Source: Niallia taxi
GTDB lineage: Bacteria > Bacillota > Bacilli > Bacillales > Cytobacillaceae
Direction: 5' to 3'
Assembly (NCBI RefSeq): GCF_032818155.1
Contig: NZ_CP102589.1
Span: forward strand, 3,768,001 to 3,832,000
DNA length: 64,000 bases
The notes under the pieces are model-generated. The model worked only from the letters and a program-made list of their open reading frames with translations, did not search any database and had not been told where the DNA came from. The translations under genes were made by a program, and so were the position numbers. Position 1 is the first letter of the stretch. Each line of letters begins with the position of its first letter. Of the stretch, positions 1 to 64,000 are shown piece after piece.

Positions 1-26
1 TTTAAGACAACAATTTTTTTTAGATG

Positions 27-638
27 CTATTTAATCGCCAATTTATCCATTATCCCGCAGCAAATTGGATGGAACACTTGAATGGCAGGTCCGATTCCAA
101 TCGCAATAATGACTGTTCCAACTCCGATTGGTCCATTAACCATAAAGGCAAAAATCAATGCCAAAATCTCTCCGATTAGCTTGGATGCCATGATATTAAG
201 ACCAAAGCGTTCCTGAAGACTCACCATAAATTCGTCAATGGGATTCAAAGGAAAACTCGCTTGCAAATATAGAGAAATTCCCAGTCCGATAATAACAAGT
301 CCACCAATTAACAGGAGCAGCTGATTCATAAACAGAAAATAATTGAAAACGTTTATAAGATGAGCCATCCAAAAATCAACAAAAAACCCGAGAATAAACA
401 CAGTGAACAATGACAGCAATGCAGGTTTTCTCCTTAGCAAAAGTGCATTAACGAAGATTAGCAGAATCCCGATTATGACAATCCAGCTGCCAATTGTTAA
501 GCCAATTAATGCCGACAAGCCAACATTCAAGGCATCCCAAGGTCCTGCTCCCAAATTCGCTTTAATGGTCAATGTCGCCCCAAATGACAAAATCAACAGC
601 CCAACAACATAAAAAAGGCTACGGTAAAACAAAGCCAT
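27..638 (-). CDS. YczE/YitT-like integral membrane protein
   Basis: This 203-residue protein is almost entirely hydrophobic, with about five predicted membrane segments and a short basic C-terminus. Its N-terminal pattern (GLLILSFGATLTIKANLGAGPWD) resembles the YczE family of Bacillus, whose B. subtilis member is needed for surfactin and bacillaene production by an unknown mechanism. That is family knowledge; nothing here shows a substrate. The start is well placed behind a GGGAGGAG ribosome site. It stands alone, and the gene upstream on the other side (639-1039) is a separate plus-strand transcript. Function unknown; family assignment fairly likely. Confidence 0.75.
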   Translation of the reverse strand: MALFYRSLFYVVGLLILSFGATLTIKANLGAGPWDALNVGLSALIGLTIGSWIVIIGILLIFVNALLLRRKPALLSLFTVFILGFFVDFWMAHLINVFNYFLFMNQLLLLIGGLVIIGLGISLYLQASFPLNPIDEFMVSLQERFGLNIMASKLIGEILALIFAFMVNGPIGVGTVIIAIGIGPAIQVFHPICCGIMDKLAIK

Positions 639-734
639 ATGATAACTCCTCCCTTCATTTAAGCTCGTCTTTTATACATATGCGCTAGTCCCAGAAAACT
701 TGTACAAAAACCTTAAAATTAAATTAACTGAATA

Positions 735-763
735 TTTACATTAATCTAAATTTATATTATAAT
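735..763 (+). promoter_or_regulatory. Sigma-A promoter for a small transcript
   Basis: TTTACA at 735-740 and TATAAT at 758-763 are separated by 17 bases, a near-consensus vegetative promoter. It points at the short ORF at 830-922 and the hairpin at 984-1019, so the three make a complete small transcription unit. Confidence 0.65.
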
Positions 764-829
764 AGGCTTATCAAACAAAAGGAGGGCAGCTAATCACTTC
801 GCTTAATACAAAAGGAGGATAGACCATTT

Positions 830-922
830 TTGACAAAGGACAGTTTAGCATTAACCGTATCTATTAAAGAAAAGTTGGTGGTGGTCCGATGGAAGCGACT
901 TGATTTTGTCCAAGGAACATAA
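830..922 (+). CDS. Putative 30-residue small protein with TTG start
   Basis: A short open frame begins with TTG six bases after a strong AAAGGAGGAT ribosome site and encodes a 30-residue, positively charged peptide (MTKDSLALTVSIKEKL at the start) ending in a TAA stop. A good promoter lies 67 bases upstream and a strong hairpin 60 bases downstream, so transcription is credible. A second GGAGGG motif at 780-785 has no start codon near it. I recognise no family. It could instead be a small RNA in which the frame is accidental. Translation is supported only by the ribosome site. Confidence 0.45.
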   Translation: MTKDSLALTVSIKEKLVVVRWKRLDFVQGT

Positions 923-983
923 GCAAACAATAATTATACTTATTTAGCCTAAATCAAAACGATAAAGGTGATGCCATCTATAA

Positions 984-1030
984 AAAGCCGTCCAGCTGTA
1001 AAGAAAGCTGGACGGCTTTATATTTTTTCT
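984..1030. terminator. Bidirectional intrinsic terminator
   Basis: A 14-bp perfect stem (984-997 with 1006-1019) is followed on the plus strand by a T-rich tail and on the minus strand by TTTTATAG. It lies between the small plus-strand unit and the end of the antiporter gene and could serve both. Confidence 0.85.
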
Positions 1031-1039
1031 AAGGACAGT

Positions 1040-2113
1040 TTACAGCAGGTAGAACCCTACCCCCATAATCAAGTAGGCAGCAAGCAATGTTGCTCCTTCA
1101 AACCAGTTTGTTTCCCCATCATTTGAGATGATAATCATGAGTAAAACAGCAGATGCCATCGAAACCAACTCTGGCAAGCTGAAAACAAGTGACAGGTTTG
1201 TCGGGAACATAAGCGATAGCAATACGAGCAAAGGTGCTACAAACATTGCTACCTGCAAGGTGGAACCAATTGCAATCTCAACAGAAATGTCCATCTTGTT
1301 TTTATATGCCATAAGGACTGCAGAAGCATGTTCTGCTGCATTCCCAACAATCGCGACGATAATAATCCCGATAAACAGCTCTGACCATCCGAACGATTCT
1401 GCAACAATTTCAAATGTATGAACAAGATTTTCGGATATGTAGGCAACCGCCAATGTTGCAAGAGCGAGTATTAGTACACTTCTCTTTACACTCCACTCAG
1501 GCACCTCTTCATGGTGGCTTCCTGCTGCTCCACCCTCTTTATTATTTTCTGTTTGATATACTCCTCGATGTGTAACAAGCTTAAAGAATAGTGCTGCTAA
1601 GTATAACAAAATAAGAATAATGGAAATTCCAATACTTAATGTTAATGTTTCTGATTCGTTCATGGAAATAGAGAAAACCTCTGGAATAACAAATGCAACG
1701 ATGACCGCAAACATCAGCAAGCCTGAATTATGTCTTGCATCAAACACATTATATGTTTGTACCTTGTATTTAAGACCGCCAATAAAAAAGGACAGTCCTG
1801 CAACAAGCAGCAGGTTTCCAAGAACGGAACCTGTCAAGGAAGCCAAAACAACCTCTGTCAGTCCCTCCCTCAAGGCAAAAATCGCAATGATTAATTCGAC
1901 TGCATTTCCAAATGTGGCATTCAGCAAACCGCCAATTCTTGGTCCGGCGACAATCGCCAAGCTTTCTGTCGCTCTCCCCATAAAGCTTGAGAGGGCAATG
2001 ATGGTCAAACAGTATACGATAAACATGAGAATGCTCGGCCAGTGCAGCAATGAGCCAATAACAGATATTGGAACCCCAATGAGGACTGCCAGGGCAAAAA
2101 TTTTATTTACCAC
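1040..2113 (-). CDS. chaA: Calcium/proton antiporter, CAX family (YfkE/ChaA-like)
   Basis: This 357-residue membrane protein belongs to the Ca2+:cation antiporter superfamily and should expel Ca2+ in exchange for protons. The two hallmark repeats are visible: GNAVEL at residues 69-74 and GNAAEH at 257-262, whose acidic residues bind the cation. About eleven membrane segments are split by a hydrophilic acidic loop near residues 185-210, as in the family. Length matches B. subtilis YfkE, a structurally characterised member. The start is GTG behind GGAGTGGGG. The terminator at 984-1019 lies just downstream. Assignment is strong; ion specificity is by family. Confidence 0.88.
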   Translation of the reverse strand: MVNKIFALAVLIGVPISVIGSLLHWPSILMFIVYCLTIIALSSFMGRATESLAIVAGPRIGGLLNATFGNAVELIIAIFALREGLTEVVLASLTGSVLGNLLLVAGLSFFIGGLKYKVQTYNVFDARHNSGLLMFAVIVAFVIPEVFSISMNESETLTLSIGISIILILLYLAALFFKLVTHRGVYQTENNKEGGAAGSHHEEVPEWSVKRSVLILALATLAVAYISENLVHTFEIVAESFGWSELFIGIIIVAIVGNAAEHASAVLMAYKNKMDISVEIAIGSTLQVAMFVAPLLVLLSLMFPTNLSLVFSLPELVSMASAVLLMIIISNDGETNWFEGATLLAAYLIMGVGFYLL

Positions 2114-2263
2114 TTACCCCACTCCTTTTATTTTTAACATTAAAATCTTCCCTGACTTTATTTTTCCTAAACATCATTTTTTCAAACCTTTAACTTCTCA
2201 CAGTTCACAGACCAGTATATTTCAGGTTTATCCAAACCATTCCGTAATATACCAACATTTTCT

Positions 2264-2289
2264 GCTTTTTTGATTAGGAATTAGGGTAT
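2264..2289 (+). promoter_or_regulatory. Candidate sigma-B promoter
   Basis: GCTTTT at 2264-2269 and an exact GGGTAT at 2284-2289 are separated by 14 bases, matching the sigma-B pattern (GTTTAA, 13-15 bases, GGGTAT) with a weaker -35. The gene behind it is a general-stress family member, which supports the reading. Confidence 0.5.
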
Positions 2290-2346
2290 ATAAAATACAG
2301 ATAAACCACCAATACTAACAAGGAATGGAAAGGAGTTTTTTTAATC

Positions 2347-2766
2347 ATGAGTGAAGCATTAAAGACAAAGATACTGGAACTATTCGAAAATCAAAAAACT
2401 GGCACATTAGCGACAATACAGGACCAAAAACCATACAGCCGCTTTATGCTTTTCTTTCACGATGACCTGACACTTTATACAGCAACAAATAAAGAAACAC
2501 ATAAGGTTGATGACATTGGACAAGAACCAAATGTTCATATTCTTTTGGGTGCTCAAGATGCTAACCCTTCTGGTGCATATTGTGAAATCGAGGCAACAGC
2601 CTCTATTGAGGATTCAAAAGATAAAAAAGAAAAATATTGGGATGACTCGCTAAGCAAATGGCTTGGTGGTCCGGATGATCCCAATTATGTGCTATTACAG
2701 TTGAAGCCACAGAAAATTCGTTATTTTGCCGATTCTGCTTCAAAAGCAGAATTGCTTGAATTGTAA
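2347..2766 (+). CDS. ydaG: General stress protein 26 family, FMN-binding split barrel
   Basis: The 139-residue protein resembles B. subtilis YdaG (general stress protein 26), a pyridoxamine-5'-phosphate-oxidase-like split-barrel protein that in this family binds flavin or related cofactors; its reaction is not established. The core strand pattern TGTLATIQDQKPYSRFM and the C-terminal KPQKIRYF segment are typical, and the length is the family's. A GGAAAGGAG ribosome site precedes the ATG. The sigma-B-like promoter at 2264-2289 suggests induction by general stress, as in B. subtilis. A terminator follows at 2778. It is monocistronic. Confidence 0.8.
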   Translation: MSEALKTKILELFENQKTGTLATIQDQKPYSRFMLFFHDDLTLYTATNKETHKVDDIGQEPNVHILLGAQDANPSGAYCEIEATASIEDSKDKKEKYWDDSLSKWLGGPDDPNYVLLQLKPQKIRYFADSASKAELLEL

Positions 2767-2777
2767 AACAAAAAAAC

Positions 2778-2818
2778 AAGCTGCCGCTATTTCTAAAGCG
2801 GCAGCTTTCTTTATTTTA
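2778..2818 (+). terminator. Intrinsic terminator
   Basis: An 11-bp stem (2778-2788 with 2797-2807) is followed by TTCTTTATTTT, directly after the stress gene. Confidence 0.88.
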
Positions 2819-2911
2819 ATGGAAATTTTTTATTGCCAATCCTTCTCTCCTTACGTTACCATTATTTAGGGATACTAAATTTTTTATACAGCTATAAGGA
2901 GCATTTACATA

Positions 2912-4087
2912 ATGACTAACAAAAAGTTTGCAATACTGATCAGCATCGTCAGCATATCTGGCTTCAGCCAAGGGATGCTGCTTCCACTGATTGCTGTTAT
3001 CTTTGAAGGTGACGGGCTGTCTTCGAGTTTAAATGGCTTGAATGCAGTAGGCTTATACATGGGCATCCTGCTCATTTCTCCTTTTATGGAATACCCGCTC
3101 CGAAAATACGGATATAAACCAGCGATTGTTTTTGGCGGGCTGCTCGTTATTTTATCATTAGCTATGTTTCCGCTATGGAAAACATTCTGGTTTTGGTTCT
3201 TTTTGCGTTTGCTTATCGGTATTGGAGATCATGCCCTCCATTTCGCAACACAAACATGGATTACAACTGTTTCCTCAGAAAAAAACAGAGGAAGGAATAT
3301 TTCCTTGTATGGCGTGTTTTTTGGCATTGGATTTGCAGTTGGCCCCCTTATGACACCATTAGTGAAAATAAATGAGGCCATTCCTTTTATACTCTCATCA
3401 GCCTTATGCTTTGCTGCATGGATATTCACCTTGTTCTTGAAGAATGATTTTCCTGAGCAAACAGTTGAGACAAATTCATTTAAAGATACAATTTCTCGTT
3501 TTTCTTCCGCTTTAAAATATGCGTGGGCAGCCTTTCTTCCTCCCCTGGCATATGGTTTTTTGGAATCAAGCCTAAATTCCAGCTTTCCCGTTTACGGGCT
3601 GAGATTGGACTTCCAGCTTTCTGAAATCTCGATTTTATTAACATGCTTTTCCATTGGAGCGATTGTTTTTCAGTTCCCGCTTGGAATATTAAGCGATTCT
3701 TACGGACGAAGAAGAACATTAATTACCATTCTTTTAGTTGGCTTTGTCTGTTTCCTTTCAGCAAGCTTTGTGGAGCAAAGATTTATCGGGCTTGCCATTT
3801 GTCTGTTCATTGCTGGTATGGCAGTTGGGTCCACCTTTTCTCTTGGTGTCAGCTATATGACCGACCTAGTGCCGACAACATTGCTTCCAACTGGAAATTT
3901 GCTGTGTGGAATGGCATTCAGCATCGGCAGCTTAACAGGACCATATCTTGGTGGACTGTTTATTCAATATGTTGAAGATCTCAGCTATTTCCTTGTTATA
4001 AGTACAATGCTGTTGCTATTAGGTTTAATCATTTTTATTTCCGGAAAGCAAAAAGGTCAGAAGCAAGCAAATACAGTCCCAAATTAA
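2912..4087 (+). CDS. MFS transporter (YfkF-like)
   Basis: This 391-residue protein has about twelve membrane segments and major facilitator features: the loop after segment 2 (EYPLRKYGYKPA) and the second-half signature loop DSYGRRRT near residues 265-272. It resembles B. subtilis YfkF, annotated as a putative multidrug exporter, and has the same length. The ATG follows ATAAGGAG. A pair of hairpins follows the stop; the second (4189-4212) looks like its terminator. Substrate unknown; drug efflux is only a family guess. Confidence 0.75.
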   Translation: MTNKKFAILISIVSISGFSQGMLLPLIAVIFEGDGLSSSLNGLNAVGLYMGILLISPFMEYPLRKYGYKPAIVFGGLLVILSLAMFPLWKTFWFWFFLRLLIGIGDHALHFATQTWITTVSSEKNRGRNISLYGVFFGIGFAVGPLMTPLVKINEAIPFILSSALCFAAWIFTLFLKNDFPEQTVETNSFKDTISRFSSALKYAWAAFLPPLAYGFLESSLNSSFPVYGLRLDFQLSEISILLTCFSIGAIVFQFPLGILSDSYGRRRTLITILLVGFVCFLSASFVEQRFIGLAICLFIAGMAVGSTFSLGVSYMTDLVPTTLLPTGNLLCGMAFSIGSLTGPYLGGLFIQYVEDLSYFLVISTMLLLLGLIIFISGKQKGQKQANTVPN

Positions 4088-4147
4088 GGCAAAAGTATAC
4101 CAATTGCTGCTAGTTTATGTTAGGATTAAAATAACTAAATACGAATA

Positions 4148-4178
4148 AAGCACGAAGTCTGATTTTATCAGCGTGCTT
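4148..4178 (+). other. Hairpin between the MFS gene and the metal ATPase
   Basis: A 7-bp stem (4148-4154 with 4172-4178) with an inner 3-bp extension sits 11 bases before a terminator hairpin. It may be part of a leader of the metal ATPase or an extra 3' end structure of the MFS transcript. Confidence 0.4.
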
Positions 4179-4188
4179 ATGAAATTTT

Positions 4189-4225
4189 GCTGTCACCTAT
4201 ACAGGTGGCAGCTTTCGTGTTTTTT
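4189..4225 (+). terminator. Intrinsic terminator or leader attenuator
   Basis: A 10-bp stem with one G-T pair (4189-4198 with 4203-4212) and a four-base loop is followed by TTTCGTGTTTTTT. It terminates the MFS transcript, or attenuates the ATPase leader if transcription starts upstream of it. Confidence 0.8.
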
Positions 4226-4285
4226 AGGGGTAATGAAGCTGATTATCTTTCTCATTAATAATATAAAAAATTAGGAGGAATACCT

Positions 4286-6211
4286 ATGTTGACGGAAACA
4301 AAACCAATCACACAACAAGCACCTGCACCTAAGTCACCCTTGTTAGAAAAGGTCCTGCCACATCTGGAACTGATTGCTGCAGGAATATGCGGGCTGTTGA
4401 TTCTTACAGGCTGGCTGCTTGATCACTATCAATCAGAAGCACTATCCACTATCTCGTATATACTCGCATTTATAATCGGCGGCTTCGCTAAAGCAAAGGA
4501 AGGTATTGAAGAGACGATTGAAAACAAAGCATTAAATGTCGAGATGTTGATGGTGTTTGCTGCTATTGGCTCGGCAATTATTGGCTATTGGACAGAGGGA
4601 GCTGTACTGATCTTTATTTTCGCTGTAAGCGGGGCTCTCGAAACATATACAATGAATAAAAGTCATAAAGAAATATCTGCATTGATGAATCTTCAGCCTG
4701 AAAAGGCATGGAAGGTTATGGCTGATGGTTCAGTAGAGCTTATTCCTGTTGCTTCCCTTTCCATCAATGACCGAATTTTAATAAAGCCAGGCGAAAGGGT
4801 GCCAGCAGATGGAAGGATACTTTCAGGCGAAACGGCAATAGATGAAGCAGCTATAACTGGCGAATCACTGCCTGTAACGAAAAATATTACTGATGAAGTT
4901 TTCGCTGGGACAGTAAATATCAGCGGCTCTGTGACAGTTGAAATAACTAAAAATGCTGATGAAACACTTTTCCAAAAAATTATTGCACTTGTCCAGTCGG
5001 CTCAAAGTGAAAAGTCACCTGCCCAAGCATTTATAGAAAAGTTTGAAGGCACTTATGTAAAGGTAGTGTTAGCCATTGTTGTCATCATGATGTTCCTGCC
5101 TCATTTCGTATTAGGCTGGAGTTGGAATGAAACATTCTACAGAGCGATGATTCTCCTTGTTGTTGCTTCACCTTGCGCACTTGTGGCAAGCATCATGCCT
5201 GCGACTTTGTCTGCCATTTCTAACGGCGCACGAAACGGAATATTGTTTAAAGGCGGCGTCCATTTAGAAAATTTGGCAGCAGTCCAGGCAATTGCCTTTG
5301 ACAAAACAGGAACACTTACAAAAGGAAATCCAACTGTAACTGATATTTATGTGAAGGAAGGCTATAAGAAGGAAACGGTACTCCTTTATGCAGCAAGCAT
5401 TGAAAATCACTCGAATCATCCACTAGCCAAAGCAATCGTGGAGAGTGCAGCTGCAACCCTTCAAAAGCCGCTTTTGGCACTTGCTAATGTTCAAAACAGC
5501 TCTGGTTGGGGCGTCACTGCAAATATTGATGGCGTAGAGTGGAAAATCGGAAAAGCAGATTTTGTGGGGACAAGTGAAGCAAAAAGCTTTCATGCTTCAA
5601 TTTATGACCAGCTATCGCTGGAAGGAAAAACAGTAGTTTTTATTGCAACAAACGACGAAATAATCGCATGTATCGGTTTAAAGGATATTGTCCGCAAAGA
5701 AACACAAGCAGCAATTCAGCTATTGAAGGATTATCAAATTCATACACTTATGCTGACTGGTGACAGTGAAAAGACAGCCCATGCTATTGCCAAGGAAAGC
5801 AGTGTCCATGAGTATATAGCAGAATGTCTGCCAGAACAAAAGGTTGACCATATAAAGGCATTAAAGAATCGATATGGTATGGTGGCTATGGTTGGTGATG
5901 GCATCAATGATGCACCTGCACTTGCCACTGCACAAGTAGGAATTGCAATGGGCGGAGGGACAGATGTGGCCCTTGAGACAGCAGACATTGTTCTTATGAA
6001 GAATGATCTACCAAAAATTGCTGAAGCGATAAAATTATCAAAACGCATGAATAGAATCGTCAAACAAAATGTTGTATTCTCTATCTCTGTCATTATGCTC
6101 CTGATTATTTCTAATCTCTTGCAAGCAGTTGATCTTCCCTTCGGCGTAATCGGCCATGAAGGCAGCACCATTCTTGTCATTCTCAACAGTCTTCGTCTAC
6201 TGCGGAGCTAA
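4286..6211 (+). CDS. zosA: Heavy-metal-transporting P1B ATPase, ZosA-like
   Basis: The 641-residue protein carries the P-type ATPase hallmarks in order: TGES actuator loop at 191-194, SPC membrane motif at 295-297 in place of the usual CPC, phosphorylated Asp339 in DKTGT, and GDGIND hinge at 537-542. There is no N-terminal metal-binding (HMA) domain; the first 30 residues are Pro/Lys rich. This combination and length match B. subtilis ZosA (YkvW), a PerR-controlled Zn2+ importer. Direction and metal here are inferred from that. The ATG follows TTAGGAGGAA. A weak PerR-like box at 4252-4266 matches 10 of 14 defined positions. A shared terminator follows. Confidence 0.82.
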   Translation: MLTETKPITQQAPAPKSPLLEKVLPHLELIAAGICGLLILTGWLLDHYQSEALSTISYILAFIIGGFAKAKEGIEETIENKALNVEMLMVFAAIGSAIIGYWTEGAVLIFIFAVSGALETYTMNKSHKEISALMNLQPEKAWKVMADGSVELIPVASLSINDRILIKPGERVPADGRILSGETAIDEAAITGESLPVTKNITDEVFAGTVNISGSVTVEITKNADETLFQKIIALVQSAQSEKSPAQAFIEKFEGTYVKVVLAIVVIMMFLPHFVLGWSWNETFYRAMILLVVASPCALVASIMPATLSAISNGARNGILFKGGVHLENLAAVQAIAFDKTGTLTKGNPTVTDIYVKEGYKKETVLLYAASIENHSNHPLAKAIVESAAATLQKPLLALANVQNSSGWGVTANIDGVEWKIGKADFVGTSEAKSFHASIYDQLSLEGKTVVFIATNDEIIACIGLKDIVRKETQAAIQLLKDYQIHTLMLTGDSEKTAHAIAKESSVHEYIAECLPEQKVDHIKALKNRYGMVAMVGDGINDAPALATAQVGIAMGGGTDVALETADIVLMKNDLPKIAEAIKLSKRMNRIVKQNVVFSISVIMLLIISNLLQAVDLPFGVIGHEGSTILVILNSLRLLRS

Positions 6212-6218
6212 CAAAAAA

Positions 6219-6250
6219 GCAGCCACTATGTAAGTGGCTGCTCTTTTATT
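6219..6250. terminator. Bidirectional intrinsic terminator
   Basis: A 9-bp GC-rich stem (6219-6227 with 6233-6241) has CTTTTATTT on the plus side and a run of six T on the minus side. It separates zosA from the converging 28-residue gene. Confidence 0.88.
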
Positions 6251-6336
6251 TAGTGATAACCGTTTTGTCCATTTGATGAACCGGATGTTTTATGTTTTGG
6301 CTTACTTTTGCTGTTTTGTTTAGTCTTTTTGCCCAT
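6250..6336 (-). CDS. Putative 28-residue lysine-rich small protein
   Basis: A short frame starts with ATG behind a GGGGTGAT ribosome site, six bases away, and encodes 28 residues (MGKKTKQNSKSKPKHKT, then a Ser/Gly/Asn-rich tail ending GYH). The composition, rich in Lys, Asn, Gln and Ser and without hydrophobic residues, resembles minor small acid-soluble spore proteins of Bacillus, but I cannot match a named one. It ends at the shared terminator at 6219-6241, which makes a discrete transcript plausible. A TATAAT-like box lies near 6400 without a clear -35. Confidence 0.5.
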   Translation of the reverse strand: MGKKTKQNSKSKPKHKTSGSSNGQNGYH

Positions 6337-6437
6337 TGCTATCACCCCGTTATAATAATTTCCCCAAGCTTATTTTATGTTTTCTGGTCATTATTATAAG
6401 AGGTAAAATGCGGTCTTTTTGCACATATGCTGGCAAT

Positions 6438-7259
6438 TTAGCAAGGCTTCTTCTTACGGCTTGTGAATATCGCGTTGACAATTCCGCCAATGATGATAAT
6501 AATTCCAGTTAAATAAAACCAGATCATTAGCACGATAATTGCACCAATCCCGCCATATGTTGCTGAATAGTTGCCGAAATTACCTACATAAAAGGAAAAG
6601 CCCAGTGATACAAGCACCCACCCTATTGATGCAAAAAGGGCACCAGGAATGGCACTTACACAAGTGATTTTCTTGTTTGGAGCTACCCAATATAATGCAA
6701 GGAAAACAATAAATAAGATGACAGGAGACACTAAAAAGCGCAGTGCTCTCCAAACACTTAAAAACTCATCCGATAAATTGAATTGGGAAAACAAAAACAC
6801 ACCTATCTGCTCTCCAAACACTGGCAGCAGCAATGCGATTACCACAACAGCAATCATACCTAGTGTTAATACAACAGACATGGCTCTTGCCACAATAAAG
6901 GAACGTGTTTCTTCTACTTCATATGCTTTATTGAGTGCCTTGATAATCGCATTCAACCCATTTGAAGCAGACCAAATTGTTGCAATGATACCAAAGGAAA
7001 GCAATGTCCCGTTTCTGCTGAGAACTTGCTCCAGGTTTGTTTCAATGATATCCATACTATCGCCTGGAGCAAATTGTGAAATCAAATTTAACAAATCATC
7101 CTTTGTGATTGGCAAATACGGCAATAATGTCATCATAAAAATGATCAGCGGAAAAATTGAAAGTAAAAAGTAATACGCGAGCTGTGCCGCAAGATCAAAC
7201 ACATCATCATTTTTTATTTTTACTGCTAATTGCTTCACAAAACTAGTTGCCTCTCCCAT
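6438..7259 (-). CDS. yfkH: YihY/BrkB family inner membrane protein (YfkH)
   Basis: This 273-residue protein has six predicted membrane segments and the YihY (formerly BrkB/RNase BN) pattern, including LAYYFLLSIFPLIIFM near the N-terminus and YWVAPNKK before segment 5. It matches B. subtilis YfkH. The family's function is unsettled; the early RNase BN annotation was wrong. I place the start at the ATG at 7259 (MGEATSFV) because AGGTGGGG precedes it; the longer frame would start at a GTG inside that ribosome site. It is the last of three same-strand genes ordered as yfkJ-yfkI-yfkH in B. subtilis. Confidence 0.8.
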   Translation of the reverse strand: MGEATSFVKQLAVKIKNDDVFDLAAQLAYYFLLSIFPLIIFMMTLLPYLPITKDDLLNLISQFAPGDSMDIIETNLEQVLSRNGTLLSFGIIATIWSASNGLNAIIKALNKAYEVEETRSFIVARAMSVVLTLGMIAVVVIALLLPVFGEQIGVFLFSQFNLSDEFLSVWRALRFLVSPVILFIVFLALYWVAPNKKITCVSAIPGALFASIGWVLVSLGFSFYVGNFGNYSATYGGIGAIIVLMIWFYLTGIIIIIGGIVNAIFTSRKKKPC

Positions 7260-7381
7260 AAACCCCACCTGCCTATTTGTCGGTTTAGCTAATATTGTTC
7301 TTTTCCCCTACTTCCCGCAAGGACAAACCTGTTCTTTATAATATCCTCTTAGGACAGGCATTAGCTACAAAAGTCTAGGGT

Positions 7382-7777
7382 TTAGTGTGTATACTGAGGC
7401 AAGTACTGTGTGCTTGAAGTGCTTGATATGCTTGATGTTAATCCATGCGGCTTGTACTCCTCCTCATGTATACTGTCTGAAGTGAAAGCATCCTTCGTTT
7501 CCTTCACAATGCTTGCGATTGTCGGTGTAACCTCTTTTAGCTCCTCGACCTTTTCCATAATAAATGCAACATCGCTAGAAACCTTCTCAGCTGTTAGCTT
7601 TACCTTTTCAGATGTATCTGTGATACTTGAGCTCATTGAGTCAAAATCGGTGAAGGAGGATTTTAGATTCCTCATTTTGTACATAGAATTCTTCCTCGTT
7701 TGTTTATCAAGCATACTTAAAGAAGCTCCTATCAAACCGCCTAATAAAATCCCTTTCACTAAGCTAATCTGTGCCAT
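7382..7777 (-). CDS. YtxH-like general stress/membrane-anchored protein (YfkI position)
   Basis: The 131-residue product begins with a glycine-rich hydrophobic segment (VKGILLGGLIGASLSML) and continues as a charged, probably helical region, the layout of YtxH-domain proteins. It lies between the yfkJ and yfkH homologues, where B. subtilis has yfkI, so it is probably the counterpart, but sequence alone does not prove it. The start at 7777 (MAQISLVK) is preferred over 7783 because GGAAGG is too close to the first ATG. The tail is rich in Ser and Thr. Function unknown. Confidence 0.65.
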   Translation of the reverse strand: MAQISLVKGILLGGLIGASLSMLDKQTRKNSMYKMRNLKSSFTDFDSMSSSITDTSEKVKLTAEKVSSDVAFIMEKVEELKEVTPTIASIVKETKDAFTSDSIHEEEYKPHGLTSSISSTSSTQYLPQYTH

Positions 7778-7809
7778 ATGCATCTTCCTTCCATTTAGAA
7801 TTTAGATAA

Positions 7810-8283
7810 TTACAAATGGTATTTATTCCTGATGCTTCTCAGCAATCCCCTACAACCATCTGTTACCATCTTGTATACCTCATCAAAGTTGCCAGTATAA
7901 TAAGGGTCAGGTACTTCTTCATATACCCGATTTTCTGCAAAATCCATCAGTAAATGGACTTCAATTTCTTCGAGTTGTTCATTTAAAAGCCTGATATTTT
8001 CCCGATTGCTGTTATCCATCGCAATTAAATAGTCGAAGCTGTCCAAATCAGCTATTTGCAGCTGCCTTGCCAATATTCCTGTATCGCTAATCAAGTTCTT
8101 TTTCAATATTTCTCTTGTTCCTTGATGCGGCGGATTCCCTGTATGCCATCCGCCAGTACCTGCTGAATCGCATGTAATGTGGTCTTGCAGCTTTTCTTTT
8201 TTGACAAGATCCCGAAATATTGCCTCTGCCATTGGTGACCGACAAATATTTCCTAGGCAAATAAATAACACACGAACTTCCAT
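7810..8283 (-). CDS. yfkJ: Low-molecular-weight protein-tyrosine phosphatase (YfkJ)
   Basis: The 157-residue enzyme has the LMW-PTP active loop CLGNICRS near the N-terminus, with nucleophile Cys9 and Arg15, and the DPYY motif (VPDPYYTGNF) carrying the general acid Asp. It hydrolyses phosphotyrosine esters in the cytoplasm; B. subtilis YfkJ is a characterised member implicated in ethanol-stress resistance. The start at 8283 (MEVRVLFIC) follows TGGAGGAAAA; an upstream in-frame ATG at 8316 would add 11 residues not usual in the family. It heads the yfkJ-yfkI-yfkH cluster. Confidence 0.9.
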   Translation of the reverse strand: MEVRVLFICLGNICRSPMAEAIFRDLVKKEKLQDHITCDSAGTGGWHTGNPPHQGTREILKKNLISDTGILARQLQIADLDSFDYLIAMDNSNRENIRLLNEQLEEIEVHLLMDFAENRVYEEVPDPYYTGNFDEVYKMVTDGCRGLLRSIRNKYHL

Positions 8284-8474
8284 CTTATTTTTCCTCCATT
8301 TCATAAGAACATACATTAATTCCTAACAGCATGTTTTGTTTTAGCTTATCTTAATTTGCTTCATTTTGAAAAGACAAATATGAATTGACATTTGTTCGTG
8401 CACATGAAAAGATAGAAAAAAAGTGGGACAAAAGATTTGCTTGATCTAAGATCCTGCAAAAAGGAGAGATTTTT

Positions 8475-8699
8475 GTGAACTTAGAAATTAAATCAACTGA
8501 AAATGTGGAATATATGATTGAACAAATAAAGGAAAAGCTGAAGGTGCTAAATTTTGGCGCAATCAAACCTACACATTTTGATGAAGAAATGTATGTGGAG
8601 TTAAAGGAAATTTATGAGCATATTATGAAAAGAGATTCTTTTAGCCCAAATGAAATGCAGGCATTAGCTGAGGAATTAGGAAACTTGCGTAAGAAATAA
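8475..8699 (+). CDS. yfkK: DUF1128 family small protein (YfkK)
   Basis: This 74-residue soluble protein matches the DUF1128 family represented by B. subtilis YfkK, which lies next to yfkJ there too. It is mainly helical and acidic, with the pattern NVEYMIEQIKEKLK and a C-terminal MQALAEELGNLRKK. No function is known. The start codon is GTG behind AAAGGAGAG. A TTGACA at 8385-8390 upstream lacks a well-spaced -10. It is transcribed away from yfkJ. Confidence 0.8.
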   Translation: MNLEIKSTENVEYMIEQIKEKLKVLNFGAIKPTHFDEEMYVELKEIYEHIMKRDSFSPNEMQALAEELGNLRKK

Positions 8700-8821
8700 T
8701 ACAACACCTCTTTAAGAGGCTTTGATAAACAAATTTAAAGCAATGATAAATAATTTCATCTAACATTGAAACACTGGTGCGGGTTGCTATTGTACTTATA
8801 CAGAAACAAACTCTAAATAAA

Positions 8822-8856
8822 AAAACTGAACTATTAATCGATAATAGTTCAGTTTT
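8822..8856 (-). terminator. Terminator, copy C of a repeated terminator family
   Basis: A perfect 14-bp stem (8822-8835 with 8843-8856), followed on the minus strand by a run of T, terminates yfkM. The stem sequence is nearly the same as those at 16526-16566 and 61463-61501. Confidence 0.88.
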
Positions 8857-8878
8857 AACCACTGTTTTTGTTTACACT

Positions 8879-9394
8879 TTATTTCTCAAGAAGCTTTAAA
8901 GATTCTCTAGTAAATGCAGGAATATCCTCTGGTGTTCTGCTTGTCACAAGCTGGCCGCCGCAAACCACTACCTCTTCATCTTTATAAGTTGCGCCTGCAT
9001 ATTCCATGTCTACTTTAATAGACTTGTACCCAGTTGCATTTCTTCCTTCTAATGTTTTAGCTGTAATCAATAGCTGTGGTCCGTGACAGATTGCGAATAC
9101 TGGTTTATTGCTGTCCATAAAGGATTTTGCGAATGCAACAGCACGATCATCTCCACGGAGCTGGTCAGGCGAAAATCCACCAGGAATAAACAACGCATCA
9201 AACTCATCTGGAGTAACATCATCGATACTTTTATCGATTTTTACTTCCGCTTCCTTTTGTTTGCCTGTCACTGTTTTTCCTGCTTCGAACTCAATTGTCA
9301 CTACCTCGTGTCCAGCTTCCTTGAAGGACTTTGCCGGCTCCGTATACTCTGAATCCTCGAACATATTAGTTATTAATGTTGCAATTTTACTCAT
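8879..9394 (-). CDS. yfkM: PfpI/DJ-1 family general stress protein (YfkM)
   Basis: The 171-residue protein has the DJ-1/PfpI fold signature AICHGPQLL with the nucleophilic Cys in the elbow and an upstream FIPGGFSPDQLR loop. It matches B. subtilis YfkM (general stress protein 18). Related proteins act as deglycases or glyoxalases on methylglyoxal; the reaction of this one is inferred. The ATG follows AGAAGGAG. A sigma-B-like promoter (9434-9457) lies upstream, consistent with general-stress control, and terminator copy C lies downstream. Confidence 0.87.
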   Translation of the reverse strand: MSKIATLITNMFEDSEYTEPAKSFKEAGHEVVTIEFEAGKTVTGKQKEAEVKIDKSIDDVTPDEFDALFIPGGFSPDQLRGDDRAVAFAKSFMDSNKPVFAICHGPQLLITAKTLEGRNATGYKSIKVDMEYAGATYKDEEVVVCGGQLVTSRTPEDIPAFTRESLKLLEK

Positions 9395-9433
9395 ATAGGG
9401 AACATCTCCTTCTTTTTGATTTCAGAGATAAAT

Positions 9434-9457
9434 TTCCCCAATTGGACAAGATAAAAC
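9434..9457 (-). promoter_or_regulatory. Candidate sigma-B promoter of yfkM
   Basis: On the minus strand GTTTTA (9457-9452) and GGGGAA (9439-9434) are 12 bases apart, close to the sigma-B pattern. The B. subtilis orthologue is sigma-B dependent. Confidence 0.5.
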
Positions 9458-9472
9458 ATAAAAATGATAAAT

Positions 9473-10183
9473 TTATTCATTACGCCTTGCAAAATCAACA
9501 AACCTGAACTTATCTGGTCTATGTCTCGATTCAGTATATTGGAAAAGGGTAGCGTTTTCAAAATAGATATAATTCTTCACGACAACAATCGCTTGAAATC
9601 CTTCTAAATCAAGGAGCCGATAATCCTCTTCTGTTGGAATCTCAACCGTAAATTCTTTTCTCGCAAAACCGATCTTCAGCTTCAAATCCTTTTCGATATA
9701 ATCGAAGATCGAATGACTGCAGATTTCCTTTGTGAGTCCAGGAACAAATCTTTCCACAATATAGTCTTTATCAAGAATGATTTTTTCTTTATTTATTTCC
9801 CTGATACGTGATACTTCCCAAATGGATTCATCCTTTTTAAGATTCATTTCCTTTTGGAGAACTGCTGTAGGTACATTTTTAGCAAAGCTTTCAATATGAG
9901 TGACAGAGCTGCTGCCCATTTTTTCAGCTAATTCCTTAAAGCTCACAAGTCCTGATATTGGAAACTGCAGCTTTTGCATATCTAGTACTAGAGAACCTTT
10001 TCCGCGCAATTTTTGAATATACCCCTTCTGAGCAAGAATATTTAATGCTTTACGAATTGTTTCTCTTGATGTATCATACCGCTCCGCTAATTCATTTTCA
10101 GAAGGCAGTATACTGTTTGGTGCATATTTCCCATTTCTTATCGCTGTTTCAATTTCTTCAAATATTACTAAGTATTTATTCAT
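9473..10183 (-). CDS. treR: Trehalose operon repressor TreR, GntR/HutC family
   Basis: The 236-residue regulator has an N-terminal GntR winged helix (LPSENELAERYDTSRETIRKAL, residues 25-46) and a C-terminal UTRA effector domain. It is very close to B. subtilis TreR in segments such as FPISGLVSFKELA and the end RFVDFARR, so I am confident of orthology. TreR represses trehalose uptake and hydrolysis and is induced by trehalose-6-phosphate. In B. subtilis treP and treA precede it; here neither is adjacent, and the next gene upstream is a divergent sinR. It has its own promoter at 10228-10256. Confidence 0.9.
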   Translation of the reverse strand: MNKYLVIFEEIETAIRNGKYAPNSILPSENELAERYDTSRETIRKALNILAQKGYIQKLRGKGSLVLDMQKLQFPISGLVSFKELAEKMGSSSVTHIESFAKNVPTAVLQKEMNLKKDESIWEVSRIREINKEKIILDKDYIVERFVPGLTKEICSHSIFDYIEKDLKLKIGFARKEFTVEIPTEEDYRLLDLEGFQAIVVVKNYIYFENATLFQYTESRHRPDKFRFVDFARRNE

Positions 10184-10227
10184 CCCTTTTCACCAACGTT
10201 CAATTAGCCTTTTATTTCTTCGCCTCT

Positions 10228-10256
10228 ATTCTACCTTTTTTATTATGGCTTGTCTA
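10228..10256 (-). promoter_or_regulatory. Sigma-A promoter of treR
   Basis: TAGACA (10256-10251) and TAGAAT (10233-10228) are separated by 17 bases on the minus strand, about 45 bases upstream of the start codon. The rest of 10257-10447 is AT rich and I see nothing else in it. Confidence 0.6.
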
Positions 10257-10447
10257 AAAACGAAAAAACGTAAAAAATTCAAAAAAGAGGTTTATATGGT
10301 AAAAAAACAGGGTATTGATTACGATAAGTATTTATAAATAGATATAACAAAAGGTCTTTGTTCATATATTTTCATAAATTAGTATCATTTAATGCGGTAA
10401 AATTGTATAATTTATGAATTTTTTTTGGTAGTATTAACAAAATCATC

Positions 10448-10472
10448 GAACAATTTGTTCTTTATATGGAAC
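10448..10472 (+). promoter_or_regulatory. Candidate SinR operator upstream of sinR
   Basis: GAAC-N5-GTTC (10448-10460) overlaps GTTC-N8-GAAC (10457-10472), sharing a GTTCTTT that matches the B. subtilis SinR box GTTCTYT. It lies about 60 bases before the sinR start, so autoregulation is plausible. Confidence 0.5.
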
Positions 10473-10530
10473 TTTTGTATTATATTTGTTATGATATTAT
10501 TACATATAGTGATAAGGTGTGTGAGACTGT

Positions 10531-10854
10531 ATGATCGGTGATCGTGTTAAAAAACTTCGCTTAGAAAAAAGAATGTCATTGTCAGAACTTGCTGAACAAG
10601 CAGGTGTTGCAAAATCTTATTTAAGTTCCTTGGAGCGCAATCTCCAGTCAAATCCATCCATACAGTTTTTAGAAAAAATTGCTTCTGTTTTTAATGTTCC
10701 AGTCGACCATCTTATAAATGAGCAGCAAAATAAAGATGATCTTGACACAGAGTGGCTGAAAATCGTAAAAGAAGCAATGGACTCTGGTGTTTCCAAAGCT
10801 GAATTCCGAGAGTTTCTTGAATATAATAAATGGAGAATTGAACAAAAAAAATAG
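10531..10854 (+). CDS. sinR: Biofilm master repressor SinR
   Basis: The 107-residue protein is nearly collinear with B. subtilis SinR. The N-terminal HTH (residues 5-60) contains VAKSYLSSLERNLQSNPS, almost identical to the SinR recognition helix region. The C-terminal part (residues 70-107, LDTEWLKIVKEAMDSGVSK) is the dimerisation/SinI-binding helical hook. SinR represses matrix genes and is titrated by SinI. No sinI precedes it here; instead a short sinI lies about 250 bases downstream on the opposite strand (11100-11219). A terminator follows at 10888. The recognition helix suggests the same DNA target as in B. subtilis. Confidence 0.9.
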   Translation: MIGDRVKKLRLEKRMSLSELAEQAGVAKSYLSSLERNLQSNPSIQFLEKIASVFNVPVDHLINEQQNKDDLDTEWLKIVKEAMDSGVSKAEFREFLEYNKWRIEQKK

Positions 10855-10887
10855 AACTTTTACAGTTCACTTAAATAAGATAATTAT

Positions 10888-10916
10888 AAGACACAAGCAA
10901 TTGTGTCTTTTTCATT
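10888..10916 (+). terminator. Intrinsic terminator of sinR
   Basis: A 9-bp stem (10888-10896 with 10901-10909) with a four-base loop is followed by TTTTCATTTATT. From here to 11099 I see only AT-rich sequence and a weak hairpin at 11020-11040 that might end the converging sinI transcript. Confidence 0.85.
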
Positions 10917-11099
10917 TATTCTTTAAAGCAGTCTGTAAAAGAAATATATAAATGAGCAGAAATAAATCTATGCTTACTTCATTATGTATCTGAATTTTAA
11001 AATAATTTTAGGTAAATACAAAAATTGCGCGCTAATTTTTCCTTTACATAAATTAATGAGGTTTTATTAATTAAGTACTATCTTGAATTAAGTAATCTT

Positions 11100-11219
11100 C
11101 TAATCGTTATTGATGAAATTACGCACATCTTTTATGTCCAGTCCTATTTTTTTTGCTTCCTTCATTAACTGAATCCATTCTGTGTCTAGTTCTTCTACAA
11201 CTAATTTTTCCTCTATCAC
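11100..11219 (-). CDS. sinI: SinI-type anti-repressor, 39 residues
   Basis: A short frame starting with GTG encodes 39 residues. Residues 10-37 (ELDTEWIQLMKEAKKIGL, then DIKDVRNFIN) match the SinR-binding helices of B. subtilis SinI (ELDQEWVELMVEAKEANI) and the matching hook in the nearby SinR. The N-terminus is shorter and the Pro/Ser-rich tail of B. subtilis SinI is absent. A purine-rich GAGGGG lies about ten bases before the start. Unlike B. subtilis, it is not upstream of sinR but on the opposite strand, behind a c-di-GMP riboswitch. It should bind and inactivate one or both SinR-type repressors. Homology is clear; activity is inferred. Confidence 0.82.
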   Translation of the reverse strand: MIEEKLVVEELDTEWIQLMKEAKKIGLDIKDVRNFINND

Positions 11220-11251
11220 TTAATTCTGCCCCTCTCCCAAAAATACTTATT

Positions 11252-11340
11252 GTACTTTGGCAGTCCGGCTGTCATTGTTCAATAACTTTAGACCCGTGAC
11301 TTTGCGTCCCAATCTTTCGAGTTGGTTTGCCCTGTTCTTT
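11252..11340 (-). promoter_or_regulatory. Cyclic-di-GMP-I (GEMM-I) riboswitch in the sinI leader
   Basis: Read on the minus strand from 11337, the sequence has every conserved GEMM-I block in order: AGGGCAAACC, a hairpin with stem CCAA/TTGG capped by a CGAAAG GNRA loop (11326-11310), GGGACGCAAAG (11311-11301), the tetraloop receptor GGGTCTAAAG, a stem GTTATTG/CAATGAC, and the closing ACAGCCGGACTGCC (11272-11259). The GGCA/TGCC closing stem P1 is intact. The aptamer ends about 40 bases before the sinI start codon. Its 3' CTGCC is complementary to GGCAG inside the ribosome site (11233-11227), suggesting translational control. A TATAAT box lies at 11356-11351; the -35 is poor. Confidence 0.92.
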
Positions 11341-11513
11341 TATGAATTTTATTATATAACTTTTCTTTTTACATATGTGTATAAATTTGTAAGAAATTTT
11401 GAATTCCAACAAATTATTTTTCTACTTTTTTCTACATTTTTACATAATTCTAGTATACATTTGCCATTTTTTTGTATAATCATGTTGGTTTCTGTCGAAA
11501 TATTCAACTAAGT

Positions 11514-11717
11514 TTATTTGTCTTTTTTTACATACTGATTTCTGTATGCTGATAAAACTTTCTTAAAAGAATAATTCACATGAATTTTTTCAAAGGTCAT
11601 TGCATCAAAAAACGGGTACTTAGTGAGGTCATTATTGCAGACTGGACAAAACCATTCTCCTCTTTCACTGCTGCTGTATGAAGGCCGATTGCACTTATCA
11701 CAGTTTTTTCTATACAT
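11514..11717 (-). CDS. Small zinc-ribbon protein
   Basis: The 67-residue protein begins MYRKNCDKC and contains two Cys-x2-Cys pairs (residues 6-9 and 24-27, CDKC and CPVC) spaced as a zinc ribbon, then an aromatic and basic tail ending YVKKDK. It could bind nucleic acid or a protein partner; no family name comes to mind. The ATG follows CAGGTGG. It sits between the c-di-GMP riboswitch/sinI unit and the second sinR-like gene, with GTTCTTT-type SinR boxes and overlapping inverted repeats in its upstream region, so it probably belongs to the same regulatory island. Function unknown. Confidence 0.65.
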   Translation of the reverse strand: MYRKNCDKCNRPSYSSSERGEWFCPVCNNDLTKYPFFDAMTFEKIHVNYSFKKVLSAYRNQYVKKDK

Positions 11718-11743
11718 ATTCCACCTGCTTTACATATCCTTTT

Positions 11744-11775
11744 ATTAGTCAGTTGAATGACTAATGACCATTAGT
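11744..11775 (-). repeat. Overlapping, mutually exclusive inverted repeats in the zinc-ribbon gene leader
   Basis: ATTAGTCA (11744-11751) pairs perfectly with TGACTAAT (11758-11765), and ACTAATG (11760-11766) pairs with CATTAGT (11769-11775). The central segment belongs to both, so only one hairpin can form. They may be alternative leader structures or a three-half-site operator. Confidence 0.5.
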
Positions 11776-11785
11776 GCCAAAAATA

Positions 11786-11969
11786 GTTCTTTTTAAATGA
11801 TTTTTTGTTCTTTTTATAGAACTCATGAATTTAGTATAGTTCAATTATCTCATTTTGGAAAATTCTAAAATCCGTTATTTTTTCTCTTTAACGAACGGTT
11901 TTCGTTCTTTTTCTCGAATTTACTCCGTTATTCTAGCTTTTTTTGTATTTTTTATTGAACAAAACGTTC
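11786..11969. promoter_or_regulatory. Cluster of SinR-type operator sites
   Basis: Between the divergent zinc-ribbon and sinR-like genes are GTTCTTT at 11786-11792, GTTC-N8-GAAC at 11807-11822, GAAC-N7-GTTC at 11893-11907 (followed by TTT) and GAAC-N5-GTTC at 11957-11969. The last lies between the -10 (TATAAT, 11972-11977) and the -35 region of the sinR-like gene. Spacings N8 and N5 are the same as upstream of sinR. Confidence 0.55.
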
Positions 11970-12012
11970 GTTATAATGAAATCATGTTATATTACATAAG
12001 GAGATTTTTCTA

Positions 12013-12339
12013 ATGGTTGGTACAGCACTGAAAAGATTGCGGTTAGAAAAAGGCTACTCGATCAATGAGCTATCTGACCGGGCAGGTGTCTCTAAGTCTT
12101 ACTTGAGCTATATTGAACGGGGAATTCAGAAGAATCCTTCATTACAGGTCCTTTCAAAGCTTGCTTCTACCCTTGACACACACGTGGAAGAGTTACTCGA
12201 AACAAATCCAACTTCAACAGACAACTTGGATTCAGAATGGGTAAACTTAGTAGAGGAAGCCATTAAGGAAGGAATAACAAAAGATGAGTTTTCTTGCTAC
12301 CTGGAGTTCATCAAATTCAAAAAGTCATCTGCAGATTGA
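12013..12339 (+). CDS. Second SinR-family repressor (SlrR-like role possible)
   Basis: This 108-residue paralogue has the same plan as SinR: HTH at residues 5-60 (VSKSYLSYIERGIQKNPS) and a SinI/SinR dimerisation segment (NLDSEWVNLVEEAIKEGIT, from residue 71). Differences in the recognition region (YIERGIQK versus LERNLQS) and in the hook suggest partly different partners. In B. subtilis the SinR paralogue SlrR is repressed by SinR and forms a complex with it; the SinR-type boxes over this promoter suggest an analogous circuit. It is shorter than SlrR (152 residues), so orthology is not claimed. Ribosome site AAGGAG. Confidence 0.8.
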   Translation: MVGTALKRLRLEKGYSINELSDRAGVSKSYLSYIERGIQKNPSLQVLSKLASTLDTHVEELLETNPTSTDNLDSEWVNLVEEAIKEGITKDEFSCYLEFIKFKKSSAD

Positions 12340-12372
12340 CGACACCGTTTAATGGATTCGCTTCCATAAAAA

Positions 12373-12414
12373 AAGACATATGGTGTTTCCTTTAAAGGAA
12401 ACACCATATGTCTT
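12373..12414 (-). terminator. 42-bp perfect palindromic terminator of psuG
   Basis: Bases 12373-12390 pair with 12397-12414, and the TTTAAA centre is itself palindromic. On the minus strand the stem is followed by a run of eight T, marking the end of the psu operon; the plus side lacks a T tail. Confidence 0.88.
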
Positions 12415-12422
12415 GTGCCTGA

Positions 12423-13337
12423 TCACTTTTTGTTTAATTCAACAGCAATCCTTGAGCCTACTTCAGCATTATTTTTTACTAATGCGATATTTGCTGTCAA
12501 GCTTGTGCCTTCAGTAAGTTCCTTCACCTTGCTGAGCAAGAAAGGTGTAACATTCTTACCGCTAATGCCGTTTTCCTTCGCTTCATTTAAAGCCGTTTCA
12601 ATGATGTTTGTAATATATGATTCTTCCATAGCATCATCTTCAGGAATTGGATTTGCAATTACCACTCCACCTTTAAGACCAAGCTCCCATTTTGTACGGA
12701 TCATGTCTGCTGCCAATTGTGGCTCATCAACAGTGAAGTTGACGTTAAATTGACTTGTTCTTGTATAGAAGGCAGGTAATGTTTCTGTACCATATCCAAC
12801 AACAGGCACACCGAATGTCTCTAAATATTCAAGTGTTAATCCAATATCAAGGATTGACTTCGCACCTGCACATACAACAGCTACACTCGTTTGAGCTAAT
12901 TCCTGTAAGTCTGCAGAAATATCCATTGTTCGCTCTGCTTCACGGTGAACCCCTCCGATTCCGCCTGTCACAAACACTTCTATTCCTGCAAGCTCAGCAC
13001 AAATCATCGTTGCAGCAACAGTAGTTGCACCGTTTTTCTTATTTGCAATCAAATATGGCAAGTCTCTTCTGCTTGCTTTTTCAATATCATTGCTTTTTGC
13101 TAAAAATTCAATTTCATCATCAGAAAGTCCTATCTTAATTTTCCCATCAATAATGGCAATTGTTGCAGGAACTGCCCCATTTTTACGAATGATGTCTTCT
13201 ACTTCTTTTGCTGTCTCCACATTTTGCGGATACGGCATTCCATGAGAAATAATCGTTGATTCTAATGCCACAATCGCCTTGTTGTTCTTCTTTGCTTCTA
13301 ATACCTCGCTTGAGTATTCTAGCCATTCTGTTTTCAT
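12423..13337 (-). CDS. psuG: Pseudouridine-5'-phosphate glycosidase
   Basis: The 304-residue enzyme belongs to the PsuG (IndA) family, which cleaves pseudouridine-5'-phosphate to uracil and ribose-5-phosphate. Family stretches are evident: [16 protein letters not shown] near residue 24, [15 protein letters not shown], and [12 protein letters not shown]. It follows psuK by 15 bases on the same strand, so the pair forms the two-step pseudouridine breakdown pathway: kinase, then glycosidase. The ATG follows AAGGAG. A strong palindromic terminator ends the unit. Length is normal for the family. Confidence 0.92.
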
Positions 13338-13352
13338 GAATTCATTTCTCCT

Positions 13353-14450
13353 TTAATCAAAGTATTTTTTGAAGGTGTCCTGCAGTTTTTTCTGGTTTAA
13401 TAATGGATTAACTGTTTCGTGTGATTGAAGTGTCAACAGTGAGCATGCAATGCCAATCTTGCAGCAGTTTTCTGTATTCAACCCTTTCAAATAGGAATAC
13501 ATAATGCCAGCAACTAAAGAATCTCCCGCACCTGTCACGTCTTCAATTTCAATCGGAGGTGGCAAAATGACACCAGCTTCCCCTAGTTTTGTAAAGAAAA
13601 TCAGACCCTTGTCTCCACGAGTTATTACTACTCGCTCGACGCCTTTTTTCATGATGATTTCAGCGGCCTTAAAGAAGTCACCTTCTTCGTAAATCCTCAT
13701 ATCAGATAATGCCTCTGCTTCATCCTTATTGGCAATCAGCCATGTTACTCCCCTCAGGTCGTTCGGCAGCTTTTTCACCTTTGGAGAAGAAACAGGTGTG
13801 ACACAAAGCTGCAAATTTTCCTTCCTGCTTCTAACAATAACCTGCTCAAGAACGTCAGCTGGGAAGTTTGTATCTAAAATTATTAGTTCAGCTGAGGCAA
13901 TATGACCCCAGCGCTTTTCAATTATGTCTTGTGTCATGCTGTCGTATATGGACATATCCGCCAAAGCGACTGTCATCTCTCCTTCTACATCAAGCAAAGC
14001 AGTGTATGTACCTGTAACGTAATCTTCTGATACTAGAGTTGGTTTCATATCAGCGTAAAGCTTCGTATAGTCAATTATCCAATCACCGCTATGGTCTGCT
14101 CCAACCATTGTTAACAGCGAGCTGTCCATTCCAAGGCGCCCAAGGTTTTCTGCAATATTGCGGGCTACCCCGCCACATGATTGACTCGTGCTGGCAGGAT
14201 TTGAGGTTCCAAATTTAATCTTCTCCTCGACTTGAATTTTTCTATCTATATTAGCACCACCGATGCAAATAACTTCTCTTTTTTGTGGTAATACATAGGC
14301 CCTTCCTAGCAGTTTCCCTTCACGCGTTAGCGCAGAGATATATCCAGCAACTGCTGATCTTGATAATCCTGTTTTTTCCGCAAGTTCATTTTGCGTTAGA
14401 AACGGATTTTCTTGTATCAGCTGCAATATCGTAATCTCTTTTTCATTCAT
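13353..14450 (-). CDS. psuK: Pseudouridine kinase with N-terminal winged HTH
   Basis: The 365-residue protein joins an N-terminal winged helix (residues 1-55, NELAEKTGLSRSAVAGYIS) to a PfkB/ribokinase domain. Kinase marks are the GGANIDRK start, GGVARNIAENLGRLG, and the C-terminal anion-hole signature DVTGAGDSLVAG with the catalytic Asp. Position before psuG makes pseudouridine the likely substrate. The HTH suggests that it, like other HTH-PfkB proteins, might regulate its own operon; the inverted repeat in its promoter (14488-14503) is a possible target. The ATG follows GGTGGAGGTG. Confidence 0.86.
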   Translation of the reverse strand: MNEKEITILQLIQENPFLTQNELAEKTGLSRSAVAGYISALTREGKLLGRAYVLPQKREVICIGGANIDRKIQVEEKIKFGTSNPASTSQSCGGVARNIAENLGRLGMDSSLLTMVGADHSGDWIIDYTKLYADMKPTLVSEDYVTGTYTALLDVEGEMTVALADMSIYDSMTQDIIEKRWGHIASAELIILDTNFPADVLEQVIVRSRKENLQLCVTPVSSPKVKKLPNDLRGVTWLIANKDEAEALSDMRIYEEGDFFKAAEIIMKKGVERVVITRGDKGLIFFTKLGEAGVILPPPIEIEDVTGAGDSLVAGIMYSYLKGLNTENCCKIGIACSLLTLQSHETVNPLLNQKKLQDTFKKYFD

Positions 14451-14484
14451 TTTTTCACCTCCACCTTCTTCAACATTTGTCTAT

Positions 14485-14513
14485 ATTATAAACTTATGTT
14501 TATTTCAGAACAA
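14485..14513 (-). promoter_or_regulatory. Sigma-A promoter of psuK-psuG with internal palindrome
   Basis: TTGTTC (14513-14508) and TATAAT (14490-14485) are 17 bases apart on the minus strand. ATAAAC-N4-GTTTAT (14488-14503) lies in the spacer and overlaps the -10, a typical repressor position. Confidence 0.65.
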
Positions 14514-14558
14514 GCATTATTTTCTAACTTTTCACAAATATGCATTTTTCAAAAAAAA

Positions 14559-14580
14559 AGAAGACTATTTCTAGTCTTCT
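14559..14580 (-). terminator. Terminator overlapping the motB stop codon
   Basis: A 9-bp stem (14559-14567 with 14572-14580) followed on the minus strand by nine T includes the TAG stop of motB in its loop and arm. Confidence 0.88.
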
Positions 14581-15392
14581 GTAACCGTTCTTGGCTGTAT
14601 TAAAATTTCAACCCGCCTATTTTTCTCCCTGCCTTTTTCGGTTTTATTGCTGGCAATCGGCTTAAATTCACCATATCCTTTTGCACTAAAGGAACTTGGA
14701 TTAAGCTTATCATTATTACGCAATAACAGCTTCATAAAGTTAATCGCTCTTGAGACACTTAAATCCCAGTTTGATTCGAACTCAGCATTCTTAATCGGTA
14801 CATTATCTGTATGACCGCTGACAATGATGCTTCTCGGCGGGTCCATAATTAAAAGATTGGAAATCTCTGAAACTAGATGTTCATCCTTCTCTCTAATATT
14901 CGCGTTTCCTGATGTAAACAGGACATTATCCCTTATGGAGACAAGCAGACCTTCATCTGTCAAATAGGTTTCCAGTTTATCTTCTAAATTGTTTTTCTCT
15001 ATATAACTATCTAATTTATCTTGAACACCTTGCAGTTCCTCTTGATCTTGCTTTTGCTGTGCTTCTGAGAGCTCTTCCTCTGACACATTTGTGTTCTTAG
15101 AGGATTCTTCCTCAGATGCGTCTCCCTTGGTTTTATTGTTTTCATCCAAGTCTGACTTTTCTTCTACTTCAGCAGGAGTAGGACTCGGATATTCAAAGAT
15201 ACCAGTTCCAGCTTGAAATTCCTGATTAAAAACTTCTGCCAATGCAGCAAACTTTTTCTGATCAACAGAGCTCATCGCATATAAAACGATAAACAATGCC
15301 AGCAGCAATGTCAGCAAGTCAGCGTATGGAACAAGCCATGATTCATCTACATGCTCCTCATGATGCTCCTTCTTTTTTCTTTTCTTACTCAT
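14571..15392 (-). CDS. motB: Flagellar motor stator protein MotB
   Basis: The 273-residue protein has a basic N-terminus, one membrane segment (residues 20-42) with the proton-binding Asp25 in PYADLLTLL, an acidic/Gln-rich linker, and a C-terminal OmpA-like peptidoglycan-binding domain (HTDNVPIKNAEFESNW). With MotA it forms the H+-driven stator anchored to the wall. I start it at ATG 15392 (MSKKRKKK), whose ATGAGTAA overlaps the motA stop; a GTG six bases upstream is less likely. Sequence is close to B. subtilis MotB. It ends in a terminator. Confidence 0.94.
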   Translation of the reverse strand: MSKKRKKKEHHEEHVDESWLVPYADLLTLLLALFIVLYAMSSVDQKKFAALAEVFNQEFQAGTGIFEYPSPTPAEVEEKSDLDENNKTKGDASEEESSKNTNVSEEELSEAQQKQDQEELQGVQDKLDSYIEKNNLEDKLETYLTDEGLLVSIRDNVLFTSGNANIREKDEHLVSEISNLLIMDPPRSIIVSGHTDNVPIKNAEFESNWDLSVSRAINFMKLLLRNNDKLNPSSFSAKGYGEFKPIASNKTEKGREKNRRVEILIQPRTVTED

Positions 15393-16185
15393 TTCCACTC
15401 ACACTGCCTTCCATTTCCTCAAGGAATTTCTTCCTTTCAGATATCGGCAAATAGGATGCTAGTTTTTGTTCAATAACACGTGGTGCTTCTCCTTCTAAAA
15501 TAGACAGGATTCCTTCAATCATCAAGTATTTTTGTTTTGCTTCGATTTTTGACTTTCTTTTCAGCTTGTTAGCAAATGGATGCCATAATACGTAACCTGT
15601 AAAAATACCAAGCATTGTCGCAACGAATGCTGCTGATATAGCATGACCAAGACCTTCTGAATCGTCCATATAACCTAATGCGGCAATAAGCCCGATAACA
15701 GCTCCAAGTACTCCAAGTGTCGGAGCATAAGTTCCTGCTTGAGTAAAGATTAATGCAGAAGCTTGATGGCGATCTTCCATTGCTTCAATTTCTTCTGATA
15801 GAACATCACGAATATATTCAGCGCTTTGACCATCTACTGACATGGACAAGCCATTTTTCAAAAACGGATCTTCCACTTCATCTGTTTTTGATTCTAATGC
15901 CAACAAACCTTCTTTACGAGCTAATTGAGCCCATTCAGAAAACATGCGGATAAGCTCCTTCGTGTCTGGAACCTTTTGTTCTTTAAAGATAACTCCAAAT
16001 AATTTAGGAACTTTTTTAATTTCACTTGTAGGGAAGGCAATAACTACTGCTGCTATAGTCCCTAAAATGATAATCAGAAGGGCAGCTGGGTTTGCAAGAA
16101 CAGAAGGGCTTACCCCTTTAAAAACCATTCCGACCCCTACTGCAATAATTGCTAATATAATACCAATTAATGATGTTTTATCCAT
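15385..16185 (-). CDS. motA: Flagellar motor stator protein MotA
   Basis: The 266-residue protein has four membrane segments and a large cytoplasmic loop (about residues 60-150) and closely follows B. subtilis MotA from MDKTSLIGIILA to the cytoplasmic tail. MotA surrounds MotB and couples proton flow to torque on FliG. The start at ATG 16185 sits behind ATAGGTGG; the longer GTG frame lies within that ribosome site. motA and motB overlap by eight bases, so they are translationally coupled. A sigma-D-like promoter lies at 16275-16301, as expected for a late motility operon. Confidence 0.94.
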   Translation of the reverse strand: MDKTSLIGIILAIIAVGVGMVFKGVSPSVLANPAALLIIILGTIAAVVIAFPTSEIKKVPKLFGVIFKEQKVPDTKELIRMFSEWAQLARKEGLLALESKTDEVEDPFLKNGLSMSVDGQSAEYIRDVLSEEIEAMEDRHQASALIFTQAGTYAPTLGVLGAVIGLIAALGYMDDSEGLGHAISAAFVATMLGIFTGYVLWHPFANKLKRKSKIEAKQKYLMIEGILSILEGEAPRVIEQKLASYLPISERKKFLEEMEGSVSGNE

Positions 16186-16274
16186 AAAAACCACCTATCA
16201 TACAGTTTATTCTTTTATCTTTTATTGCTATTACTTTTTTGTTTTATTACAGTTTAATGACTTTCTCTTCCTTT

Positions 16275-16301
16275 TCTTCGACATTTCTCAGCAAGTTTTT
16301 A
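16275..16301 (-). promoter_or_regulatory. Candidate sigma-D promoter of motAB
   Basis: TAAA (16301-16298), 15 bases, then GTCGAAGA (16282-16275) on the minus strand fits the sigma-D pattern TAAA-N15-GCCGATAT in spacing and in the CGA core, with mismatches elsewhere. The remainder of 16302-16500 shows nothing further. Confidence 0.45.
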
Positions 16302-16501
16302 GGAAAAAATTGATTTTTATTTATATGAAATTTGTGAACGTTTTTTGAACATGAATAAATTTGCTAAAAAAAAGCAAAATATAACCCTTTTAACCATGAA
16401 TATTTAATAATTTCTGCTAGCTGCTAAACAATGGATCTTGGGATTTTAAATAAAGTATAGGTATACAATTAGTTCATTCCATTGCGCTGCGGTCACTCGC
16501 C

Positions 16502-16517
16502 TTCCCTTAGCAGTCGA
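16502..16517. repeat. 16-base conserved block next to terminator copy A
   Basis: TTCCCTTAGCAGTCGA here and TTCCCTTAGTAGTCGA at 61389-61404 differ at one base. Both lie beside members of the same terminator family, suggesting the remains of a dispersed element. Confidence 0.5.
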
Positions 16518-16525
16518 ATATAAAA

Positions 16526-16566
16526 AAACTGAGCTATTAATCGAAAATCGATAAATAGTTCAGTTT
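16526..16566 (-). terminator. Terminator, copy A of a repeated terminator family
   Basis: A 13-bp stem with one G-T pair (16526-16538 with 16554-16566), plus an inner ATCG/CGAT pair, is followed on the minus strand by seven T. It ends the DUF1992 gene transcript. Confidence 0.85.
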
Positions 16567-16624
16567 CACAACAGCTTTCTAACTATGAATAAACTTGAGT
16601 AAGTATTGTTACTAAATAACCAGG

Positions 16625-17002
16625 CTATTTGCTCAGCTTATCCTCTACTTTTTGCTGGTAGCCTCCAATTAGTTTTGAATGGCTGGTCCCTGTTCTTTTT
16701 TTCATTATTTGATGGAATTGAATTAGCTTTTGATTGTATTTGGTTTGTAATTTTGCAGTTTCAGCTTTATCCGTGCACGCCTTGATAAGATCCTCGATTG
16801 TAAGCAATTCTTGCTTTAGTTCATTTTCTTCGATTGAATATCCGCTGTTTTTCAAAATTCGGTAAGCCATGCGCAATTCCTGTGGTACAGCTGCCAAACT
16901 GTCTTTAGGCAAGGGCTTTCCGAATCCAGGAAGATTATTAAATTCTCCTTCTTGATAGGCTCTTTTTATCTTATCTTCCGAAACGATTGAAGAGAAATCC
17001 AT
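16625..17002 (-). CDS. DUF1992 (DnaJ-C28-like conserved domain) protein
   Basis: This 125-residue soluble protein carries the DUF1992 signature near its start (DKIKRAYQEGEFNNLPGFGKPL), a domain named after the human DnaJ homologue C28 but without any J domain. E. coli YhdN is a relative. The remainder is helical and basic. No function is established. The ATG follows GGAAAGGATG. It is monocistronic, ending at terminator copy A. Confidence 0.8.
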   Translation of the reverse strand: MDFSSIVSEDKIKRAYQEGEFNNLPGFGKPLPKDSLAAVPQELRMAYRILKNSGYSIEENELKQELLTIEDLIKACTDKAETAKLQTKYNQKLIQFHQIMKKRTGTSHSKLIGGYQQKVEDKLSK

Positions 17003-17153
17003 CTATGCACATCCTTTCCTTTTTTATTAGTATAGCCTAGCAAAGGAGGAAATTCCTCGTTTATACCCGTATTTCCGATTAAAAATATGCCGTTTAGAAG
17101 AATAGAAATCTTTCTTTATCAGGACACTATTACAGTAAGAAAGGGGTGTAATA

Positions 17154-17309
17154 ATGGCTAGAGGAAAACATTTCGAACATAAGAAAAAGCATCACCCAGG
17201 TCCACTCCCAGAAGGTGTAAGAAAACATACACATGCAGAAGATGCACCTGAAGATGAAGAATTTATCGTGACACAAGAAGCTTTTAAAAATCGCATAGAA
17301 GAAGAATGA
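17154..17309 (+). CDS. Putative 51-residue charged small protein
   Basis: The frame starts with ATG six bases after AAAGGGGTG and encodes 51 residues: a His/Lys-rich front (ARGKHFEHKKKHHPGPLPEG) and an acidic back ending NRIEEE. There is no membrane segment or Cys. The ribosome site and plausible codon use support it. A hairpin at 17316-17343 follows. I do not recognise the family; small hydrophilic proteins of this kind in Bacillus are often sporulation-specific, but no sigma-G or sigma-K promoter is convincing here. Confidence 0.6.
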   Translation: MARGKHFEHKKKHHPGPLPEGVRKHTHAEDAPEDEEFIVTQEAFKNRIEEE

Positions 17310-17315
17310 CTGCAT

Positions 17316-17343
17316 GGAAAGACGGCTTACATGCCGGCTTTCC
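17316..17343 (+). terminator. Possible weak terminator hairpin
   Basis: GGAAAGACGGC (17316-17326) pairs with GCCGGCTTTCC (17333-17343) with one mismatch. It directly follows the 51-residue gene but lacks a T tail. Confidence 0.4.
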
Positions 17344-17465
17344 TCTCCATAACTATCCTCCGTTTATCCATTCCCGAACAACAAATGGTATAATATTGTT
17401 GATAAGACCTGAAGGCTGCAGGCGACTTGCCTGTTAAGATAAAACAGGTGCTGGAAGGAGTAATT

Positions 17466-19556
17466 ATGAAATCACTTGTACTTTGTGAAAAACCGAGCGT
17501 GGCAAGAGAAATTGCCAGAGTCCTCGGATGCAATAAAACATCCAAAAGCTATATAGAATCAGACAAATATATTGTGACATGGGCATTAGGTCATCTTATT
17601 GAATTGAAGATGCCTGAGCATTATGATCCTAAATATAAAAATTGGAATTTAGACGACTTACCAATCATTCCTGAAAAGATGGATCTTAAAGTCATGAAGC
17701 AAACAAGCCACCAGTATAAAGCAATTGAACAGCTTGCTAAAAGAAAAGATGTTCATGAATGCATCATCGCAACAGATGCTGGGCGTGAAGGTGAGCTAGT
17801 TGCAAGATGGATATTGGATAAAATACGTTTCCAAAAGCCAATGAAGCGACTGTGGATTTCTTCACAGACAGACAAGGCGATTCTCGATGGGTTCCGTAAA
17901 TTAAAATCGAGCAAAGAGTTTGACCCATTATATGCATCAGCAGTTTGCCGGGCCCAAGCAGATTGGCTAATTGGGTTAAATGTCACACGTGCATTAACGA
18001 CTAAGTTTAATGACCCCCTTTCTGCCGGAAGAGTACAGACACCTACTTTATCCCTTGTAATTGAAAGAGAAAAACAAATTCAATCCTTTGTACCGAAAGA
18101 ATACTGGACAATCAGTGCCAAAATCGGTGAATCAACTGCATATTTTGAAAAAAATGGAGAAAAACGCATTTTTTCTAAGGAACAAGTCGAAGCAATTATT
18201 AACAGCACGAAAAATGAGCGTGCGAAGGTCACTTCTATGACACGGAAGGAAAAAACAGAGCATCACCCTCTTCCATATGATTTGACAGAGCTTCAGCGTG
18301 ATGCAAACAAAATTTTCGGCTTTTCTGCAAAAAAGACATTAAATGTTATGCAAAAGCTGTATGAACAGCATAAATTGGTGACATATCCAAGAACAGACTC
18401 CCGCTACTTGACGACAGATATGAAGGATACAATGTTCGATAGGCTTCAAAGCGTGTCTGTAGCTTACAAGGAAGAAGCACAAAAGCTGCTTGTCAAAAAA
18501 GGCAAAATGGAAGCAGCAAATATATTTAATAATGACAAGGTTTCGGATCACCATGCTATCATTCCAACAGAACAGCCTGTGTTCCTTCACAAGCTTGATA
18601 ATGATGAAAAGAAAATATACGATTTAATTGTTAAGAGATTTCTTGCACTCTTTTATCCAAAGCATAAATATGAAGTGATTGCGACAACATTAACAATTGG
18701 CGGGCACAGCTTTGTTATTCACGATACAAATGTAATAGAGCCTGGCTTTAAAGCTTTAACGGGCACAAAAGCTGTAAGCAACACACTTCTCAGCTCCTTA
18801 AAGCAAGGTCAGGAAGTCGGCGTCAGCTCTGTAAAGAGTGAGCAAAAATGGACAGAGCCGCCACTTCGTTATAGTGAGGCAGATATACTAGGTAAAATGG
18901 AGAAATTCGGCTTAGGTACACCTGCAACAAGAGCTGAAATTATCGAGCGCCTTGTTACAACAGAGGTTGTAGAAAGACAAAATGGACGCTTCCATTCGAC
19001 TCAAAAAGGAAAACAGCTTCTTGAACTGGTTAATGATGATTTGACTTCACCTGAGCTGACAGCAACATGGGAGCAAAAGCTTGAGGACATTGCTAAAGGT
19101 AAAGCTAATCCAGATAAATTTATGCAGGAAATTAAACAGCAGACAAAGCAGTTTATTCTTGAAATAAAAAACAGCGATAAGGCTTACAAAGTCCAGAATC
19201 TTACTGGTTCAAAATGTCCAGAATGCGGCTCTTTCCTGAAAGAAAAAAACACGAAAAACGGCAAGCTTCTCGTCTGCTCCAGCATGGACTGCAATTTCAG
19301 CAAACGGAAGGATCCTAAGCTTTCCAATAAACGCTGCCCGCAATGCCATAAAAAGATGGAAATCCATGACGGAAAAGCGGGTACCTACTTCCAATGCCGT
19401 AGCTGTAATGTTGTTGAAAAGGCAGCAGATCGCAAGAAAACAGTCAGCAAAAAAGAAGAACGTAAGCTTGTCCAGAAATACACGAAGGATGAAGGCTTCG
19501 GCAACAGTCTTGGTGATTTACTAAAAGCAGCTATGAATAAAGAGGACGATAAATAA
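17466..19556 (+). CDS. topB: DNA topoisomerase III
   Basis: The 696-residue type IA topoisomerase has the N-terminal Toprim fold (MKSLVLCEKPSVAREIA, then the DAGREGELVAR motif), the catalytic Tyr307 in TYPRTDSRYL, and two C-terminal Cys4 zinc-binding modules (CPECGSFLK and CPQCHKKM). It relaxes and decatenates DNA through a 5'-phosphotyrosine link. Length is slightly under B. subtilis TopB (about 727). I start it at 17466 behind GGAAGGAG rather than at the longer ATG 17427, which would add 13 residues before the conserved MKSLVLCEKPS. A strong terminator follows. Confidence 0.93.
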   Translation: MKSLVLCEKPSVAREIARVLGCNKTSKSYIESDKYIVTWALGHLIELKMPEHYDPKYKNWNLDDLPIIPEKMDLKVMKQTSHQYKAIEQLAKRKDVHECIIATDAGREGELVARWILDKIRFQKPMKRLWISSQTDKAILDGFRKLKSSKEFDPLYASAVCRAQADWLIGLNVTRALTTKFNDPLSAGRVQTPTLSLVIEREKQIQSFVPKEYWTISAKIGESTAYFEKNGEKRIFSKEQVEAIINSTKNERAKVTSMTRKEKTEHHPLPYDLTELQRDANKIFGFSAKKTLNVMQKLYEQHKLVTYPRTDSRYLTTDMKDTMFDRLQSVSVAYKEEAQKLLVKKGKMEAANIFNNDKVSDHHAIIPTEQPVFLHKLDNDEKKIYDLIVKRFLALFYPKHKYEVIATTLTIGGHSFVIHDTNVIEPGFKALTGTKAVSNTLLSSLKQGQEVGVSSVKSEQKWTEPPLRYSEADILGKMEKFGLGTPATRAEIIERLVTTEVVERQNGRFHSTQKGKQLLELVNDDLTSPELTATWEQKLEDIAKGKANPDKFMQEIKQQTKQFILEIKNSDKAYKVQNLTGSKCPECGSFLKEKNTKNGKLLVCSSMDCNFSKRKDPKLSNKRCPQCHKKMEIHDGKAGTYFQCRSCNVVEKAADRKKTVSKKEERKLVQKYTKDEGFGNSLGDLLKAAMNKEDDK

Positions 19557-19557
19557 T

Positions 19558-19585
19558 AAAAAGCAGACCTAATGGTCTGCTTTTT
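19558..19585. terminator. Terminator between topB and yfmO
   Basis: A 12-bp stem (19558-19569 with 19574-19585), with A and T runs at its base on both strands, serves the two convergent genes. Confidence 0.87.
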
Positions 19586-20776
19586 CTAATGTGAAATTCT
19601 GTCCACATGATGAAGATGTTTTCTGCCTGTTGCAACAGAGGCCATCGCCAGCAAGACAAAAATTGCTCCGACTATAAATGGCACATGAGGAGAATACACC
19701 TCTGCCAATTTATTTGCAAGCCACGGACCTACTGCACCGCCAAAGAAGCGGACAAAGCTATATGCTGCCGAAGCTGTTGCTCTCTCAACAGGAGCAACTT
19801 CCATAACTGCTGTCGTTATAAGTGTATTGTTTGTTCCTAAGAAAAGCCCTGCCACAATAACAGCAATAATAATTACTTCCTTGCTGTCCGTCCAGATGCC
19901 CATTGCGAGCAGCGTTAAAGCAAATAAAATCAGCATGGCAGTCATTGACTTAATCGTACCAAATCTTTCCTGCAGTCTTGGTGCAATGAAAACAGAAGTA
20001 ACAGCTAGACATAAGCCCCAGCCTAAGAAGACATAACCTAAACCATGTTCATCCAACTCCATTACAAAAGGAGAATATGCCATCAATGTGAAAAATCCTA
20101 TATTGTATAAAAAGGCCGTTAATCCTAAACGGAATAATCCAGGATATTTAAGTGCCTTAATTGGGTCTAAAACAGAGCTTTTCACCTTTGGCTTTTCTAA
20201 TTTAGGCATTTTCAGCAATAATGCTAAAAAGGCAATAATCATTAAAACACTTACACCGAAAAATGGTCCTCTCCACGAAATGGAGCCAAGCTCCCCACCA
20301 AGAAGTGGACCTACGGAAATACCTAAGCCAATTGCAGCCTCATAAAGAATAATGGCTTTTGCCGTTCCACCTGTTGATAAACCAACAATTGCAGATAGGG
20401 CAGTAGCAATAAATAATGCATTTCCTAAGCCCCAACCGCCGCGGAAGCCGACAATCTGCCAGATACCATCAGAAGTTCCGGCTAAGCCTGCAAATACGAT
20501 TGTAAATAAAATACCTGTCAGCAGTGTCCATTTTATCCCAATCCTGCTTGATACAACTCCAGTAATTAACATCGCAATCCCTGTGATTAAGTTATAGCTT
20601 GAAAACAATAAAGACACCTGGCTTGGTGTCGCATCCAATTGCACAGCAATTGCAGGCAAAATCGGATCAACAAGTCCTAGTCCCATAAAGGAAATAATCG
20701 TTGCAAAAAAGATTACCCAAATGACTAGCGGCTGTTTATTTGGTGATTCCAATGAAGTAACAGTCTCCCTGCTCAT
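19586..20776 (-). CDS. yfmO: MFS multidrug efflux transporter (YfmO-like)
   Basis: The 396-residue, twelve-segment MFS protein has the drug-exporter features GLGLVDPILPAI in segment 1 and GPLLGGELGSISWRGPF (motif C region) in segment 5. Length and the divergent MerR gene match the B. subtilis yfmO/yfmP pair, where YfmP controls YfmO and copper/drug resistance phenotypes are linked to it. The ATG at 20776 (MSRETVTS) is correctly spaced from AGAAGGATG; the upstream in-frame ATG touches it. Promoter with overlapping dyad at 20827-20861. Substrate unknown. Confidence 0.82.
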   Translation of the reverse strand: MSRETVTSLESPNKQPLVIWVIFFATIISFMGLGLVDPILPAIAVQLDATPSQVSLLFSSYNLITGIAMLITGVVSSRIGIKWTLLTGILFTIVFAGLAGTSDGIWQIVGFRGGWGLGNALFIATALSAIVGLSTGGTAKAIILYEAAIGLGISVGPLLGGELGSISWRGPFFGVSVLMIIAFLALLLKMPKLEKPKVKSSVLDPIKALKYPGLFRLGLTAFLYNIGFFTLMAYSPFVMELDEHGLGYVFLGWGLCLAVTSVFIAPRLQERFGTIKSMTAMLILFALTLLAMGIWTDSKEVIIIAVIVAGLFLGTNNTLITTAVMEVAPVERATASAAYSFVRFFGGAVGPWLANKLAEVYSPHVPFIVGAIFVLLAMASVATGRKHLHHVDRISH

Positions 20777-20826
20777 TAATATCATCCTTCTTTTTATTAA
20801 TTAATCGATTTAATAATCCATGTAAA

Positions 20827-20861
20827 AGTATAGACCTTATTAACGTTTACGTCAACGTCAA
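20827..20861 (-). promoter_or_regulatory. yfmO promoter with MerR-type dyad
   Basis: TTGACG (20855-20850), 17 bases, TATACT (20832-20827) form a promoter reading into yfmO. A dyad TTAACGTT/AACGTCAA (20840-20847 and 20854-20861, 7 of 8 matches) covers the -35 and part of the spacer, a likely YfmP-type operator. Confidence 0.55.
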
Positions 20862-20972
20862 TGTTTGCCATTGTATCACTTGCTCTTTTCTTTTCATTAT
20901 GCCAAAGTTATTAATAAATATGACGTATTACATGCTGCCTTTATTGGAGCAACGTAAAAAGGAGCAACAATT

Positions 20973-21410
20973 ATGGAATGGCTGAAAATTGATGACGTGG
21001 CAAAAAGGAGCGGATTGACTAAACGGACAATTCGTTATTATGAGCAAATAGGACTTATCCCTTCCCCAGAAAGAAGTGACGGGGGTTATCGTTTATATAC
21101 AGAAGAACATGTGACACTATTACAGAAAATCACCAACGCAAAGGATGTACTTGGCTTCTCCCTTCAAGAACTGCAGGAGTTCATTGCCTTAAGTGATGCA
21201 TTGGAGCTGCAGAAAATAGATTATCGGCAAGTAAAAGGAACAAGCCTGCAAAGAGAAAAGCTGGAAAAAATACTAGAAACGACATTAGAGCAATTGAGGC
21301 TGATTGAGTTAAAGAAGCAAAATATCCTTAAAGTTGAGGAGGATATTGTTTCCTTGAAGAATCGGGCGGAGGCTGCTTTAAAAAGATGGGCAGAAGAAGA
21401 CGCCAAATAA
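20973..21410 (+). CDS. yfmP: MerR family regulator (YfmP-like)
   Basis: The 145-residue regulator has the N-terminal MerR winged helix (DDVAKRSGLTKRTIRYYEQIGLI, residues 6-28, with the RRYYE-type turn) and a long coiled-coil dimerisation helix (about residues 80-135). No Cys pair for metal binding is present. It faces yfmO across a 196-base promoter region and probably controls it, as YfmP does in B. subtilis. The ATG follows AAAGGAG. Its stop codon lies inside the terminator shared with the next gene. Confidence 0.83.
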   Translation: MEWLKIDDVAKRSGLTKRTIRYYEQIGLIPSPERSDGGYRLYTEEHVTLLQKITNAKDVLGFSLQELQEFIALSDALELQKIDYRQVKGTSLQREKLEKILETTLEQLRLIELKKQNILKVEEDIVSLKNRAEAALKRWAEEDAK

Positions 21411-21448
21411 CAGAAAGCCAGCATTCCTCATGCTGGCTTTCTGTTATT
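21406..21448. terminator. Bidirectional terminator overlapping two stop codons
   Basis: A perfect 19-bp stem (21406-21424 with 21430-21448) includes the TAA of yfmP and the TAA of the converging HAD gene, an extremely compact convergent junction. Confidence 0.85.
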
Positions 21449-22112
21449 TCCTTTTTGCAAACTGTCTAAGTAATTCCTCAACAGTTAAAAAATCTGTACT
21501 TGGTACATTCCACTCCGCCTGCTTCAATATAGCGGAATTTCCGATGCTGACGGAAAACATCGGTGTTTTCATTATTCCTTTAAGCCCTGCCTCTCCATCT
21601 TCCACAGCTGCACAGCTATCATATGAAATGCCAAGGCAGTCTGCTGCTGTTAGGAATATTTCCGGATCTGGCTTTCCTTTTGTCAGCTTATGGGGATCAA
21701 CAATGCACTCAAACCAGTCCTTTATACCGAATTTCTCCAACAGAAATGGAGCATTAGAGCTTGAAGAAGCAATCCCCATCTTAATGCCGGACTTTTTAAG
21801 ATTGAACAGGAATTCATACATGCCTGGAAGCATGTCTCCTTTTGTGAATTCAGCAATAAGCTCCCTATAGTACTCCCCTTTTTTATTTCCTAGCAGCAGT
21901 TTCTCCTCCTCTGTAACATCCCTGCTGCATCTGTTTGAAAGCTCGTCCATTAATACCTTCCGAGGTATCCCTTGAAAGCGCAGGTTGTCTTCCGTTGTAA
22001 ATGGAACCCCAAGCTCATCAGCAATTCTTTTTGTTGCTTCATAATAATGCTGGACAGTATCGGCTATTACACCATCAAAATCAAAAATAACAGCTTTTAA
22101 AGTTCGTTTCAT
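21444..22112 (-). CDS. HAD hydrolase, beta-phosphoglucomutase-like
   Basis: The 222-residue HAD protein has motif I DFDGVIADT (nucleophile and acid Asp), motif II Ser in GIASSSSN, motif III Lys in KGKPDPEIF and motif IV VEDGEAG, with a helical cap domain at residues 15-85. The ASSSSN and KPDPEIF patterns are shared with beta-phosphoglucomutases (PgmB/YvdM), which interconvert beta-glucose-1- and 6-phosphate, but related phosphatases look similar. The start at 22112 follows CGGAGG. No sugar phosphorylase gene is nearby; the treR gene is 11 kb away. Substrate uncertain. Confidence 0.75.
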   Translation of the reverse strand: MKRTLKAVIFDFDGVIADTVQHYYEATKRIADELGVPFTTEDNLRFQGIPRKVLMDELSNRCSRDVTEEEKLLLGNKKGEYYRELIAEFTKGDMLPGMYEFLFNLKKSGIKMGIASSSSNAPFLLEKFGIKDWFECIVDPHKLTKGKPDPEIFLTAADCLGISYDSCAAVEDGEAGLKGIMKTPMFSVSIGNSAILKQAEWNVPSTDFLTVEELLRQFAKRK

Positions 22113-22423
22113 GATTTCCTCCGTCACGTAATAATCTATATATTATAGCAAAAACTTAGAGGTGATGCCGTCTCTCGCGAAAATCAGAACTAAGCTGCTG
22201 CAGTTATTATCTGAACATAACTTTATTGCAAATAAATCTTCTACTATTATGACAAATCAGTTTATTTATGAGCGTAAACAAGCTACAATGAATAAAAGGA
22301 TTTGCCACATCAGACATTATATTGATAAAGCAGAACGACTCTTGCATGCAAATTGCCGGATATCGTATCTGCTCTTAAAAGGCAATCGTTACATATCATG
22401 CTCTTTAGCAAAGGAGAATAACA
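22113..22423. other. Intergenic region before ampS
   Basis: About 310 bases separate the divergent HAD and ampS genes. Both promoters should lie here, but I find no well-spaced pair. A 107-codon plus-strand frame overlapping it lacks a ribosome site and is probably chance. Confidence 0.4.
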
Positions 22424-23656
22424 ATGAGTACATTTCAGCAAAACTTAGAAAAATACGCAGAACTTGCAGTGAAGGTCGGAGTTAATATCCAGCCGGAACA
22501 AACGCTTGTAGTTAATACAACAATCGATGCAGCAGAGTTTGTCCGCCTAGTCGTTCGTAAAGCATATGAAGCAGGTGCAAAAAATGTTGTTGTTAATTGG
22601 ACAGACGATACTGTTACAAGAACAAAATACGAGCTTGCACCTGCTGAGGCATTTTTGGAATATCCGGAATGGAGAGCAAAAGAAACAGAAGAGCTTGCTA
22701 AAGCTGGTGCTGCATTCATGTCCGTCCTATCGTCAAGTCCTGATTTGCTTAAAGGCATTGCAACAGAAAAAATCGCTAACTTCCAAAAGGCTTCTGGAAA
22801 AGCATTGAGCGCCTTCCGTAAATATGTACAATCAGATAAGGTCAGCTGGACTGTTATCGGTGTCCCTTCTGTTGCATGGGCGAATACTGTATTTGCAAAT
22901 GAACCGGAAGAAAAACGCGTTGACCTTCTTTGGGACGCTATCTTCAAAGCATCCAGAGTGGATCAAGAGCAACCAATTGAGGCATGGAAGCAGCATGACA
23001 AAAATCTTCATGAAAAAGTTGATTACTTAAACAACAAAGCTTATAAAAAGCTACATTACAAAGCTCCTGGCACAGACTTGACAATTGAGCTGCCAGAAAA
23101 CCATCTATGGTGCGGGGCTGGAAGTATTAATGAAAAGGGCTTTGAATTTATGGCAAATATGCCAACAGAAGAAGTTTTCACAGTACCTCACAAAACAGGT
23201 GTTAACGGCACTGTTGCAAGCACAAAGCCATTAAGCTATGGAGGAAACATCATCGACAACTTCTCCGTTATATTTAAAGACGGTAGAATTGTTGATGTTA
23301 ACGCAGAGCAAGGCGAAGAGATTCTGCGTCAGCTTGTTGAAACAGATGAAGGCTCTCATTACTTAGGAGAAGTCGCACTTGTACCGCATCGCTCGCCTAT
23401 TTCTGAGTCCAATATTCTTTATTACAATACATTGTTTGACGAAAACGCATCGAATCATTTAGCGATTGGAAGCGCGTATGCTTTCTGCATTAAAGGTGGA
23501 AAAACAATGTCCAGCGAAGAATTGGCTGCTGCAGGCTTGAACGAAAGTATTACACATGTCGACTTCATGATTGGGTCTGATAAAATGGATATCGATGGCA
23601 TTACAGCAGACGGAAAAACAGAAGCTGTCTTCCGCAATGGAGACTGGGCTTTCTAA
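22424..23656 (+). CDS. ampS: M29 family aminopeptidase (AmpS)
   Basis: The 410-residue enzyme matches the M29 (AmpS/PepS/aminopeptidase T) family in length and throughout, including the metal-binding Glu/His regions LPENHLWCGAGSINEKG, NMPTEEVFTVPHKTGVNG, and EVALVPHRSPIS near residue 320. These enzymes remove N-terminal residues from peptides using two Co2+/Zn2+ ions. The ATG follows AAAGGAG. It is monocistronic with a strong terminator. Role: general intracellular peptide turnover. Confidence 0.92.
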   Translation: MSTFQQNLEKYAELAVKVGVNIQPEQTLVVNTTIDAAEFVRLVVRKAYEAGAKNVVVNWTDDTVTRTKYELAPAEAFLEYPEWRAKETEELAKAGAAFMSVLSSSPDLLKGIATEKIANFQKASGKALSAFRKYVQSDKVSWTVIGVPSVAWANTVFANEPEEKRVDLLWDAIFKASRVDQEQPIEAWKQHDKNLHEKVDYLNNKAYKKLHYKAPGTDLTIELPENHLWCGAGSINEKGFEFMANMPTEEVFTVPHKTGVNGTVASTKPLSYGGNIIDNFSVIFKDGRIVDVNAEQGEEILRQLVETDEGSHYLGEVALVPHRSPISESNILYYNTLFDENASNHLAIGSAYAFCIKGGKTMSSEELAAAGLNESITHVDFMIGSDKMDIDGITADGKTEAVFRNGDWAF

Positions 23657-23663
23657 TAACCAA

Positions 23664-23700
23664 AACAACCCTGGGAGATAAGTCTGCCAGGGTTGTTATT
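23664..23700 (+). terminator. Intrinsic terminator of ampS
   Basis: An 11-bp stem (23664-23674 with 23687-23697) follows the ampS stop. The converging gene ends at 23701, so the hairpin probably serves both. Confidence 0.85.
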
Positions 23701-24822
23701 TTATTTACTGTCTTTTTTTACAAGCTGAATTTGCTCTAATTGCTGACTGCTGTCCAAAATGAATTTCATTTCATAATGGTTAGCAGTATAAGTAGCAATG
23801 TAGCCATCATGCTCCTTGTTTGCTGAAAATGTATCCGGCTTGCCTAATATCTCATTGATTATAGACATATTTATTTTAAGGCGCATGCCAGGAATCGTGA
23901 TCGAAGTTACCTGCTTTGTCTTACCATCATAGTAGTATGTGACCTCCGGGTAAGTTACCATCATTGTTCCATCACTTTGCTTCGTATCTGTATACTCTTT
24001 ATTCGACTTTGTTATTTCGCTTATGCTTGTACCAATTGGATACTGGCTGCCTAACAGCATCCCCTGTTCAGCAATTGTTAAAGCATCTTTTGAGAGAGTA
24101 AGATTTTTAAATGGCAAATAGTACTCTTCCTCCTCAAGCCATCTCTCCATTTCCTTTTCTTTATCAATATAAGTTGTGTCCGTCTCTTTAAGCTGCAGAC
24201 GCTCTGAACTCAACGTCCATGTAGTCACTTCATACAAATCGGAATTCTTTTTTTCTGCAGTCTGCAGATAGTTTTGCTGGATACTTTTAATTTTGCGCTT
24301 TAATACTGGAATTTCCTTCTTAGTAAGAGACGTAAGCTCTCCGTCCTTCATCACATACAGTGATGCAACAGTATTATCCTTTGCCTTTGTTTGATAGACT
24401 GCAATAATACTATGCTTATTGACGGTGTATGTGCTGATATTTTTATTTTTTATATTAAATACGAGCGGATCCCGCAGTTTAATCGCTTGTTTAAGCTCTT
24501 TTTTATCATCTTCTGACTCTGCCGTTAAATAAAGAGAAAATTCCCCTTCTACAATAGAATCATCTTTATCTCCGAGAAAGCTATCCTCTTTAAGTGGATA
24601 TTTCTCCGTTTCATCGCCAACTAAATATGCTTCGTATACTTCATTATCCTCCTTAAGAGTTAAAGAGGATATTGCATTTTCCATGATCCACTCTACCTGT
24701 GTTTCAGCAAGTTTCGCCGAAGCCTCATTCTCATCGGTCTTTTTTGAACTTAGTTGAATTGCCCCCACGACAACCAAAACAGCACATAATAAAAGCATGC
24801 CAATATATATATATAGTTTCAT
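23701..24822 (-). CDS. Membrane-anchored protein of unknown function
   Basis: The 373-residue protein has one N-terminal membrane segment (residues 2-26, IGMLLLCAVLVVVGAI) and a large hydrophilic, Lys/Glu/Thr-rich domain predicted to lie outside the cell. There is no Cys lipobox. The region TYPEVTYYYDGKTKQVTSI and following could form a repeated beta-rich fold, and GSQYPIGTSISEI recalls small repeat units of cell-wall proteins, but I recognise no family. The ATG follows CAGGAG. It is monocistronic, lying between ampS and the acylphosphatase gene. Confidence 0.7.
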   Translation of the reverse strand: MKLYIYIGMLLLCAVLVVVGAIQLSSKKTDENEASAKLAETQVEWIMENAISSLTLKEDNEVYEAYLVGDETEKYPLKEDSFLGDKDDSIVEGEFSLYLTAESEDDKKELKQAIKLRDPLVFNIKNKNISTYTVNKHSIIAVYQTKAKDNTVASLYVMKDGELTSLTKKEIPVLKRKIKSIQQNYLQTAEKKNSDLYEVTTWTLSSERLQLKETDTTYIDKEKEMERWLEEEEYYLPFKNLTLSKDALTIAEQGMLLGSQYPIGTSISEITKSNKEYTDTKQSDGTMMVTYPEVTYYYDGKTKQVTSITIPGMRLKINMSIINEILGKPDTFSANKEHDGYIATYTANHYEMKFILDSSQQLEQIQLVKKDSK

Positions 24823-24975
24823 TATATTCTCCTGATTATAAAAACACGTAATTTGCCTATCTTTTTAAGCGTACTTATTAATATTAACAAAATGGCTAGT
24901 TTTCTACAAATCAAGGTTTTTCCAGTTTTCGCTTACTTATTATTTGGAAAAATCAGCATAAGGCAGCAGCCCTTT

Positions 24976-25003
24976 TTGGACTGGCTCCTTTTTATGTTAT
25001 TCT
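24976..25003 (+). promoter_or_regulatory. Candidate promoter of the acylphosphatase-mscL unit
   Basis: TTGGAC (24976-24981) and TATTCT (24998-25003) are 16 bases apart, with TG one base before the -10 (extended -10). Confidence 0.45.
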
Positions 25004-25052
25004 ATAGTTAGTTCTGGTCAGAAAAACGATATATGGAAAGGGTTGATATTTT

Positions 25053-25322
25053 ATGTATCAATATCATCTTGCCATCACCGGAAAGGTTCAAGGCGTAGGC
25101 TTTCGCTACTTTGTACAAATGAAGGCAATGGAATATAATGTTCACGGCTGGGTCAAAAACAGAGACAACGGTTCTGTTGAAGCCGTCATTTCAGGACCAA
25201 AAGAAACGCTTGATTTATTTATTGCTGACATCAAAAAGGGAAACAGATTTGCCGCAGTACAGAATGTGGAAGTCGCTGAGCAGCAAGCCGAGACGTTTCG
25301 CTCATTCAGTATTCGTTACTGA
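25053..25322 (+). CDS. yflL: Acylphosphatase
   Basis: This 89-residue enzyme has the complete acylphosphatase signature: [13 protein letters not shown] with catalytic Arg18, and [12 protein letters not shown] with catalytic Asn36. It hydrolyses acyl phosphates such as acetyl or carbamoyl phosphate. Length and sequence match B. subtilis YflL. The ATG follows GAAAGGG. The mscL gene starts 52 bases downstream with no terminator between them, so they are probably co-transcribed. Confidence 0.93.
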
Positions 25323-25374
25323 TTCTAGTTTAGAAGCAACAAAAATTAGTTTGATTAAAGTTAGGAGTTTTAGT

Positions 25375-25776
25375 ATGTGGAAAGAATTTAAAGCCTTTGC
25401 TGTCAAAGGCAATGTCATCGATCTAGCAATCGGTGTAATTATTGGCGGGGCATTCAGCAAAATTGTCAGCTCCCTTGTGAATGATATTATCATGCCGATA
25501 GTCGGAGTTCTCCTTGGGGGTGTTAATTTAACAAGCCTTAAATTAACCTACGGCAAGGCAACTGTCCTTTATGGACAATTTATCCAAACAATATTAGACT
25601 TTTTTATTGTCGCCTTTTCTATCTTTATGGTTATCAAGCTGATTACCAAGTTCAAAAAGAAAAAAGAAGCAGAAATTGTCGAAGAAAAAGCACCTTCCAT
25701 TGATGCTAAGGAAGAATTATTGATGGAAATTCGCGATCTTTTGAAAAAAGACCATGTCAGACAAGAAGAAAATTAA
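25375..25776 (+). CDS. mscL: Large-conductance mechanosensitive channel MscL
   Basis: The 133-residue channel has the MscL plan: short amphipathic N-terminus ([14 protein letters not shown]), pore-lining segment 1 ([21 protein letters not shown]), a periplasm-type loop, segment 2 (residues 65-88), and a charged C-terminal helix bundle. It opens under membrane tension to release solutes on osmotic downshift. The start at 25375 follows TTAGGAG and fits the family. The longer frame from 25138 would run through the acylphosphatase gene in another frame and is rejected. Confidence 0.95.
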
Positions 25777-25843
25777 TTTATTTTGAAACATTAACTATGT
25801 TTCATACGTAAAGAGATTAAAATATAAACAATGGAGTGACTTT

Positions 25844-26482
25844 ATGTACGCGCATAGTGTTAACACAAATCATCTACCTGCTGTTTTAAGAGCATTTGCC
25901 TTATCCTTAGGGATTGCAACTGTTGGAACATTAGCAGGTAACTTTATTCCAGCTTCACTCTTTTTACCATTAGCAATATTAGAGGTTGTGATGCTTGTTA
26001 TTGCCTTCTTTCTTAGAAGAGGGAAATCAATGTCCTATTCCTTCCTTTATGCCTTTACGTTTATTTCGGGAATAACGACATATCCAATCGTTTCCCATTA
26101 TATATCCACTATCGGCGCTAATGTCGTCATAATGGCTTTAGGAACAACAACAGTCGTATTTGCTGGACTTGCAATATTTGCAACGACAACAAAACGTGAC
26201 CTTTCCTTCCTCGGCGGAATGCTAATGGCAGCATTACTTGCCTTGATTGTGATCTCTATATTTAATATTTTCTGGCCTTTAGGCACCACTGCCATGCTTG
26301 TCTACTCCTTTATCGGAGTGCTTGTGTTCAGCGGATATGTACTTTTTGACTTTAACCGTATGAAGCATTACGGAGTGTCAGCAGAGCAGGTACCATTAAT
26401 GGCTTTAAACCTTTATCTAGACTTTGTGAACCTGTTCATCAACATCTTAAGAATCTTTGGAATCCTTTCAAGTAAGGATTAA
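25844..26482 (+). CDS. Bax inhibitor-1 family membrane protein (YetJ-like)
   Basis: The 212-residue, seven-segment protein has the TMBIM/Bax-inhibitor-1 pattern, including FDFNRMKHYG and the last segment ALNLYLDFVNLFINILRIFG, which contain the paired Asp residues of the family. B. subtilis YetJ is a characterised pH-sensitive calcium leak channel; a similar role is likely. The ATG follows AATGGAG. A strong terminator follows. Upstream, mscL ends 67 bases earlier. Confidence 0.87.
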   Translation: MYAHSVNTNHLPAVLRAFALSLGIATVGTLAGNFIPASLFLPLAILEVVMLVIAFFLRRGKSMSYSFLYAFTFISGITTYPIVSHYISTIGANVVIMALGTTTVVFAGLAIFATTTKRDLSFLGGMLMAALLALIVISIFNIFWPLGTTAMLVYSFIGVLVFSGYVLFDFNRMKHYGVSAEQVPLMALNLYLDFVNLFINILRIFGILSSKD

Positions 26483-26485
26483 CCT

Positions 26486-26515
26486 AAATGCTGCCTGTTA
26501 ACTCAGGCAGCATTT
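26486..26515. terminator. Intrinsic terminator
   Basis: A perfect 12-bp stem (26486-26497 with 26504-26515) separates the YetJ-like gene from the converging small gene. It carries A and T runs at its base. Confidence 0.85.
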
Positions 26516-26516
26516 G

Positions 26517-26792
26517 TTATTTCAGCAATCTTCCTTTCACATGGCGAATGAATTCGGCTGGATCATCCTTAATAATAAACGAGAAAACTCCTTTATTTGT
26601 GTGCAAGTACAGCATTTGATAAAGATTATTTGTTTTTTTTACAGATATGTCATAAACAATCTCTAACTGAAAAACAGTTTCCTCAGCCATAATTCTGTCA
26701 CTGCAAAGAATCAGGCTTTGTTTTATCTCTTGGACGACCTGCCTATTAAATTCAATCCTTCTTGTGACAACATAATAAGCCAGTTCTGCCAT
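26517..26792 (-). CDS. Small hypothetical protein
   Basis: This 91-residue protein is soluble, with a pattern of alternating strands (VFQLEIVYDISVKKTNNLYQMLYLHTNKG) and a final amphipathic helix, which could be a small PH-like or barrel fold. I recognise no family. The ATG follows a good AGGAGG site. It lies 13 bases after the MocR gene on the same strand, so it may be the second gene of that unit. Function unknown. Confidence 0.6.
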   Translation of the reverse strand: MAELAYYVVTRRIEFNRQVVQEIKQSLILCSDRIMAEETVFQLEIVYDISVKKTNNLYQMLYLHTNKGVFSFIIKDDPAEFIRHVKGRLLK

Positions 26793-26805
26793 TATTACCT
26801 CCTGC

Positions 26806-28230
26806 TCATTTATGCATATTGTCTGTCAATAATGAATCATAAATACTTGTTAGTAAGTACATTCCTTTTTTTATGTCTTGTTCATTTAGAAAGGAATAGC
26901 TGAGTCTTATATATGGAATATCCCGTTCTAAAGGGTCACAAATCTGCCCAGGAACATAAGAGACAGAGTTTGCAAGCGCCATAGCCTTAAGCTTGTTTTT
27001 ATCTATTGTCTCGTCTATATGCACCCAAAGATTCAGCCCACCCCCAGGACTATCCCATTGGAAGGAATGGTCCTGAAGTGCCTCTTCCATCTTTTCCTTC
27101 CTTATCTGCAATGCTATTCTCAGCTTTTCCATATGTGTACGCACCCTGTCAGATGTTAGATAAAACAAAAAGGCTTTCTGGCTTAGCAGCGGTGTCCCAT
27201 TATCAGCAAGTGCCTTTCCTTTAATCAGCCATTTCATCAGACTTGGATGTGCCACCATTGCACAAATTCTTAATCCTGGAGCCATATATTTGCAGAAACT
27301 TCGCAAGTAAATAATATACCCACCCGTATCATAGGAGTAAATAGGCGGTGGCGGAGTTTCGTGAAAGTAGATTTCACGGAAGGCATCATCCTCGAGAATG
27401 ATACATTGATATTTTTCAGCAAGCTCTGCCAGCTGTTTTCGCTGCTCAACTGGCACAGTATAGCCTGTAGGATTCTGATATGTCGGATTTGTGTAAAACA
27501 GCTTTGGCTTATACTTCTTCATAAAGTATTCCACTTCTTCTAGACAAAAACCTGCTGCTGTTATAGACACAGGTATAAGTTTTGCCCCTCTGTTTGCGAA
27601 TATATCAGCCGCACCACTGTAAGTCGGGCTTTCTATCAGCACATAATCGTGTGCTTGAACAAATACCTTGGCAATGATATCAATCCCTTGCTGTGCTCCA
27701 GATGTGATTACTATTGATTCCTCTGGTATGTATAAACGGTCGTACTTTTGAAAGTAGGCTGACATACCTGCTATTAGCTCTTCATCACCTTTAACATTTG
27801 CATAAGTTCCAAGCAAAAGCGGATATTTTTCAAAAATCTCCTTAGCATGCTGAGAAAGGTACCTATTAGGCAATAATGTCGGATCAACAACGGATGCTGA
27901 AAATTTATAAGTGACTGGCTCACGATGGATATCGGAGAGATGACTGTTATGAATATAAGAACGAATTGCTGGCTGCTCCTCTGATATATTGCTTATATGG
28001 TCACTATCTTTTCTGTAATAGCCTGTTTTATCCTTTGCATAAACATGCCCTTGCTCTTTTAAAAGCTGGTATGCCTTCAAGATAGTCAAACGATGAACAC
28101 CAAGAAGCTCGGCAAGGCTTCGTACAGAAGGAAGCCTTTTATCTTTTGGCCACTCCCCTGTTTGGATACGTGTTAGCATATATTCATATACTTGCTTGTA
28201 AAGTGCCGTTTGTTCAGATTTCATAACCAT
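26806..28230 (-). CDS. MocR-type regulator (GntR HTH fused to aminotransferase fold)
   Basis: The 474-residue protein joins an N-terminal GntR winged helix (LPSVRSLAELLGVHRLTILKAY, residues 35-56 or so) to a fold-type I aminotransferase domain with the PLP-binding Lys in LRSFCKYMAPGLR. MocR/GabR proteins usually sense PLP-linked metabolites and act on a neighbouring gene. The divergent EamA exporter gene is the likely target, as in ycxC-ycxD or ydfC-ydfD of B. subtilis. The start at 28230 follows AAAGGAGGG; the longer ATG lies upstream of that site. Confidence 0.85.
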   Translation of the reverse strand: MVMKSEQTALYKQVYEYMLTRIQTGEWPKDKRLPSVRSLAELLGVHRLTILKAYQLLKEQGHVYAKDKTGYYRKDSDHISNISEEQPAIRSYIHNSHLSDIHREPVTYKFSASVVDPTLLPNRYLSQHAKEIFEKYPLLLGTYANVKGDEELIAGMSAYFQKYDRLYIPEESIVITSGAQQGIDIIAKVFVQAHDYVLIESPTYSGAADIFANRGAKLIPVSITAAGFCLEEVEYFMKKYKPKLFYTNPTYQNPTGYTVPVEQRKQLAELAEKYQCIILEDDAFREIYFHETPPPPIYSYDTGGYIIYLRSFCKYMAPGLRICAMVAHPSLMKWLIKGKALADNGTPLLSQKAFLFYLTSDRVRTHMEKLRIALQIRKEKMEEALQDHSFQWDSPGGGLNLWVHIDETIDKNKLKAMALANSVSYVPGQICDPLERDIPYIRLSYSFLNEQDIKKGMYLLTSIYDSLLTDNMHK

Positions 28231-28338
28231 ATTGATCCCTCCTTTATCCATTATTGTACCATTTCCTTAAATCTGTTCTATGTGAAATTATCTGGTCTGT
28301 CCTACCTGTTTTACAATAACGGCAGGAGGGATTTCATA

Positions 28339-29247
28339 ATGACCATTTTCTTGTATAGTTTAATGTGTTTTATTTTTGGAACTACTTTTTTAGCAATCAA
28401 GGTTGGAGTTGACGAAGGCTTTCCACCCTTTCTGTCTGCAGGAATCCGTTTTTTGGCTGCAGGCGCAATTCTGTATTTAATTTTGCTTGCCCGCAAAAAA
28501 ACATCCTGGAAGCTTCTTTGGCGTAAAGAGCTAATGTTCACAGGGTTTACCTTGACCTTTATAACCTTTGCTTGCCTTTATTGGGCAGAACAATTTGTTT
28601 CCTCAGGCATTGCAGCAGTGCTGTCAGCTTCTGCACCAATTATCATTATCCTCATCCAAACTGCCTTTATGGGAATAAAAATTGATAAGGCAAGCATTGT
28701 TGGTATCATACTAGGATTTATTGGAGTTTTCTTCCTATTTCTGCCAGGTCTATCCATCACTTGGAATACTTTCTGGATTATCGGGTGCGGAATTATCCTT
28801 TTTGGTCAATTTGGCTATGCAACAGGTTCAATTTGGTCTGGGAAAACGATTAGTACATTTAAAAAGGAAAGTCCAATGGCATTGAATGCTGTGCAAATGA
28901 TATACGGAGGACTGTTTCTGCTGCTTTTATCTCTATTCGCAGGGGAACCTGCGCCTAATATAACCATACCGGGACTTTTGTCGATTCTTTATTTGACTGT
29001 AGCAGGGTCCATGATTGCCCATACTATCTATTATTATCTTGTCGCAAAAACAAATGCCTTTCTTCCTTCGACATGGTTATATGTTTCACCTTTAATCGCG
29101 TTAACAATAGGTCACTTTTTTTATAACGAAGCTGTTCATCCGGTCATGCTTGTTGGTGTTTTACTGATTTTATCAAGCCTTATTTTAGTAAACCTTGGAA
29201 AGATACTGCAATTTGTGTCCATAAAAAAAATGGCATCCTCTAAATGA
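28339..29247 (+). CDS. EamA/DMT family transporter
   Basis: This 302-residue protein has ten predicted membrane segments arranged as two EamA repeats (for example GVDEGFPPFLSAGIRFLAAG and GSMIAHTIYYYLVAKTNAF), typical of drug/metabolite exporters of small molecules such as amino acids. The start at 28339 (MTIFLYSL) follows GCAGGAGGG; the longer frame from 28192 would overlap the divergent regulator and lacks a ribosome site. It faces the MocR gene across 108 bases. Substrate unknown. Its stop lies within the terminator. Confidence 0.84.
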   Translation: MTIFLYSLMCFIFGTTFLAIKVGVDEGFPPFLSAGIRFLAAGAILYLILLARKKTSWKLLWRKELMFTGFTLTFITFACLYWAEQFVSSGIAAVLSASAPIIIILIQTAFMGIKIDKASIVGIILGFIGVFFLFLPGLSITWNTFWIIGCGIILFGQFGYATGSIWSGKTISTFKKESPMALNAVQMIYGGLFLLLLSLFAGEPAPNITIPGLLSILYLTVAGSMIAHTIYYYLVAKTNAFLPSTWLYVSPLIALTIGHFFYNEAVHPVMLVGVLLILSSLILVNLGKILQFVSIKKMASSK

Positions 29248-29262
29248 GGACGCCATTTTTCA
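29228..29262 (+). terminator. Terminator overlapping the EamA gene stop
   Basis: AAATGGCATCCTC pairs with GAGGACGCCATTT (about 29229-29258) with one mismatch, followed by TTTCAAG. The TGA stop lies in the loop side. Confidence 0.8.
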
Positions 29263-29388
29263 AGGGCTTTCGTCTAAATAAGACAAAGAAAGACGGATAA
29301 GACAAGATTCTAGAAATATCATCATTTCCTGGAAAATAATTTAGCTATTCGACAGCATTTCCTATAAATCACACTTCTAGATATCTGT

Positions 29389-29892
29389 TCACTTGGACTT
29401 ATATTTCCGAGCAAGCTCCTGTGTCTCTGCTTTTCTGTTTCTTCTCATCTGGGCACGAACTTTACCTGATTCAAACAAACTGATTTCTTCTTCCGTTTGT
29501 GGGACAACCTGCGGCACTGCTGTTGGTTTGCCGTGTTCATCTATGGCAACCATTGTCAAAAAGCTGAGAGCACAAAGATGTTTTTCTCCTGAAAGCAAGT
29601 CTTCAGATGTCACCTTTACGAACACCTCCATAGAGGAGGTTCCTGTATAGGTTACAAAGGCTTCTAAACAAACTGAATTGCCCTCTTGAATTGGATGAAG
29701 GAAATCAACTGAATCAGTTGAAGCTGTCACAATATGCTTTCTTGCATGTTTCATGGCAGCAATAGCAGCCGTATCATCAATATATGCCATTAATTTCCCT
29801 CCGAACAATGTGCCATAAGTGTTCGTATCTGTTGGGAAAACAATGCTCGTTTTAACAACGAGCGACTCACTGCAATATTTAGAACCTACCAT
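29389..29892 (-). CDS. Acyl-CoA thioesterase, hotdog fold (YkhA-like)
   Basis: This 167-residue protein has a single hotdog domain of the acyl-CoA hydrolase (BACH/YkhA) type, with the active-site helix GTLFGGKLMAYIDDTAAIAA near residue 28 and the substrate strand VDFLHPIQEGN. It hydrolyses acyl-CoAs, and is usually hexameric. Length matches B. subtilis YkhA. The ATG follows AAGGAGG. The C-terminal 20 residues are basic and rich in Arg. It stands alone. Confidence 0.87.
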   Translation of the reverse strand: MVGSKYCSESLVVKTSIVFPTDTNTYGTLFGGKLMAYIDDTAAIAAMKHARKHIVTASTDSVDFLHPIQEGNSVCLEAFVTYTGTSSMEVFVKVTSEDLLSGEKHLCALSFLTMVAIDEHGKPTAVPQVVPQTEEEISLFESGKVRAQMRRNRKAETQELARKYKSK

Positions 29893-29976
29893 ATATCCTC
29901 CTTAGGATTGCTTTCTAAGATTACTTCCTATAAATATTATATGTAATTTCCTAATTGCCGTCTATTAGACCACATG

Positions 29977-30912
29977 CTATTGAAAGAAAGAATTTTTCTT
30001 TTTTGCCTTTAGAAGATCACCCATCCATCCCCTTGTTTTTAAATAAGCATAAATAATTACAGTAGTCAGCACGATTAAGGCAAGCGAAATGGCATAGCCA
30101 TATTTCCAATCAAGCTCAGGCATATATTTAAAGTTCATACCCCACAATGCTCCAAGTGCCATAATAGGAGTACAAAGGGCCGTAAACACTGTCAATGTCT
30201 TCATAATTTCATTTCCTCGATGCTGGGAAACAACCTCTTCAAAGTGGACGAGATTATTTAATTCTTTTTCATACTCATCAACTAAAGTAAGTCCTCTCTG
30301 AATCCGCTTAGAAACTCGCTTATAATCTCTGCCATCTGTGGCATCCTCTCCAAAGGCTTCCTCAATGGCAAACTTCAGCTCTAAAAAGGGCATCATGACG
30401 TTTTTCCAAATAAGTATTTCATGCCTTGACTGATAAATTTTATCTAAGGTTTTTGTACTATTCTTCTCTTTCACATCCCATATTAATTCATCTAGCTTTT
30501 CCTCGTATGTATCAATATGGTAAAGAATATCTGTCATAATGTTGCCAAGAATCACCATAAACCCATCAACTGGGGATATGGCATTTTGGGCAGATTGAAT
30601 AATATTTGACCTTTTGTTTAAATGGAGGCTGTTATCATGATAATCCAATGTGATGAGATAATCGCCACACAGATAGAAGTAAAACAGCTCATAATCTCCT
30701 CTTTCCTCAATTTTCCGATTATAGATAAGTGAACCACTCAAAGATTCCTTGCCGATTGTTGATGTATCCATCTCCAAATAGTTCCCTTTTTTTTCATTGA
30801 TGATTTTGTGCCAATCTTCAATGGGAATGTCCAGTTCTGCTTTTAATTGGTCGATCTCTTCAATCTTTTCAAGTGCATACCAAATCCATTTGCCCATGTG
30901 ATGCTTTTTCAA
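29977..30912 (-). CDS. CorA-family magnesium transporter
   Basis: The 311-residue protein has a long soluble N-terminal domain with a helical stalk (around residues 130-245) and two C-terminal membrane segments with the essential GMN motif in LWGMNFKYMPEL. It is a pentameric Mg2+ (possibly Co2+) channel, resembling B. subtilis YfjQ. I start it at TTG 30912 because GGAG sits eight bases before it; a GTG nine bases upstream lies within that site. Ends without a clear terminator. Confidence 0.85.
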   Translation of the reverse strand: MKKHHMGKWIWYALEKIEEIDQLKAELDIPIEDWHKIINEKKGNYLEMDTSTIGKESLSGSLIYNRKIEERGDYELFYFYLCGDYLITLDYHDNSLHLNKRSNIIQSAQNAISPVDGFMVILGNIMTDILYHIDTYEEKLDELIWDVKEKNSTKTLDKIYQSRHEILIWKNVMMPFLELKFAIEEAFGEDATDGRDYKRVSKRIQRGLTLVDEYEKELNNLVHFEEVVSQHRGNEIMKTLTVFTALCTPIMALGALWGMNFKYMPELDWKYGYAISLALIVLTTVIIYAYLKTRGWMGDLLKAKKKNSFFQ

Positions 30913-31060
30913 AAAGATCACTCCGATCGCTTTTTTACTTTTATTTTCCCCTATTTCAAGGAAAAAAAACTTAAAACGACACGCAGGTTTCTAATCTGTC
31001 AGTCTTGGGTAAATAAAACTAAGCAATATTTTTTGGACAAACTATTCGGAGGGATGAATT

Positions 31061-31297
31061 ATGAAAACGATGCGAACATTAGCGGTTGTCGGTGCAGGCG
31101 TTGGGGGTTATCTTCTATTTTCCTCAAAAGGAAAAGAAATGATGCAGCGGGTCACTCAGATGTTACACTCCAAAAAGGATGAATCACCTATCATGAAGGC
31201 CGGAAATCCCGATCCGCAAGATATCGGTGATAACAATATGGTTAGTGAAGGTGCTATGTATTCAGTAAACTACTATAATAAGCAGAGACCAGAGTAA
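31061..31297 (+). CDS. Small membrane-anchored hypothetical protein
   Basis: This 78-residue protein has an N-terminal Gly-rich hydrophobic stretch (AVVGAGVGGYLLFSS, residues 8-22) and a hydrophilic tail rich in Lys, Asp and Asn. It resembles the YtxH class in layout but is much shorter. The ATG follows CGGAGG. It is transcribed alone and ends at the hairpin 31305-31327. No function is known. Confidence 0.65.
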   Translation: MKTMRTLAVVGAGVGGYLLFSSKGKEMMQRVTQMLHSKKDESPIMKAGNPDPQDIGDNNMVSEGAMYSVNYYNKQRPE

Positions 31298-31304
31298 GAA
31301 AAAA

Positions 31305-31327
31305 GGTCTCCACATTAAATGGAGACC
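31305..31327. terminator. Terminator between convergent genes
   Basis: An 8-bp stem (31305-31312 with 31320-31327) has AGTTTATTT on one side and six T on the other. It overlaps the last codons of the ECF sigma gene. Confidence 0.8.
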
Positions 31328-31863
31328 AGTTTATTTACTTTTGGACGCAATTGCTCTTTTGCTCTTTTCATGCGTGTTTTAACCGTTGAAAGGGGCGTTT
31401 TTGTTTTGTCGCTAATTTCTAGCAATGTATTGTTATGATAATAGAATAATAGAAGAGGCTCCTTGTACATTTGCGGCAGCTCTTCTAATGTATCAATCAT
31501 TTCTTCATGCGCACATTTGTTTATAATTGTATCCTCTGGCGGTAAGGAAACGGATGTCTCCCGTACATATGTATATACCGTTTCCTCCCAGAATTTCTTC
31601 GATGTCTTTTCTTTTCTCCAATAATCACGGCATTTATTTATCGCTATTTTATATAACCAGCTTTTTGCTTTACTGTAATCTTCGAAGGAAGAAAACGATA
31701 GATATGAAGATATAAGTACTTCCTGATAAATATCTTCGGCTAGTTCTTTATGTTTGACCAATGAAAGGATATAAGCAAATATCGCATTTCCATGTTCTTT
31801 AATTATCTCTTCATAACAGGCTTCATTACAATCACCTGTGCAGTTATTAATTAGGGGTTCCAT
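31315..31863 (-). CDS. ECF-type RNA polymerase sigma factor
   Basis: The 182-residue protein has sigma region 2 (residues 20-90: AIFAYILSLVKHKELAEDIYQEVLI, SWLYKIAINKCRDYWR) and region 4 (residues 120-175: EMIDTLEELPQMYKEPLLLFYYHNNTLLEIS, with PLSTVKTRMKRAKEQL as the -35 recognition helix). It is a group 4 sigma factor, probably for an envelope or stress regulon. No anti-sigma gene follows; the next gene downstream is on the other strand. The second ATG at 31863 is preferred because of spacing from GGAAGGAGG. Its class is undetermined. Confidence 0.85.
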   Translation of the reverse strand: MEPLINNCTGDCNEACYEEIIKEHGNAIFAYILSLVKHKELAEDIYQEVLISSYLSFSSFEDYSKAKSWLYKIAINKCRDYWRKEKTSKKFWEETVYTYVRETSVSLPPEDTIINKCAHEEMIDTLEELPQMYKEPLLLFYYHNNTLLEISDKTKTPLSTVKTRMKRAKEQLRPKVNKLVSI

Positions 31864-31953
31864 CATTATCCTCCTTCCCCTAGGACGCTTCTACACAATA
31901 AACGAAACCGCACCTATTAACCCCTACACTTTTTTAAAAAGTTTTTTATATTT

Positions 31954-33282
31954 TTATTGATGTGCTTGTTTGCCTGGTGAAAGCCAAATGGAAAAGCCGA
32001 TTTTTTTGCAAATAGTTAAATAATGCAGCAGTGCTAGAATGACAGCACCTAAATTCATGCCTATTGCAATGCCACCCATCTGTAAATGGCTTAAGGAGCC
32101 AAGATAATAGATAGCTGTATACGAAAAAATAGTAGCCCAAACCGAGTGGAATACCGCATCCTTTAAGAGTCCGAGGCCAATAAGGAAAGCCTGCATTGGA
32201 ATCGTGAAATAGTGCAAGAAGAAATACGGCCATAATAATTGCACAATGGAAGCAGCTTGAGATGAGTGAAAGAATTTCATTGTCAGCGGCTCTGCATAAA
32301 AGTAAAAAATGGCAATAGCAACTGACCCGTACCCAAGGGTTATCAGCATCACTTGCTTAAGCAGATGCTGTAAATGTGAGTAATTCCTTTCAGCATAAGC
32401 CTTTGACACGGTCGGAATAAGCATTGTCATAAAGGAATGCGCAATGAATGCCGGAAAAAAGCCTATAGTCAAGGCAATCCCTGCAAGCATCCCATACTGC
32501 TCTGTCGCATTTGCTGCAGTTATACCAGATGCAACCAATGCGCCTTTTATTAAAAAGGGCTGTATAGCATGGGACAATGCATGAAAAATCCGTAAGCCTG
32601 TCGTCGGAATGGAGACAGACAAAAGATCCTTCCAAATTGCCTTGCCACCCATTCGCTCATTTTCACCTTTTCTAATACGTTGATACTGAACGAAAAACAT
32701 ATGAAGCAAATACAAAAATACTACTAAATCACTGCCAACAATGGTACAAAATGCGATTAAAACAGATGTTTCCAAATCAAAGGAAAACCATTGAAAAAGA
32801 AAAACAAGCATTCCTAGTTGAACAATTTTCCGCAGGAAATTAGATGCTGCTATTTTTCCCATTTGCTGTTTGCCCATAAAGAAGCCTCTTGCAATCGACG
32901 TAAAGGAAATAACCGGCAGCAGCAAAAGAACGAGCCATTTTAAGATTGGGTGATAGTCCTGGAATATTGGAATAAACGGAATGACGAAACCAGCGACTAT
33001 CGTCAGCACAATTGTAAAGATGATTGTCCATTTTATTACTTGTTGAAGCATACTGTGATGATAGACTGAATCCTTTTCAGCAATAAACTTCGAAATAGAG
33101 ACAGGAAGCTCAAAGCTCGCCAGCAGCACAATAAGGAATATTGTCGGCAGAACTGTCATGAAAAGTCCAAGTCCCTGTTCCCCCAATTCCCTCGCCATAA
33201 CCATGTTAATCAAAAACTCAATACATTCACCAAAAAACGCCGTAACAATCAATAAAAACGTACCTTTATAAAATGAGCTCAT
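31954..33282 (-). CDS. SpoVB/YkvU-type oligosaccharide flippase (MOP superfamily)
   Basis: The 442-residue protein has about fourteen membrane segments and a sequence plan like the MOP-superfamily lipid-linked polysaccharide flippases; features include FFMGKQQMGKIAASNFLRKIVQ and VSIPTTGLRIFHALSHAIQPFLIK. Length and pattern are close to B. subtilis YkvU, a sporulation membrane protein related to SpoVB. B. subtilis ykvU lies near zosA; here they are 26 kb apart. The ATG follows AAGGAG. Precise substrate unknown. Confidence 0.75.
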   Translation of the reverse strand: MSSFYKGTFLLIVTAFFGECIEFLINMVMARELGEQGLGLFMTVLPTIFLIVLLASFELPVSISKFIAEKDSVYHHSMLQQVIKWTIIFTIVLTIVAGFVIPFIPIFQDYHPILKWLVLLLLPVISFTSIARGFFMGKQQMGKIAASNFLRKIVQLGMLVFLFQWFSFDLETSVLIAFCTIVGSDLVVFLYLLHMFFVQYQRIRKGENERMGGKAIWKDLLSVSIPTTGLRIFHALSHAIQPFLIKGALVASGITAANATEQYGMLAGIALTIGFFPAFIAHSFMTMLIPTVSKAYAERNYSHLQHLLKQVMLITLGYGSVAIAIFYFYAEPLTMKFFHSSQAASIVQLLWPYFFLHYFTIPMQAFLIGLGLLKDAVFHSVWATIFSYTAIYYLGSLSHLQMGGIAIGMNLGAVILALLHYLTICKKIGFSIWLSPGKQAHQ

Positions 33283-33451
33283 CGATCTCTCCTTACAAAA
33301 AAAATAGATTATTTTCTTTTGCTTTTAAACCATCATATGAGACAAGTTATAAAAATATATTTATTTGTTTTAAATTGACGTTAATCAAACGTTTGTTTAA
33401 ATAAGACAAACCCAATAACGACAAGGCTTTATAACAATTGAAATAAAAAAA

Positions 33452-33474
33452 ATCCGCAAGGTTTCCCTGCGGAT
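33452..33474 (-). terminator. Terminator of the lia operon
   Basis: A 7-bp stem (33452-33458 with 33468-33474) extended by GG/CC, followed on the minus strand by a T-rich tail, lies immediately after liaR. Confidence 0.8.
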
Positions 33475-33478
33475 GCTT

Positions 33479-34111
33479 CTACTCAACAAGCCGATATTTA
33501 AATGCATAAATGACTGCCTGCGTCCTGTCCTGCACTTGTAGCTTGCTTAAAATATTACTAACATGTGTTTTGACTGTTTTGATGGCAATAAACAAAACAT
33601 CGGCAATTTCCTGATTGCTTTTCCCTTCAGCCATTAGCAGCAGTATTTCCATCTCTCTTGCTGTTAGGTCATCATGAAGCAAGATTTTCGGCTTCTCTCT
33701 CATTTTCATCATCATTTTATCAGTGACCTCTGGTTCGAGTACAATCTGACCATTAAAGGTGGAACGGACTGCCTCAGCTATTTCACTTGCCTTCGACGTT
33801 TTCAGCATATAACTGGTCGCTCCTGCCTGCAAAGCTGGATATACCTTCTCATCATCCAGGAAGCTCGTTACAATAATAATTTTCGCTTCAGGCCAGGCTT
33901 CAACAATATGCTTTGTTGCTTCAATCCCATCCATTTCATCCATGACCAAATCCATTAAAATGATATCAGGGCGCAATTCTAAAGCCATTTCAATTGCTGT
34001 TTTTCCATTGTCAGCTTCACCGACGACTTCAATATCCGACTGTGCCGATAAATAGGAGGACACGCCTATCCGCACCATCTCGTGATCATCAACAAACAGA
34101 ACTCTAATCAT
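33479..34111 (-). CDS. liaR: Response regulator LiaR
   Basis: The 210-residue NarL/FixJ regulator has a receiver domain with phosphorylatable Asp near residue 54 ([14 protein letters not shown]) and Lys104-type end, and a LuxR-type HTH at residues 150-200 ([36 protein letters not shown]). It is close to B. subtilis LiaR, which activates liaIH under cell-wall antibiotic stress. Its start overlaps the liaS stop by four bases. It is the last gene of the operon. Confidence 0.92.
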
Positions 34112-35154
34112 GCTTTCGCCTCCACATCTAAAATCATTGGCACCTTCACTTCAAGCCGTGTCCCTTTTTGCTGCAGACTGACTATTTTCAGCTGACCGCC
34201 AATTTCCGCTGCCCGCTCCTGCATGTTCTGCAGTCCATATGAGCCGGTTTTGCTTTCTTCCACATCGAATCCAATCCCATCATCCATGACCCTTAAGATA
34301 ACATATTGTTCTCTATGTAAAAGCTGCACATCAAAATTACTTGCTTTTGCATGCCTAAGTGTATTTGAAACAGATTCCTGCAGTATACGGAATAAATGGT
34401 CTTCAATTCCTTTATCTAGGCTAAATTCCTCTAGCTTCCATGTTATTTTCATTTCTACTTTATGGACAAGCTCTGATAAAAGCTCCATTATTCCTTCTTT
34501 TAACGTTTTATCCTTAAGAGCTGCAGGTCTCAAGTGCAGCAGCAATGCTCTCATTTCAAGCTGTGACTGGTGGATTGTCTCTTCTACTAGCTTTAACTGC
34601 TTTGACTCGATCGGATCACCTTCAGGCTGCCTTCTTTCATTGATTGCAGACAATAGCATGGAAGCAGCAAAAAGCTGCTGACTGACAGAATCGTGAAGCT
34701 CTCTTGCAAGCCGATTCCGCTCATCAGCAATGACTGCTTGCACTCTGGAATGCTGATCCTCTGCTTGCTCTGTCACAAGCTTTTGTGATAGTCTAATTTG
34801 TTCCTTAAGTTTGTTTTGTACATTCGTTATTTTTGCCCCTAAAGAATGAATTTCCTCATAAAAGCCAGAGCTCTCTCGTTCCAATTCCTTATTTTTGTCT
34901 CCGCTGTGGATGATGCCATCAAGTGCATTAAACTGCTTCCTCCATGAATACCCGCTCAACACACCAAAAAAAAGGCCTATTGCCACATCCGCACTAACTA
35001 GAAATAGAACAAATGGGATATCAAGGACTTGCTTTTCCCAAATATCATTCCAGCTATCTGGCGGGAACACAAGCAGGAAGGCACCTGATGTGAACAGAAG
35101 CAGAATTAATGCAATACTCATTCCCCAGAGAATTTGCCTTTGGATTATGCTCAT
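34108..35154 (-). CDS. liaS: Sensor histidine kinase LiaS
   Basis: The 348-residue kinase has two N-terminal membrane segments (residues 8-30 and 47-70) with a short extracellular loop, a coiled-coil linker, a HisKA_3 dimerisation domain with the phosphorylated His in [18 protein letters not shown], and an HATPase domain (GIGFDVEES as the ATP loop). It is the intramembrane-sensing type, needing LiaF for control. It overlaps liaF and liaR by four bases each. Length is close to B. subtilis LiaS (360). Confidence 0.92.
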
Positions 35155-35888
35155 ATTCTTTTCACCTCAAGATTTCCTACAAGGAAAGAGGTGATAATCT
35201 TCACTCTTGTCTCAGCCTGGTCAAAACCAGTGCTGCTTCTCATAATATTCATATTGAATGCATTGACCGCATTCTCTTCATCAAATATATACGCAGAACC
35301 GAGCAGGACAGAATGATTGATGCTGACCTCTAAATCATAAGGAATGTATATCTTCACATTGCCGACTAGATTTCGCACTGCAATTACTGTCTCTCCTTGC
35401 GGCAAAACTGTATAGCTTAAATCGATGATTGTGTCACTTGCACCTGTTTGAATATTGATATCCTTCCATTCGTAAACATGATCAGGTGTTTCATTCCGCT
35501 GAAACAGGCGATTGCGAAACATTGGCTCCTTTTTAATAATGACCTCATCAGCATCTCCTGCTTCCTTATGCTTGATGATCGGCTTGATTACTTCTTTATT
35601 GTTCTTTTTCTGGATATACTGCACAAACCAGTAAAAAAGAAGACTGAACAGCAGGAATTTTACTGTAAACATATTGAGTACACTGATTAAAAGCACAAGC
35701 AAACCAGCCCAAAACATCAGCTTGCCTATTTTCCTTTTCCTTCCCTTTTTACCGTAATACATTAGTCCAATCGAAACTAAAAAGGAAAAAATCAACCCTG
35801 GATGCAACACAAAAATCTCTAATAGAAGCAGGAATCCAGCGATGATGACAATCCATCCTGCAAAGTCCTTCTTTATTCTCTGAAACAA
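35151..35888 (-). CDS. liaF: Membrane inhibitor LiaF
   Basis: The 245-residue protein has four N-terminal membrane segments (residues 10-110) and a soluble C-terminal DUF2154-type domain (VAVRNLVGNVKIYIPYDLEVSINHS). LiaF keeps LiaS inactive until envelope stress. I set the start at TTG 35888 (MFQRIKKDFAG) because AAGGAGG precedes it by six bases; the longer ATG at 35906 overlaps that site. The gene overlaps liaS by four bases. Confidence 0.88.
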   Translation of the reverse strand: MFQRIKKDFAGWIVIIAGFLLLLEIFVLHPGLIFSFLVSIGLMYYGKKGRKRKIGKLMFWAGLLVLLISVLNMFTVKFLLFSLLFYWFVQYIQKKNNKEVIKPIIKHKEAGDADEVIIKKEPMFRNRLFQRNETPDHVYEWKDINIQTGASDTIIDLSYTVLPQGETVIAVRNLVGNVKIYIPYDLEVSINHSVLLGSAYIFDEENAVNAFNMNIMRSSTGFDQAETRVKIITSFLVGNLEVKRI

Positions 35889-35960
35889 CGGAATTCCTCC
35901 TTCCATTCATGCTGGCTACGCCCTTCCGGCTATTGATAATAGCGTATTATCCATACTCGG

Positions 35961-35988
35961 AAAGGCGTATAAAAAAACCTACGCCTTT
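35961..35988 (-). other. Intercistronic hairpin between liaH and liaF
   Basis: A 9-bp stem (35961-35969 with 35980-35988) has a T-rich loop on the minus strand but no T tail after it. It may partly block or process transcript between the highly expressed liaIH pair and liaFSR. Confidence 0.5.
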
Positions 35989-36005
35989 TAAGAATATCAT
36001 TTTTT

Positions 36006-36653
36006 TCAGGAAGTGAAAGTTTCATCTTTCTTTTCCTCAATCTTTTTTTCTAAAGCAGCTATTTTTTCATCAATTGTATGCTGATAGTACTTGTTAGTTA
36101 TCTTTTTCTCCAAACCGTCGATATATGTTTCCATTTCATCGAACTTAGCTGTTCCGGCAGAATCCCCTTGTTTATCGGTAATTTTATTCATTGTGTAAGA
36201 AGCTCTAGTCATGTTTTCTTTCCCCATCAGCTCAAGACGACGAATGTTCATGTCCTTCAGTTTATGCTTCATTTCTGCATATTTTGCTTCTAGCTCACTT
36301 GTCTGCTTATCCGTGATTTTCAGTGATTCAGTTAAACGGACAATTCTTTCCTCATAATGATTTTGTTCTGTTTGAGCAAAAGAGAACAGCTCCTCTTCAC
36401 CAGCCTGTGAAGCGATTTCTGCTTGCTTTTTACGTTTTGCAGCAAGTTCCTCAGCCTCTTTAAGCTCTTTTGTGAATGCTTCTTTTAATACATATTGTCG
36501 TTTCACAAGCTCTTTTACTTTTTCTGTTTCTTTTTCACATTCTCTTAAATATTGGTTAAGAAGCGCTAGGGGGTTTTTATTTTCCTTTTTGTCGAGCACT
36601 TCATTTATATCTGCCATTACTGCATTTTTAATTCTTTCTAATAGGTTTGCCAT
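36006..36653 (-). CDS. liaH: Phage-shock-protein A family protein LiaH
   Basis: This 215-residue, almost entirely helical protein belongs to the PspA/IM30/Vipp1 family (N-terminal LLERIKNAVMADINEVLDKKENKNPLALLNQYLRECEK, a hallmark) and matches B. subtilis LiaH. It forms membrane-bound ring oligomers that protect the cell envelope and is anchored by LiaI. The ATG follows GAGGAAAA. It lies 28 bases after liaI. Its coiled coil spans residues 60-150. Confidence 0.92.
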   Translation of the reverse strand: MANLLERIKNAVMADINEVLDKKENKNPLALLNQYLRECEKETEKVKELVKRQYVLKEAFTKELKEAEELAAKRKKQAEIASQAGEEELFSFAQTEQNHYEERIVRLTESLKITDKQTSELEAKYAEMKHKLKDMNIRRLELMGKENMTRASYTMNKITDKQGDSAGTAKFDEMETYIDGLEKKITNKYYQHTIDEKIAALEKKIEEKKDETFTS

Positions 36654-36681
36654 GATTTTTTTCCTCTTTTCTGTTTAGTTT

Positions 36682-37029
36682 TTATTTATTTAGTTCAGAC
36701 CATTGCTTTTCAAAATTCTGGAACGGATCATCTGAGTTTGATTTCTGTGTAACTGCACCTGATTTTTTCCACTTTTTAAACACTAACAACAGGACGTATG
36801 CTGCAACAAGGGCAATGATTGCTGGAAGATTGCTTGCTGTGATGCACAGTAACACGATACCTAAAGCACCCCAGCCTATTTTTGCCCCAGTTGTACCTGC
36901 CTTCATAAATTGCTTGAACACAAGGTACAGCAATACTCCGCTAATAACTAATCCTACTAAAGGACCTAAATGTGACAGCAGGACAATTGCTGCTGTCGCT
37001 CCTATAAGAAATAAACCAAATTTTTTCAT
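36682..37029 (-). CDS. liaI: Membrane anchor protein LiaI
   Basis: The 115-residue protein has three hydrophobic segments and a C-terminal acidic tail SDDPFQNFEKQWSELNK, resembling the LiaI tail that recruits LiaH to the membrane. It is the first gene of the operon, as in B. subtilis. The start at 37029 is preferred over a TTG codon upstream. A candidate LiaR operator lies about 80 bases upstream. No liaG gene is found in the operon. Confidence 0.82.
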   Translation of the reverse strand: MKKFGLFLIGATAAIVLLSHLGPLVGLVISGVLLYLVFKQFMKAGTTGAKIGWGALGIVLLCITASNLPAIIALVAAYVLLLVFKKWKKSGAVTQKSNSDDPFQNFEKQWSELNK

Positions 37030-37108
37030 CAATCAATCTCTCCTTTCTTATACTCCTATCATAGCTTTCGACATGATTTTTCATAACGTGCTTCCGCTTG
37101 ATTTCTTT

Positions 37109-37126
37109 CTAAGACTTGAGGCTTAG
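37109..37126 (-). promoter_or_regulatory. Candidate LiaR operator
   Basis: An inverted repeat CTAAGACT-TG-AGGCTTAG (7 of 8 pairs in each arm) lies about 80 bases before liaI. It resembles the CesR/LiaR box class of Firmicutes, where halves read CTnAGnCT. The core promoter is not clear. Confidence 0.45.
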
Positions 37127-37157
37127 TGAATGCTCAGCATTTTAAGGCATACGAAAA

Positions 37158-37182
37158 AAAGACCTTCATGCAGAAGGTCTTT
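37158..37182 (-). terminator. Terminator of the thiamine operon
   Basis: A perfect 10-bp stem (37158-37167 with 37173-37182) is followed on the minus strand by seven T. It insulates the lia operon from the thi genes. Confidence 0.88.
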
Positions 37183-37212
37183 ATATGTAACACCTTATAA
37201 ACTCAATCCTTT

Positions 37213-38217
37213 TCACCCCACGAGTCTGCTGTAAATCGCCCTTGCTCTTGTCCGCTCGCTTGTACCATGAATAATGGCACGGCCGTCCTTAAAGAGAACA
37301 ATGCGATGCTCTTCATATTCACATGCAAGCAAATATGGATTTACTATCATATTTCGAACGACATGCTGTATATTTTGGGACAATGCCTTTAGATCATAAA
37401 TATGGGAAACTCCAGGGCGAATTTGGATAGCATCTCTGCCACATAGTATGTCTGTCTTTGTTTGATTACCAGCTTCTAAATATGGGAAGGCCCTCTGACT
37501 GCATGTAGGACAATGAGAATCCTTCAGCTTTGCTGCGTGAATTTCCGCTTTTTGCATATTCCAAATATCATAGGATATAAGCAAAGGTTCTACGGCCTTT
37601 CCTGTAAGTAATTTCAAGGCATAAGCCGTTTGAAATGCTGCCACAAGCTGGACAATTGGGCTGATAACTCCAACACTGTCACATGTCTCTGTTTGTGCAG
37701 GAAGATGCTTAATAATGCAGTGCAGGCAAGGTGTAGTGCCTGGAATGACGGGATATGTTAAGCCGTAGCTGCCAACACACGCACCAAATATATATGGTTT
37801 ATTCATTTTTACGGCTGCATCATTAATGATGAGTCTTGTTTCAAAGTTATCCATGCCATCAATGATGATGGAAGAATCCTTGATGATTGTTTCAATGTTT
37901 TGACCTGTTATATCCTCTATACGACAGTCTATTGAAACATCGCTGTTAATTTTCTCTAACCTCTGTTTTGCAGCTATAGCCTTTGGCAGCTTTAAGGCTG
38001 CATCTTCCTCGGTATACAGCTGCTGTCTTTGAAGGTTGCTATATTCGACATAATCTCTATCTATAATAGTCAGCTTCTTGATGCCTGCTCTTGTCAGCAT
38101 TTCCGCTGTAGAAGAACCAAGTGCGCCGACACCTAAAATAACCGCATGACTTTCTTTCATTTTTTTTTGGCCAGCAGCTCCGATAAACAGCTCCTGTTTG
38201 GCATACTTTCTAATCAT
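37213..38217 (-). CDS. thiF: Thiazole biosynthesis adenylyltransferase ThiF
   Basis: The 334-residue E1-like enzyme has an N-terminal Rossmann ATP-binding motif ([17 protein letters not shown]), the Arg/Lys motif of the ThiF/MoeB/HesA family, and two CxxC pairs (CLHC near 173-176 and CPTC near 237-240) for structural zinc. It adenylates the ThiS C-terminus. A C-terminal extension beyond about residue 250 carries a rhodanese-like or other fold of unsure identity. The start overlaps the thiG stop by four bases. Confidence 0.9.
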
Positions 38218-38981
38218 GATGTTACCAATCCGCTTAATGGGCTGCTCGCTTCGCCGTATTCCTTAATATCCATTCGGCCAGCTTCAAAGCCTAGTCTACC
38301 TGCTTCAATTGCCAGACTCATACCCTTTGCCATTTTAACAGGATCATTTGCATTCGAAACTGCCGTGTTCAGCAGGACGCCATCTGCCCCAAGCTCCATT
38401 GCAAAGGCTGCGTCCTTAGGAGAACCAACACCTGCATCTACAATAACAGGAATAGCTGATTGCTCAATTATCAGGCGGATATTTAACGGGTTAATGATTC
38501 CTCTTCCAGAGCCAATCGGAGCTGCACCCGGCATCACAGCATGTACCCCTAATTCCTCAAGTCGCCTAGCCAAAACCACATCGTCAGACGTATACGGCAA
38601 AACAGTGAACCCTAACTCCAGCAGCTTTTCTGACGCCTTCAATGTTTCAATCGGATCTGGCAGCAATGATTTGCTACAGCCTATAATTTCGACCTTAACC
38701 ATGTCGCAAAGACCTGAAGCCTTTGCAAGCTTTGCAATCCGGACTGCTTCGTCCGCATTTTTTGCTCCTGCTGTATTAGGCAGCAGCGAATATTTTGTTA
38801 AATCCAATTGCTCAAGAAAATTAGGCTGAGATTCCTCAAACACATTCATTCTTCTAACTGCAAAAGTCAATATCTCGGCACCTGAGACCGCTACAGCCTC
38901 TTTCTGAACTTCATATGATGGATATTTACCTGTCCCAAGCAGTAATCTTGATTGAAATGTGCGATTTCCTATCTTCAACAT
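38214..38981 (-). CDS. thiG: Thiazole synthase ThiG
   Basis: The 255-residue TIM-barrel enzyme matches ThiG. The lysine that forms the Schiff base with 1-deoxy-D-xylulose 5-phosphate lies in MVKVEIIG, and the sequence [16 protein letters not shown] binds phosphate. With ThiS thiocarboxylate and dehydroglycine it forms the thiazole of thiamine. It starts two bases after the thiS stop and overlaps thiF. Length is typical. Confidence 0.94.
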
Positions 38982-38983
38982 AA

Positions 38984-39187
38984 TTATCCTCCTCCTACAA
39001 AATGAATAAGCTCTAATATATCCCTATTAACAAGGGTTGTAGATTGATAGTTTTTTTTGTCAATAATTTCTCTGTTTAGCTCTGCTATAACTATTCTGTC
39101 CTTAAGTCCATACCACACTAATAAATCTTGCAATGTCACAATCTCTTCCGGTATATCCGCGGATTTCCCATTCAATTGAATAATCAT
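38984..39187 (-). CDS. thiS: Sulfur carrier protein ThiS
   Basis: This 67-residue ubiquitin-like protein ends with the essential Gly-Gly (HFVGGG), which is adenylated by ThiF and becomes the thiocarboxylate sulfur donor. The start overlaps the thiO stop by four bases. It is typical of the family in length. Confidence 0.92.
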
Positions 39188-40314
39188 TGCAGCACACCCT
39201 TTCTTTCTGCAGCTTTTTCTGCCCTATCAAGCTTGAAGGCAGTAACCCAATCCTTGTTAACGCTTCTTTCCATTAATAAATCCCTGATCATCATCCCTGT
39301 TGCCGGTGCCATTAATATACCGTTTCGTTGATGTCCCGCTGCAAAATAAAGACCGCGTGTTTCAGGATGTTCACCGATAAACGGCCTTTTATCAAAGGAT
39401 TGCGGCCTTAATCCTGCCCAAAACCTATGTGGCCGCATTGTCGAAATTTCAGGCATGAGGCTTTTGGCCTTCTCCATTATTTCCTGGATTCCTCCGAAGG
39501 TCGGCAATTCATTCCAATCATTCCATTTCTGCGTTGCTCCGATAACCAACTGATTGTTATTCCTTGGCACGATGTAACTCTTCTCATGAAATAATGTTTT
39601 CGTTAAAGGCATTTTGTCATTTATGACAGATAGACATTCTCCTTTTACGGGAACTAAGGCATGCTGCAAGCCAGCCTCCGAAAAAAACTTATTTGACCAC
39701 ACTCCGCAAGCAATGATTACATTTTCCGCATAAAAGCTGTTGTTCGTTGTCTTTATTAGAAATCCTGTACCCTGTTTGACTACTTCAAGCACCATCGTAT
39801 GTTCAAAGATTTGTGCACCGTTTTTTAGGGCGCCCTTACAAAATCCATTGCAAGCAGACAATGGGGTTACATGAACATCGTCTTTCATATAGACAGCACC
39901 GAGTATTTCCTGACTGGCATGCTTTTCAGCCTTATACACCTCTACCTTTGAAAGCCATTGGACGGAGGGCAGCTTCATAACAGCTTCAAGCTTTCTTTTC
40001 TCCTCTTCTGAAAACACAAGATTTAAAATGCCGCCTTTTTTTAGCTCAATATCTATACCGCAGGTTTCCTTTAATTGCTTAGATAGACTGTCATATTGAC
40101 AATGGCTGTCAGCAACAAACGAATATACATCCTTAAACTCCTCCCATTCAGAATGGGCACCGAGCATTCCTGCTGCAGCACTCGTCGTTTTTCCGCCAAC
40201 TTCATTTGCTTCAATTACAGCGGTTTGAATGTTTTCGGCTGATAGATAATAGGCAATCGCATTGCCTATTATACCGCCGCCAATAACAGCAGCTTCAAAT
40301 TTTTGTATTTGCAT
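39184..40314 (-). CDS. thiO: Glycine oxidase ThiO
   Basis: The 376-residue flavoenzyme begins with a FAD-binding GGGIIGNAIAYYLS motif and has the C-terminal GHQRNGILMAPATG motif of the D-amino-acid/glycine oxidase family. It oxidises glycine to dehydroglycine for ThiG. I start it at ATG 40314 (MQIQKFEAAV), spaced seven bases from AAAGGTG, and so it overlaps the tenI end by 20 bases. The long upstream frame to 40398 is out of place. Confidence 0.92.
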   Translation of the reverse strand: MQIQKFEAAVIGGGIIGNAIAYYLSAENIQTAVIEANEVGGKTTSAAAGMLGAHSEWEEFKDVYSFVADSHCQYDSLSKQLKETCGIDIELKKGGILNLVFSEEEKRKLEAVMKLPSVQWLSKVEVYKAEKHASQEILGAVYMKDDVHVTPLSACNGFCKGALKNGAQIFEHTMVLEVVKQGTGFLIKTTNNSFYAENVIIACGVWSNKFFSEAGLQHALVPVKGECLSVINDKMPLTKTLFHEKSYIVPRNNNQLVIGATQKWNDWNELPTFGGIQEIMEKAKSLMPEISTMRPHRFWAGLRPQSFDKRPFIGEHPETRGLYFAAGHQRNGILMAPATGMMIRDLLMERSVNKDWVTAFKLDRAEKAAERKGVLQ

Positions 40315-40909
40315 ACGCTTTGCACCTTTCATAATAGTTTTGTGCGGCAAGCTGCGGATTTTTCGCCCCAAAAATTCCTGACATAATTGCAATGCCATCC
40401 GCTCCGCAATTATTTATTTCACTTACAAGCTCCTCTGTAATTCCACCGATTGCATACACAGGAATGCTGACTTGCTTCTTTATCTCATGCAATATTTTAA
40501 TTCCATTTGGAGGAATCCCTCTTTTACTTTTCGTATGGAAGCAATGTCCGTATAGGAGATAATCAGCTCCCTCCCTTTCTGCGTCTAATGCTGATTGAAG
40601 GCTATGCACAGATCTCCCTGCAAGACCGCAGGCTGTTTTCCTTCTGACCGCCTCAATTGCCATACCCTTTTCAGGTAGGTGTACATGAAGCATATTGGCC
40701 AGCAGCAAAATTTCTGCCCTTCCATTAATGATTATTTTTCTTTTATCTGCTCCTTTTGCCAGCAGCTGTTTGCAAAGGCAATAAATTTCTAACATCGATT
40801 TCGACTTCTCCCTTATATGCACATAATCAACATATGGAAGAATTTGCAGGATGATTTCACATGTTTTTTCAACTGAAAAGGAATCATTCGTTATCGCGGC
40901 AAGCTTCAT
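40295..40909 (-). CDS. tenI: Thiazole tautomerase TenI
   Basis: The 204-residue TIM-barrel protein is like thiamine-phosphate synthase but lacks parts of its active site. It matches TenI, which tautomerises thiazole phosphate to the aromatic form used by ThiE. The HIREKSKS and YAIGGITEELV motifs are phosphate-binding. It is the first gene of the operon under the TPP riboswitch. The ATG follows AGGTGG. Confidence 0.88.
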   Translation of the reverse strand: MKLAAITNDSFSVEKTCEIILQILPYVDYVHIREKSKSMLEIYCLCKQLLAKGADKRKIIINGRAEILLLANMLHVHLPEKGMAIEAVRRKTACGLAGRSVHSLQSALDAEREGADYLLYGHCFHTKSKRGIPPNGIKILHEIKKQVSIPVYAIGGITEELVSEINNCGADGIAIMSGIFGAKNPQLAAQNYYERCKAYANTKI

Positions 40910-40988
40910 TTTAAACCACCTTTACCTATATACTTACTCAACTTTAAAGTTTAGCCATCCCTCCAATTCTGCCTCTTTCCAATAAAAA

Positions 40989-41016
40989 AACCACTTTCCC
41001 GCATAGGAAAGTGGTT
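40989..41016 (-). terminator. Riboswitch-controlled terminator
   Basis: An 11-bp stem (40989-40999 with 41006-41016) followed on the minus strand by a T run is the transcription attenuator of the TPP riboswitch. Its 5' arm can pair instead with GGAAAGTGG at 41071-41063 at the end of the aptamer. Confidence 0.88.
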
Positions 41017-41062
41017 TGTCATTTTGTACAATACTGTAAAAAGTGCACAACAAAACAATCTG

Positions 41063-41157
41063 CCACTTTCCTACGCAGGTGCGAACCTGTTCAGGTTATG
41101 AGGGTTTTAAAGTAGCTACTTTATTCTCAGCCCTTATCAAGGGATCCCCTAGTGATG
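41063..41157 (-). promoter_or_regulatory. TPP (THI-box) riboswitch
   Basis: Read on the minus strand, the region has CTAGGGG, the CTGAGA motif (41131-41126), ACCCTCATAACCTGAACAGG and CGCACCTGCGTAGG in the canonical order of the thiamine pyrophosphate aptamer. Stems P1-P5 can be drawn. An antiterminator/terminator pair follows. Ligand binding should allow the terminator at 40989-41016 to form and so shut off tenI-thiOSGF. Confidence 0.95.
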
Positions 41158-41254
41158 ATTTTCATTTTCGTTTTCTTTTGTACTTAAAGGATATCATATT
41201 TACCTTATATTTCAAGCGATTATCTTAAATTTTAAGAATCATCTATTTATTTCG

Positions 41255-42451
41255 TTATTTCTCCACTTCGTCAAGGAAGCTATCTGATCTGATTCCTGTC
41301 CTTCTTAGAATGAAATCAAAATTCACATTAACCTTTGCTTCCGCAAAGTAGCTATTCCAGTCTTCCTTGATTTTTGAAAACTGATTATTATGCTGCCTTC
41401 TCATTATTTCTCCAAATCCGAATATATCAAGCCCGTATTCATTTTGCATTTTTGCGACAGTTTTTTGTATTTTGTCAGCGGCTGATTTGCTGACAAGATC
41501 TTCATATTTCTTAAAAGTCTCTATTTTATCCAATGATTTATAGCATTGTGTTCCTTCAATATATCCCTCTGCTTTAACGTTAATATTAAATTCGGGCCTT
41601 ACTCCGTCCATCTTCGTTTGTACATCTGTTGTGGAATGAATAATTCTAACAGCACTATATTCATCTTCACCGCATTGTACTGTTAATGTCGTATTTTTGA
41701 ATTTGTCCGTTATCCATAAATAAACCCTAGTGTCGTCTAATGGCAGAAAACCCGCCAGCTTCTTCTTGTTAAAGAAGCCAAGAGAATCTACTAAAACGAT
41801 CGCTTCTGGCGTTACATTATTCATATTCTCTACAGTGGCACCGACCTTTTTATCACCTTCGACAACTACTGCATTTAAGACAGCCTCTTTCCCCTCTAAG
41901 GTGACATCATTGATAAAATCATTTATCCGCATGTCCGGATCTCCACCCCAGTCTTGGAACATATTCTCAAGCTGTGTGGACAGCTTCAGTGAGGATGACT
42001 TACGGTATAGATTTGTGACCTTCAACACATCTGACGCCTTACTGTCTTTAGCAATGAGAATTTTAAAATCATCGCGCAGCTCTCTGTTCCTCTCTAAGTA
42101 ATCAATAAAATCAATCATGCCTGATTTTGCCACGTCTTCACCAATAACAAGCAGCTTCATATGAGAAAAAACAAGATACTGTGCATAATATTGGCTGAAC
42201 TGATGGCTGACCTCCGATAAGGTTTCTCCTTCAATCGTTTCTACTAACGAGGGAGCATTTCCTCCGCTCGTCCGTGAATTCAGCTCTGCGGCATTCAAGG
42301 CTTCAACGGTAACCTCATATTTCCCGTCGTCACCTTTATCAATAGCCATCCCAGAAACCAGCTTTATCTCTGAAAGCTCCTTCCGATCCCAGCATCCACC
42401 CAAAAGGAATACAACTAAAACAGAGATTAACATCTTTCCAAAAAGCTTCAA
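41255..42451 (-). CDS. Spore germination receptor subunit C (Ger(x)C family lipoprotein)
   Basis: The 398-residue protein has a signal peptide with lipobox LLGGC (lipidated Cys20) and the Ger(x)C fold, with WDRKELSEI directly after the Cys as in all family members. It is anchored to the outer face of the spore inner membrane. Its TTG start follows an AAAGGAGG site and overlaps the A-subunit stop. It closes the operon. Confidence 0.9.
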   Translation of the reverse strand: MKLFGKMLISVLVVFLLGGCWDRKELSEIKLVSGMAIDKGDDGKYEVTVEALNAAELNSRTSGGNAPSLVETIEGETLSEVSHQFSQYYAQYLVFSHMKLLVIGEDVAKSGMIDFIDYLERNRELRDDFKILIAKDSKASDVLKVTNLYRKSSSLKLSTQLENMFQDWGGDPDMRINDFINDVTLEGKEAVLNAVVVEGDKKVGATVENMNNVTPEAIVLVDSLGFFNKKKLAGFLPLDDTRVYLWITDKFKNTTLTVQCGEDEYSAVRIIHSTTDVQTKMDGVRPEFNINVKAEGYIEGTQCYKSLDKIETFKKYEDLVSKSAADKIQKTVAKMQNEYGLDIFGFGEIMRRQHNNQFSKIKEDWNSYFAEAKVNVNFDFILRRTGIRSDSFLDEVEK

Positions 42452-44046
42452 TCTCCACTGCCTCCTTTCGACTGCTTAGGAGGAGATGGAGATCCTTGAG
42501 GCTTTTGCTTATCTAGGGTGGTAGGACTTAAATAAGCTGGCCGCTTGTTTTGGAACCAAATCGGTGTACGGATAAAGATATCCTTTTGGTCCTCGACTAT
42601 AAATGGTGCAACTGGAGCTAGATAAGGAACACCTACAGACCGAAGCGAGCTAAGATGTGCCACCATGAATATCAACACGAGTAATACACCATACAATCCT
42701 AGTATGGAAGCGACTATAATAAGAACAAATCGGATAAGCCGTGAAGCATTCGCAAAGCTGTAGTTCGGAAACACAAAGTTGGCAATTGCCGTAATTGCCA
42801 CAATGATGACCATGATATTAGAAATAATTCCCGCTTCTGCTGCAGCCTGACCGATAACTAACGCACCTACGATTGATACTGTCTGCCCAACGGCCCTTGG
42901 CATGCGGACACCGGCTTCCCTTAGTATTTCAAAGGTTATTTCCATAATAAAGACCTCAATTACCGCAGGGAACGGCACACCCTCCCGCTGGGCGATAACA
43001 CTTAACAGCAAGGTTGTCGGCAATAACTCTGGGTGAAAGGTCAAGACTCCTACATATGCAGAAGGCATAAGCAGCCCGATCATAAAGGACAAATACCTTA
43101 TCATCCTGATAAAACTGCTCATAAAGTAGTTTTGGTAATTATCTTCAGATGATATAAAGAAATCTGTCAATACAGCAGGAACGAGCAAAATAAAGGGTGT
43201 TCCATCTGTAATAATGGCAATTTTCCCATCCAAAAGCGCAGAGCTGACAGAGTCTGGTCGCTCTGTATTCAAGGCTAAAGGAAAAACAGTCGCCGATTTA
43301 TCTTGAATAAGCTCCTCTATATTTGCAGACTCAAAAATAGCAGAAATATTGATATCTTTTATCCGCTTCCGAACCTCTTCCAAAATCTTTTCATTAACAA
43401 TTCCTTTGACGGAGCCAATGTATACACTTGTTCTTGTTTCATTACCTACCTTGAACTTTTCAAATTGTAGATTATGATTTTTGATTCTTTTTCGGATCAA
43501 GTTAATGTTCGTAGAAATATCTTCGACAAAGGCATCCTTCGGTCCTCTAACAACTGTTTGTGTTGTTGGCTCTGAGACCGTTCTTCCTTCACTGTTGATA
43601 AAGCTTATAGTGAGTGCTGCCGGAACGCCTTTTATGATAACAGCAATCCTTCCCTCAAGAATAGTCTCCGTCATTTCACTTAGTGTATGGATGAGCTTAT
43701 AACCTGAGACTCCAAAGGCTTTTTTTCCAAAGGCTTGCAGTTCATCGACACTGGTAATTCTTATATCTTGTTCAACAGGACTTTCCAGGGTTTGTCCAAG
43801 CATATCTTTAAGGAAGTCTGTATTGATAACCGTATCCAAATAGAAAATAATTGCTTCAGATTTACCAACAAGTATATCATCTGCCTTTAAATCTGCAGTA
43901 TGTCCAAAAATCTTTTTAATTTCATCCTTTATCGTTTCAAAGCTGATGTTTTTCATTTCAATTTCTTGTGCTTTGCTTGGTGTGGAATTGGAAGGAATTT
44001 GTTTTTTCGAGTTAATATTCATCAGTTTTTTCAAAAACTTGTTCAT
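42448..44046 (-). CDS. Spore germination receptor subunit A (GerA family)
   Basis: The 532-residue protein has a soluble N-terminal half (residues 1-300, with DAFVEDISTNINLIRKRIK and TRTSVYIGSVKGIVNEK, both family hallmarks) and about five C-terminal membrane segments, ending with a Lys/Pro/Ser-rich tail. It is the A subunit of a germinant receptor. The start at 44046 follows GGCAAGGAGG and overlaps the B-subunit stop. The specific germinant cannot be told from sequence. Confidence 0.9.
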   Translation of the reverse strand: MNKFLKKLMNINSKKQIPSNSTPSKAQEIEMKNISFETIKDEIKKIFGHTADLKADDILVGKSEAIIFYLDTVINTDFLKDMLGQTLESPVEQDIRITSVDELQAFGKKAFGVSGYKLIHTLSEMTETILEGRIAVIIKGVPAALTISFINSEGRTVSEPTTQTVVRGPKDAFVEDISTNINLIRKRIKNHNLQFEKFKVGNETRTSVYIGSVKGIVNEKILEEVRKRIKDINISAIFESANIEELIQDKSATVFPLALNTERPDSVSSALLDGKIAIITDGTPFILLVPAVLTDFFISSEDNYQNYFMSSFIRMIRYLSFMIGLLMPSAYVGVLTFHPELLPTTLLLSVIAQREGVPFPAVIEVFIMEITFEILREAGVRMPRAVGQTVSIVGALVIGQAAAEAGIISNIMVIIVAITAIANFVFPNYSFANASRLIRFVLIIVASILGLYGVLLVLIFMVAHLSSLRSVGVPYLAPVAPFIVEDQKDIFIRTPIWFQNKRPAYLSPTTLDKQKPQGSPSPPKQSKGGSGD

Positions 44047-45161
44047 GCTTTTACCTCCTTGCCTGCACTTCGGTCTTTTCTCCATTTCTTAAACAATAAT
44101 GTGACAAGTATTAATATAGGAACTCCATATTCCATCGGCAAATGCAGGACAAAAATATCCACATAAAGACCCTCCCGAATATGGTCCGAAAAGTCAGTGC
44201 TGATGAAAATGGAAAACATCGATACGATGCATGCAATAGGAATGGAAAAAAAGCGATACGGTTTATTAAACACATATTCCAGCCCTTTAAGACCGCCATA
44301 AATAAAAACAGAGCTTTTAATTAATATCCCAAGCATAATAATGAAGACGACTAATGCATCAATTCTTTCAATAAATTCCCCGATGCTAACTAGCCTTGCC
44401 GCACTAAGTAAAGGAAAGTTTGAACGGAGAGCGATGTTCTCCCCTAATGATGTAATTATCAGGAAAACAGACAGCAGCAAGAGCATGCTGGCAATAATAA
44501 CGCCGAAAATACTAATGACTCTGCTGTATTTAAAATTTGTCACATCGGCAAGCACCACTGTAAATGCAATCATCTCTCCATAAGGAAAGACAGATATCGA
44601 TGGTACGATTGCTTTCACTATCGGTTTCCAGCCATTAGCAGCAACCGGTTCTAAATTGGAAATTTCAATATTGCCGCTTCCGTACAAGAAAATAAAAAGC
44701 ATCAACATGAAGGCAAATGTATACGGTGTGAAAATTTCCGAGGTTCGTCCAAGTACCTCAATACCCATATAAAGAATGTAGCCTATTACAAGCGCAAGCA
44801 AGGCAACGGTGACCTCGATCGGCGTTAAGGGTAATATTGCCGCTGAAATCATTTCTCCAAAGTCCCTTATTACCCGACAGGCAATATAAAGAAAGTAACA
44901 AATATAACCAAGCGACATGACGATTGCTACAGGTCTGGAAAAGCAAATTTCCAATATTTCAAAGAAATTTTTTCCGGGCTGCAAGGACAGCAAAAAATAA
45001 TAAGCAGATATAATAAGCAGACCAATAAAAAGCCCAGCTATTATGACAATCCAAGCATCACGCTTTGCTTCCATACCTACCCCGACTACAATAGCGCTGC
45101 CGAGCAGGAAATTTATAACTAATGTAATTAATTGGCTTAATGATATGTTTTCCTTTAGCAT
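44043..45161 (-). CDS. Spore germination permease subunit B, first copy (APC family)
   Basis: The 372-residue, ten-segment GerAB-type permease begins MLKENISLSQLITLVINFLLGS. It belongs to the amino acid-polyamine-organocation superfamily and determines germinant binding. It is about half identical by eye to the next upstream gene. Its stop overlaps the A-subunit start. Both B genes having intact starts and full length makes the duplication unlikely to be a recent pseudogene event. Confidence 0.9.
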   Translation of the reverse strand: MLKENISLSQLITLVINFLLGSAIVVGVGMEAKRDAWIVIIAGLFIGLLIISAYYFLLSLQPGKNFFEILEICFSRPVAIVMSLGYICYFLYIACRVIRDFGEMISAAILPLTPIEVTVALLALVIGYILYMGIEVLGRTSEIFTPYTFAFMLMLFIFLYGSGNIEISNLEPVAANGWKPIVKAIVPSISVFPYGEMIAFTVVLADVTNFKYSRVISIFGVIIASMLLLLSVFLIITSLGENIALRSNFPLLSAARLVSIGEFIERIDALVVFIIMLGILIKSSVFIYGGLKGLEYVFNKPYRFFSIPIACIVSMFSIFISTDFSDHIREGLYVDIFVLHLPMEYGVPILILVTLLFKKWRKDRSAGKEVKA

Positions 45162-45197
45162 ACGCTCAACACCTTATATCTTAATGCACAGCAAGAT

Positions 45198-46322
45198 TTA
45201 CATATTCCTTTCTTTCATCTGCTTGCTATGATGTTTTCCCCTCCATTTCTTGAACAGGAGGATTACCGTCAAAAGAAGTGGCAGTCCGAACTGGAGCGGC
45301 ACATGCAATAAAAACGGGTTGGAGAATAGCCCTTCATCTAAATGATCCGAATACCCTTTTGCAATAAAAATCGAGAAAAGTGAAACCACACATGATATAG
45401 GGATTGCAAAAAAACGAAACGGAATAGTGAAAATATACTCTAATCCTTTTAATCCACCATATATGTAAATAGAGCTCTTCACTAATGTTCCTAATACCAT
45501 CGTGAAGACAACAATAGCATCAACACGCTGAATAAATTCTCCAATTGAAATCAGCCTTGCTGCACTCAACAGTGGAAAATTAGAACGAAGGGCAATATTT
45601 TGACCCAATGATAAAATAATCAACACTGATGATGCTATGAGAAGAAGGCTGGAACAAATCACACTGAACATCACAACCCTGCTGCTTAAATCTAATCTCG
45701 TCACACTCGGAAGAATGAATGTTAAGAAAAGCAGCTGACCATATGGGCGGATGAGCTCATATGGAAAAATCACCTTCCATAAAGGTTCCAATCCCTCTCC
45801 CAACATAGGCTTAATATTTGATAAATCTAAATTTTTCCCTGAATATAAAAACACACATAATAAGACCATAAATATGATGGCATATGGTGTAAAAATTTCA
45901 GATGTTCTGGCAAGCACCTCTAGCCCTAAATAAAGCACATATCCAATAACAAGAAGCAGTGTAAATACGCTGAATTCAATCGGAGTAGTCGGAAGAACTG
46001 TAGCAGAAATCAATTCTCCGAAGTCCCTGATGATACGACACGCATAGTACAAGAAGTACATCGAGTAGACCAAGCTTAAGCAGATTGCTATCGGCCTTTT
46101 AAAGCAATACTCAAACATCTCGTACAGGTTTTTTCCCGGCAAGAGCGAGCTTAAATATAAATAAAATGCTGTAATCAGTATCCCAAGTGCAAATGCAATT
46201 ATGAGGGCAATCCAAGCATCCTCTTTTGCGTCTAATGCAAGCCCAAAAACAATGGAGCTACCAATTTGGAAATTGAATACAATTGCTGCTAATTGGCTTA
46301 AAGAAATATTCTCTTTCAGCAT
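45198..46322 (-). CDS. Spore germination permease subunit B, second copy
   Basis: This 374-residue GerAB-type permease (MLKENISLSQLAAIVFNFQIGS) is a tandem paralogue of the downstream copy, with 36 bases between them. Conserved features such as ALRSNFPLLSAARLISIGEFIQR are almost identical, while the extracellular loops differ. Two B subunits in one operon could give two germinant specificities with shared A and C subunits. The ATG follows AAAGGAAGTGGAG. Confidence 0.9.
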   Translation of the reverse strand: MLKENISLSQLAAIVFNFQIGSSIVFGLALDAKEDAWIALIIAFALGILITAFYLYLSSLLPGKNLYEMFEYCFKRPIAICLSLVYSMYFLYYACRIIRDFGELISATVLPTTPIEFSVFTLLLVIGYVLYLGLEVLARTSEIFTPYAIIFMVLLCVFLYSGKNLDLSNIKPMLGEGLEPLWKVIFPYELIRPYGQLLFLTFILPSVTRLDLSSRVVMFSVICSSLLLIASSVLIILSLGQNIALRSNFPLLSAARLISIGEFIQRVDAIVVFTMVLGTLVKSSIYIYGGLKGLEYIFTIPFRFFAIPISCVVSLFSIFIAKGYSDHLDEGLFSNPFLLHVPLQFGLPLLLTVILLFKKWRGKHHSKQMKERNM

Positions 46323-46337
46323 CGGACTCCACTTCCT

Positions 46338-46580
46338 TTAGTTTTTAGCTTGTGATTTATTGCCTTGCAGCTTCTTTTTCAGCCTTCTAAAATCAACTAC
46401 TACTGACCAGATAAAGCCAAAGCCAGCTGTTAATACAATGGTGATTGCTCCTGCTCCAACCTCTGCCTTGTAAATGTTCAGAAAGCAGTTTTTTAAGCTG
46501 TCATGAAAAACAAATAAATCAAGTATGAGTGTAAGGCTCCCCATCATGCCAATCATTAATAAATAAACAAATGTAACCAT
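46338..46580 (-). CDS. Small two-segment germination receptor D-type protein
   Basis: The 80-residue protein has two membrane segments (residues 3-24 and 40-62) and a basic C-terminal tail (RRLKKKLQGNKSQ). Small two-TM D subunits are encoded in some ger operons and modulate receptor function, and position and size fit. It begins the operon 15 bases before the first B gene. The ATG is spaced from AGGTGA. No convincing sigma-G promoter was identified upstream. Confidence 0.7.
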   Translation of the reverse strand: MVTFVYLLMIGMMGSLTLILDLFVFHDSLKNCFLNIYKAEVGAGAITIVLTAGFGFIWSVVVDFRRLKKKLQGNKSQAKN

Positions 46581-46670
46581 ATATCATTTCACCTGCAAAT
46601 AGTAATATTCTTGTCTTATCTTGTGAAAATTCTCCAATATTATGTAGAAAATATTTGCAGGGATAAAAAT

Positions 46671-46704
46671 AAAAAATGCCGCTGAAAATTTCGCGGCATT
46701 TTTT
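46671..46704 (-). terminator. Second of two tandem terminators
   Basis: A 12-bp stem (46671-46682 with 46693-46704) with A/T runs at its base follows the helicase terminator and precedes the ger operon. Confidence 0.8.
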
Positions 46705-46720
46705 ATGGAAAAACTGCAAA

Positions 46721-46748
46721 AAAAGCCGCTAATTATTTAGCGGCTTTT
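46721..46748 (-). terminator. First terminator after the helicase gene
   Basis: A perfect 12-bp stem (46721-46732 with 46737-46748) with a run of T on the minus strand ends the helicase transcript. Confidence 0.88.
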
Positions 46749-46762
46749 CAATGGTCTATTAA

Positions 46763-47902
46763 TTATTTAACTTCTGAAATTTCACCTTTAAAGAAAACTT
46801 TGCGTTCTAGCGGGATATTGAGTTCTTTCAGCATTTGCTTTAATTCTCTTTCTTCCCTGTCTGTTACTAAGCTGATGACTGTTCCTTCCTTGCCGAATCT
46901 GCCTGTCCGACCGGAACGGTGGATATACTGTGTTTTGTCTTTGGCAAAGTCAAAGTGGACAACATGTGTTATATTTTGGATATCTAATCCGCGTGCTGCA
47001 ACGTCTGTTGCAAGCAGCATAGATGTTTTGCCTGAACGGAATAGCCTTGTATATTTTTGTCTGTCCATTTTGTTAAGATCGCTATGAAGTCTGCTTGTTT
47101 GAATTTCCTTAAAGGCAAGTTTTTCGTGGAGTACATCCAATGTACCGATATCCTTAACAAAAACAAGCACTTTCGCATTCTCCAAACGAGAGATTTTCTC
47201 CATCAGCTTGATTTTGTCTCGATGCTCTGCCTGGAAATAGATATGATTTACATCTGCAGCTTCAATACTCGTATCTTTTTTAACAGTAATAACAGCAGGT
47301 TCTTGGAGCAATTCCTTGCCAAGCGATGCTGTTCTTTCTGTCAGTGTTGCTGAGAACATAACAACCTGTCTTTCTTCTTTCTGTGTTGCTTTAATGATTT
47401 GACGAAGATAGTCAATATGTTCAGGAACTAGCAGCTGATCTGCTTCATCAAGCACAATCGTTCTAACTTCATGCATTTTAAGCTTCTTTTGCTTAATAAG
47501 CTCCAAGGCTCTACCAGGTGTACAAATGGCGAGATGAGGACTTTTCTTCAGCTTCTCCAACTGTCTTTTTACATTGGCTCCACCGATGAAGGAAGCAGAA
47601 CGGATTCCGCTGTTTTCTCCCCATTTTTGAACCTCACCAAGTATCTGCATAACCAGTTCTTGGGAAGATGCTAGAATTATCGCCTGCATAGCTCTTGATT
47701 CAGCATCGATTTTATTTAAAACTGGCAGTAGGTATGCCAGCGTTTTTCCAGTACCTGTCGGTGATTCAGCGATGATATCTTTTCCAGCTAATATTTCAGG
47801 TATCGCCTGTTCTTGAATGTTTGTCGGTTTTTGAAAGCTTGCTTTCGCCCAATTTTCTGCTACGAAAGGTTTCATCTTATTTAAAAGGTCTTGATTACTC
47901 AT
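46763..47902 (-). CDS. yfmL: DEAD-box RNA helicase (YfmL-like)
   Basis: The 379-residue helicase has the Q motif region, motif I SPTGTGKT, motif II DEAD (VLDEADQLL), motif III SAT, and motif VI HRSGRTGRFG, and little beyond the two RecA domains. Length and minimal architecture fit B. subtilis YfmL, which assists ribosome assembly and cold growth. The start at 47902 follows GAAGGAG; the longer frame adds 14 residues without a site. Two terminators follow. Confidence 0.87.
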   Translation of the reverse strand: MSNQDLLNKMKPFVAENWAKASFQKPTNIQEQAIPEILAGKDIIAESPTGTGKTLAYLLPVLNKIDAESRAMQAIILASSQELVMQILGEVQKWGENSGIRSASFIGGANVKRQLEKLKKSPHLAICTPGRALELIKQKKLKMHEVRTIVLDEADQLLVPEHIDYLRQIIKATQKEERQVVMFSATLTERTASLGKELLQEPAVITVKKDTSIEAADVNHIYFQAEHRDKIKLMEKISRLENAKVLVFVKDIGTLDVLHEKLAFKEIQTSRLHSDLNKMDRQKYTRLFRSGKTSMLLATDVAARGLDIQNITHVVHFDFAKDKTQYIHRSGRTGRFGKEGTVISLVTDREERELKQMLKELNIPLERKVFFKGEISEVK

Positions 47903-48054
47903 TTCATTCTCCTTCTTTACACAGCTTACGCTTTTGCTCTTCACTAGGAAGAAATAGCTTTTTGCACATATGGCTGTTTCATTGCCTAATATCTACTTAT
48001 TATAGATTATTCTCCTAAAAATAGATATGCAATCATGCTAGCTGTTAAACAATG

Positions 48055-48089
48055 AAAAAAGACTGTCGGCAAATTGCTGGCGACAGTCC
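48055..48089 (-). terminator. Terminator of the alarmone synthetase gene
   Basis: GACTGTCG (48061-48068) pairs with CGACAGTC (48081-48088), with a further GCA/TGC in the loop and a T run on the minus strand. Confidence 0.83.
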
Positions 48090-48101
48090 TGTTAAAATTT
48101 A

Positions 48102-48800
48102 TTAAACAAGGGTTTGGGCATCTCCGACTGTTTGGTAAATATCCACCCTGTCCTTAATCTTTTTCATTTTGACATCCAGTTCATGTGCAGCATCTGCTGC
48201 TTCCTTCAGCTCTGCAAGCAAATATTCTGGAATGCCTTTATCAAATTTATAATATATTTTATGTTCAAGGCTCGCCCAGAAGTCCATCGCAATTGTTCTT
48301 ATTTGCACTTCCACAAATACTTCTTCCATTCCATTGCTTAAAAATACTGGAACTTTGATGATTAAATGCAAACTCTTGTAACCGTTTGGTTTTGGATTTT
48401 TAATATAATCCTTTACTTCAATAATTTTCAAATCGCTTTGTCTTTTGAGCATTTCATATAAATCATAAATATCCGATATGAATGAGCAGGTGATGCGGAC
48501 GCCGGCAATATCGTGAATATGCTCCTTCGCATTTTCAACCGTGATGCCAAGACCTTTCCTGTTAAGCTTCACCATAATTCCCCTTGGATCTTTAATCCGG
48601 GATTTAATATGTTCAATCGGGTTATGATTGTGGATAAATTGAAATTCTTCATTTAATATTTTAAGTTTCGTATTAACTTCCTCTAAAGCAAAACGGTAGA
48701 CAATCAGGTTGTTTTTCCACTCTATTAGTTCATTGGAAAGGTCATCTAAATTCCATTCGCTTATAGGTAGAAGTCCTTCATTCTTGTTAGTACGATCCAT
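48102..48800 (-). CDS. relP: Small alarmone synthetase, RelP/YwaC type
   Basis: This 232-residue protein has a single RelA/SpoT synthetase domain with the motifs GVRITCSF, KPNGYKSLHLI and VEVQIRTIAMDFWASLEHKIYYK. It lacks hydrolase, TGS and ACT domains. It is closer to B. subtilis YwaC (RelP/SasA) than to YjbM (RelQ), for instance in the N-terminal WKNELLVYKFAL-like and HNPIEHIKSR segments. It makes (p)ppGpp from ATP and GTP/GDP. A 29-codon ORF ends three bases before it, within a leader from a palindromic promoter. Confidence 0.9.
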   Translation of the reverse strand: MDRTNKNEGLLPISEWNLDDLSNELIEWKNNLIVYRFALEEVNTKLKILNEEFQFIHNHNPIEHIKSRIKDPRGIMVKLNRKGLGITVENAKEHIHDIAGVRITCSFISDIYDLYEMLKRQSDLKIIEVKDYIKNPKPNGYKSLHLIIKVPVFLSNGMEEVFVEVQIRTIAMDFWASLEHKIYYKFDKGIPEYLLAELKEAADAAHELDVKMKKIKDRVDIYQTVGDAQTLV

Positions 48801-48803
48801 AAA

Positions 48804-48893
48804 TCAATAAGTCTCCTTTGGTTTTCTTATAACCTTTTCTGCATTGACTCCTATGTTTTTCAAAAGCTCGATAATCTGATCGATCGTTTTCAT
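48804..48893 (-). CDS. Putative 29-codon leader ORF upstream of relP
   Basis: The frame begins with ATG about ten bases after GAGGTG and encodes a 29-residue peptide (MKTIDQIIELLKNIGVN at the start) that is predicted to be helical. An in-frame ATG nine bases upstream is too close to the ribosome site. Its stop is three bases before the relP start, and the relP ribosome site lies inside it, so coupling of translation is likely. I recognise no family. Confidence 0.5.
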   Translation of the reverse strand: MKTIDQIIELLKNIGVNAEKVIRKPKETY

Positions 48894-48944
48894 TTTAACC
48901 ATTCACCTCTTCGCCAATGTTAAGGATGACAGGCATCTAACCCT

Positions 48945-48973
48945 ATTATAAAGAAAAATGACCGGTCAGTCAA
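48945..48973 (-). promoter_or_regulatory. relP promoter with TetR-type palindrome
   Basis: TTGACT (48973-48968) and TATAAT (48950-48945) are 17 bases apart, an excellent sigma-A promoter. The perfect 10-bp palindrome TGACCGGTCA (48959-48968) occupies the spacer; palindromes with this core are common operators of TetR-family repressors in Bacillus. The promoter begins about 20 bases after the ABC exporter stop, with no terminator in between. Confidence 0.75.
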
Positions 48974-48991
48974 TCTCCTTCACTTGGCAAT

Positions 48992-50842
48992 TTAAGGACG
49001 GGTTTCCCCGTTTTCGCCAGTATCCGGGCTGAATTGATTCTGATTCAACTGAGAATAAAAACCTTTTTTCTGCAAGAGCTCGTCATGTGTCCCACGTTCG
49101 ATGACTTCACCATTATTCAAGACTAGGATACAATCAGCATGCTTAATTGTGTTAAGTCTATGGGCAACAACAAAGGAGGTTTTCCCTCTCATGAGCACCT
49201 GCAGCGCTTCTTGAATCTTCACCTCTGTTATCGTATCAATGCTGCTCGTTGCCTCATCAAGAATGAGAATCTCAGGATCAGCAAGTATTGCTCTTGCAAT
49301 GGACAGCAGCTGCTTTTGACCTTGGCTTATGCTGTTGCCGTCTGCTTGCAGCACAGTTTCATAGCCGTCTGGCAGGCTGTCAATAAAGCTTTGTGCATTG
49401 GCAAGCTGTGCTGCTTGCTCCACTTCTTTGTCAGAAGCATCTAATCTTCCATAACGAATGTTTTCGCGAATAGTTCCGCCAAATAAATAGGCATCCTGAA
49501 GAACAAAGCCCATATGTTTGCGTAAACTTTCCCTTTTTATTGAAGTAATATCCTTGCCATCAAGCTTGATGACTCCACCAGTGGCATCATAGAATCTGGA
49601 CAGCAGATTAATGACCGTTGTTTTTCCCGCTCCTGTTGGGCCAACAAGAGCAATTGTTTCACCAGGCTTAGCATGGAAGCTAACACCCTCAAGTATTCCT
49701 TTATCTTCTTCATAAGCAAATGACACATTAGAAAAGACAACATCCCCTGATACTTGATCAAGTGAGACTGCTTTTTCTTCATCCTTATCCTCGCTGTGCT
49801 CATCAAGCACTTCAAACACTCTTTCTGCCCCGGCAATGGCCGACAACAATGTGTTGAACTGGTTGGAAAGATCATTTAAAGGACGAGTGAACTGTCTTGA
49901 GTACTCAACAAATATGACGATAATTCCTATAGAAATGTTTCCTGTTTTTAAAATAATTAGGCCGCCGACGCCAACTATTAGGGCAAAACTAATATTATTG
50001 AGCATATTCATCAGCTTGGGGATAAACCCTGAATAAACCTGTGCCCAATAGCTGACGTTCTTCAAGCTTTCACTTTTATCCACAAGCTCCATAATCATTT
50101 TATCTTCTAATGAGAAGGTTTTAACAATACGCTGACCTGAAATGGACTCTTCAATAAAACCATTTAGCTCCCCTAATTTTTGCTGTTGCTGCTTAAAAAG
50201 CTGGCCTGTTCTGGCTGTAATCCATTTCATGCCCCAATACATGGCAGGTATGATAATTAAGCTCAAGAAAGTTAGAAGCGGACTGAGCCAAAGCATGATG
50301 GAAATCGTCCCTATGAGTGTCAGTACGCTTGAAAAAATCTGGATAACAGAGCTGTTAAGTGTTGAGCTAACATTTTCAATATCATTTGTGACCCTGCTCA
50401 TCAGTTCTCCATGCTGTTTTTTATCAAAATAGGCAATTGCAAGCTCATGAAATTGGGCAAACAAGTCTGTTCGGAGCTTATAGACAGTTGATTGAGAAAT
50501 GCCGATCATCCAGTAATTCTGCAAGAATAGGCTGACAGAATAAATGAAATAGATAATGCCCAATAGCAGCAGCATCGTGCCAAGCCCGCTAAATTCTTTA
50601 TTAACAATATAATTATCAATGGATATCCCTACTATATATGGGCCAAGCAGTCCTAAAAAGCAGCTGACTGCGACAAGAAAAAGCACGAGAATAAGAAGAC
50701 CTTTCTGAACAGCCATGTATTGCCATAATCGGTACAATGTCTTTCCCATATTACGTGGTTTTGCTTTAACCTTTTTCTTTACTGCCTTTGTATCTAAATC
50801 TGGCTTCGGATAATGAAAGGCTTCTGTAAATGTCTTATACAT
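48992..50842 (-). CDS. ABC exporter half-transporter with canonical Walker site (YfiC-like)
   Basis: The 616-residue protein has six membrane segments (residues 45-330) and a C-terminal ATPase. Walker A is GPTGAGKT, Walker B ILDEATSSID with the catalytic Glu, and the H-loop is intact (AHRLNT), but the signature is degenerate (ISQGQ in place of LSGGQ). It overlaps the partner gene by eight bases. The pair resembles B. subtilis YfiB/YfiC or YheI/YheH multidrug exporters; the substrate is unknown. Confidence 0.87.
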   Translation of the reverse strand: MYKTFTEAFHYPKPDLDTKAVKKKVKAKPRNMGKTLYRLWQYMAVQKGLLILVLFLVAVSCFLGLLGPYIVGISIDNYIVNKEFSGLGTMLLLLGIIYFIYSVSLFLQNYWMIGISQSTVYKLRTDLFAQFHELAIAYFDKKQHGELMSRVTNDIENVSSTLNSSVIQIFSSVLTLIGTISIMLWLSPLLTFLSLIIIPAMYWGMKWITARTGQLFKQQQQKLGELNGFIEESISGQRIVKTFSLEDKMIMELVDKSESLKNVSYWAQVYSGFIPKLMNMLNNISFALIVGVGGLIILKTGNISIGIIVIFVEYSRQFTRPLNDLSNQFNTLLSAIAGAERVFEVLDEHSEDKDEEKAVSLDQVSGDVVFSNVSFAYEEDKGILEGVSFHAKPGETIALVGPTGAGKTTVINLLSRFYDATGGVIKLDGKDITSIKRESLRKHMGFVLQDAYLFGGTIRENIRYGRLDASDKEVEQAAQLANAQSFIDSLPDGYETVLQADGNSISQGQKQLLSIARAILADPEILILDEATSSIDTITEVKIQEALQVLMRGKTSFVVAHRLNTIKHADCILVLNNGEVIERGTHDELLQKKGFYSQLNQNQFSPDTGENGETRP

Positions 50843-52565
50843 GGCTTGCCTCCTCCTTACCTAGCTGTGATTCTACTATTTTCTGGTACAATTTATTTTC
50901 CTTCAGCAGCTGATCATGAGGGGCATATGCAAGGATTTTGCCTTCCTCCATAAGCAGAATTCTGTTTGCCTTTCGGGCAGTTGAGATTTTTTGAGTTATT
51001 AACAGTGCCGTTGCATTGTATGTGGATATTGCTTGAAGCAGCTCTTTTTCTGTCTGCAAATCTAAAGCACTAGTACTATCATCTAAAAGGAGGATTTTCG
51101 GTTTCCTTACAAGTGCCCTCGCAATGGATAGCCTTTGTCTTTGACCACCAGATAAATTTATTCCCTTTTGTCCGATTCTAGTATCATACTTCATTGGAAG
51201 CTTCATAATCGTATCGTGTATTTGCGCGTCCTTAGCTGCCTTTACAATTTCATTGTCTGTGGCAAAAGGATTTCCCCAACGAATATTTTCTTTAATTGTT
51301 CCAGTAAACAATAAGGAAACCTGTGGAACATAGCCAATTTGCTTTCTTATGGAGTCAAGATTGTACTCTCTAATGTCTGTGCCATCAATATAAACTGCTC
51401 CCTTTGTCGGTTCATATAATCTTGGAATAAGCTGAAATAAAGTTGTTTTCCCTGCTCCCGTTATTCCCATAACAGCAACCACTTCATTTGGCTGGACAGT
51501 AAAGCTAATACCGGCAAGCACACTGTATTCAGTATTTGGATAAGCAAAAGCAACATCTTTGAATTCTAATTTCCCGTTTATTTCAAGCTGTTTTGAGGCA
51601 TTTCCATGTCCGCTGCTATCCTTTTCTTCTATGTCGAATACTTCCTGCAGCCTGTCTGCAGATGCCTTACAACGGGATACAACCATAATCAGCATGGTTA
51701 TGACAGATAAAGAAGAGGTTATTCTTAAGGAATAGTTTATGATTGCCACAACATCCCCAACCTGTGTTTGCCCTGCTGCAATTTGACCTGACCCTAACCA
51801 AAGAATAGCAATAATACATAAATTCATAATGAACAAAAGGAGTGGAACGGTAATTTCCATTAACCTTAGTGCCTTTTCTGTATTTCTTCTTAAGTCATCA
51901 CTGGCAAAAATAAATCTGTCTGTTTCAAACCGTTTTCGAACATATGCCTTAATCAGCTTTACGGCTGTTAAGTTTTCAAGCATAACATTGTTCACAAAGT
52001 CCAATTTCCCTTGTACTTTTTTAAACATCCTTCCGCCTTTGCGAATAACCCAAATAAACATTAGGATAATCACAGGAATTGTCACTGCAAGCAAAAGAGC
52101 TAGTCTTGCATTGACAACGAAGGACATGATGATTCCTCCAATTATTAATAATGGTGACCTTAACAGAAAACGCAGACCCATAAAAATCATATTCTGCAGC
52201 TGTGTAATATCATTTGTCAGCCTTGTTATTAAGGAAGAGCTGGCAAACTTGCTGCTGTTGGCAAATGTGAAGTATTGAATGATTGAGTAAAGCTCTTTTC
52301 GGAGACTGTAGCCAAAATTTTGGCTGACATGAGCGGAATAAAAAGTGTTAATAATGCCTGCAGCAAAAGCAAGCAGTGAAATGCCGACAAGGATGCTTCC
52401 CCAAAGAATAACTGTTTCTGTGTTTTCCTGTGCAAGACCATCATCAATAATTTTTGCCATGATAAGTGGCTGGACCAGCTCTACTGCAAGTTCTGTCAGC
52501 ATTAGAATTAGTGCAATGGCGATGCTGACTTGATATGTCCAAAGCCTTTTAAAAATTTTTGTCAT
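50835..52565 (-). CDS. ABC exporter half-transporter with degenerate Walker site (YfiB-like)
   Basis: The 576-residue partner also has six membrane segments followed by an ATPase. Its signature is canonical (LSGGQRQR), but Walker B has Asp in place of the catalytic Glu (LLLDDSTSALD) and the H-loop His is Gln (ITQKIST). Together with the other subunit this gives one competent and one degenerate ATP site, the classic layout of heterodimeric exporters. The ATG follows AGGAGGAG. Confidence 0.87.
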   Translation of the reverse strand: MTKIFKRLWTYQVSIAIALILMLTELAVELVQPLIMAKIIDDGLAQENTETVILWGSILVGISLLAFAAGIINTFYSAHVSQNFGYSLRKELYSIIQYFTFANSSKFASSSLITRLTNDITQLQNMIFMGLRFLLRSPLLIIGGIIMSFVVNARLALLLAVTIPVIILMFIWVIRKGGRMFKKVQGKLDFVNNVMLENLTAVKLIKAYVRKRFETDRFIFASDDLRRNTEKALRLMEITVPLLLFIMNLCIIAILWLGSGQIAAGQTQVGDVVAIINYSLRITSSLSVITMLIMVVSRCKASADRLQEVFDIEEKDSSGHGNASKQLEINGKLEFKDVAFAYPNTEYSVLAGISFTVQPNEVVAVMGITGAGKTTLFQLIPRLYEPTKGAVYIDGTDIREYNLDSIRKQIGYVPQVSLLFTGTIKENIRWGNPFATDNEIVKAAKDAQIHDTIMKLPMKYDTRIGQKGINLSGGQRQRLSIARALVRKPKILLLDDSTSALDLQTEKELLQAISTYNATALLITQKISTARKANRILLMEEGKILAYAPHDQLLKENKLYQKIVESQLGKEEASHV

Positions 52566-52721
52566 TTTTCTCCTCCTGCCTTTTGCACATATAAATTAGC
52601 ATTTACGATTTCTTTAGGAAAACTAAATTTTGATATTATCATACCTCTTTTTCCATAAATAGAAAACATGGTTTGAGCATTGTCATAGTACTTTTTTTAA
52701 GGAGGAGAGAAAACTATTAAT

Positions 52722-52758
52722 GCAAAAAAAGACTGTAGAAACCATTCTACAGTCTTTT
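52722..52758 (-). terminator. Terminator of the peptide-transport operon
   Basis: A perfect 14-bp stem (about 52727-52740 with 52745-52758), preceded on the plus strand by an A run, ends the long operon on the minus strand. Confidence 0.88.
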
Positions 52759-52782
52759 CCTTAACTCTTAATTAAGTTTCAA

Positions 52783-54405
52783 TTATTCTGCTCCTGTCAT
52801 TGTCCACTTATACAGCTCATTATGGAAGCCAAATACCTTTGGACCGCCGACTGCAACGTCTTTTGAAATTGCTCCGAAGTCAAAGTCTGAATAAAGGGTG
52901 AATACTGGCAATTCCTTGCTCCAAATTGCTTGAAGCTCGTTGTAAATCTCTTTACGCTTCTCTGTATCTGGCTCTTGTTTACCAGCAAGCAGAAGCTTAT
53001 CAACCTCAGGATTACTGTAGTTTGTATAGTTGCTTGTAGCATTGCTTCCGTAAACAGTTGTTACGTCAGGATCGATTGTGTTCGTGAAGCCCATCAACAG
53101 CAAATCGAATTCGCCTGCTTTAGCTTTTGACATAATAGTTGGAAAATCATATGTTGTTGTATTAAGTTTTAAGCCAATTGCTTCTAGATTTTGAGCAATG
53201 ATGTCAGCTGATTGCTCACGGACTTTATTTCCGATAGGTACAACAAAGTCAATTGTTTTGTCAAAGTCCCATCCAGCTTCCTCAAGCAGTTGTTTTGCCT
53301 TTTCAGGATCATAAGTGTATGTTGCTAAATCCTTATCCAAGTATGGACTGATGGATGTATATGGTCCGTCGACAATCTCCCCCTCGCCCTTCAACAGCTG
53401 ATCAACAATTTTTTCACGGTCAATCGCATAAGCAAATGCTTGGCGGACTTTTTCATCCGTGATTTTTTCTGTGTTGAACATCATGTTTTGATAACCATAC
53501 GTTTTTTCTGTTTTTGTTGTTACATTTTCAAAACCCTTCACTGTATCAAAATCCTGTACAGCAATCTTACCAATACCACCGGCAGCATTCATTTGAATTT
53601 CGCCTGTTTGAAGCTGTGCAACAAGATTTGCTGCAGGCATAATTTTCACGAACATTTTATCGAGTTGTACTTCACCTAAATAGTAATTATCATTCTTTTT
53701 ATATTCTACATATTGGTCTTTAGCATATTGTACGAACTTGAATGGTCCATTTGTTACAGTTGGTTTTTGCATGAATGGATCCTTTTGTAAGTCTTCTGGA
53801 GCTACATCCTTTAATACATGCTCTGGAAGAATCATAAACTTAGAGCCAAGCTGTTCTTTTACCATGTTTGGATCAACTGGCGTTTTTGTTTTAAATTGGA
53901 TTGTTTTGTCGTCAACAATTGTTAATGATGGTATCTCCGTAACGCCTTCCGGGAATTTCCCACTTTCGTTCAATCCGTCAATAATCGTCAAATATGTTCC
54001 TATTGCTGTTTCTGTTTTAGGGTTTGCAACAAGATTCATTGTAAATGCAACGTCATTTGCAGTTACTGGTGTGCCGTCAGACCATTCTGCTTTCTCATTC
54101 AACTTAATTGTGAATGTTTGATTATCTTCTGTTTCAAATGAATCTGCAAGCTTAGGAGTAAACTCCAGTGGCCCTGTCATTTCCAAAAATGTATCGAACA
54201 TAAATTTTTCCAGCCATGAAGCCGCAATATCGGATGAGTTAATAGGGTTGAAGCTGACTGGAGCATTTACTAGTCCAATATACATTGTATTGCCTTTAGA
54301 TCCCCCTGAGTTTGTTCCAGTGTTTGCCACACCAGAACAAGCTGTCAATAAAAGCAGGAGCGCAATCGTGAATAAGCCTAATCCTTTTCTGAATACATTC
54401 TTCAT
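52783..54405 (-). CDS. Peptide/oligopeptide ABC transporter, substrate-binding lipoprotein
   Basis: The 540-residue lipoprotein has a signal peptide with lipobox LTAC (Cys23) and an SBP_bac_5 domain, for example KLNEKAEWSDGTPVTANDVAFT near residue 100 and the RQAFAYAIDREKIV segment. It binds peptides or related compounds outside the membrane. It is the last gene of the operon, as is usual for appA-type layouts. The ATG follows the usual AG-rich site. Confidence 0.88.
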   Translation of the reverse strand: MKNVFRKGLGLFTIALLLLLTACSGVANTGTNSGGSKGNTMYIGLVNAPVSFNPINSSDIAASWLEKFMFDTFLEMTGPLEFTPKLADSFETEDNQTFTIKLNEKAEWSDGTPVTANDVAFTMNLVANPKTETAIGTYLTIIDGLNESGKFPEGVTEIPSLTIVDDKTIQFKTKTPVDPNMVKEQLGSKFMILPEHVLKDVAPEDLQKDPFMQKPTVTNGPFKFVQYAKDQYVEYKKNDNYYLGEVQLDKMFVKIMPAANLVAQLQTGEIQMNAAGGIGKIAVQDFDTVKGFENVTTKTEKTYGYQNMMFNTEKITDEKVRQAFAYAIDREKIVDQLLKGEGEIVDGPYTSISPYLDKDLATYTYDPEKAKQLLEEAGWDFDKTIDFVVPIGNKVREQSADIIAQNLEAIGLKLNTTTYDFPTIMSKAKAGEFDLLLMGFTNTIDPDVTTVYGSNATSNYTNYSNPEVDKLLLAGKQEPDTEKRKEIYNELQAIWSKELPVFTLYSDFDFGAISKDVAVGGPKVFGFHNELYKWTMTGAE

Positions 54406-54454
54406 CTGTTTTCCCCCATTTATCTATAGAATGTGAATCATATATTCTCATCAC

Positions 54455-55381
54455 TTACTTCAAGCTTTTTGGATCCATTGCATCACGCAGTCCGTCACCC
54501 ATGAAGTTAATGGATAGAACGGAAAGTAAAATCATGATACCTGGAGGAATCCACAGCCATGGCTGTGATGCCAATACCGTAATTGATTGTGCTTCAGTCA
54601 ACATATTTCCCCAGCTTGCTGTTGGCGGCTGAACCCCCATGCCGAGAAAGCTTAAGGAAGCCTCCATAATAATCGCAGAAGCAATACCGAATGTTGCATT
54701 TACTAGAATTGGAGCAATACAGTTTGGCAGTATGTGCTGGAACACGATTTTTGGTGTTGAAAATCCTAACGCGACTCCTGCCTTAACATAGTCCATTTCC
54801 TTAATGGAAAGAACGCTCCCTCTCACAAGCCTTGCAATGGACGGCCAGCCTAGCAGGCCTAAAACAAGGATAACGTTAATTAGCTTCGGTCCCATGATGC
54901 TTACCAAAACAAGGATAACCATTAAATATGGGAAAGACATGAATACATCTGTTAAGCGCATAATAACCATATCTACCCATTTACCAAAGTATCCGGCAAT
55001 TGCTCCTAACACTGTGCCAATGGCAACATAAATGGCAACAGCGCCAACACCTACGGATAAGGAGACTCTAGCAGCATATATAAGTCTGCTGAATAAATCT
55101 CTGCCTACCTCGTCTGTTCCAAGTAAATGCTCTGAAGAAGGTGCTGCAGCGAACTCCCCTTCGACAGCATATGGATTATGGGGAGCGATAAGCGGAGCAA
55201 AGAGTGCCATCAGCACAATTAAACTGAAAATGATCATCCCGACAACTGCCAGCTTATGTTTAAAAAAACGTTTCGTTATTAGCTTTAAATAGCTTTCTTC
55301 ATTGCCCAACTCCTCTTTAACAGCAACAGGCATCTGATTAATCGGCAATTCTGTACCAAGTTTTGCGTTTGGTATACTCAT
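54455..55381 (-). CDS. Peptide ABC transporter permease, DppC/OppC type
   Basis: The 308-residue permease has six membrane segments, a hydrophilic N-terminus, and the EAA loop IKEMDYVKAGVALGFSTPKIVFQHILPN. The start at 55381 (MSIPNAKLG) follows a strong GGGGAGGAAG site; the longer frame would overlap the DppB-type gene by 29 bases. It pairs with the next upstream permease. Confidence 0.88.
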   Translation of the reverse strand: MSIPNAKLGTELPINQMPVAVKEELGNEESYLKLITKRFFKHKLAVVGMIIFSLIVLMALFAPLIAPHNPYAVEGEFAAAPSSEHLLGTDEVGRDLFSRLIYAARVSLSVGVGAVAIYVAIGTVLGAIAGYFGKWVDMVIMRLTDVFMSFPYLMVILVLVSIMGPKLINVILVLGLLGWPSIARLVRGSVLSIKEMDYVKAGVALGFSTPKIVFQHILPNCIAPILVNATFGIASAIIMEASLSFLGMGVQPPTASWGNMLTEAQSITVLASQPWLWIPPGIMILLSVLSINFMGDGLRDAMDPKSLK

Positions 55382-55397
55382 TCTACTTCCTCCCCCC

Positions 55398-56348
55398 CTA
55401 GCTATATTTGATGCGTGGATCGACAACAGAATAAAGAATATCTGTCAGCAAATTAGAGAACAACACCGCGAATGCTGCCAAGAAGTTAATCGCCATCAAT
55501 GTTGGATAGTCCCTGGAACTAATGGACTGTATCGTTAATTGACCTAAACCGGGCCATTGAAAAATCTGTTCTGTGACAACTGCACCGCCGATTAACACTG
55601 GTATTTCCATACCTATAATCGTAATAATGGGAATAAGAGCATTTTTCAAAGCATGCTTATTTGTGACAACAAACTCTTTTAGTCCTTTCGCTCTAGCTGT
55701 CCGCAAATAATCCTGCCCAAGCACTTCTAGCATGCTGCTTCTTACATAACGGACCGTGCTTCCTGCTATCCCTGTTCCTAATATGGCTGCCGGAAGCAGC
55801 AAATGTATAAATGTATCCATAAAGCCGCCCGTACTTCCTAATGTGAACATTCCACCAGTAGGGAGTATGCCCAGCACTAATGAAAATAAGTAGATTGCGC
55901 CAAGACCGAGGAAAAAGCTTGGGATGGAAACACCTAAAAAGGAAAATGTTGTTGTCAAATAATCAATCCAAGAATACTGTTTTGAGGCACTGAGAATTCC
56001 AATTGGAATCGCAATAATATAAGCAATGACAAGTGCTGCCCCCATCAGGAGTAATGTTGGACCAACTCTGTTCATGATTAAGTCAAGAACGGGTTCATAT
56101 GTTGTATAGGAAAAGCCAAAATCACCGTGAAGCAGGTTGCCAAGCCATCGGATATATTGGACATATATTGGATCGTTCAATCCGAGCGCTTCCTTTTTTG
56201 CTTCTGCATCTGCTTCTGTGGCATCCGGATTAAGGTACATGTCAACAGGGTTACCGGGTGCCATATTAATGATGAAAAAATTAAAAATTGTAACCCCAAA
56301 CAATACTGGAATGGCAATTAATACTCTTCTGATAATGTACTGTAGCAT
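55398..56348 (-). CDS. Peptide ABC transporter permease, DppB/OppB type
   Basis: The 316-residue permease has the typical N-terminus MLQYIIRRVLIAIPVLFGVTIFNFFI, six membrane segments, and the EAA loop VLGQDYLRTARAKGLKEFVVTNKHALKNALIP. With the DppC-type protein it makes the transmembrane channel. It lies 20 bases after the ATPase gene. No defect seen. Confidence 0.9.
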   Translation of the reverse strand: MLQYIIRRVLIAIPVLFGVTIFNFFIINMAPGNPVDMYLNPDATEADAEAKKEALGLNDPIYVQYIRWLGNLLHGDFGFSYTTYEPVLDLIMNRVGPTLLLMGAALVIAYIIAIPIGILSASKQYSWIDYLTTTFSFLGVSIPSFFLGLGAIYLFSLVLGILPTGGMFTLGSTGGFMDTFIHLLLPAAILGTGIAGSTVRYVRSSMLEVLGQDYLRTARAKGLKEFVVTNKHALKNALIPIITIIGMEIPVLIGGAVVTEQIFQWPGLGQLTIQSISSRDYPTLMAINFLAAFAVLFSNLLTDILYSVVDPRIKYS

Positions 56349-56368
56349 TTATGAGCTCCCTCCCTTGT

Positions 56369-57382
56369 TTATGATAGTGGAAAATGACAGGCTACCGTAT
56401 GGTTATCCCCGCTCAAAACAGGCTCCTTTTCTTTACAAATACTTGCCGCAAATGGACATCTCGTATGGAATCTGCAGCCTTTAGGAGGATTTGCCGGACT
56501 TGGTACATCACCTTCAACTACAATGCGCTCTCTATTTCGTAAATGCGGGTTTGGAATCGGATAGGCGCTTAATAATGCTTGTGTATATGGATGCTTTGGT
56601 TTCGAGAATATATCTGCCGTTTTACCAAGCTCAACGATTTTCCCAAGGTACATGACAGCGATTCTGTCACTAATATATTTGACTGCACCAAGACCGTGGG
56701 CAATGAACAGATACGTTAAATTGAATTCCTTTTGCAAATCCTTGAGCAGGTTCAGCACTTGTGCCTGGATAGAAACATCCAGTGCAGACACAGGCTCATC
56801 ACAAACAATCAATTTCGGATTCAGCATTAGCGCCCGGGCTATTCCAATTCTTTGTCGCTGTCCACCTGAAAACTCATGCGGGTATCTGCCTTTATGAAAC
56901 TTTGTTAATCCAACTGTCTCTAGCATTTGATCGACCTTTTTGCTGACCTCTTCCTTAGAGGCAAGCTTATGTGCCAAAAGCGGCTCTGCCAAAAGGTCCC
57001 CAATTCTTTTACGCGGATTTAGAGAGGAATAGGGATCTTGGAAAATGATTTGCATTTGTGTCCTGATTTTCCGCAATTCTCCTTTACTTAAGTCCGCCAT
57101 ATCTTTTCCTTCAAACAGCACACTCCCTTCAGTAGGAGGGTCCAGCTTTACAATTGCTCTGCCTGTCGTAGATTTGCCGCAGCCTGATTCCCCAACAAGT
57201 GAAATTGTTTCACCTGGATAGATAGAAAAATCTAGTCCGTCTACTGCTTTTACGTGACCTACTGTTTTAGATAAAACTCCTTTTTTGATTGGATAATATT
57301 TTTTGAGATTTTTAATTTCCAAAAGAGGCTCACTTAATTGTCCTAATATTCCGTCTTTTTTAGGTAAAGTTATCATGCTCAT
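56369..57382 (-). CDS. Peptide ABC transporter ATPase, OppF/DppF type
   Basis: The 337-residue ATPase has Walker A GESGCGKST, signature FSGGQRQRIG, Walker B IVCDEPVSALDVS and a C-terminal oligopeptide domain with the Cys motif CRFHTRCPFA expected to hold an iron-sulfur cluster or zinc. The start overlaps the OppD-type stop by four bases. Intact. Confidence 0.9.
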   Translation of the reverse strand: MSMITLPKKDGILGQLSEPLLEIKNLKKYYPIKKGVLSKTVGHVKAVDGLDFSIYPGETISLVGESGCGKSTTGRAIVKLDPPTEGSVLFEGKDMADLSKGELRKIRTQMQIIFQDPYSSLNPRKRIGDLLAEPLLAHKLASKEEVSKKVDQMLETVGLTKFHKGRYPHEFSGGQRQRIGIARALMLNPKLIVCDEPVSALDVSIQAQVLNLLKDLQKEFNLTYLFIAHGLGAVKYISDRIAVMYLGKIVELGKTADIFSKPKHPYTQALLSAYPIPNPHLRNRERIVVEGDVPSPANPPKGCRFHTRCPFAASICKEKEPVLSGDNHTVACHFPLS

Positions 57383-58404
57383 ACGTTTACCTCGCTTCCA
57401 CTAGTATGTGTTCTTGTCTTGCTGCCTACTTCCTCATAAAGCCAGCATCTCACTTTATGATTACTGTTGCCATCAACAGCTAAATGGGGAGGTCTGTCAG
57501 TTACGCATTTTTCCGTGGCATACGGACATCTTGTATGAAAGCGGCACCCCTTTGGCATTTGCTGCAATGTCGGTACGGAACCTGGAATCGAATAAAGCTT
57601 TTGGTCTGAATCGTATTCCAAATGTGGTATGGATTCAATCAAGCCCTTCGTATAAGGATGCTTCGGTTCATCAAATAATGTAAACACATCAGCCTCTTCT
57701 ACAACCTGCCCTGCATACATGACAATTACTTTATCAGCCATTTCAGCGATAACGCCTAAGTCATGGGTGATCATCATAATAGATGTATTTGATTCCTTTT
57801 TTAAGCTTTTCATCAATTCAAGGATTTGAGCTTGGATTGTTACATCAAGGGCTGTTGTCGGCTCATCTGCAATCAGCAGCTTCGGCTTGCACGACAACGC
57901 CATTGCAATCATAACCCTCTGTCTCATCCCCCCTGAAAGAGAATGGGGATATTCATCAATGATTACTTCTGCTCTTGGTATTCCCACCTTCTGAAGCATT
58001 TCGACCGCATACTTCTTTGCTTCTTTTGCACTGTAATCCATATGCAGACGAATCAATTCAACCATTTGGTTTCCTATTGTGAAGACAGGATTTAAGGATG
58101 TCATCGGCTCCTGAAAGATCATGGATATTTCATTGCCGCGGACCTTTCGCATTTCTGCTTCCGAGACCTGTGCCAAGTCCTTGCCATTCAGCTTAATAGA
58201 GCCTTTCTTTATAAAACCATGTGTTCCTAGAAGTCTCATGATAGATAAAGAAGTAACACTTTTTCCGCAGCCAGATTCACCCACAATTCCGATTGTCTCA
58301 CCAGGCTCCAACTGGAAAGTCACTTCTTCGACAGAAATGACTTCCCCCTTATCTGTTTTAAAAGCCGTTTGCAGTTTATCTACTTCTAAGATATTGTTCC
58401 CCAT
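57379..58404 (-). CDS. Peptide ABC transporter ATPase, OppD/DppD type
   Basis: The 341-residue ATPase has Walker A GESGCGKSV, signature LSGGMRQRVM, Walker B LIADEPTTALDVT and the C-terminal CRFHTRCPYA motif. It partners the OppF-type ATPase. It follows the second amidohydrolase by 25 bases, so import and hydrolysis genes are linked in one operon. Confidence 0.9.
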   Translation of the reverse strand: MGNNILEVDKLQTAFKTDKGEVISVEEVTFQLEPGETIGIVGESGCGKSVTSLSIMRLLGTHGFIKKGSIKLNGKDLAQVSEAEMRKVRGNEISMIFQEPMTSLNPVFTIGNQMVELIRLHMDYSAKEAKKYAVEMLQKVGIPRAEVIIDEYPHSLSGGMRQRVMIAMALSCKPKLLIADEPTTALDVTIQAQILELMKSLKKESNTSIMMITHDLGVIAEMADKVIVMYAGQVVEEADVFTLFDEPKHPYTKGLIESIPHLEYDSDQKLYSIPGSVPTLQQMPKGCRFHTRCPYATEKCVTDRPPHLAVDGNSNHKVRCWLYEEVGSKTRTHTSGSEVNV

Positions 58405-58429
58405 TCTTCCCCCTCCAGTTTTAGTTCAT

Positions 58430-59644
58430 TTATATAGTAGAAGATTCTACTAATGCACCAGCCTTTTCTGGATTGATATAATAATCGACAAGACTCAAGA
58501 AAATCTTAGCTGTATCGAGCATCGCTCTCTCATCAAATGTAAACATTGGATGATGATGCGGATAAACAGCACCAATTTCTTCATTTCTGGCACCAACTGA
58601 AAAGAAAGTTCCTGGTCTATGCTGAAGATAATAGGCAAAATCTTCGCCGCCCATCCCTGGCTTAATAATTTCCACAAGCTTCTGTTCTGGTAAATTTGCT
58701 TTAACGCATTCTACTAGAATATCAGTCTCTTCCTTCGTATTCACAGTCGAAGGATAGCCCCTTGTATAGTTAAATTCATAGGTAGCATGAAACGCCTTGC
58801 ACACTCCACTAATTAGCTCATCCATTTCTTTTTCAATAAGATCACGAACATCGTCGTCAAAAGTTCGGACTGTGCCTGTCAATTCTGCAGTGTCAGCAAT
58901 AACATTTCCTGCGTTTCCGGCATGGAATGACCCGATTGAAATGACAGCTGGTTTTTGCGGATTAACACGGCGGCTGACAATATGCTTCAATTGGTTAGCG
59001 ATTTGCGCCCCAATTGCAATGGAATCAATAGTTTGGTGTGGTGATGCTCCGTGACCACCCTTGCCTTGAAGCTTTAATTCAAAAGTATCACTTGCAGCAG
59101 ATGTAGGGCCAACTCCGTATAGCACCTCTCCGAGAGCATTTCCTGAAGCAAGATGTGCTCCAAACACAACGTCTACTCCATCCAAGCATCCGTCTTCAAT
59201 CATTGTGATTGCGCCTCCTGGCGGGAGTTCCTCTGCATGCTGATGGAGAAGAACAATATTGCCAGCAAGATGTTCCTTATTGTCATTCAGCACCTTAGCT
59301 ACAGCAAGCAATGTTGCTGTATGGCCATCATGTCCACATGCATGCATAACGCCATCGATTTTTGATTTGAAAGGAACTTCCTTCTCATCCTGGATTGGTA
59401 ATGCATCAAAGTCTGCTCTTAACGCAATGGTTTTTCCCGGCTTTGATCCATAGATTTTCCCAACAACTCCATTTCCTCCAACATTCCTTCGTACTTCGAT
59501 TCCGAAGCTCTCCAGCAGATCTCCAATCATCTTGCTCGTGTTCGCTTCTTGAAAGGAAAGCTCAGGATTTTCGTGCAAATGCCGTCTCCATTCCACCATA
59601 GAATCATACATTGCTTCTATTTCCTCATACCATTTGCTTAACAT
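58430..59644 (-). CDS. M20 family amidohydrolase, second copy
   Basis: The 404-residue enzyme has the M20D (HipO/aminoacylase) motifs: ALRADFDALPIQDE, HACGHDGHTATLL with the metal-binding His, and QHAEELPPGG with the catalytic Glu. The GKGGHGASPH stretch is in the dimerisation domain. It removes acyl groups from N-acyl amino acids or similar amides. It is a tandem paralogue of the gene upstream. Substrate is not known. Confidence 0.88.
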   Translation of the reverse strand: MLSKWYEEIEAMYDSMVEWRRHLHENPELSFQEANTSKMIGDLLESFGIEVRRNVGGNGVVGKIYGSKPGKTIALRADFDALPIQDEKEVPFKSKIDGVMHACGHDGHTATLLAVAKVLNDNKEHLAGNIVLLHQHAEELPPGGAITMIEDGCLDGVDVVFGAHLASGNALGEVLYGVGPTSAASDTFELKLQGKGGHGASPHQTIDSIAIGAQIANQLKHIVSRRVNPQKPAVISIGSFHAGNAGNVIADTAELTGTVRTFDDDVRDLIEKEMDELISGVCKAFHATYEFNYTRGYPSTVNTKEETDILVECVKANLPEQKLVEIIKPGMGGEDFAYYLQHRPGTFFSVGARNEEIGAVYPHHHPMFTFDERAMLDTAKIFLSLVDYYINPEKAGALVESSTI

Positions 59645-59695
59645 TGCAGATCACTCCCATCCATTATTTTTGATCTTTGCTTGATATTGATTTTC

Positions 59696-60901
59696 TTATT
59701 GAACGGCTTCGGCCACCTCTTCTTCCGATTTCACAGCAATATAGTGGTCAACAATACTCAAAAATGCTTTACCTGCATAAATCATCGCTTTCTCATCAAA
59801 ATCAAACATTGGATGGTGGTGCGGGTAGCTTTGCTCCCCTTCTACTCTTGCACCAGTGTGAAAGAACATACCTGGCTTTTCTAAAAGATAGTAGGAAAAA
59901 TCCTCTGCGCCCATGATTGGTGAAGACCTGACTATCATCTCTTTATCTAAGCTGTCTGCAATTGCCTTTTCAAAAACAGCCACTTCCTCTTCATGATTAA
60001 ATACTGCAGGATAACCCTTTATGTAATTCACTTCACAAGTTGCCTGCATACTTTCGCAAATCCCTTCTGCCATCAAGCGTATTTCTTCTTCCATAAATAC
60101 ACGCAGATCCTTATCAAGTGTTCTTACCGTTCCAGTCAATGTTGCCTTTGACGCGATAACATTTTTGGCATTACCGCTGTGGAAGGAACCGACTGACAGC
60201 ACAACCGGATTTAACGGGTCCACTCTGCGGCTTGCAATAAATTGCAGCTGTGTGACAAGGGCAGTTCCAACAGCAATGGCATCGACTGTCTCATGTGGTG
60301 AAGAGCCATGTCCCCCTTTGCCTGTTACCGTTATTTCAAATGCATCAGCTGCCGCTTGTGAATAGCCTGGTTTGCAATAATATTTTCCTAATTCACTCAA
60401 GCTGGAAAGATGCGCTCCAAATACTACATCGACTCCTTCTAGGCAGTCATCCTCAATCATTGCTTTTGCTCCTCCTGGCGAAAGCTCCTCTGCATGCTGG
60501 TGCAGCAGCACAACATTGCCTGCGATACTTTCCCTGTTATCCTGAAGTACCTTGGCTACAGCAAGCAATGTGGCAGTATGTCCATCATGTCCACAAGCAT
60601 GCATGACTCCGTCTACCTTTGATTTATAGGAAACTTCCTTTTCATCCTGGATTGGCAGTGCATCGAAATCTGCTCGGAGCGCAATTGTTTTTCCTGGTTT
60701 AGCACCATAAATCTTGCCAACTACACCTCTTCCACCTACATTGCGTCTCACTTCAATTCCAAATCCCTCTAGGATATCCGCAATCATCTTCGGGGTTTCT
60801 ACCTCTTGAAACGAAAGTTCTGGATACTGATGCATATGTCTTCTCCACTCCACCATCTGATCAAACATACCTTCTAGTTCTTCATGCCAATTTTGTAACA
60901 T
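59696..60901 (-). CDS. M20 family amidohydrolase, first copy
   Basis: The 401-residue M20D enzyme has the same motifs as its neighbour (HACGHDGHTATLL, QHAEELSPGG, GKGGHGSSPH), roughly two-thirds identical by eye over the N-terminal half. It is the first gene of the operon. The start at 60901 (MLQNWHEEL) follows TAGGAGGGA; the longer frame adds 11 residues without a site. A possible TATAAT-type -10 lies near 60970-60980. Confidence 0.88.
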   Translation of the reverse strand: MLQNWHEELEGMFDQMVEWRRHMHQYPELSFQEVETPKMIADILEGFGIEVRRNVGGRGVVGKIYGAKPGKTIALRADFDALPIQDEKEVSYKSKVDGVMHACGHDGHTATLLAVAKVLQDNRESIAGNVVLLHQHAEELSPGGAKAMIEDDCLEGVDVVFGAHLSSLSELGKYYCKPGYSQAAADAFEITVTGKGGHGSSPHETVDAIAVGTALVTQLQFIASRRVDPLNPVVLSVGSFHSGNAKNVIASKATLTGTVRTLDKDLRVFMEEEIRLMAEGICESMQATCEVNYIKGYPAVFNHEEEVAVFEKAIADSLDKEMIVRSSPIMGAEDFSYYLLEKPGMFFHTGARVEGEQSYPHHHPMFDFDEKAMIYAGKAFLSIVDHYIAVKSEEEVAEAVQ

Positions 60902-61462
60902 ACGTTCCCTCCTAATATAATGAAGAATTTCCACATCTTTCCCTAAAGGTTGTTATAACTTTTAACATTATTATATTTAATCGTTAAAAAAGGATAATTA
61001 CGCAATTTTCACAGATGAATGACTTATCTCTTTTCCTTTAAATACTGATTTTCTCCTTTCTTATTTGCTATTATTTTTGCTATTTCTTATAAATTAACTT
61101 CAAAACTAGGATTAGTATACTAAGTTTTTTTAATTATCATAATTAACAGAATTAATAGTTAATTATTCTTTTTAGACATATTTTTCACTTTTTCTTCTTT
61201 TATCAATGTTGTTTCCGCTTTCAATTTTAAACGGTTAATCCAATTGTGTTAGATAATCTGACATTCAAAGTCTTTTAAATTTTTTTCCTGACAATTCTCT
61301 TGTCCGAATATAACCAGCTTCTATATTTGAAAAAATAGATGCTTGGACAAAGCTAGAGCTTCCTCGTCTTCGCCTGCAGGGTCGTGATTTCCCTTAGTAG
61401 TCGAGTGTCCTTTTATCCTACCACTAAAATTTTCAATTGTTGTTTTTAGACCGAAAACAAAA
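60902..61462. other. Intergenic region between amidohydrolase operon and aspartokinase terminator
   Basis: About 560 AT-rich bases hold the operon promoter (a TATAAT near 60970-60980; no clear -35) and the conserved block at 61389-61404. I find no ORF, tRNA or riboswitch in it. A half match to a CodY-type AATTTTC site at 61004 is not convincing. Confidence 0.4.
61389..61404. repeat. 16-base conserved block next to terminator copy B
   Basis: TTCCCTTAGTAGTCGA differs by one base from the block at 16502-16517; here it is 58 bases from the associated terminator, against eight at the first site. Confidence 0.5.
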
Positions 61463-61501
61463 AACCGAACTATTAATCAATAAATGATAAATAGTTCGGT
61501 T
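61463..61501 (-). terminator. Terminator, copy B of a repeated terminator family
   Basis: A 12-bp stem (61463-61474 with 61490-61501), followed on the minus strand by TTTTTTGTTTT, ends the aspartokinase transcript. Compared with copies A and C, both arms changed together (CTGA/TCAG to CCGA/TCGG). Confidence 0.87.
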
Positions 61502-61527
61502 GAATTAGACTTACATATGTTCAGCCT

Positions 61528-62877
61528 CTACTGGAAAAATTCTTCATATAGTGCTTTAACAGCTTTTTTCGCAAATTGTTCCTTTACACCAAACATCATG
61601 CTGACTTCTGATGAGCCTTGGTTAATCATCTCGATATTGACTCCAGCCTCTGCCAAAGCTTTGGCTGCGCGAGATGTTGTGCCAACATTATGGCGCATTC
61701 CTTCCCCAACAACCATAATTAATGAAAGGTCATGCTCTATGACAGCTTCTTCAGCATTAAGTTCTTCCTTTATCCTTGCAAGCAGTTCGCCTTCATCAAT
61801 ATGTATTAATTGATCTTGGCGCAATATGATTGTCAGGTCATCAATACCTGAAGGCATATGCTCATACGAAATCCCATATTCCTCCAAAATAGAAAGGATT
61901 CTTCTTGCAAATCCAATTTCTTTATTCATTAAATATTTACTGATATATATGGAACAAAAACCTTTATCATTTGCAATTCCGACAACTGGTCCATTATCAT
62001 TACTGCGTTTTGCTGCGATTTTTGTGCCTGGAACAAGAGGATTATTAGTATTTTTCACATGGACTGGAATGCCGGCCCGATAAGCAGGAATCAATGCTTC
62101 CGCATGGAAGACGGAAAACCCTGCATAGGATAACTCGCGCATTTCCCTGTATGTGAGCATACTAATCTCTTTTGGCTTGGAGACAATCGTTGGATTTACA
62201 GTATAGACTGCATCAACATCCGTGAAATTCTCATAAACAGATGCCTTCACACCGTTCGCTACTATCGCACCAGTAATATCAGAGCCGCTTCTGGAAAAAG
62301 TCACAACCTCACCTGATTTGCTATAACCAAAAAAACCTGGGAACACAACGATGTCCTCATACTCTCTTAAAAGCTGTAAACGATCATAAGACTCAGGAAG
62401 CACCTGGGCATTGCCAGGCTCATCAGTCACAATCAGTCCGGCCTCCTGTGGATTAACATACACTGCTTTCAAGCCTCTGGCAGTTAAGAAAGCTGCGACC
62501 AATTTAGCATTATTGTCTTCCCCGCTTGCCTTGACTGCCTCCATAAAGGAATGAGCATTCTCTTTATTTCCATCTAACAGCTCAAGAAAACCCTGTTTAA
62601 TTTGCGTAATAATGTCACTTGAAAGATCAAGTTCTCTGGCAATATCCGCATATCTTGCAATCACCTGCGCAACTTCTTCTAAAGGATCCTTGCCTGCTAA
62701 TACCTTTTCTCCGCAGCTAATTAGCAGGTCTGTCACTTTTGTATCCTGCTCATTCCTTTTTCCTGGAGCAGAAACTACCACCACTCTCCGCTCCTTGTCA
62801 TCCTTTAATATTTGCAATACCTTTTCTAATTGCTGTCCTGATGCTAAAGAACTTCCACCAAACTTTACTACCTTCAT
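61528..62877 (-). CDS. Aspartokinase (YclM/ThrD-like)
   Basis: The 449-residue enzyme has the N-terminal KFGGSSLAS motif and SGSDITGA nucleotide motif of aspartokinases and two C-terminal ACT domains (VVGEGMRHNVGTTSRAAKALAEAGVNIEMINQGSSEVSMMFGV) for feedback control. It phosphorylates aspartate for lysine, threonine and methionine synthesis. It is most like B. subtilis YclM (ThrD), the threonine-sensitive isoenzyme. The start at 62877 (MKVVKFGGSS) replaces a 29-residue longer frame. No lysine riboswitch is seen upstream. Confidence 0.9.
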   Translation of the reverse strand: MKVVKFGGSSLASGQQLEKVLQILKDDKERRVVVVSAPGKRNEQDTKVTDLLISCGEKVLAGKDPLEEVAQVIARYADIARELDLSSDIITQIKQGFLELLDGNKENAHSFMEAVKASGEDNNAKLVAAFLTARGLKAVYVNPQEAGLIVTDEPGNAQVLPESYDRLQLLREYEDIVVFPGFFGYSKSGEVVTFSRSGSDITGAIVANGVKASVYENFTDVDAVYTVNPTIVSKPKEISMLTYREMRELSYAGFSVFHAEALIPAYRAGIPVHVKNTNNPLVPGTKIAAKRSNDNGPVVGIANDKGFCSIYISKYLMNKEIGFARRILSILEEYGISYEHMPSGIDDLTIILRQDQLIHIDEGELLARIKEELNAEEAVIEHDLSLIMVVGEGMRHNVGTTSRAAKALAEAGVNIEMINQGSSEVSMMFGVKEQFAKKAVKALYEEFFQ

Positions 62878-63005
62878 GCCGCCATCTCCCATTACGTCAA
62901 TTAATATTAATGCTTGTATTATTTCCCCATGCTTACATTCCCATAAACTGCAGAACTTTTCCAATAATATGTTTTTTTAATTTTCCATTATTTTATGCTA
63001 AACAT

Positions 63006-63034
63006 ATTATTACTTTTTTACATGTAAGATGCAA
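63006..63034 (-). promoter_or_regulatory. Candidate promoter of the aspartokinase gene
   Basis: TTGCAT (63034-63029) and AATAAT (63011-63006) are 17 bases apart. The leader to 62877 would be about 120 bases; I see no known riboswitch in it, nor anything else between here and 63217. Confidence 0.45.
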
Positions 63035-63217
63035 GATATTTCTTCATTAGAAATACATTTGTGCATGAAGAGAGGACAAAAATATTTTTTTTTAAAAGGT
63101 ACTGATGGACTAGCACATTACCATTATTTTTGTAAAGCAAAAGGCTTCCTTCTTTGGAGGAATTGCGTTAAGATAATATTTAGAAAAACGAAATGTTTTC
63201 GGAAAGAAGTGTTATTT

Positions 63218-64000
63218 TTGGACGATTATCAACAGTATTCAAAACGCAACTTGTCGATCATGTGGTTCGCAAATTTTTTTATAAGCGGAAGCATGACAAT
63301 GGTTTTGCCCTTTCTATCCCTTTATATTGAGTCAATGGGGAACTTTTCAGAGAAGTATGTTCAGCATTGGTCTGGCCTCTGTTTTTCTGTCACATTCATC
63401 GCAGCCTTTTTGTTTTCTCCAATTTGGGGGAAGATTGGGGATAAGTTTGGAAGGAAAAAAATCTTAATCGCATTAGGCTTCGGCCTCGGTCTCTCCATTT
63501 TCTTAATGAGCTTTGTCACTTCTGTATGGCAACTATTTGCACTCCGCTTTTTTACAGGCTTCTTTACAGGATTTATTCCTATGTCACAGGCATTTATCGC
63601 TACACAAACCCCTAAAAAAACTGCTGGGAAGGTACTCGGTACCCTGCAGACCGGCAGTATTACAGGTTCCCTTATCGGTCCTTTACTTGGAGGTGCGATA
63701 GCTGACAGCATTGGTTACTCTGATACATTCCGCTATACTTCATTTGCCATACTTCTGTCAGTAATATTGGTCTTCACAACGAAGGAATTTATTCTCCCTG
63801 TCGCCAAAGGCATTAAACAGCATTATTCTACCAGAGAGGTACTTGGGTATATCTTAAAAAATCCTATATTTATAACAGTATTGCTTATTTCGGCAGTTAT
63901 CCAAATTGCCCATTTCAGCATCCAGCCAATTCTGTCTTTATATGTAAGTGAACTGCATGGCACAGAAAGCATTGCTTTATTTTCTGGCATTGCCTTTTCA
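63218..64000 (+). CDS. MFS transporter, cut by the window end
   Basis: The frame, starting with TTG behind GGAAAGAAG, runs 261 codons to the end of the window without a stop. It encodes an MFS exporter with N-terminal FFISGSMTMVLPFLSLYIES, the loop GDKFGRKK between segments 2 and 3, and a motif C region (GSLIGPLLGGAIADSIGY). It resembles multidrug transporters such as YttB/MdtG. An in-frame GTG at 63209 is another possible start but too close to the ribosome site. The C-terminal part is missing. Confidence 0.78.
   Translation, partial: MDDYQQYSKRNLSIMWFANFFISGSMTMVLPFLSLYIESMGNFSEKYVQHWSGLCFSVTFIAAFLFSPIWGKIGDKFGRKKILIALGFGLGLSIFLMSFVTSVWQLFALRFFTGFFTGFIPMSQAFIATQTPKKTAGKVLGTLQTGSITGSLIGPLLGGAIADSIGYSDTFRYTSFAILLSVILVFTTKEFILPVAKGIKQHYSTREVLGYILKNPIFITVLLISAVIQIAHFSIQPILSLYVSELHGTESIALFSGIAFS

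Follow-up and report, generated by a model that had tools for sequence, protein, structure and literature searches.

In Bacillus subtilis, SinI binds the repressor SinR and so relieves repression of matrix genes. SinI titrates SinR, so dose matters. All papers below are cited from excerpts. Activation of B. subtilis sinI by Spo0A is described in PMC8876208, and biofilm formation in this species is reportedly not controlled by c-di-GMP (PMC4879592). In Bacillus thuringiensis, array data cited in PMC7793685 have sinI up at high c-di-GMP. Opposite a SinR homologue in Paenibacillus, a c-di-GMP-I aptamer was found using a 500-nt limit and read as antisense-acting (PMC9943018). Finally, Table 4 of PMC4342826 lists (c-di-GMP)-sinI, BMMGA3_08510, among putative 5' UTR riboswitches of Bacillus methanolicus MGA3, obtained by comparing RNA-seq 5' UTRs with Rfam. 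There, as here, an RNA of this class is ahead of sinI. In the excerpt it occupies one table row and one sentence, and neither mechanism nor phylogeny is treated, whereas the present analysis covers many genera and adds a Shine-Dalgarno (SD) hairpin, Spo0A boxes and genomes with several units. Hence, our initial annotation, which knew of no described c-di-GMP riboswitch on sinI, was incomplete. As far as the literature searched shows, the arrangement is already in print once; no description was found of how widely it occurs, of its SD hairpin, of its presence in multiple copies or of its Spo0A boxes. Note that the search, which covered few subscription papers, returned no study titled on a sinI riboswitch. 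Both terms occur in PMC8876208, PMC10240345, PMC4879592 and PMC6143707; in the excerpts, no such riboswitch is tied to bacillar sinI, and PMC10240345 uses the name sinI for another gene.

The window, meaning the whole 64,000-nucleotide stretch of Niallia taxi DNA analysed here, contains a full-length c-di-GMP-I (GEMM-I) aptamer and sinI on the minus strand (Table 1). Four conserved GEMM-I blocks had been recognised on this strand by eye, and the sequence and the RF01051 alignment both agree. The match spans model positions 1-87 of 87 (E 3.5e-14 for the window) and is well above the gathering score of 35. Ligand-contact residues of c-di-GMP-I riboswitches are named as G20, A47 and C92 in PMC4744006; the G20 and A47 equivalents are at model positions 11 and 38 of the Rfam alignment. 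In the Vibrio cholerae Vc2 riboswitch, C92 touches the ligand (PMC4744006). By our own alignment, as distinct from that of Rfam, the CC at the aptamer 3' end is the candidate equivalent, with Vc2 C92 probably matching one of these two terminal cytosines. The P2 GAAA tetraloop is present, with the loop UCGAAAGA in the RF01051 alignment. Apart from the aptamer, Rfam at gathering level yields one further match in the window, a TPP riboswitch (41160-41051, minus strand, 71.5 bits).

Table 1. Coordinates of the aptamer-sinI unit and flanking features within the window
Feature	Position	Strand	Basis
sinR orthologue, convergent with sinI	10531..10854	+	HTH_3 and SinI domain; solved SinR 1b0n_A over 1-106, E 7.2e-38
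Terminator-like hairpin 3' of sinR, between sinR and sinI	10888..10909	+	consensus scan
sinI, 39 codons, GTG start	11100..11219	-	PF08671 49.5 bits (cut-off 31.4); solved SinI 1b0n_B, E 0.0041
Shine-Dalgarno region GGGAGAGGG	11230..11238	-	sequence; mean unpaired probability 0.45 free, 0.88 aptamer-forced
SD-sequestering hairpin, predicted	11237..11260	-	leader fold: CCAAAGUAC (11260-11252) with GUAUUUUUGG (11246-11237)
c-di-GMP-I (GEMM-I) riboswitch aptamer	11256..11341	-	RF01051 80.3 bits, full length
Spo0A-box-like heptamer TGTCGAA (TTCGACA on sinI strand)	11493..11499	+	motif match, about 150 nt upstream of aptamer
Second SinR-like repressor gene, other flank of unit	12013..12339	+	HTH_3 and SinI domain; 1b0n_A, E 1.7e-26

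The aptamer ends 36 nt before the GTG of sinI, in line with the distance of about 40 bases first estimated. The gene is a stand-alone short ORF with a SinI domain, and its product, which resembles the solved SinI structure, is expected from its sequence to be an anti-repressor that binds SinR and lifts repression. Just upstream of the unit, on the sinI strand, there is a 67-codon cysteine-containing ORF (11514-11717) with no Pfam match above cut-off. The window unit shares its aptamer sequence and fold, contact residues and 5' leader placement with other RF01051 riboswitches. It differs in target, a 39-codon gene for a predicted anti-repressor acting on a master regulator of biofilms, and in its predicted expression platform, a short SD hairpin that would borrow the aptamer's own CC. 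SinI and SinR proteins are common to this locus and B. subtilis. The aptamer is not: an RF01051 search found nothing in a 14-genome control set that includes B. subtilis.

We then consider how the leader folds. In the predicted free fold (leader 11341-11180), C11260 and C11259 pair with G11237 and G11238 of the SD, with a probability of 1.0. These are the first two cytosines of a hairpin ordered CCAAAGUAC-AAUAA-GUAUUUUUGGG, and they are also the terminal CC of the aptamer. Additionally, C11263 and U11262 pair with G11234 and A11235. If the Rfam aptamer fold is imposed and the CC is kept from pairing, positions 11238-11230 go from a mean unpaired probability of 0.45 to one of 0.88. In the predicted free fold, the GG of the SD is paired to a CC that would switch with the aptamer. 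The lower 7-pair stem of the hairpin is still able to form in this ligand-like fold. Note that, leaving ligand and tertiary contacts out of the count, the aptamer-like fold lies 10.6 kcal/mol above the free fold, which implies a kinetic or strong-ligand regime.

Since the CC pairs with the SD in the predicted free fold, and ligand binding should free the SD, we infer translational ON control by the ligand. This is the best-supported logic, and ON control had been proposed from the start; it rests on prediction, drawing on the leader fold, the SD hairpin and the rise in SD accessibility once the aptamer is withdrawn. We assign a probability of roughly 0.7 to the main reading, that the c-di-GMP-I aptamer gates sinI translation, ON with ligand, while Spo0A probably drives transcription. 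Briefly, the sinI mRNA would start with an aptamer that controls translation. Without ligand, the last CC of the aptamer and the nucleotides that follow are predicted to form a hairpin hiding the sinI ribosome-binding site. With c-di-GMP bound, the aptamer would keep its CC, leaving the hairpin without its closing pairs and the ribosome site free, and SinI would be made. SinI could then capture SinR, easing repression of matrix genes.

Some details of this switch differ from those first proposed. The initial annotation placed the aptamer 3' CTGCC at 11265-11261, paired it with GGCAG, and had formation of P1 release the ribosome site. The sequence puts CTGCC at 11263-11259 and GGCAG at 11230-11226. 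In the full-leader fold, CTGCC pairs instead with the SD sequence GGGAG (11238-11234), and the GGC of GGCAG (11230-11228) pairs with the P3-strand GCC (11269-11267). Pairing of CTGCC with GGCAG is the minimum only if the aptamer is omitted from the fold. Moreover, GGCAG is found in just 4 of the 11 aptamer-bearing leaders at sinR loci of the genus (L003, L023, L041, L045). Release of the SD by P1 was also rejected: no extended P1 helix was seen by inspection, the sequence 5' of AGGGC being A-rich and pairing little with the 3' flank.

The arrangement is conserved in relatives, as the check proposed for it had asked, starting with the genus. Thirteen genus genomes contain 118 RF01051 matches and 70 PF08671 matches. 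Defining a stand-alone SinI frame as an open frame under 100 aa, an aptamer is on the same strand, within 400 nt upstream, for 30 of 43 such frames. Every one of the 13 genomes has at least one aptamer-sinI unit, and in 11 of them the sinI at the sinR locus has an aptamer. In the other two (G006 and G009; loci L030 and L039), sinI beside sinR is without the aptamer, with no remnant at E up to 1, and each genome carries aptamer-sinI units elsewhere.

The window genome has 10 aptamers. A SinI frame follows two of them, namely the window copy and another at C1:933389-933476. The second unit (G000:C1:933233-933476; L004, L016, L233) has a hairpin of other sequence and the same form, CCUUAU-loop-AUAAGGAGG, with the arms paired in the full-leader fold; a 45-nt fragment folds differently, leaving the SD in a loop. 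This unit has its own TGTCGAA box. Its flanking genes look like galU and a TagA/WecG-type glycosyltransferase gene, with a galE-like gene next; these names come from reading the translations, as opposed to a family search. The genome also has a third stand-alone SinI-like frame (G000:C1:848307-848378; L015, L047), which has no aptamer within 400 nt upstream. The assembly has contigs C1 (3.84 Mb) and C2 (1.44 Mb); each carries c-di-GMP-I aptamers as well as GGDEF genes.

Beyond the genus, we used a strict DNA pattern in which the aptamer core is joined to a SinI motif; this recalls 26 of the 30 genus units. It was found in 114 of 193 family genomes (18 of 25 genera) and 100 of 397 order genomes (47 of 136 sampled genera). 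In a phylum sample it matched 3 of 398 genomes, all three from the same order. A reversed-pattern control gave zero among the rows listed for the family and order scans. Note that these whole-genome counts rest on the pattern alone; among units taken as loci, 177 of 181 are SinI. A scan of named genomes, which gives breadth and no rate, found at least 117 stretches with the pattern. Genera among the matches listed are Niallia, Cytobacillus, Peribacillus, Lederbergia, Oceanobacillus, Virgibacillus, Metabacillus, Neobacillus, Rossellomorea, Mesobacillus, Paenibacillus and others.

Pooling loci from the genus, the named genomes, and the family and order scans gave 181 unique units. An HMM built from genus units identified a SinI ORF in 177 (26 genus loci, 107 named, 44 from other genomes). 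The remaining four (L125, L134, L151, L172) are not SinI and were dropped from verified counts; they are still within the counts for G20, SD accessibility (176 units), the hairpin (120 units) and upstream boxes (78/173). A G occupies the G20 place in 172 of the 181 units, the four included, and in 174 after inspection of nine exceptions, the 172 not being inspected singly; this position is not fixed by the search pattern. Conversely, the pattern itself demands A47, which is why finding it in all units carries no evidential weight. As for the CC, 143 of the 177 verified units have it where expected and another 12 close by, leaving 22 without it. These two points, the preset A47 and the 22 units without the CC, slightly lowered our confidence in the ON reading.

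The SD hairpin was also sought in these relatives. A common leader form in many of them is CCUGGAAUAC-loop-GUAUUUUAGGGGG, where the final CC of the aptamer starts the hairpin and the opposite arm ends in the SD. With ungapped scoring, at least 8 of 9 hairpin pairs are present in 64 of 120 nonredundant units (drawn with the four non-SinI units retained), compared with 2.0% of shuffled tails, and fewer than 8 in the other 56 in the register tested. Among the 64, 62 have a 3' arm that touches an SD-like run. When the count is restricted to the seven pairs beyond the aptamer, 51 of 117 units form them all, compared with 1.1% after shuffling. Two-sided changes are also seen among the 64; near the loop, for example, eight units replace A-U by U-A and seven replace it by C-G. 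In an SD-anchored register, using 159 of the 181 units (89 nonredundant, 60 with a loop of at least 3), the fraction of paired cells was 0.773, against a permuted mean of 0.727 and a best permutation of 0.782. When 5' arms were swapped between units, 39% still reached the pairing threshold. RNAalifold gave no consensus structure for an unconstrained alignment of 89 leaders, in which the alignment was spread over variable loops. We conclude that SD pairing is far beyond what composition gives, but that covariation proper is weak, since both hairpin arms are conserved.

Withdrawing the aptamer and CC raised the unpaired probability of the SD in 139 of 176 units and lowered it in 16, the mean moving from 0.34 to 0.63 (of the 181 units, 5 with no SD assigned were left out, and the four non-SinI units were kept). 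Leaders with shuffled spacers also rise on aptamer withdrawal, from 0.45 to 0.61. Hence, part of the SD-release effect is generic.

These data bear on other ways in which the aptamer might act. Were it an OFF switch, ligand would lower SinI and high c-di-GMP would keep SinR active. GEMM-I OFF switches are known, for example upstream of a chemotaxis receptor gene in B. thuringiensis (PMC7793685, from the excerpt), and persistence of the lower 7-pair stem in the ligand-like fold would suit one. However, no alternative element hiding the SD was found in that fold of the window leader, and SD accessibility moves the other way on aptamer withdrawal, both in the window and in all but a minority of units. 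We consider an OFF switch unlikely. Attenuation of transcription, rather than control of translation, has precedent in Bacillus GEMM-I switches that use terminators, such as Bc1 with two (PMC11218506, again from an excerpt). In the 36-nt window leader, between aptamer and GTG, neither the sequence nor a consensus scan reveals a hairpin followed by a T-run, which argues against a terminator, and the predicted hairpin overlaps the SD. Attenuation is therefore very unlikely.

Alternatively, the transcript might run into convergent sinR, with the aptamer acting on sinR and sinI being incidental. This is the published proposal for the Paenibacillus SinR homologue, where the excerpt also has the aptamer on the strand opposite a SinR-like gene (PMC9943018). 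By tblastn of our 177 verified units, a sinR-like gene is indeed convergent downstream in 73. Yet aptamer and sinI stay together in 47 units where sinR is downstream and co-directional, and in 45 where it was not found nearby (sinR is upstream only in 4, and 8 loci are too short to tell). Because sinR has the same direction in those 47 units, antisense control of sinR was set aside. Furthermore, the organisation of the leader centres on the ribosome site of sinI and, in the window, a terminator-like hairpin on the sinR strand separates the two genes. We judge an antisense role highly improbable. Whereas the Paenibacillus case was read as antisense, a small sinI is between aptamer and sinR in our 73 convergent units, and in 68 of these the aptamer is within 500 nt of the sinR stop. 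Hence, by analogy, a missed small sinI ORF could explain printed antisense cases such as that in Paenibacillus. Finally, the aptamer might be a residue with no present role, as its absence from the sinR locus in two genus members could suggest. Against this, the window aptamer scores highly (80.3 bits), G is kept at the G20 place though the pattern leaves it free (174/181), and the strict pattern recurs with sinI in 47 of 136 sampled order genera. We give this idea very little credence.

Having preferred translational ON control, we turn to transcription and to supply of the ligand. The heptamer TG[TA]CGAA, which we take to be the core of the Spo0A box, was found in the 300 nt preceding the aptamer, counting both strands, in 78 of 173 units (the four non-SinI units not removed). 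The equivalent figures are 4.9% for shuffled sequence and 23 of 408 for distal stretches. Eight of the 181 units, with too little or masked upstream sequence, were left out. Of the 83 boxes, 52 start 125 to 51 nt before the aptamer. Among verified SinI units, 77 of 169 have a box and 92 do not. The rate is alike with sinR nearby (52/117) and without (20/44), and 19 of 30 genus units have a box. Units without a box include L023, the close sister of the window, and those at the sinR loci of the other Niallia clade. On this motif evidence, transcription of the aptamer-sinI unit is probably under Spo0A. The upstream enrichment suggests a two-input gate, in which sinI would depend both on Spo0A, acting at the promoter, and on c-di-GMP, acting at the ribosome site. 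The window genome encodes 21 GGDEF domains, so c-di-GMP is likely made.

A fuller reading goes further, and all of its parts together have, in our estimate, somewhat less than an even chance. In this reading, sinI would be a two-key gene across much of the order, with Spo0A opening transcription and c-di-GMP opening translation. A short hairpin would make ligand and ribosome site compete for the same two cytosines, and several units per genome would feed SinR. B. subtilis, having no aptamer, would be an exception among differently wired relatives, and some printed 'antisense c-di-GMP riboswitches' would be missed sinI genes. SinI-SinR and c-di-GMP, two central biofilm switches, look to be joined at the RNA level in the predicted folds. 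If so, c-di-GMP would directly set the dose of an anti-repressor in many bacilli, the wiring of B. subtilis would not be simply transferable to its relatives, and the reading of some riboswitches called antisense could be corrected.

The nine exceptions at the G20 place were inspected individually. Two, L068 and L138, were mis-hits. The other seven aptamer-sinI units have A at this position: L061 (Virgibacillus subterraneus), L063 (Lentibacillus persicus), L100 (Pullulanibacillus pueri), L105 (Lentibacillus sp. CBA3610), L147, L207 and L230. In Geobacter, A at the G20 place goes with sensing of 3',3'-cGAMP. By analogy, these seven units could sense another dinucleotide. Separately, a record titled Chryseobacterium sp. 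ISL-80 contains an aptamer-sinI unit of Bacillaceae type (L076), and is probably mislabelled or mixed.
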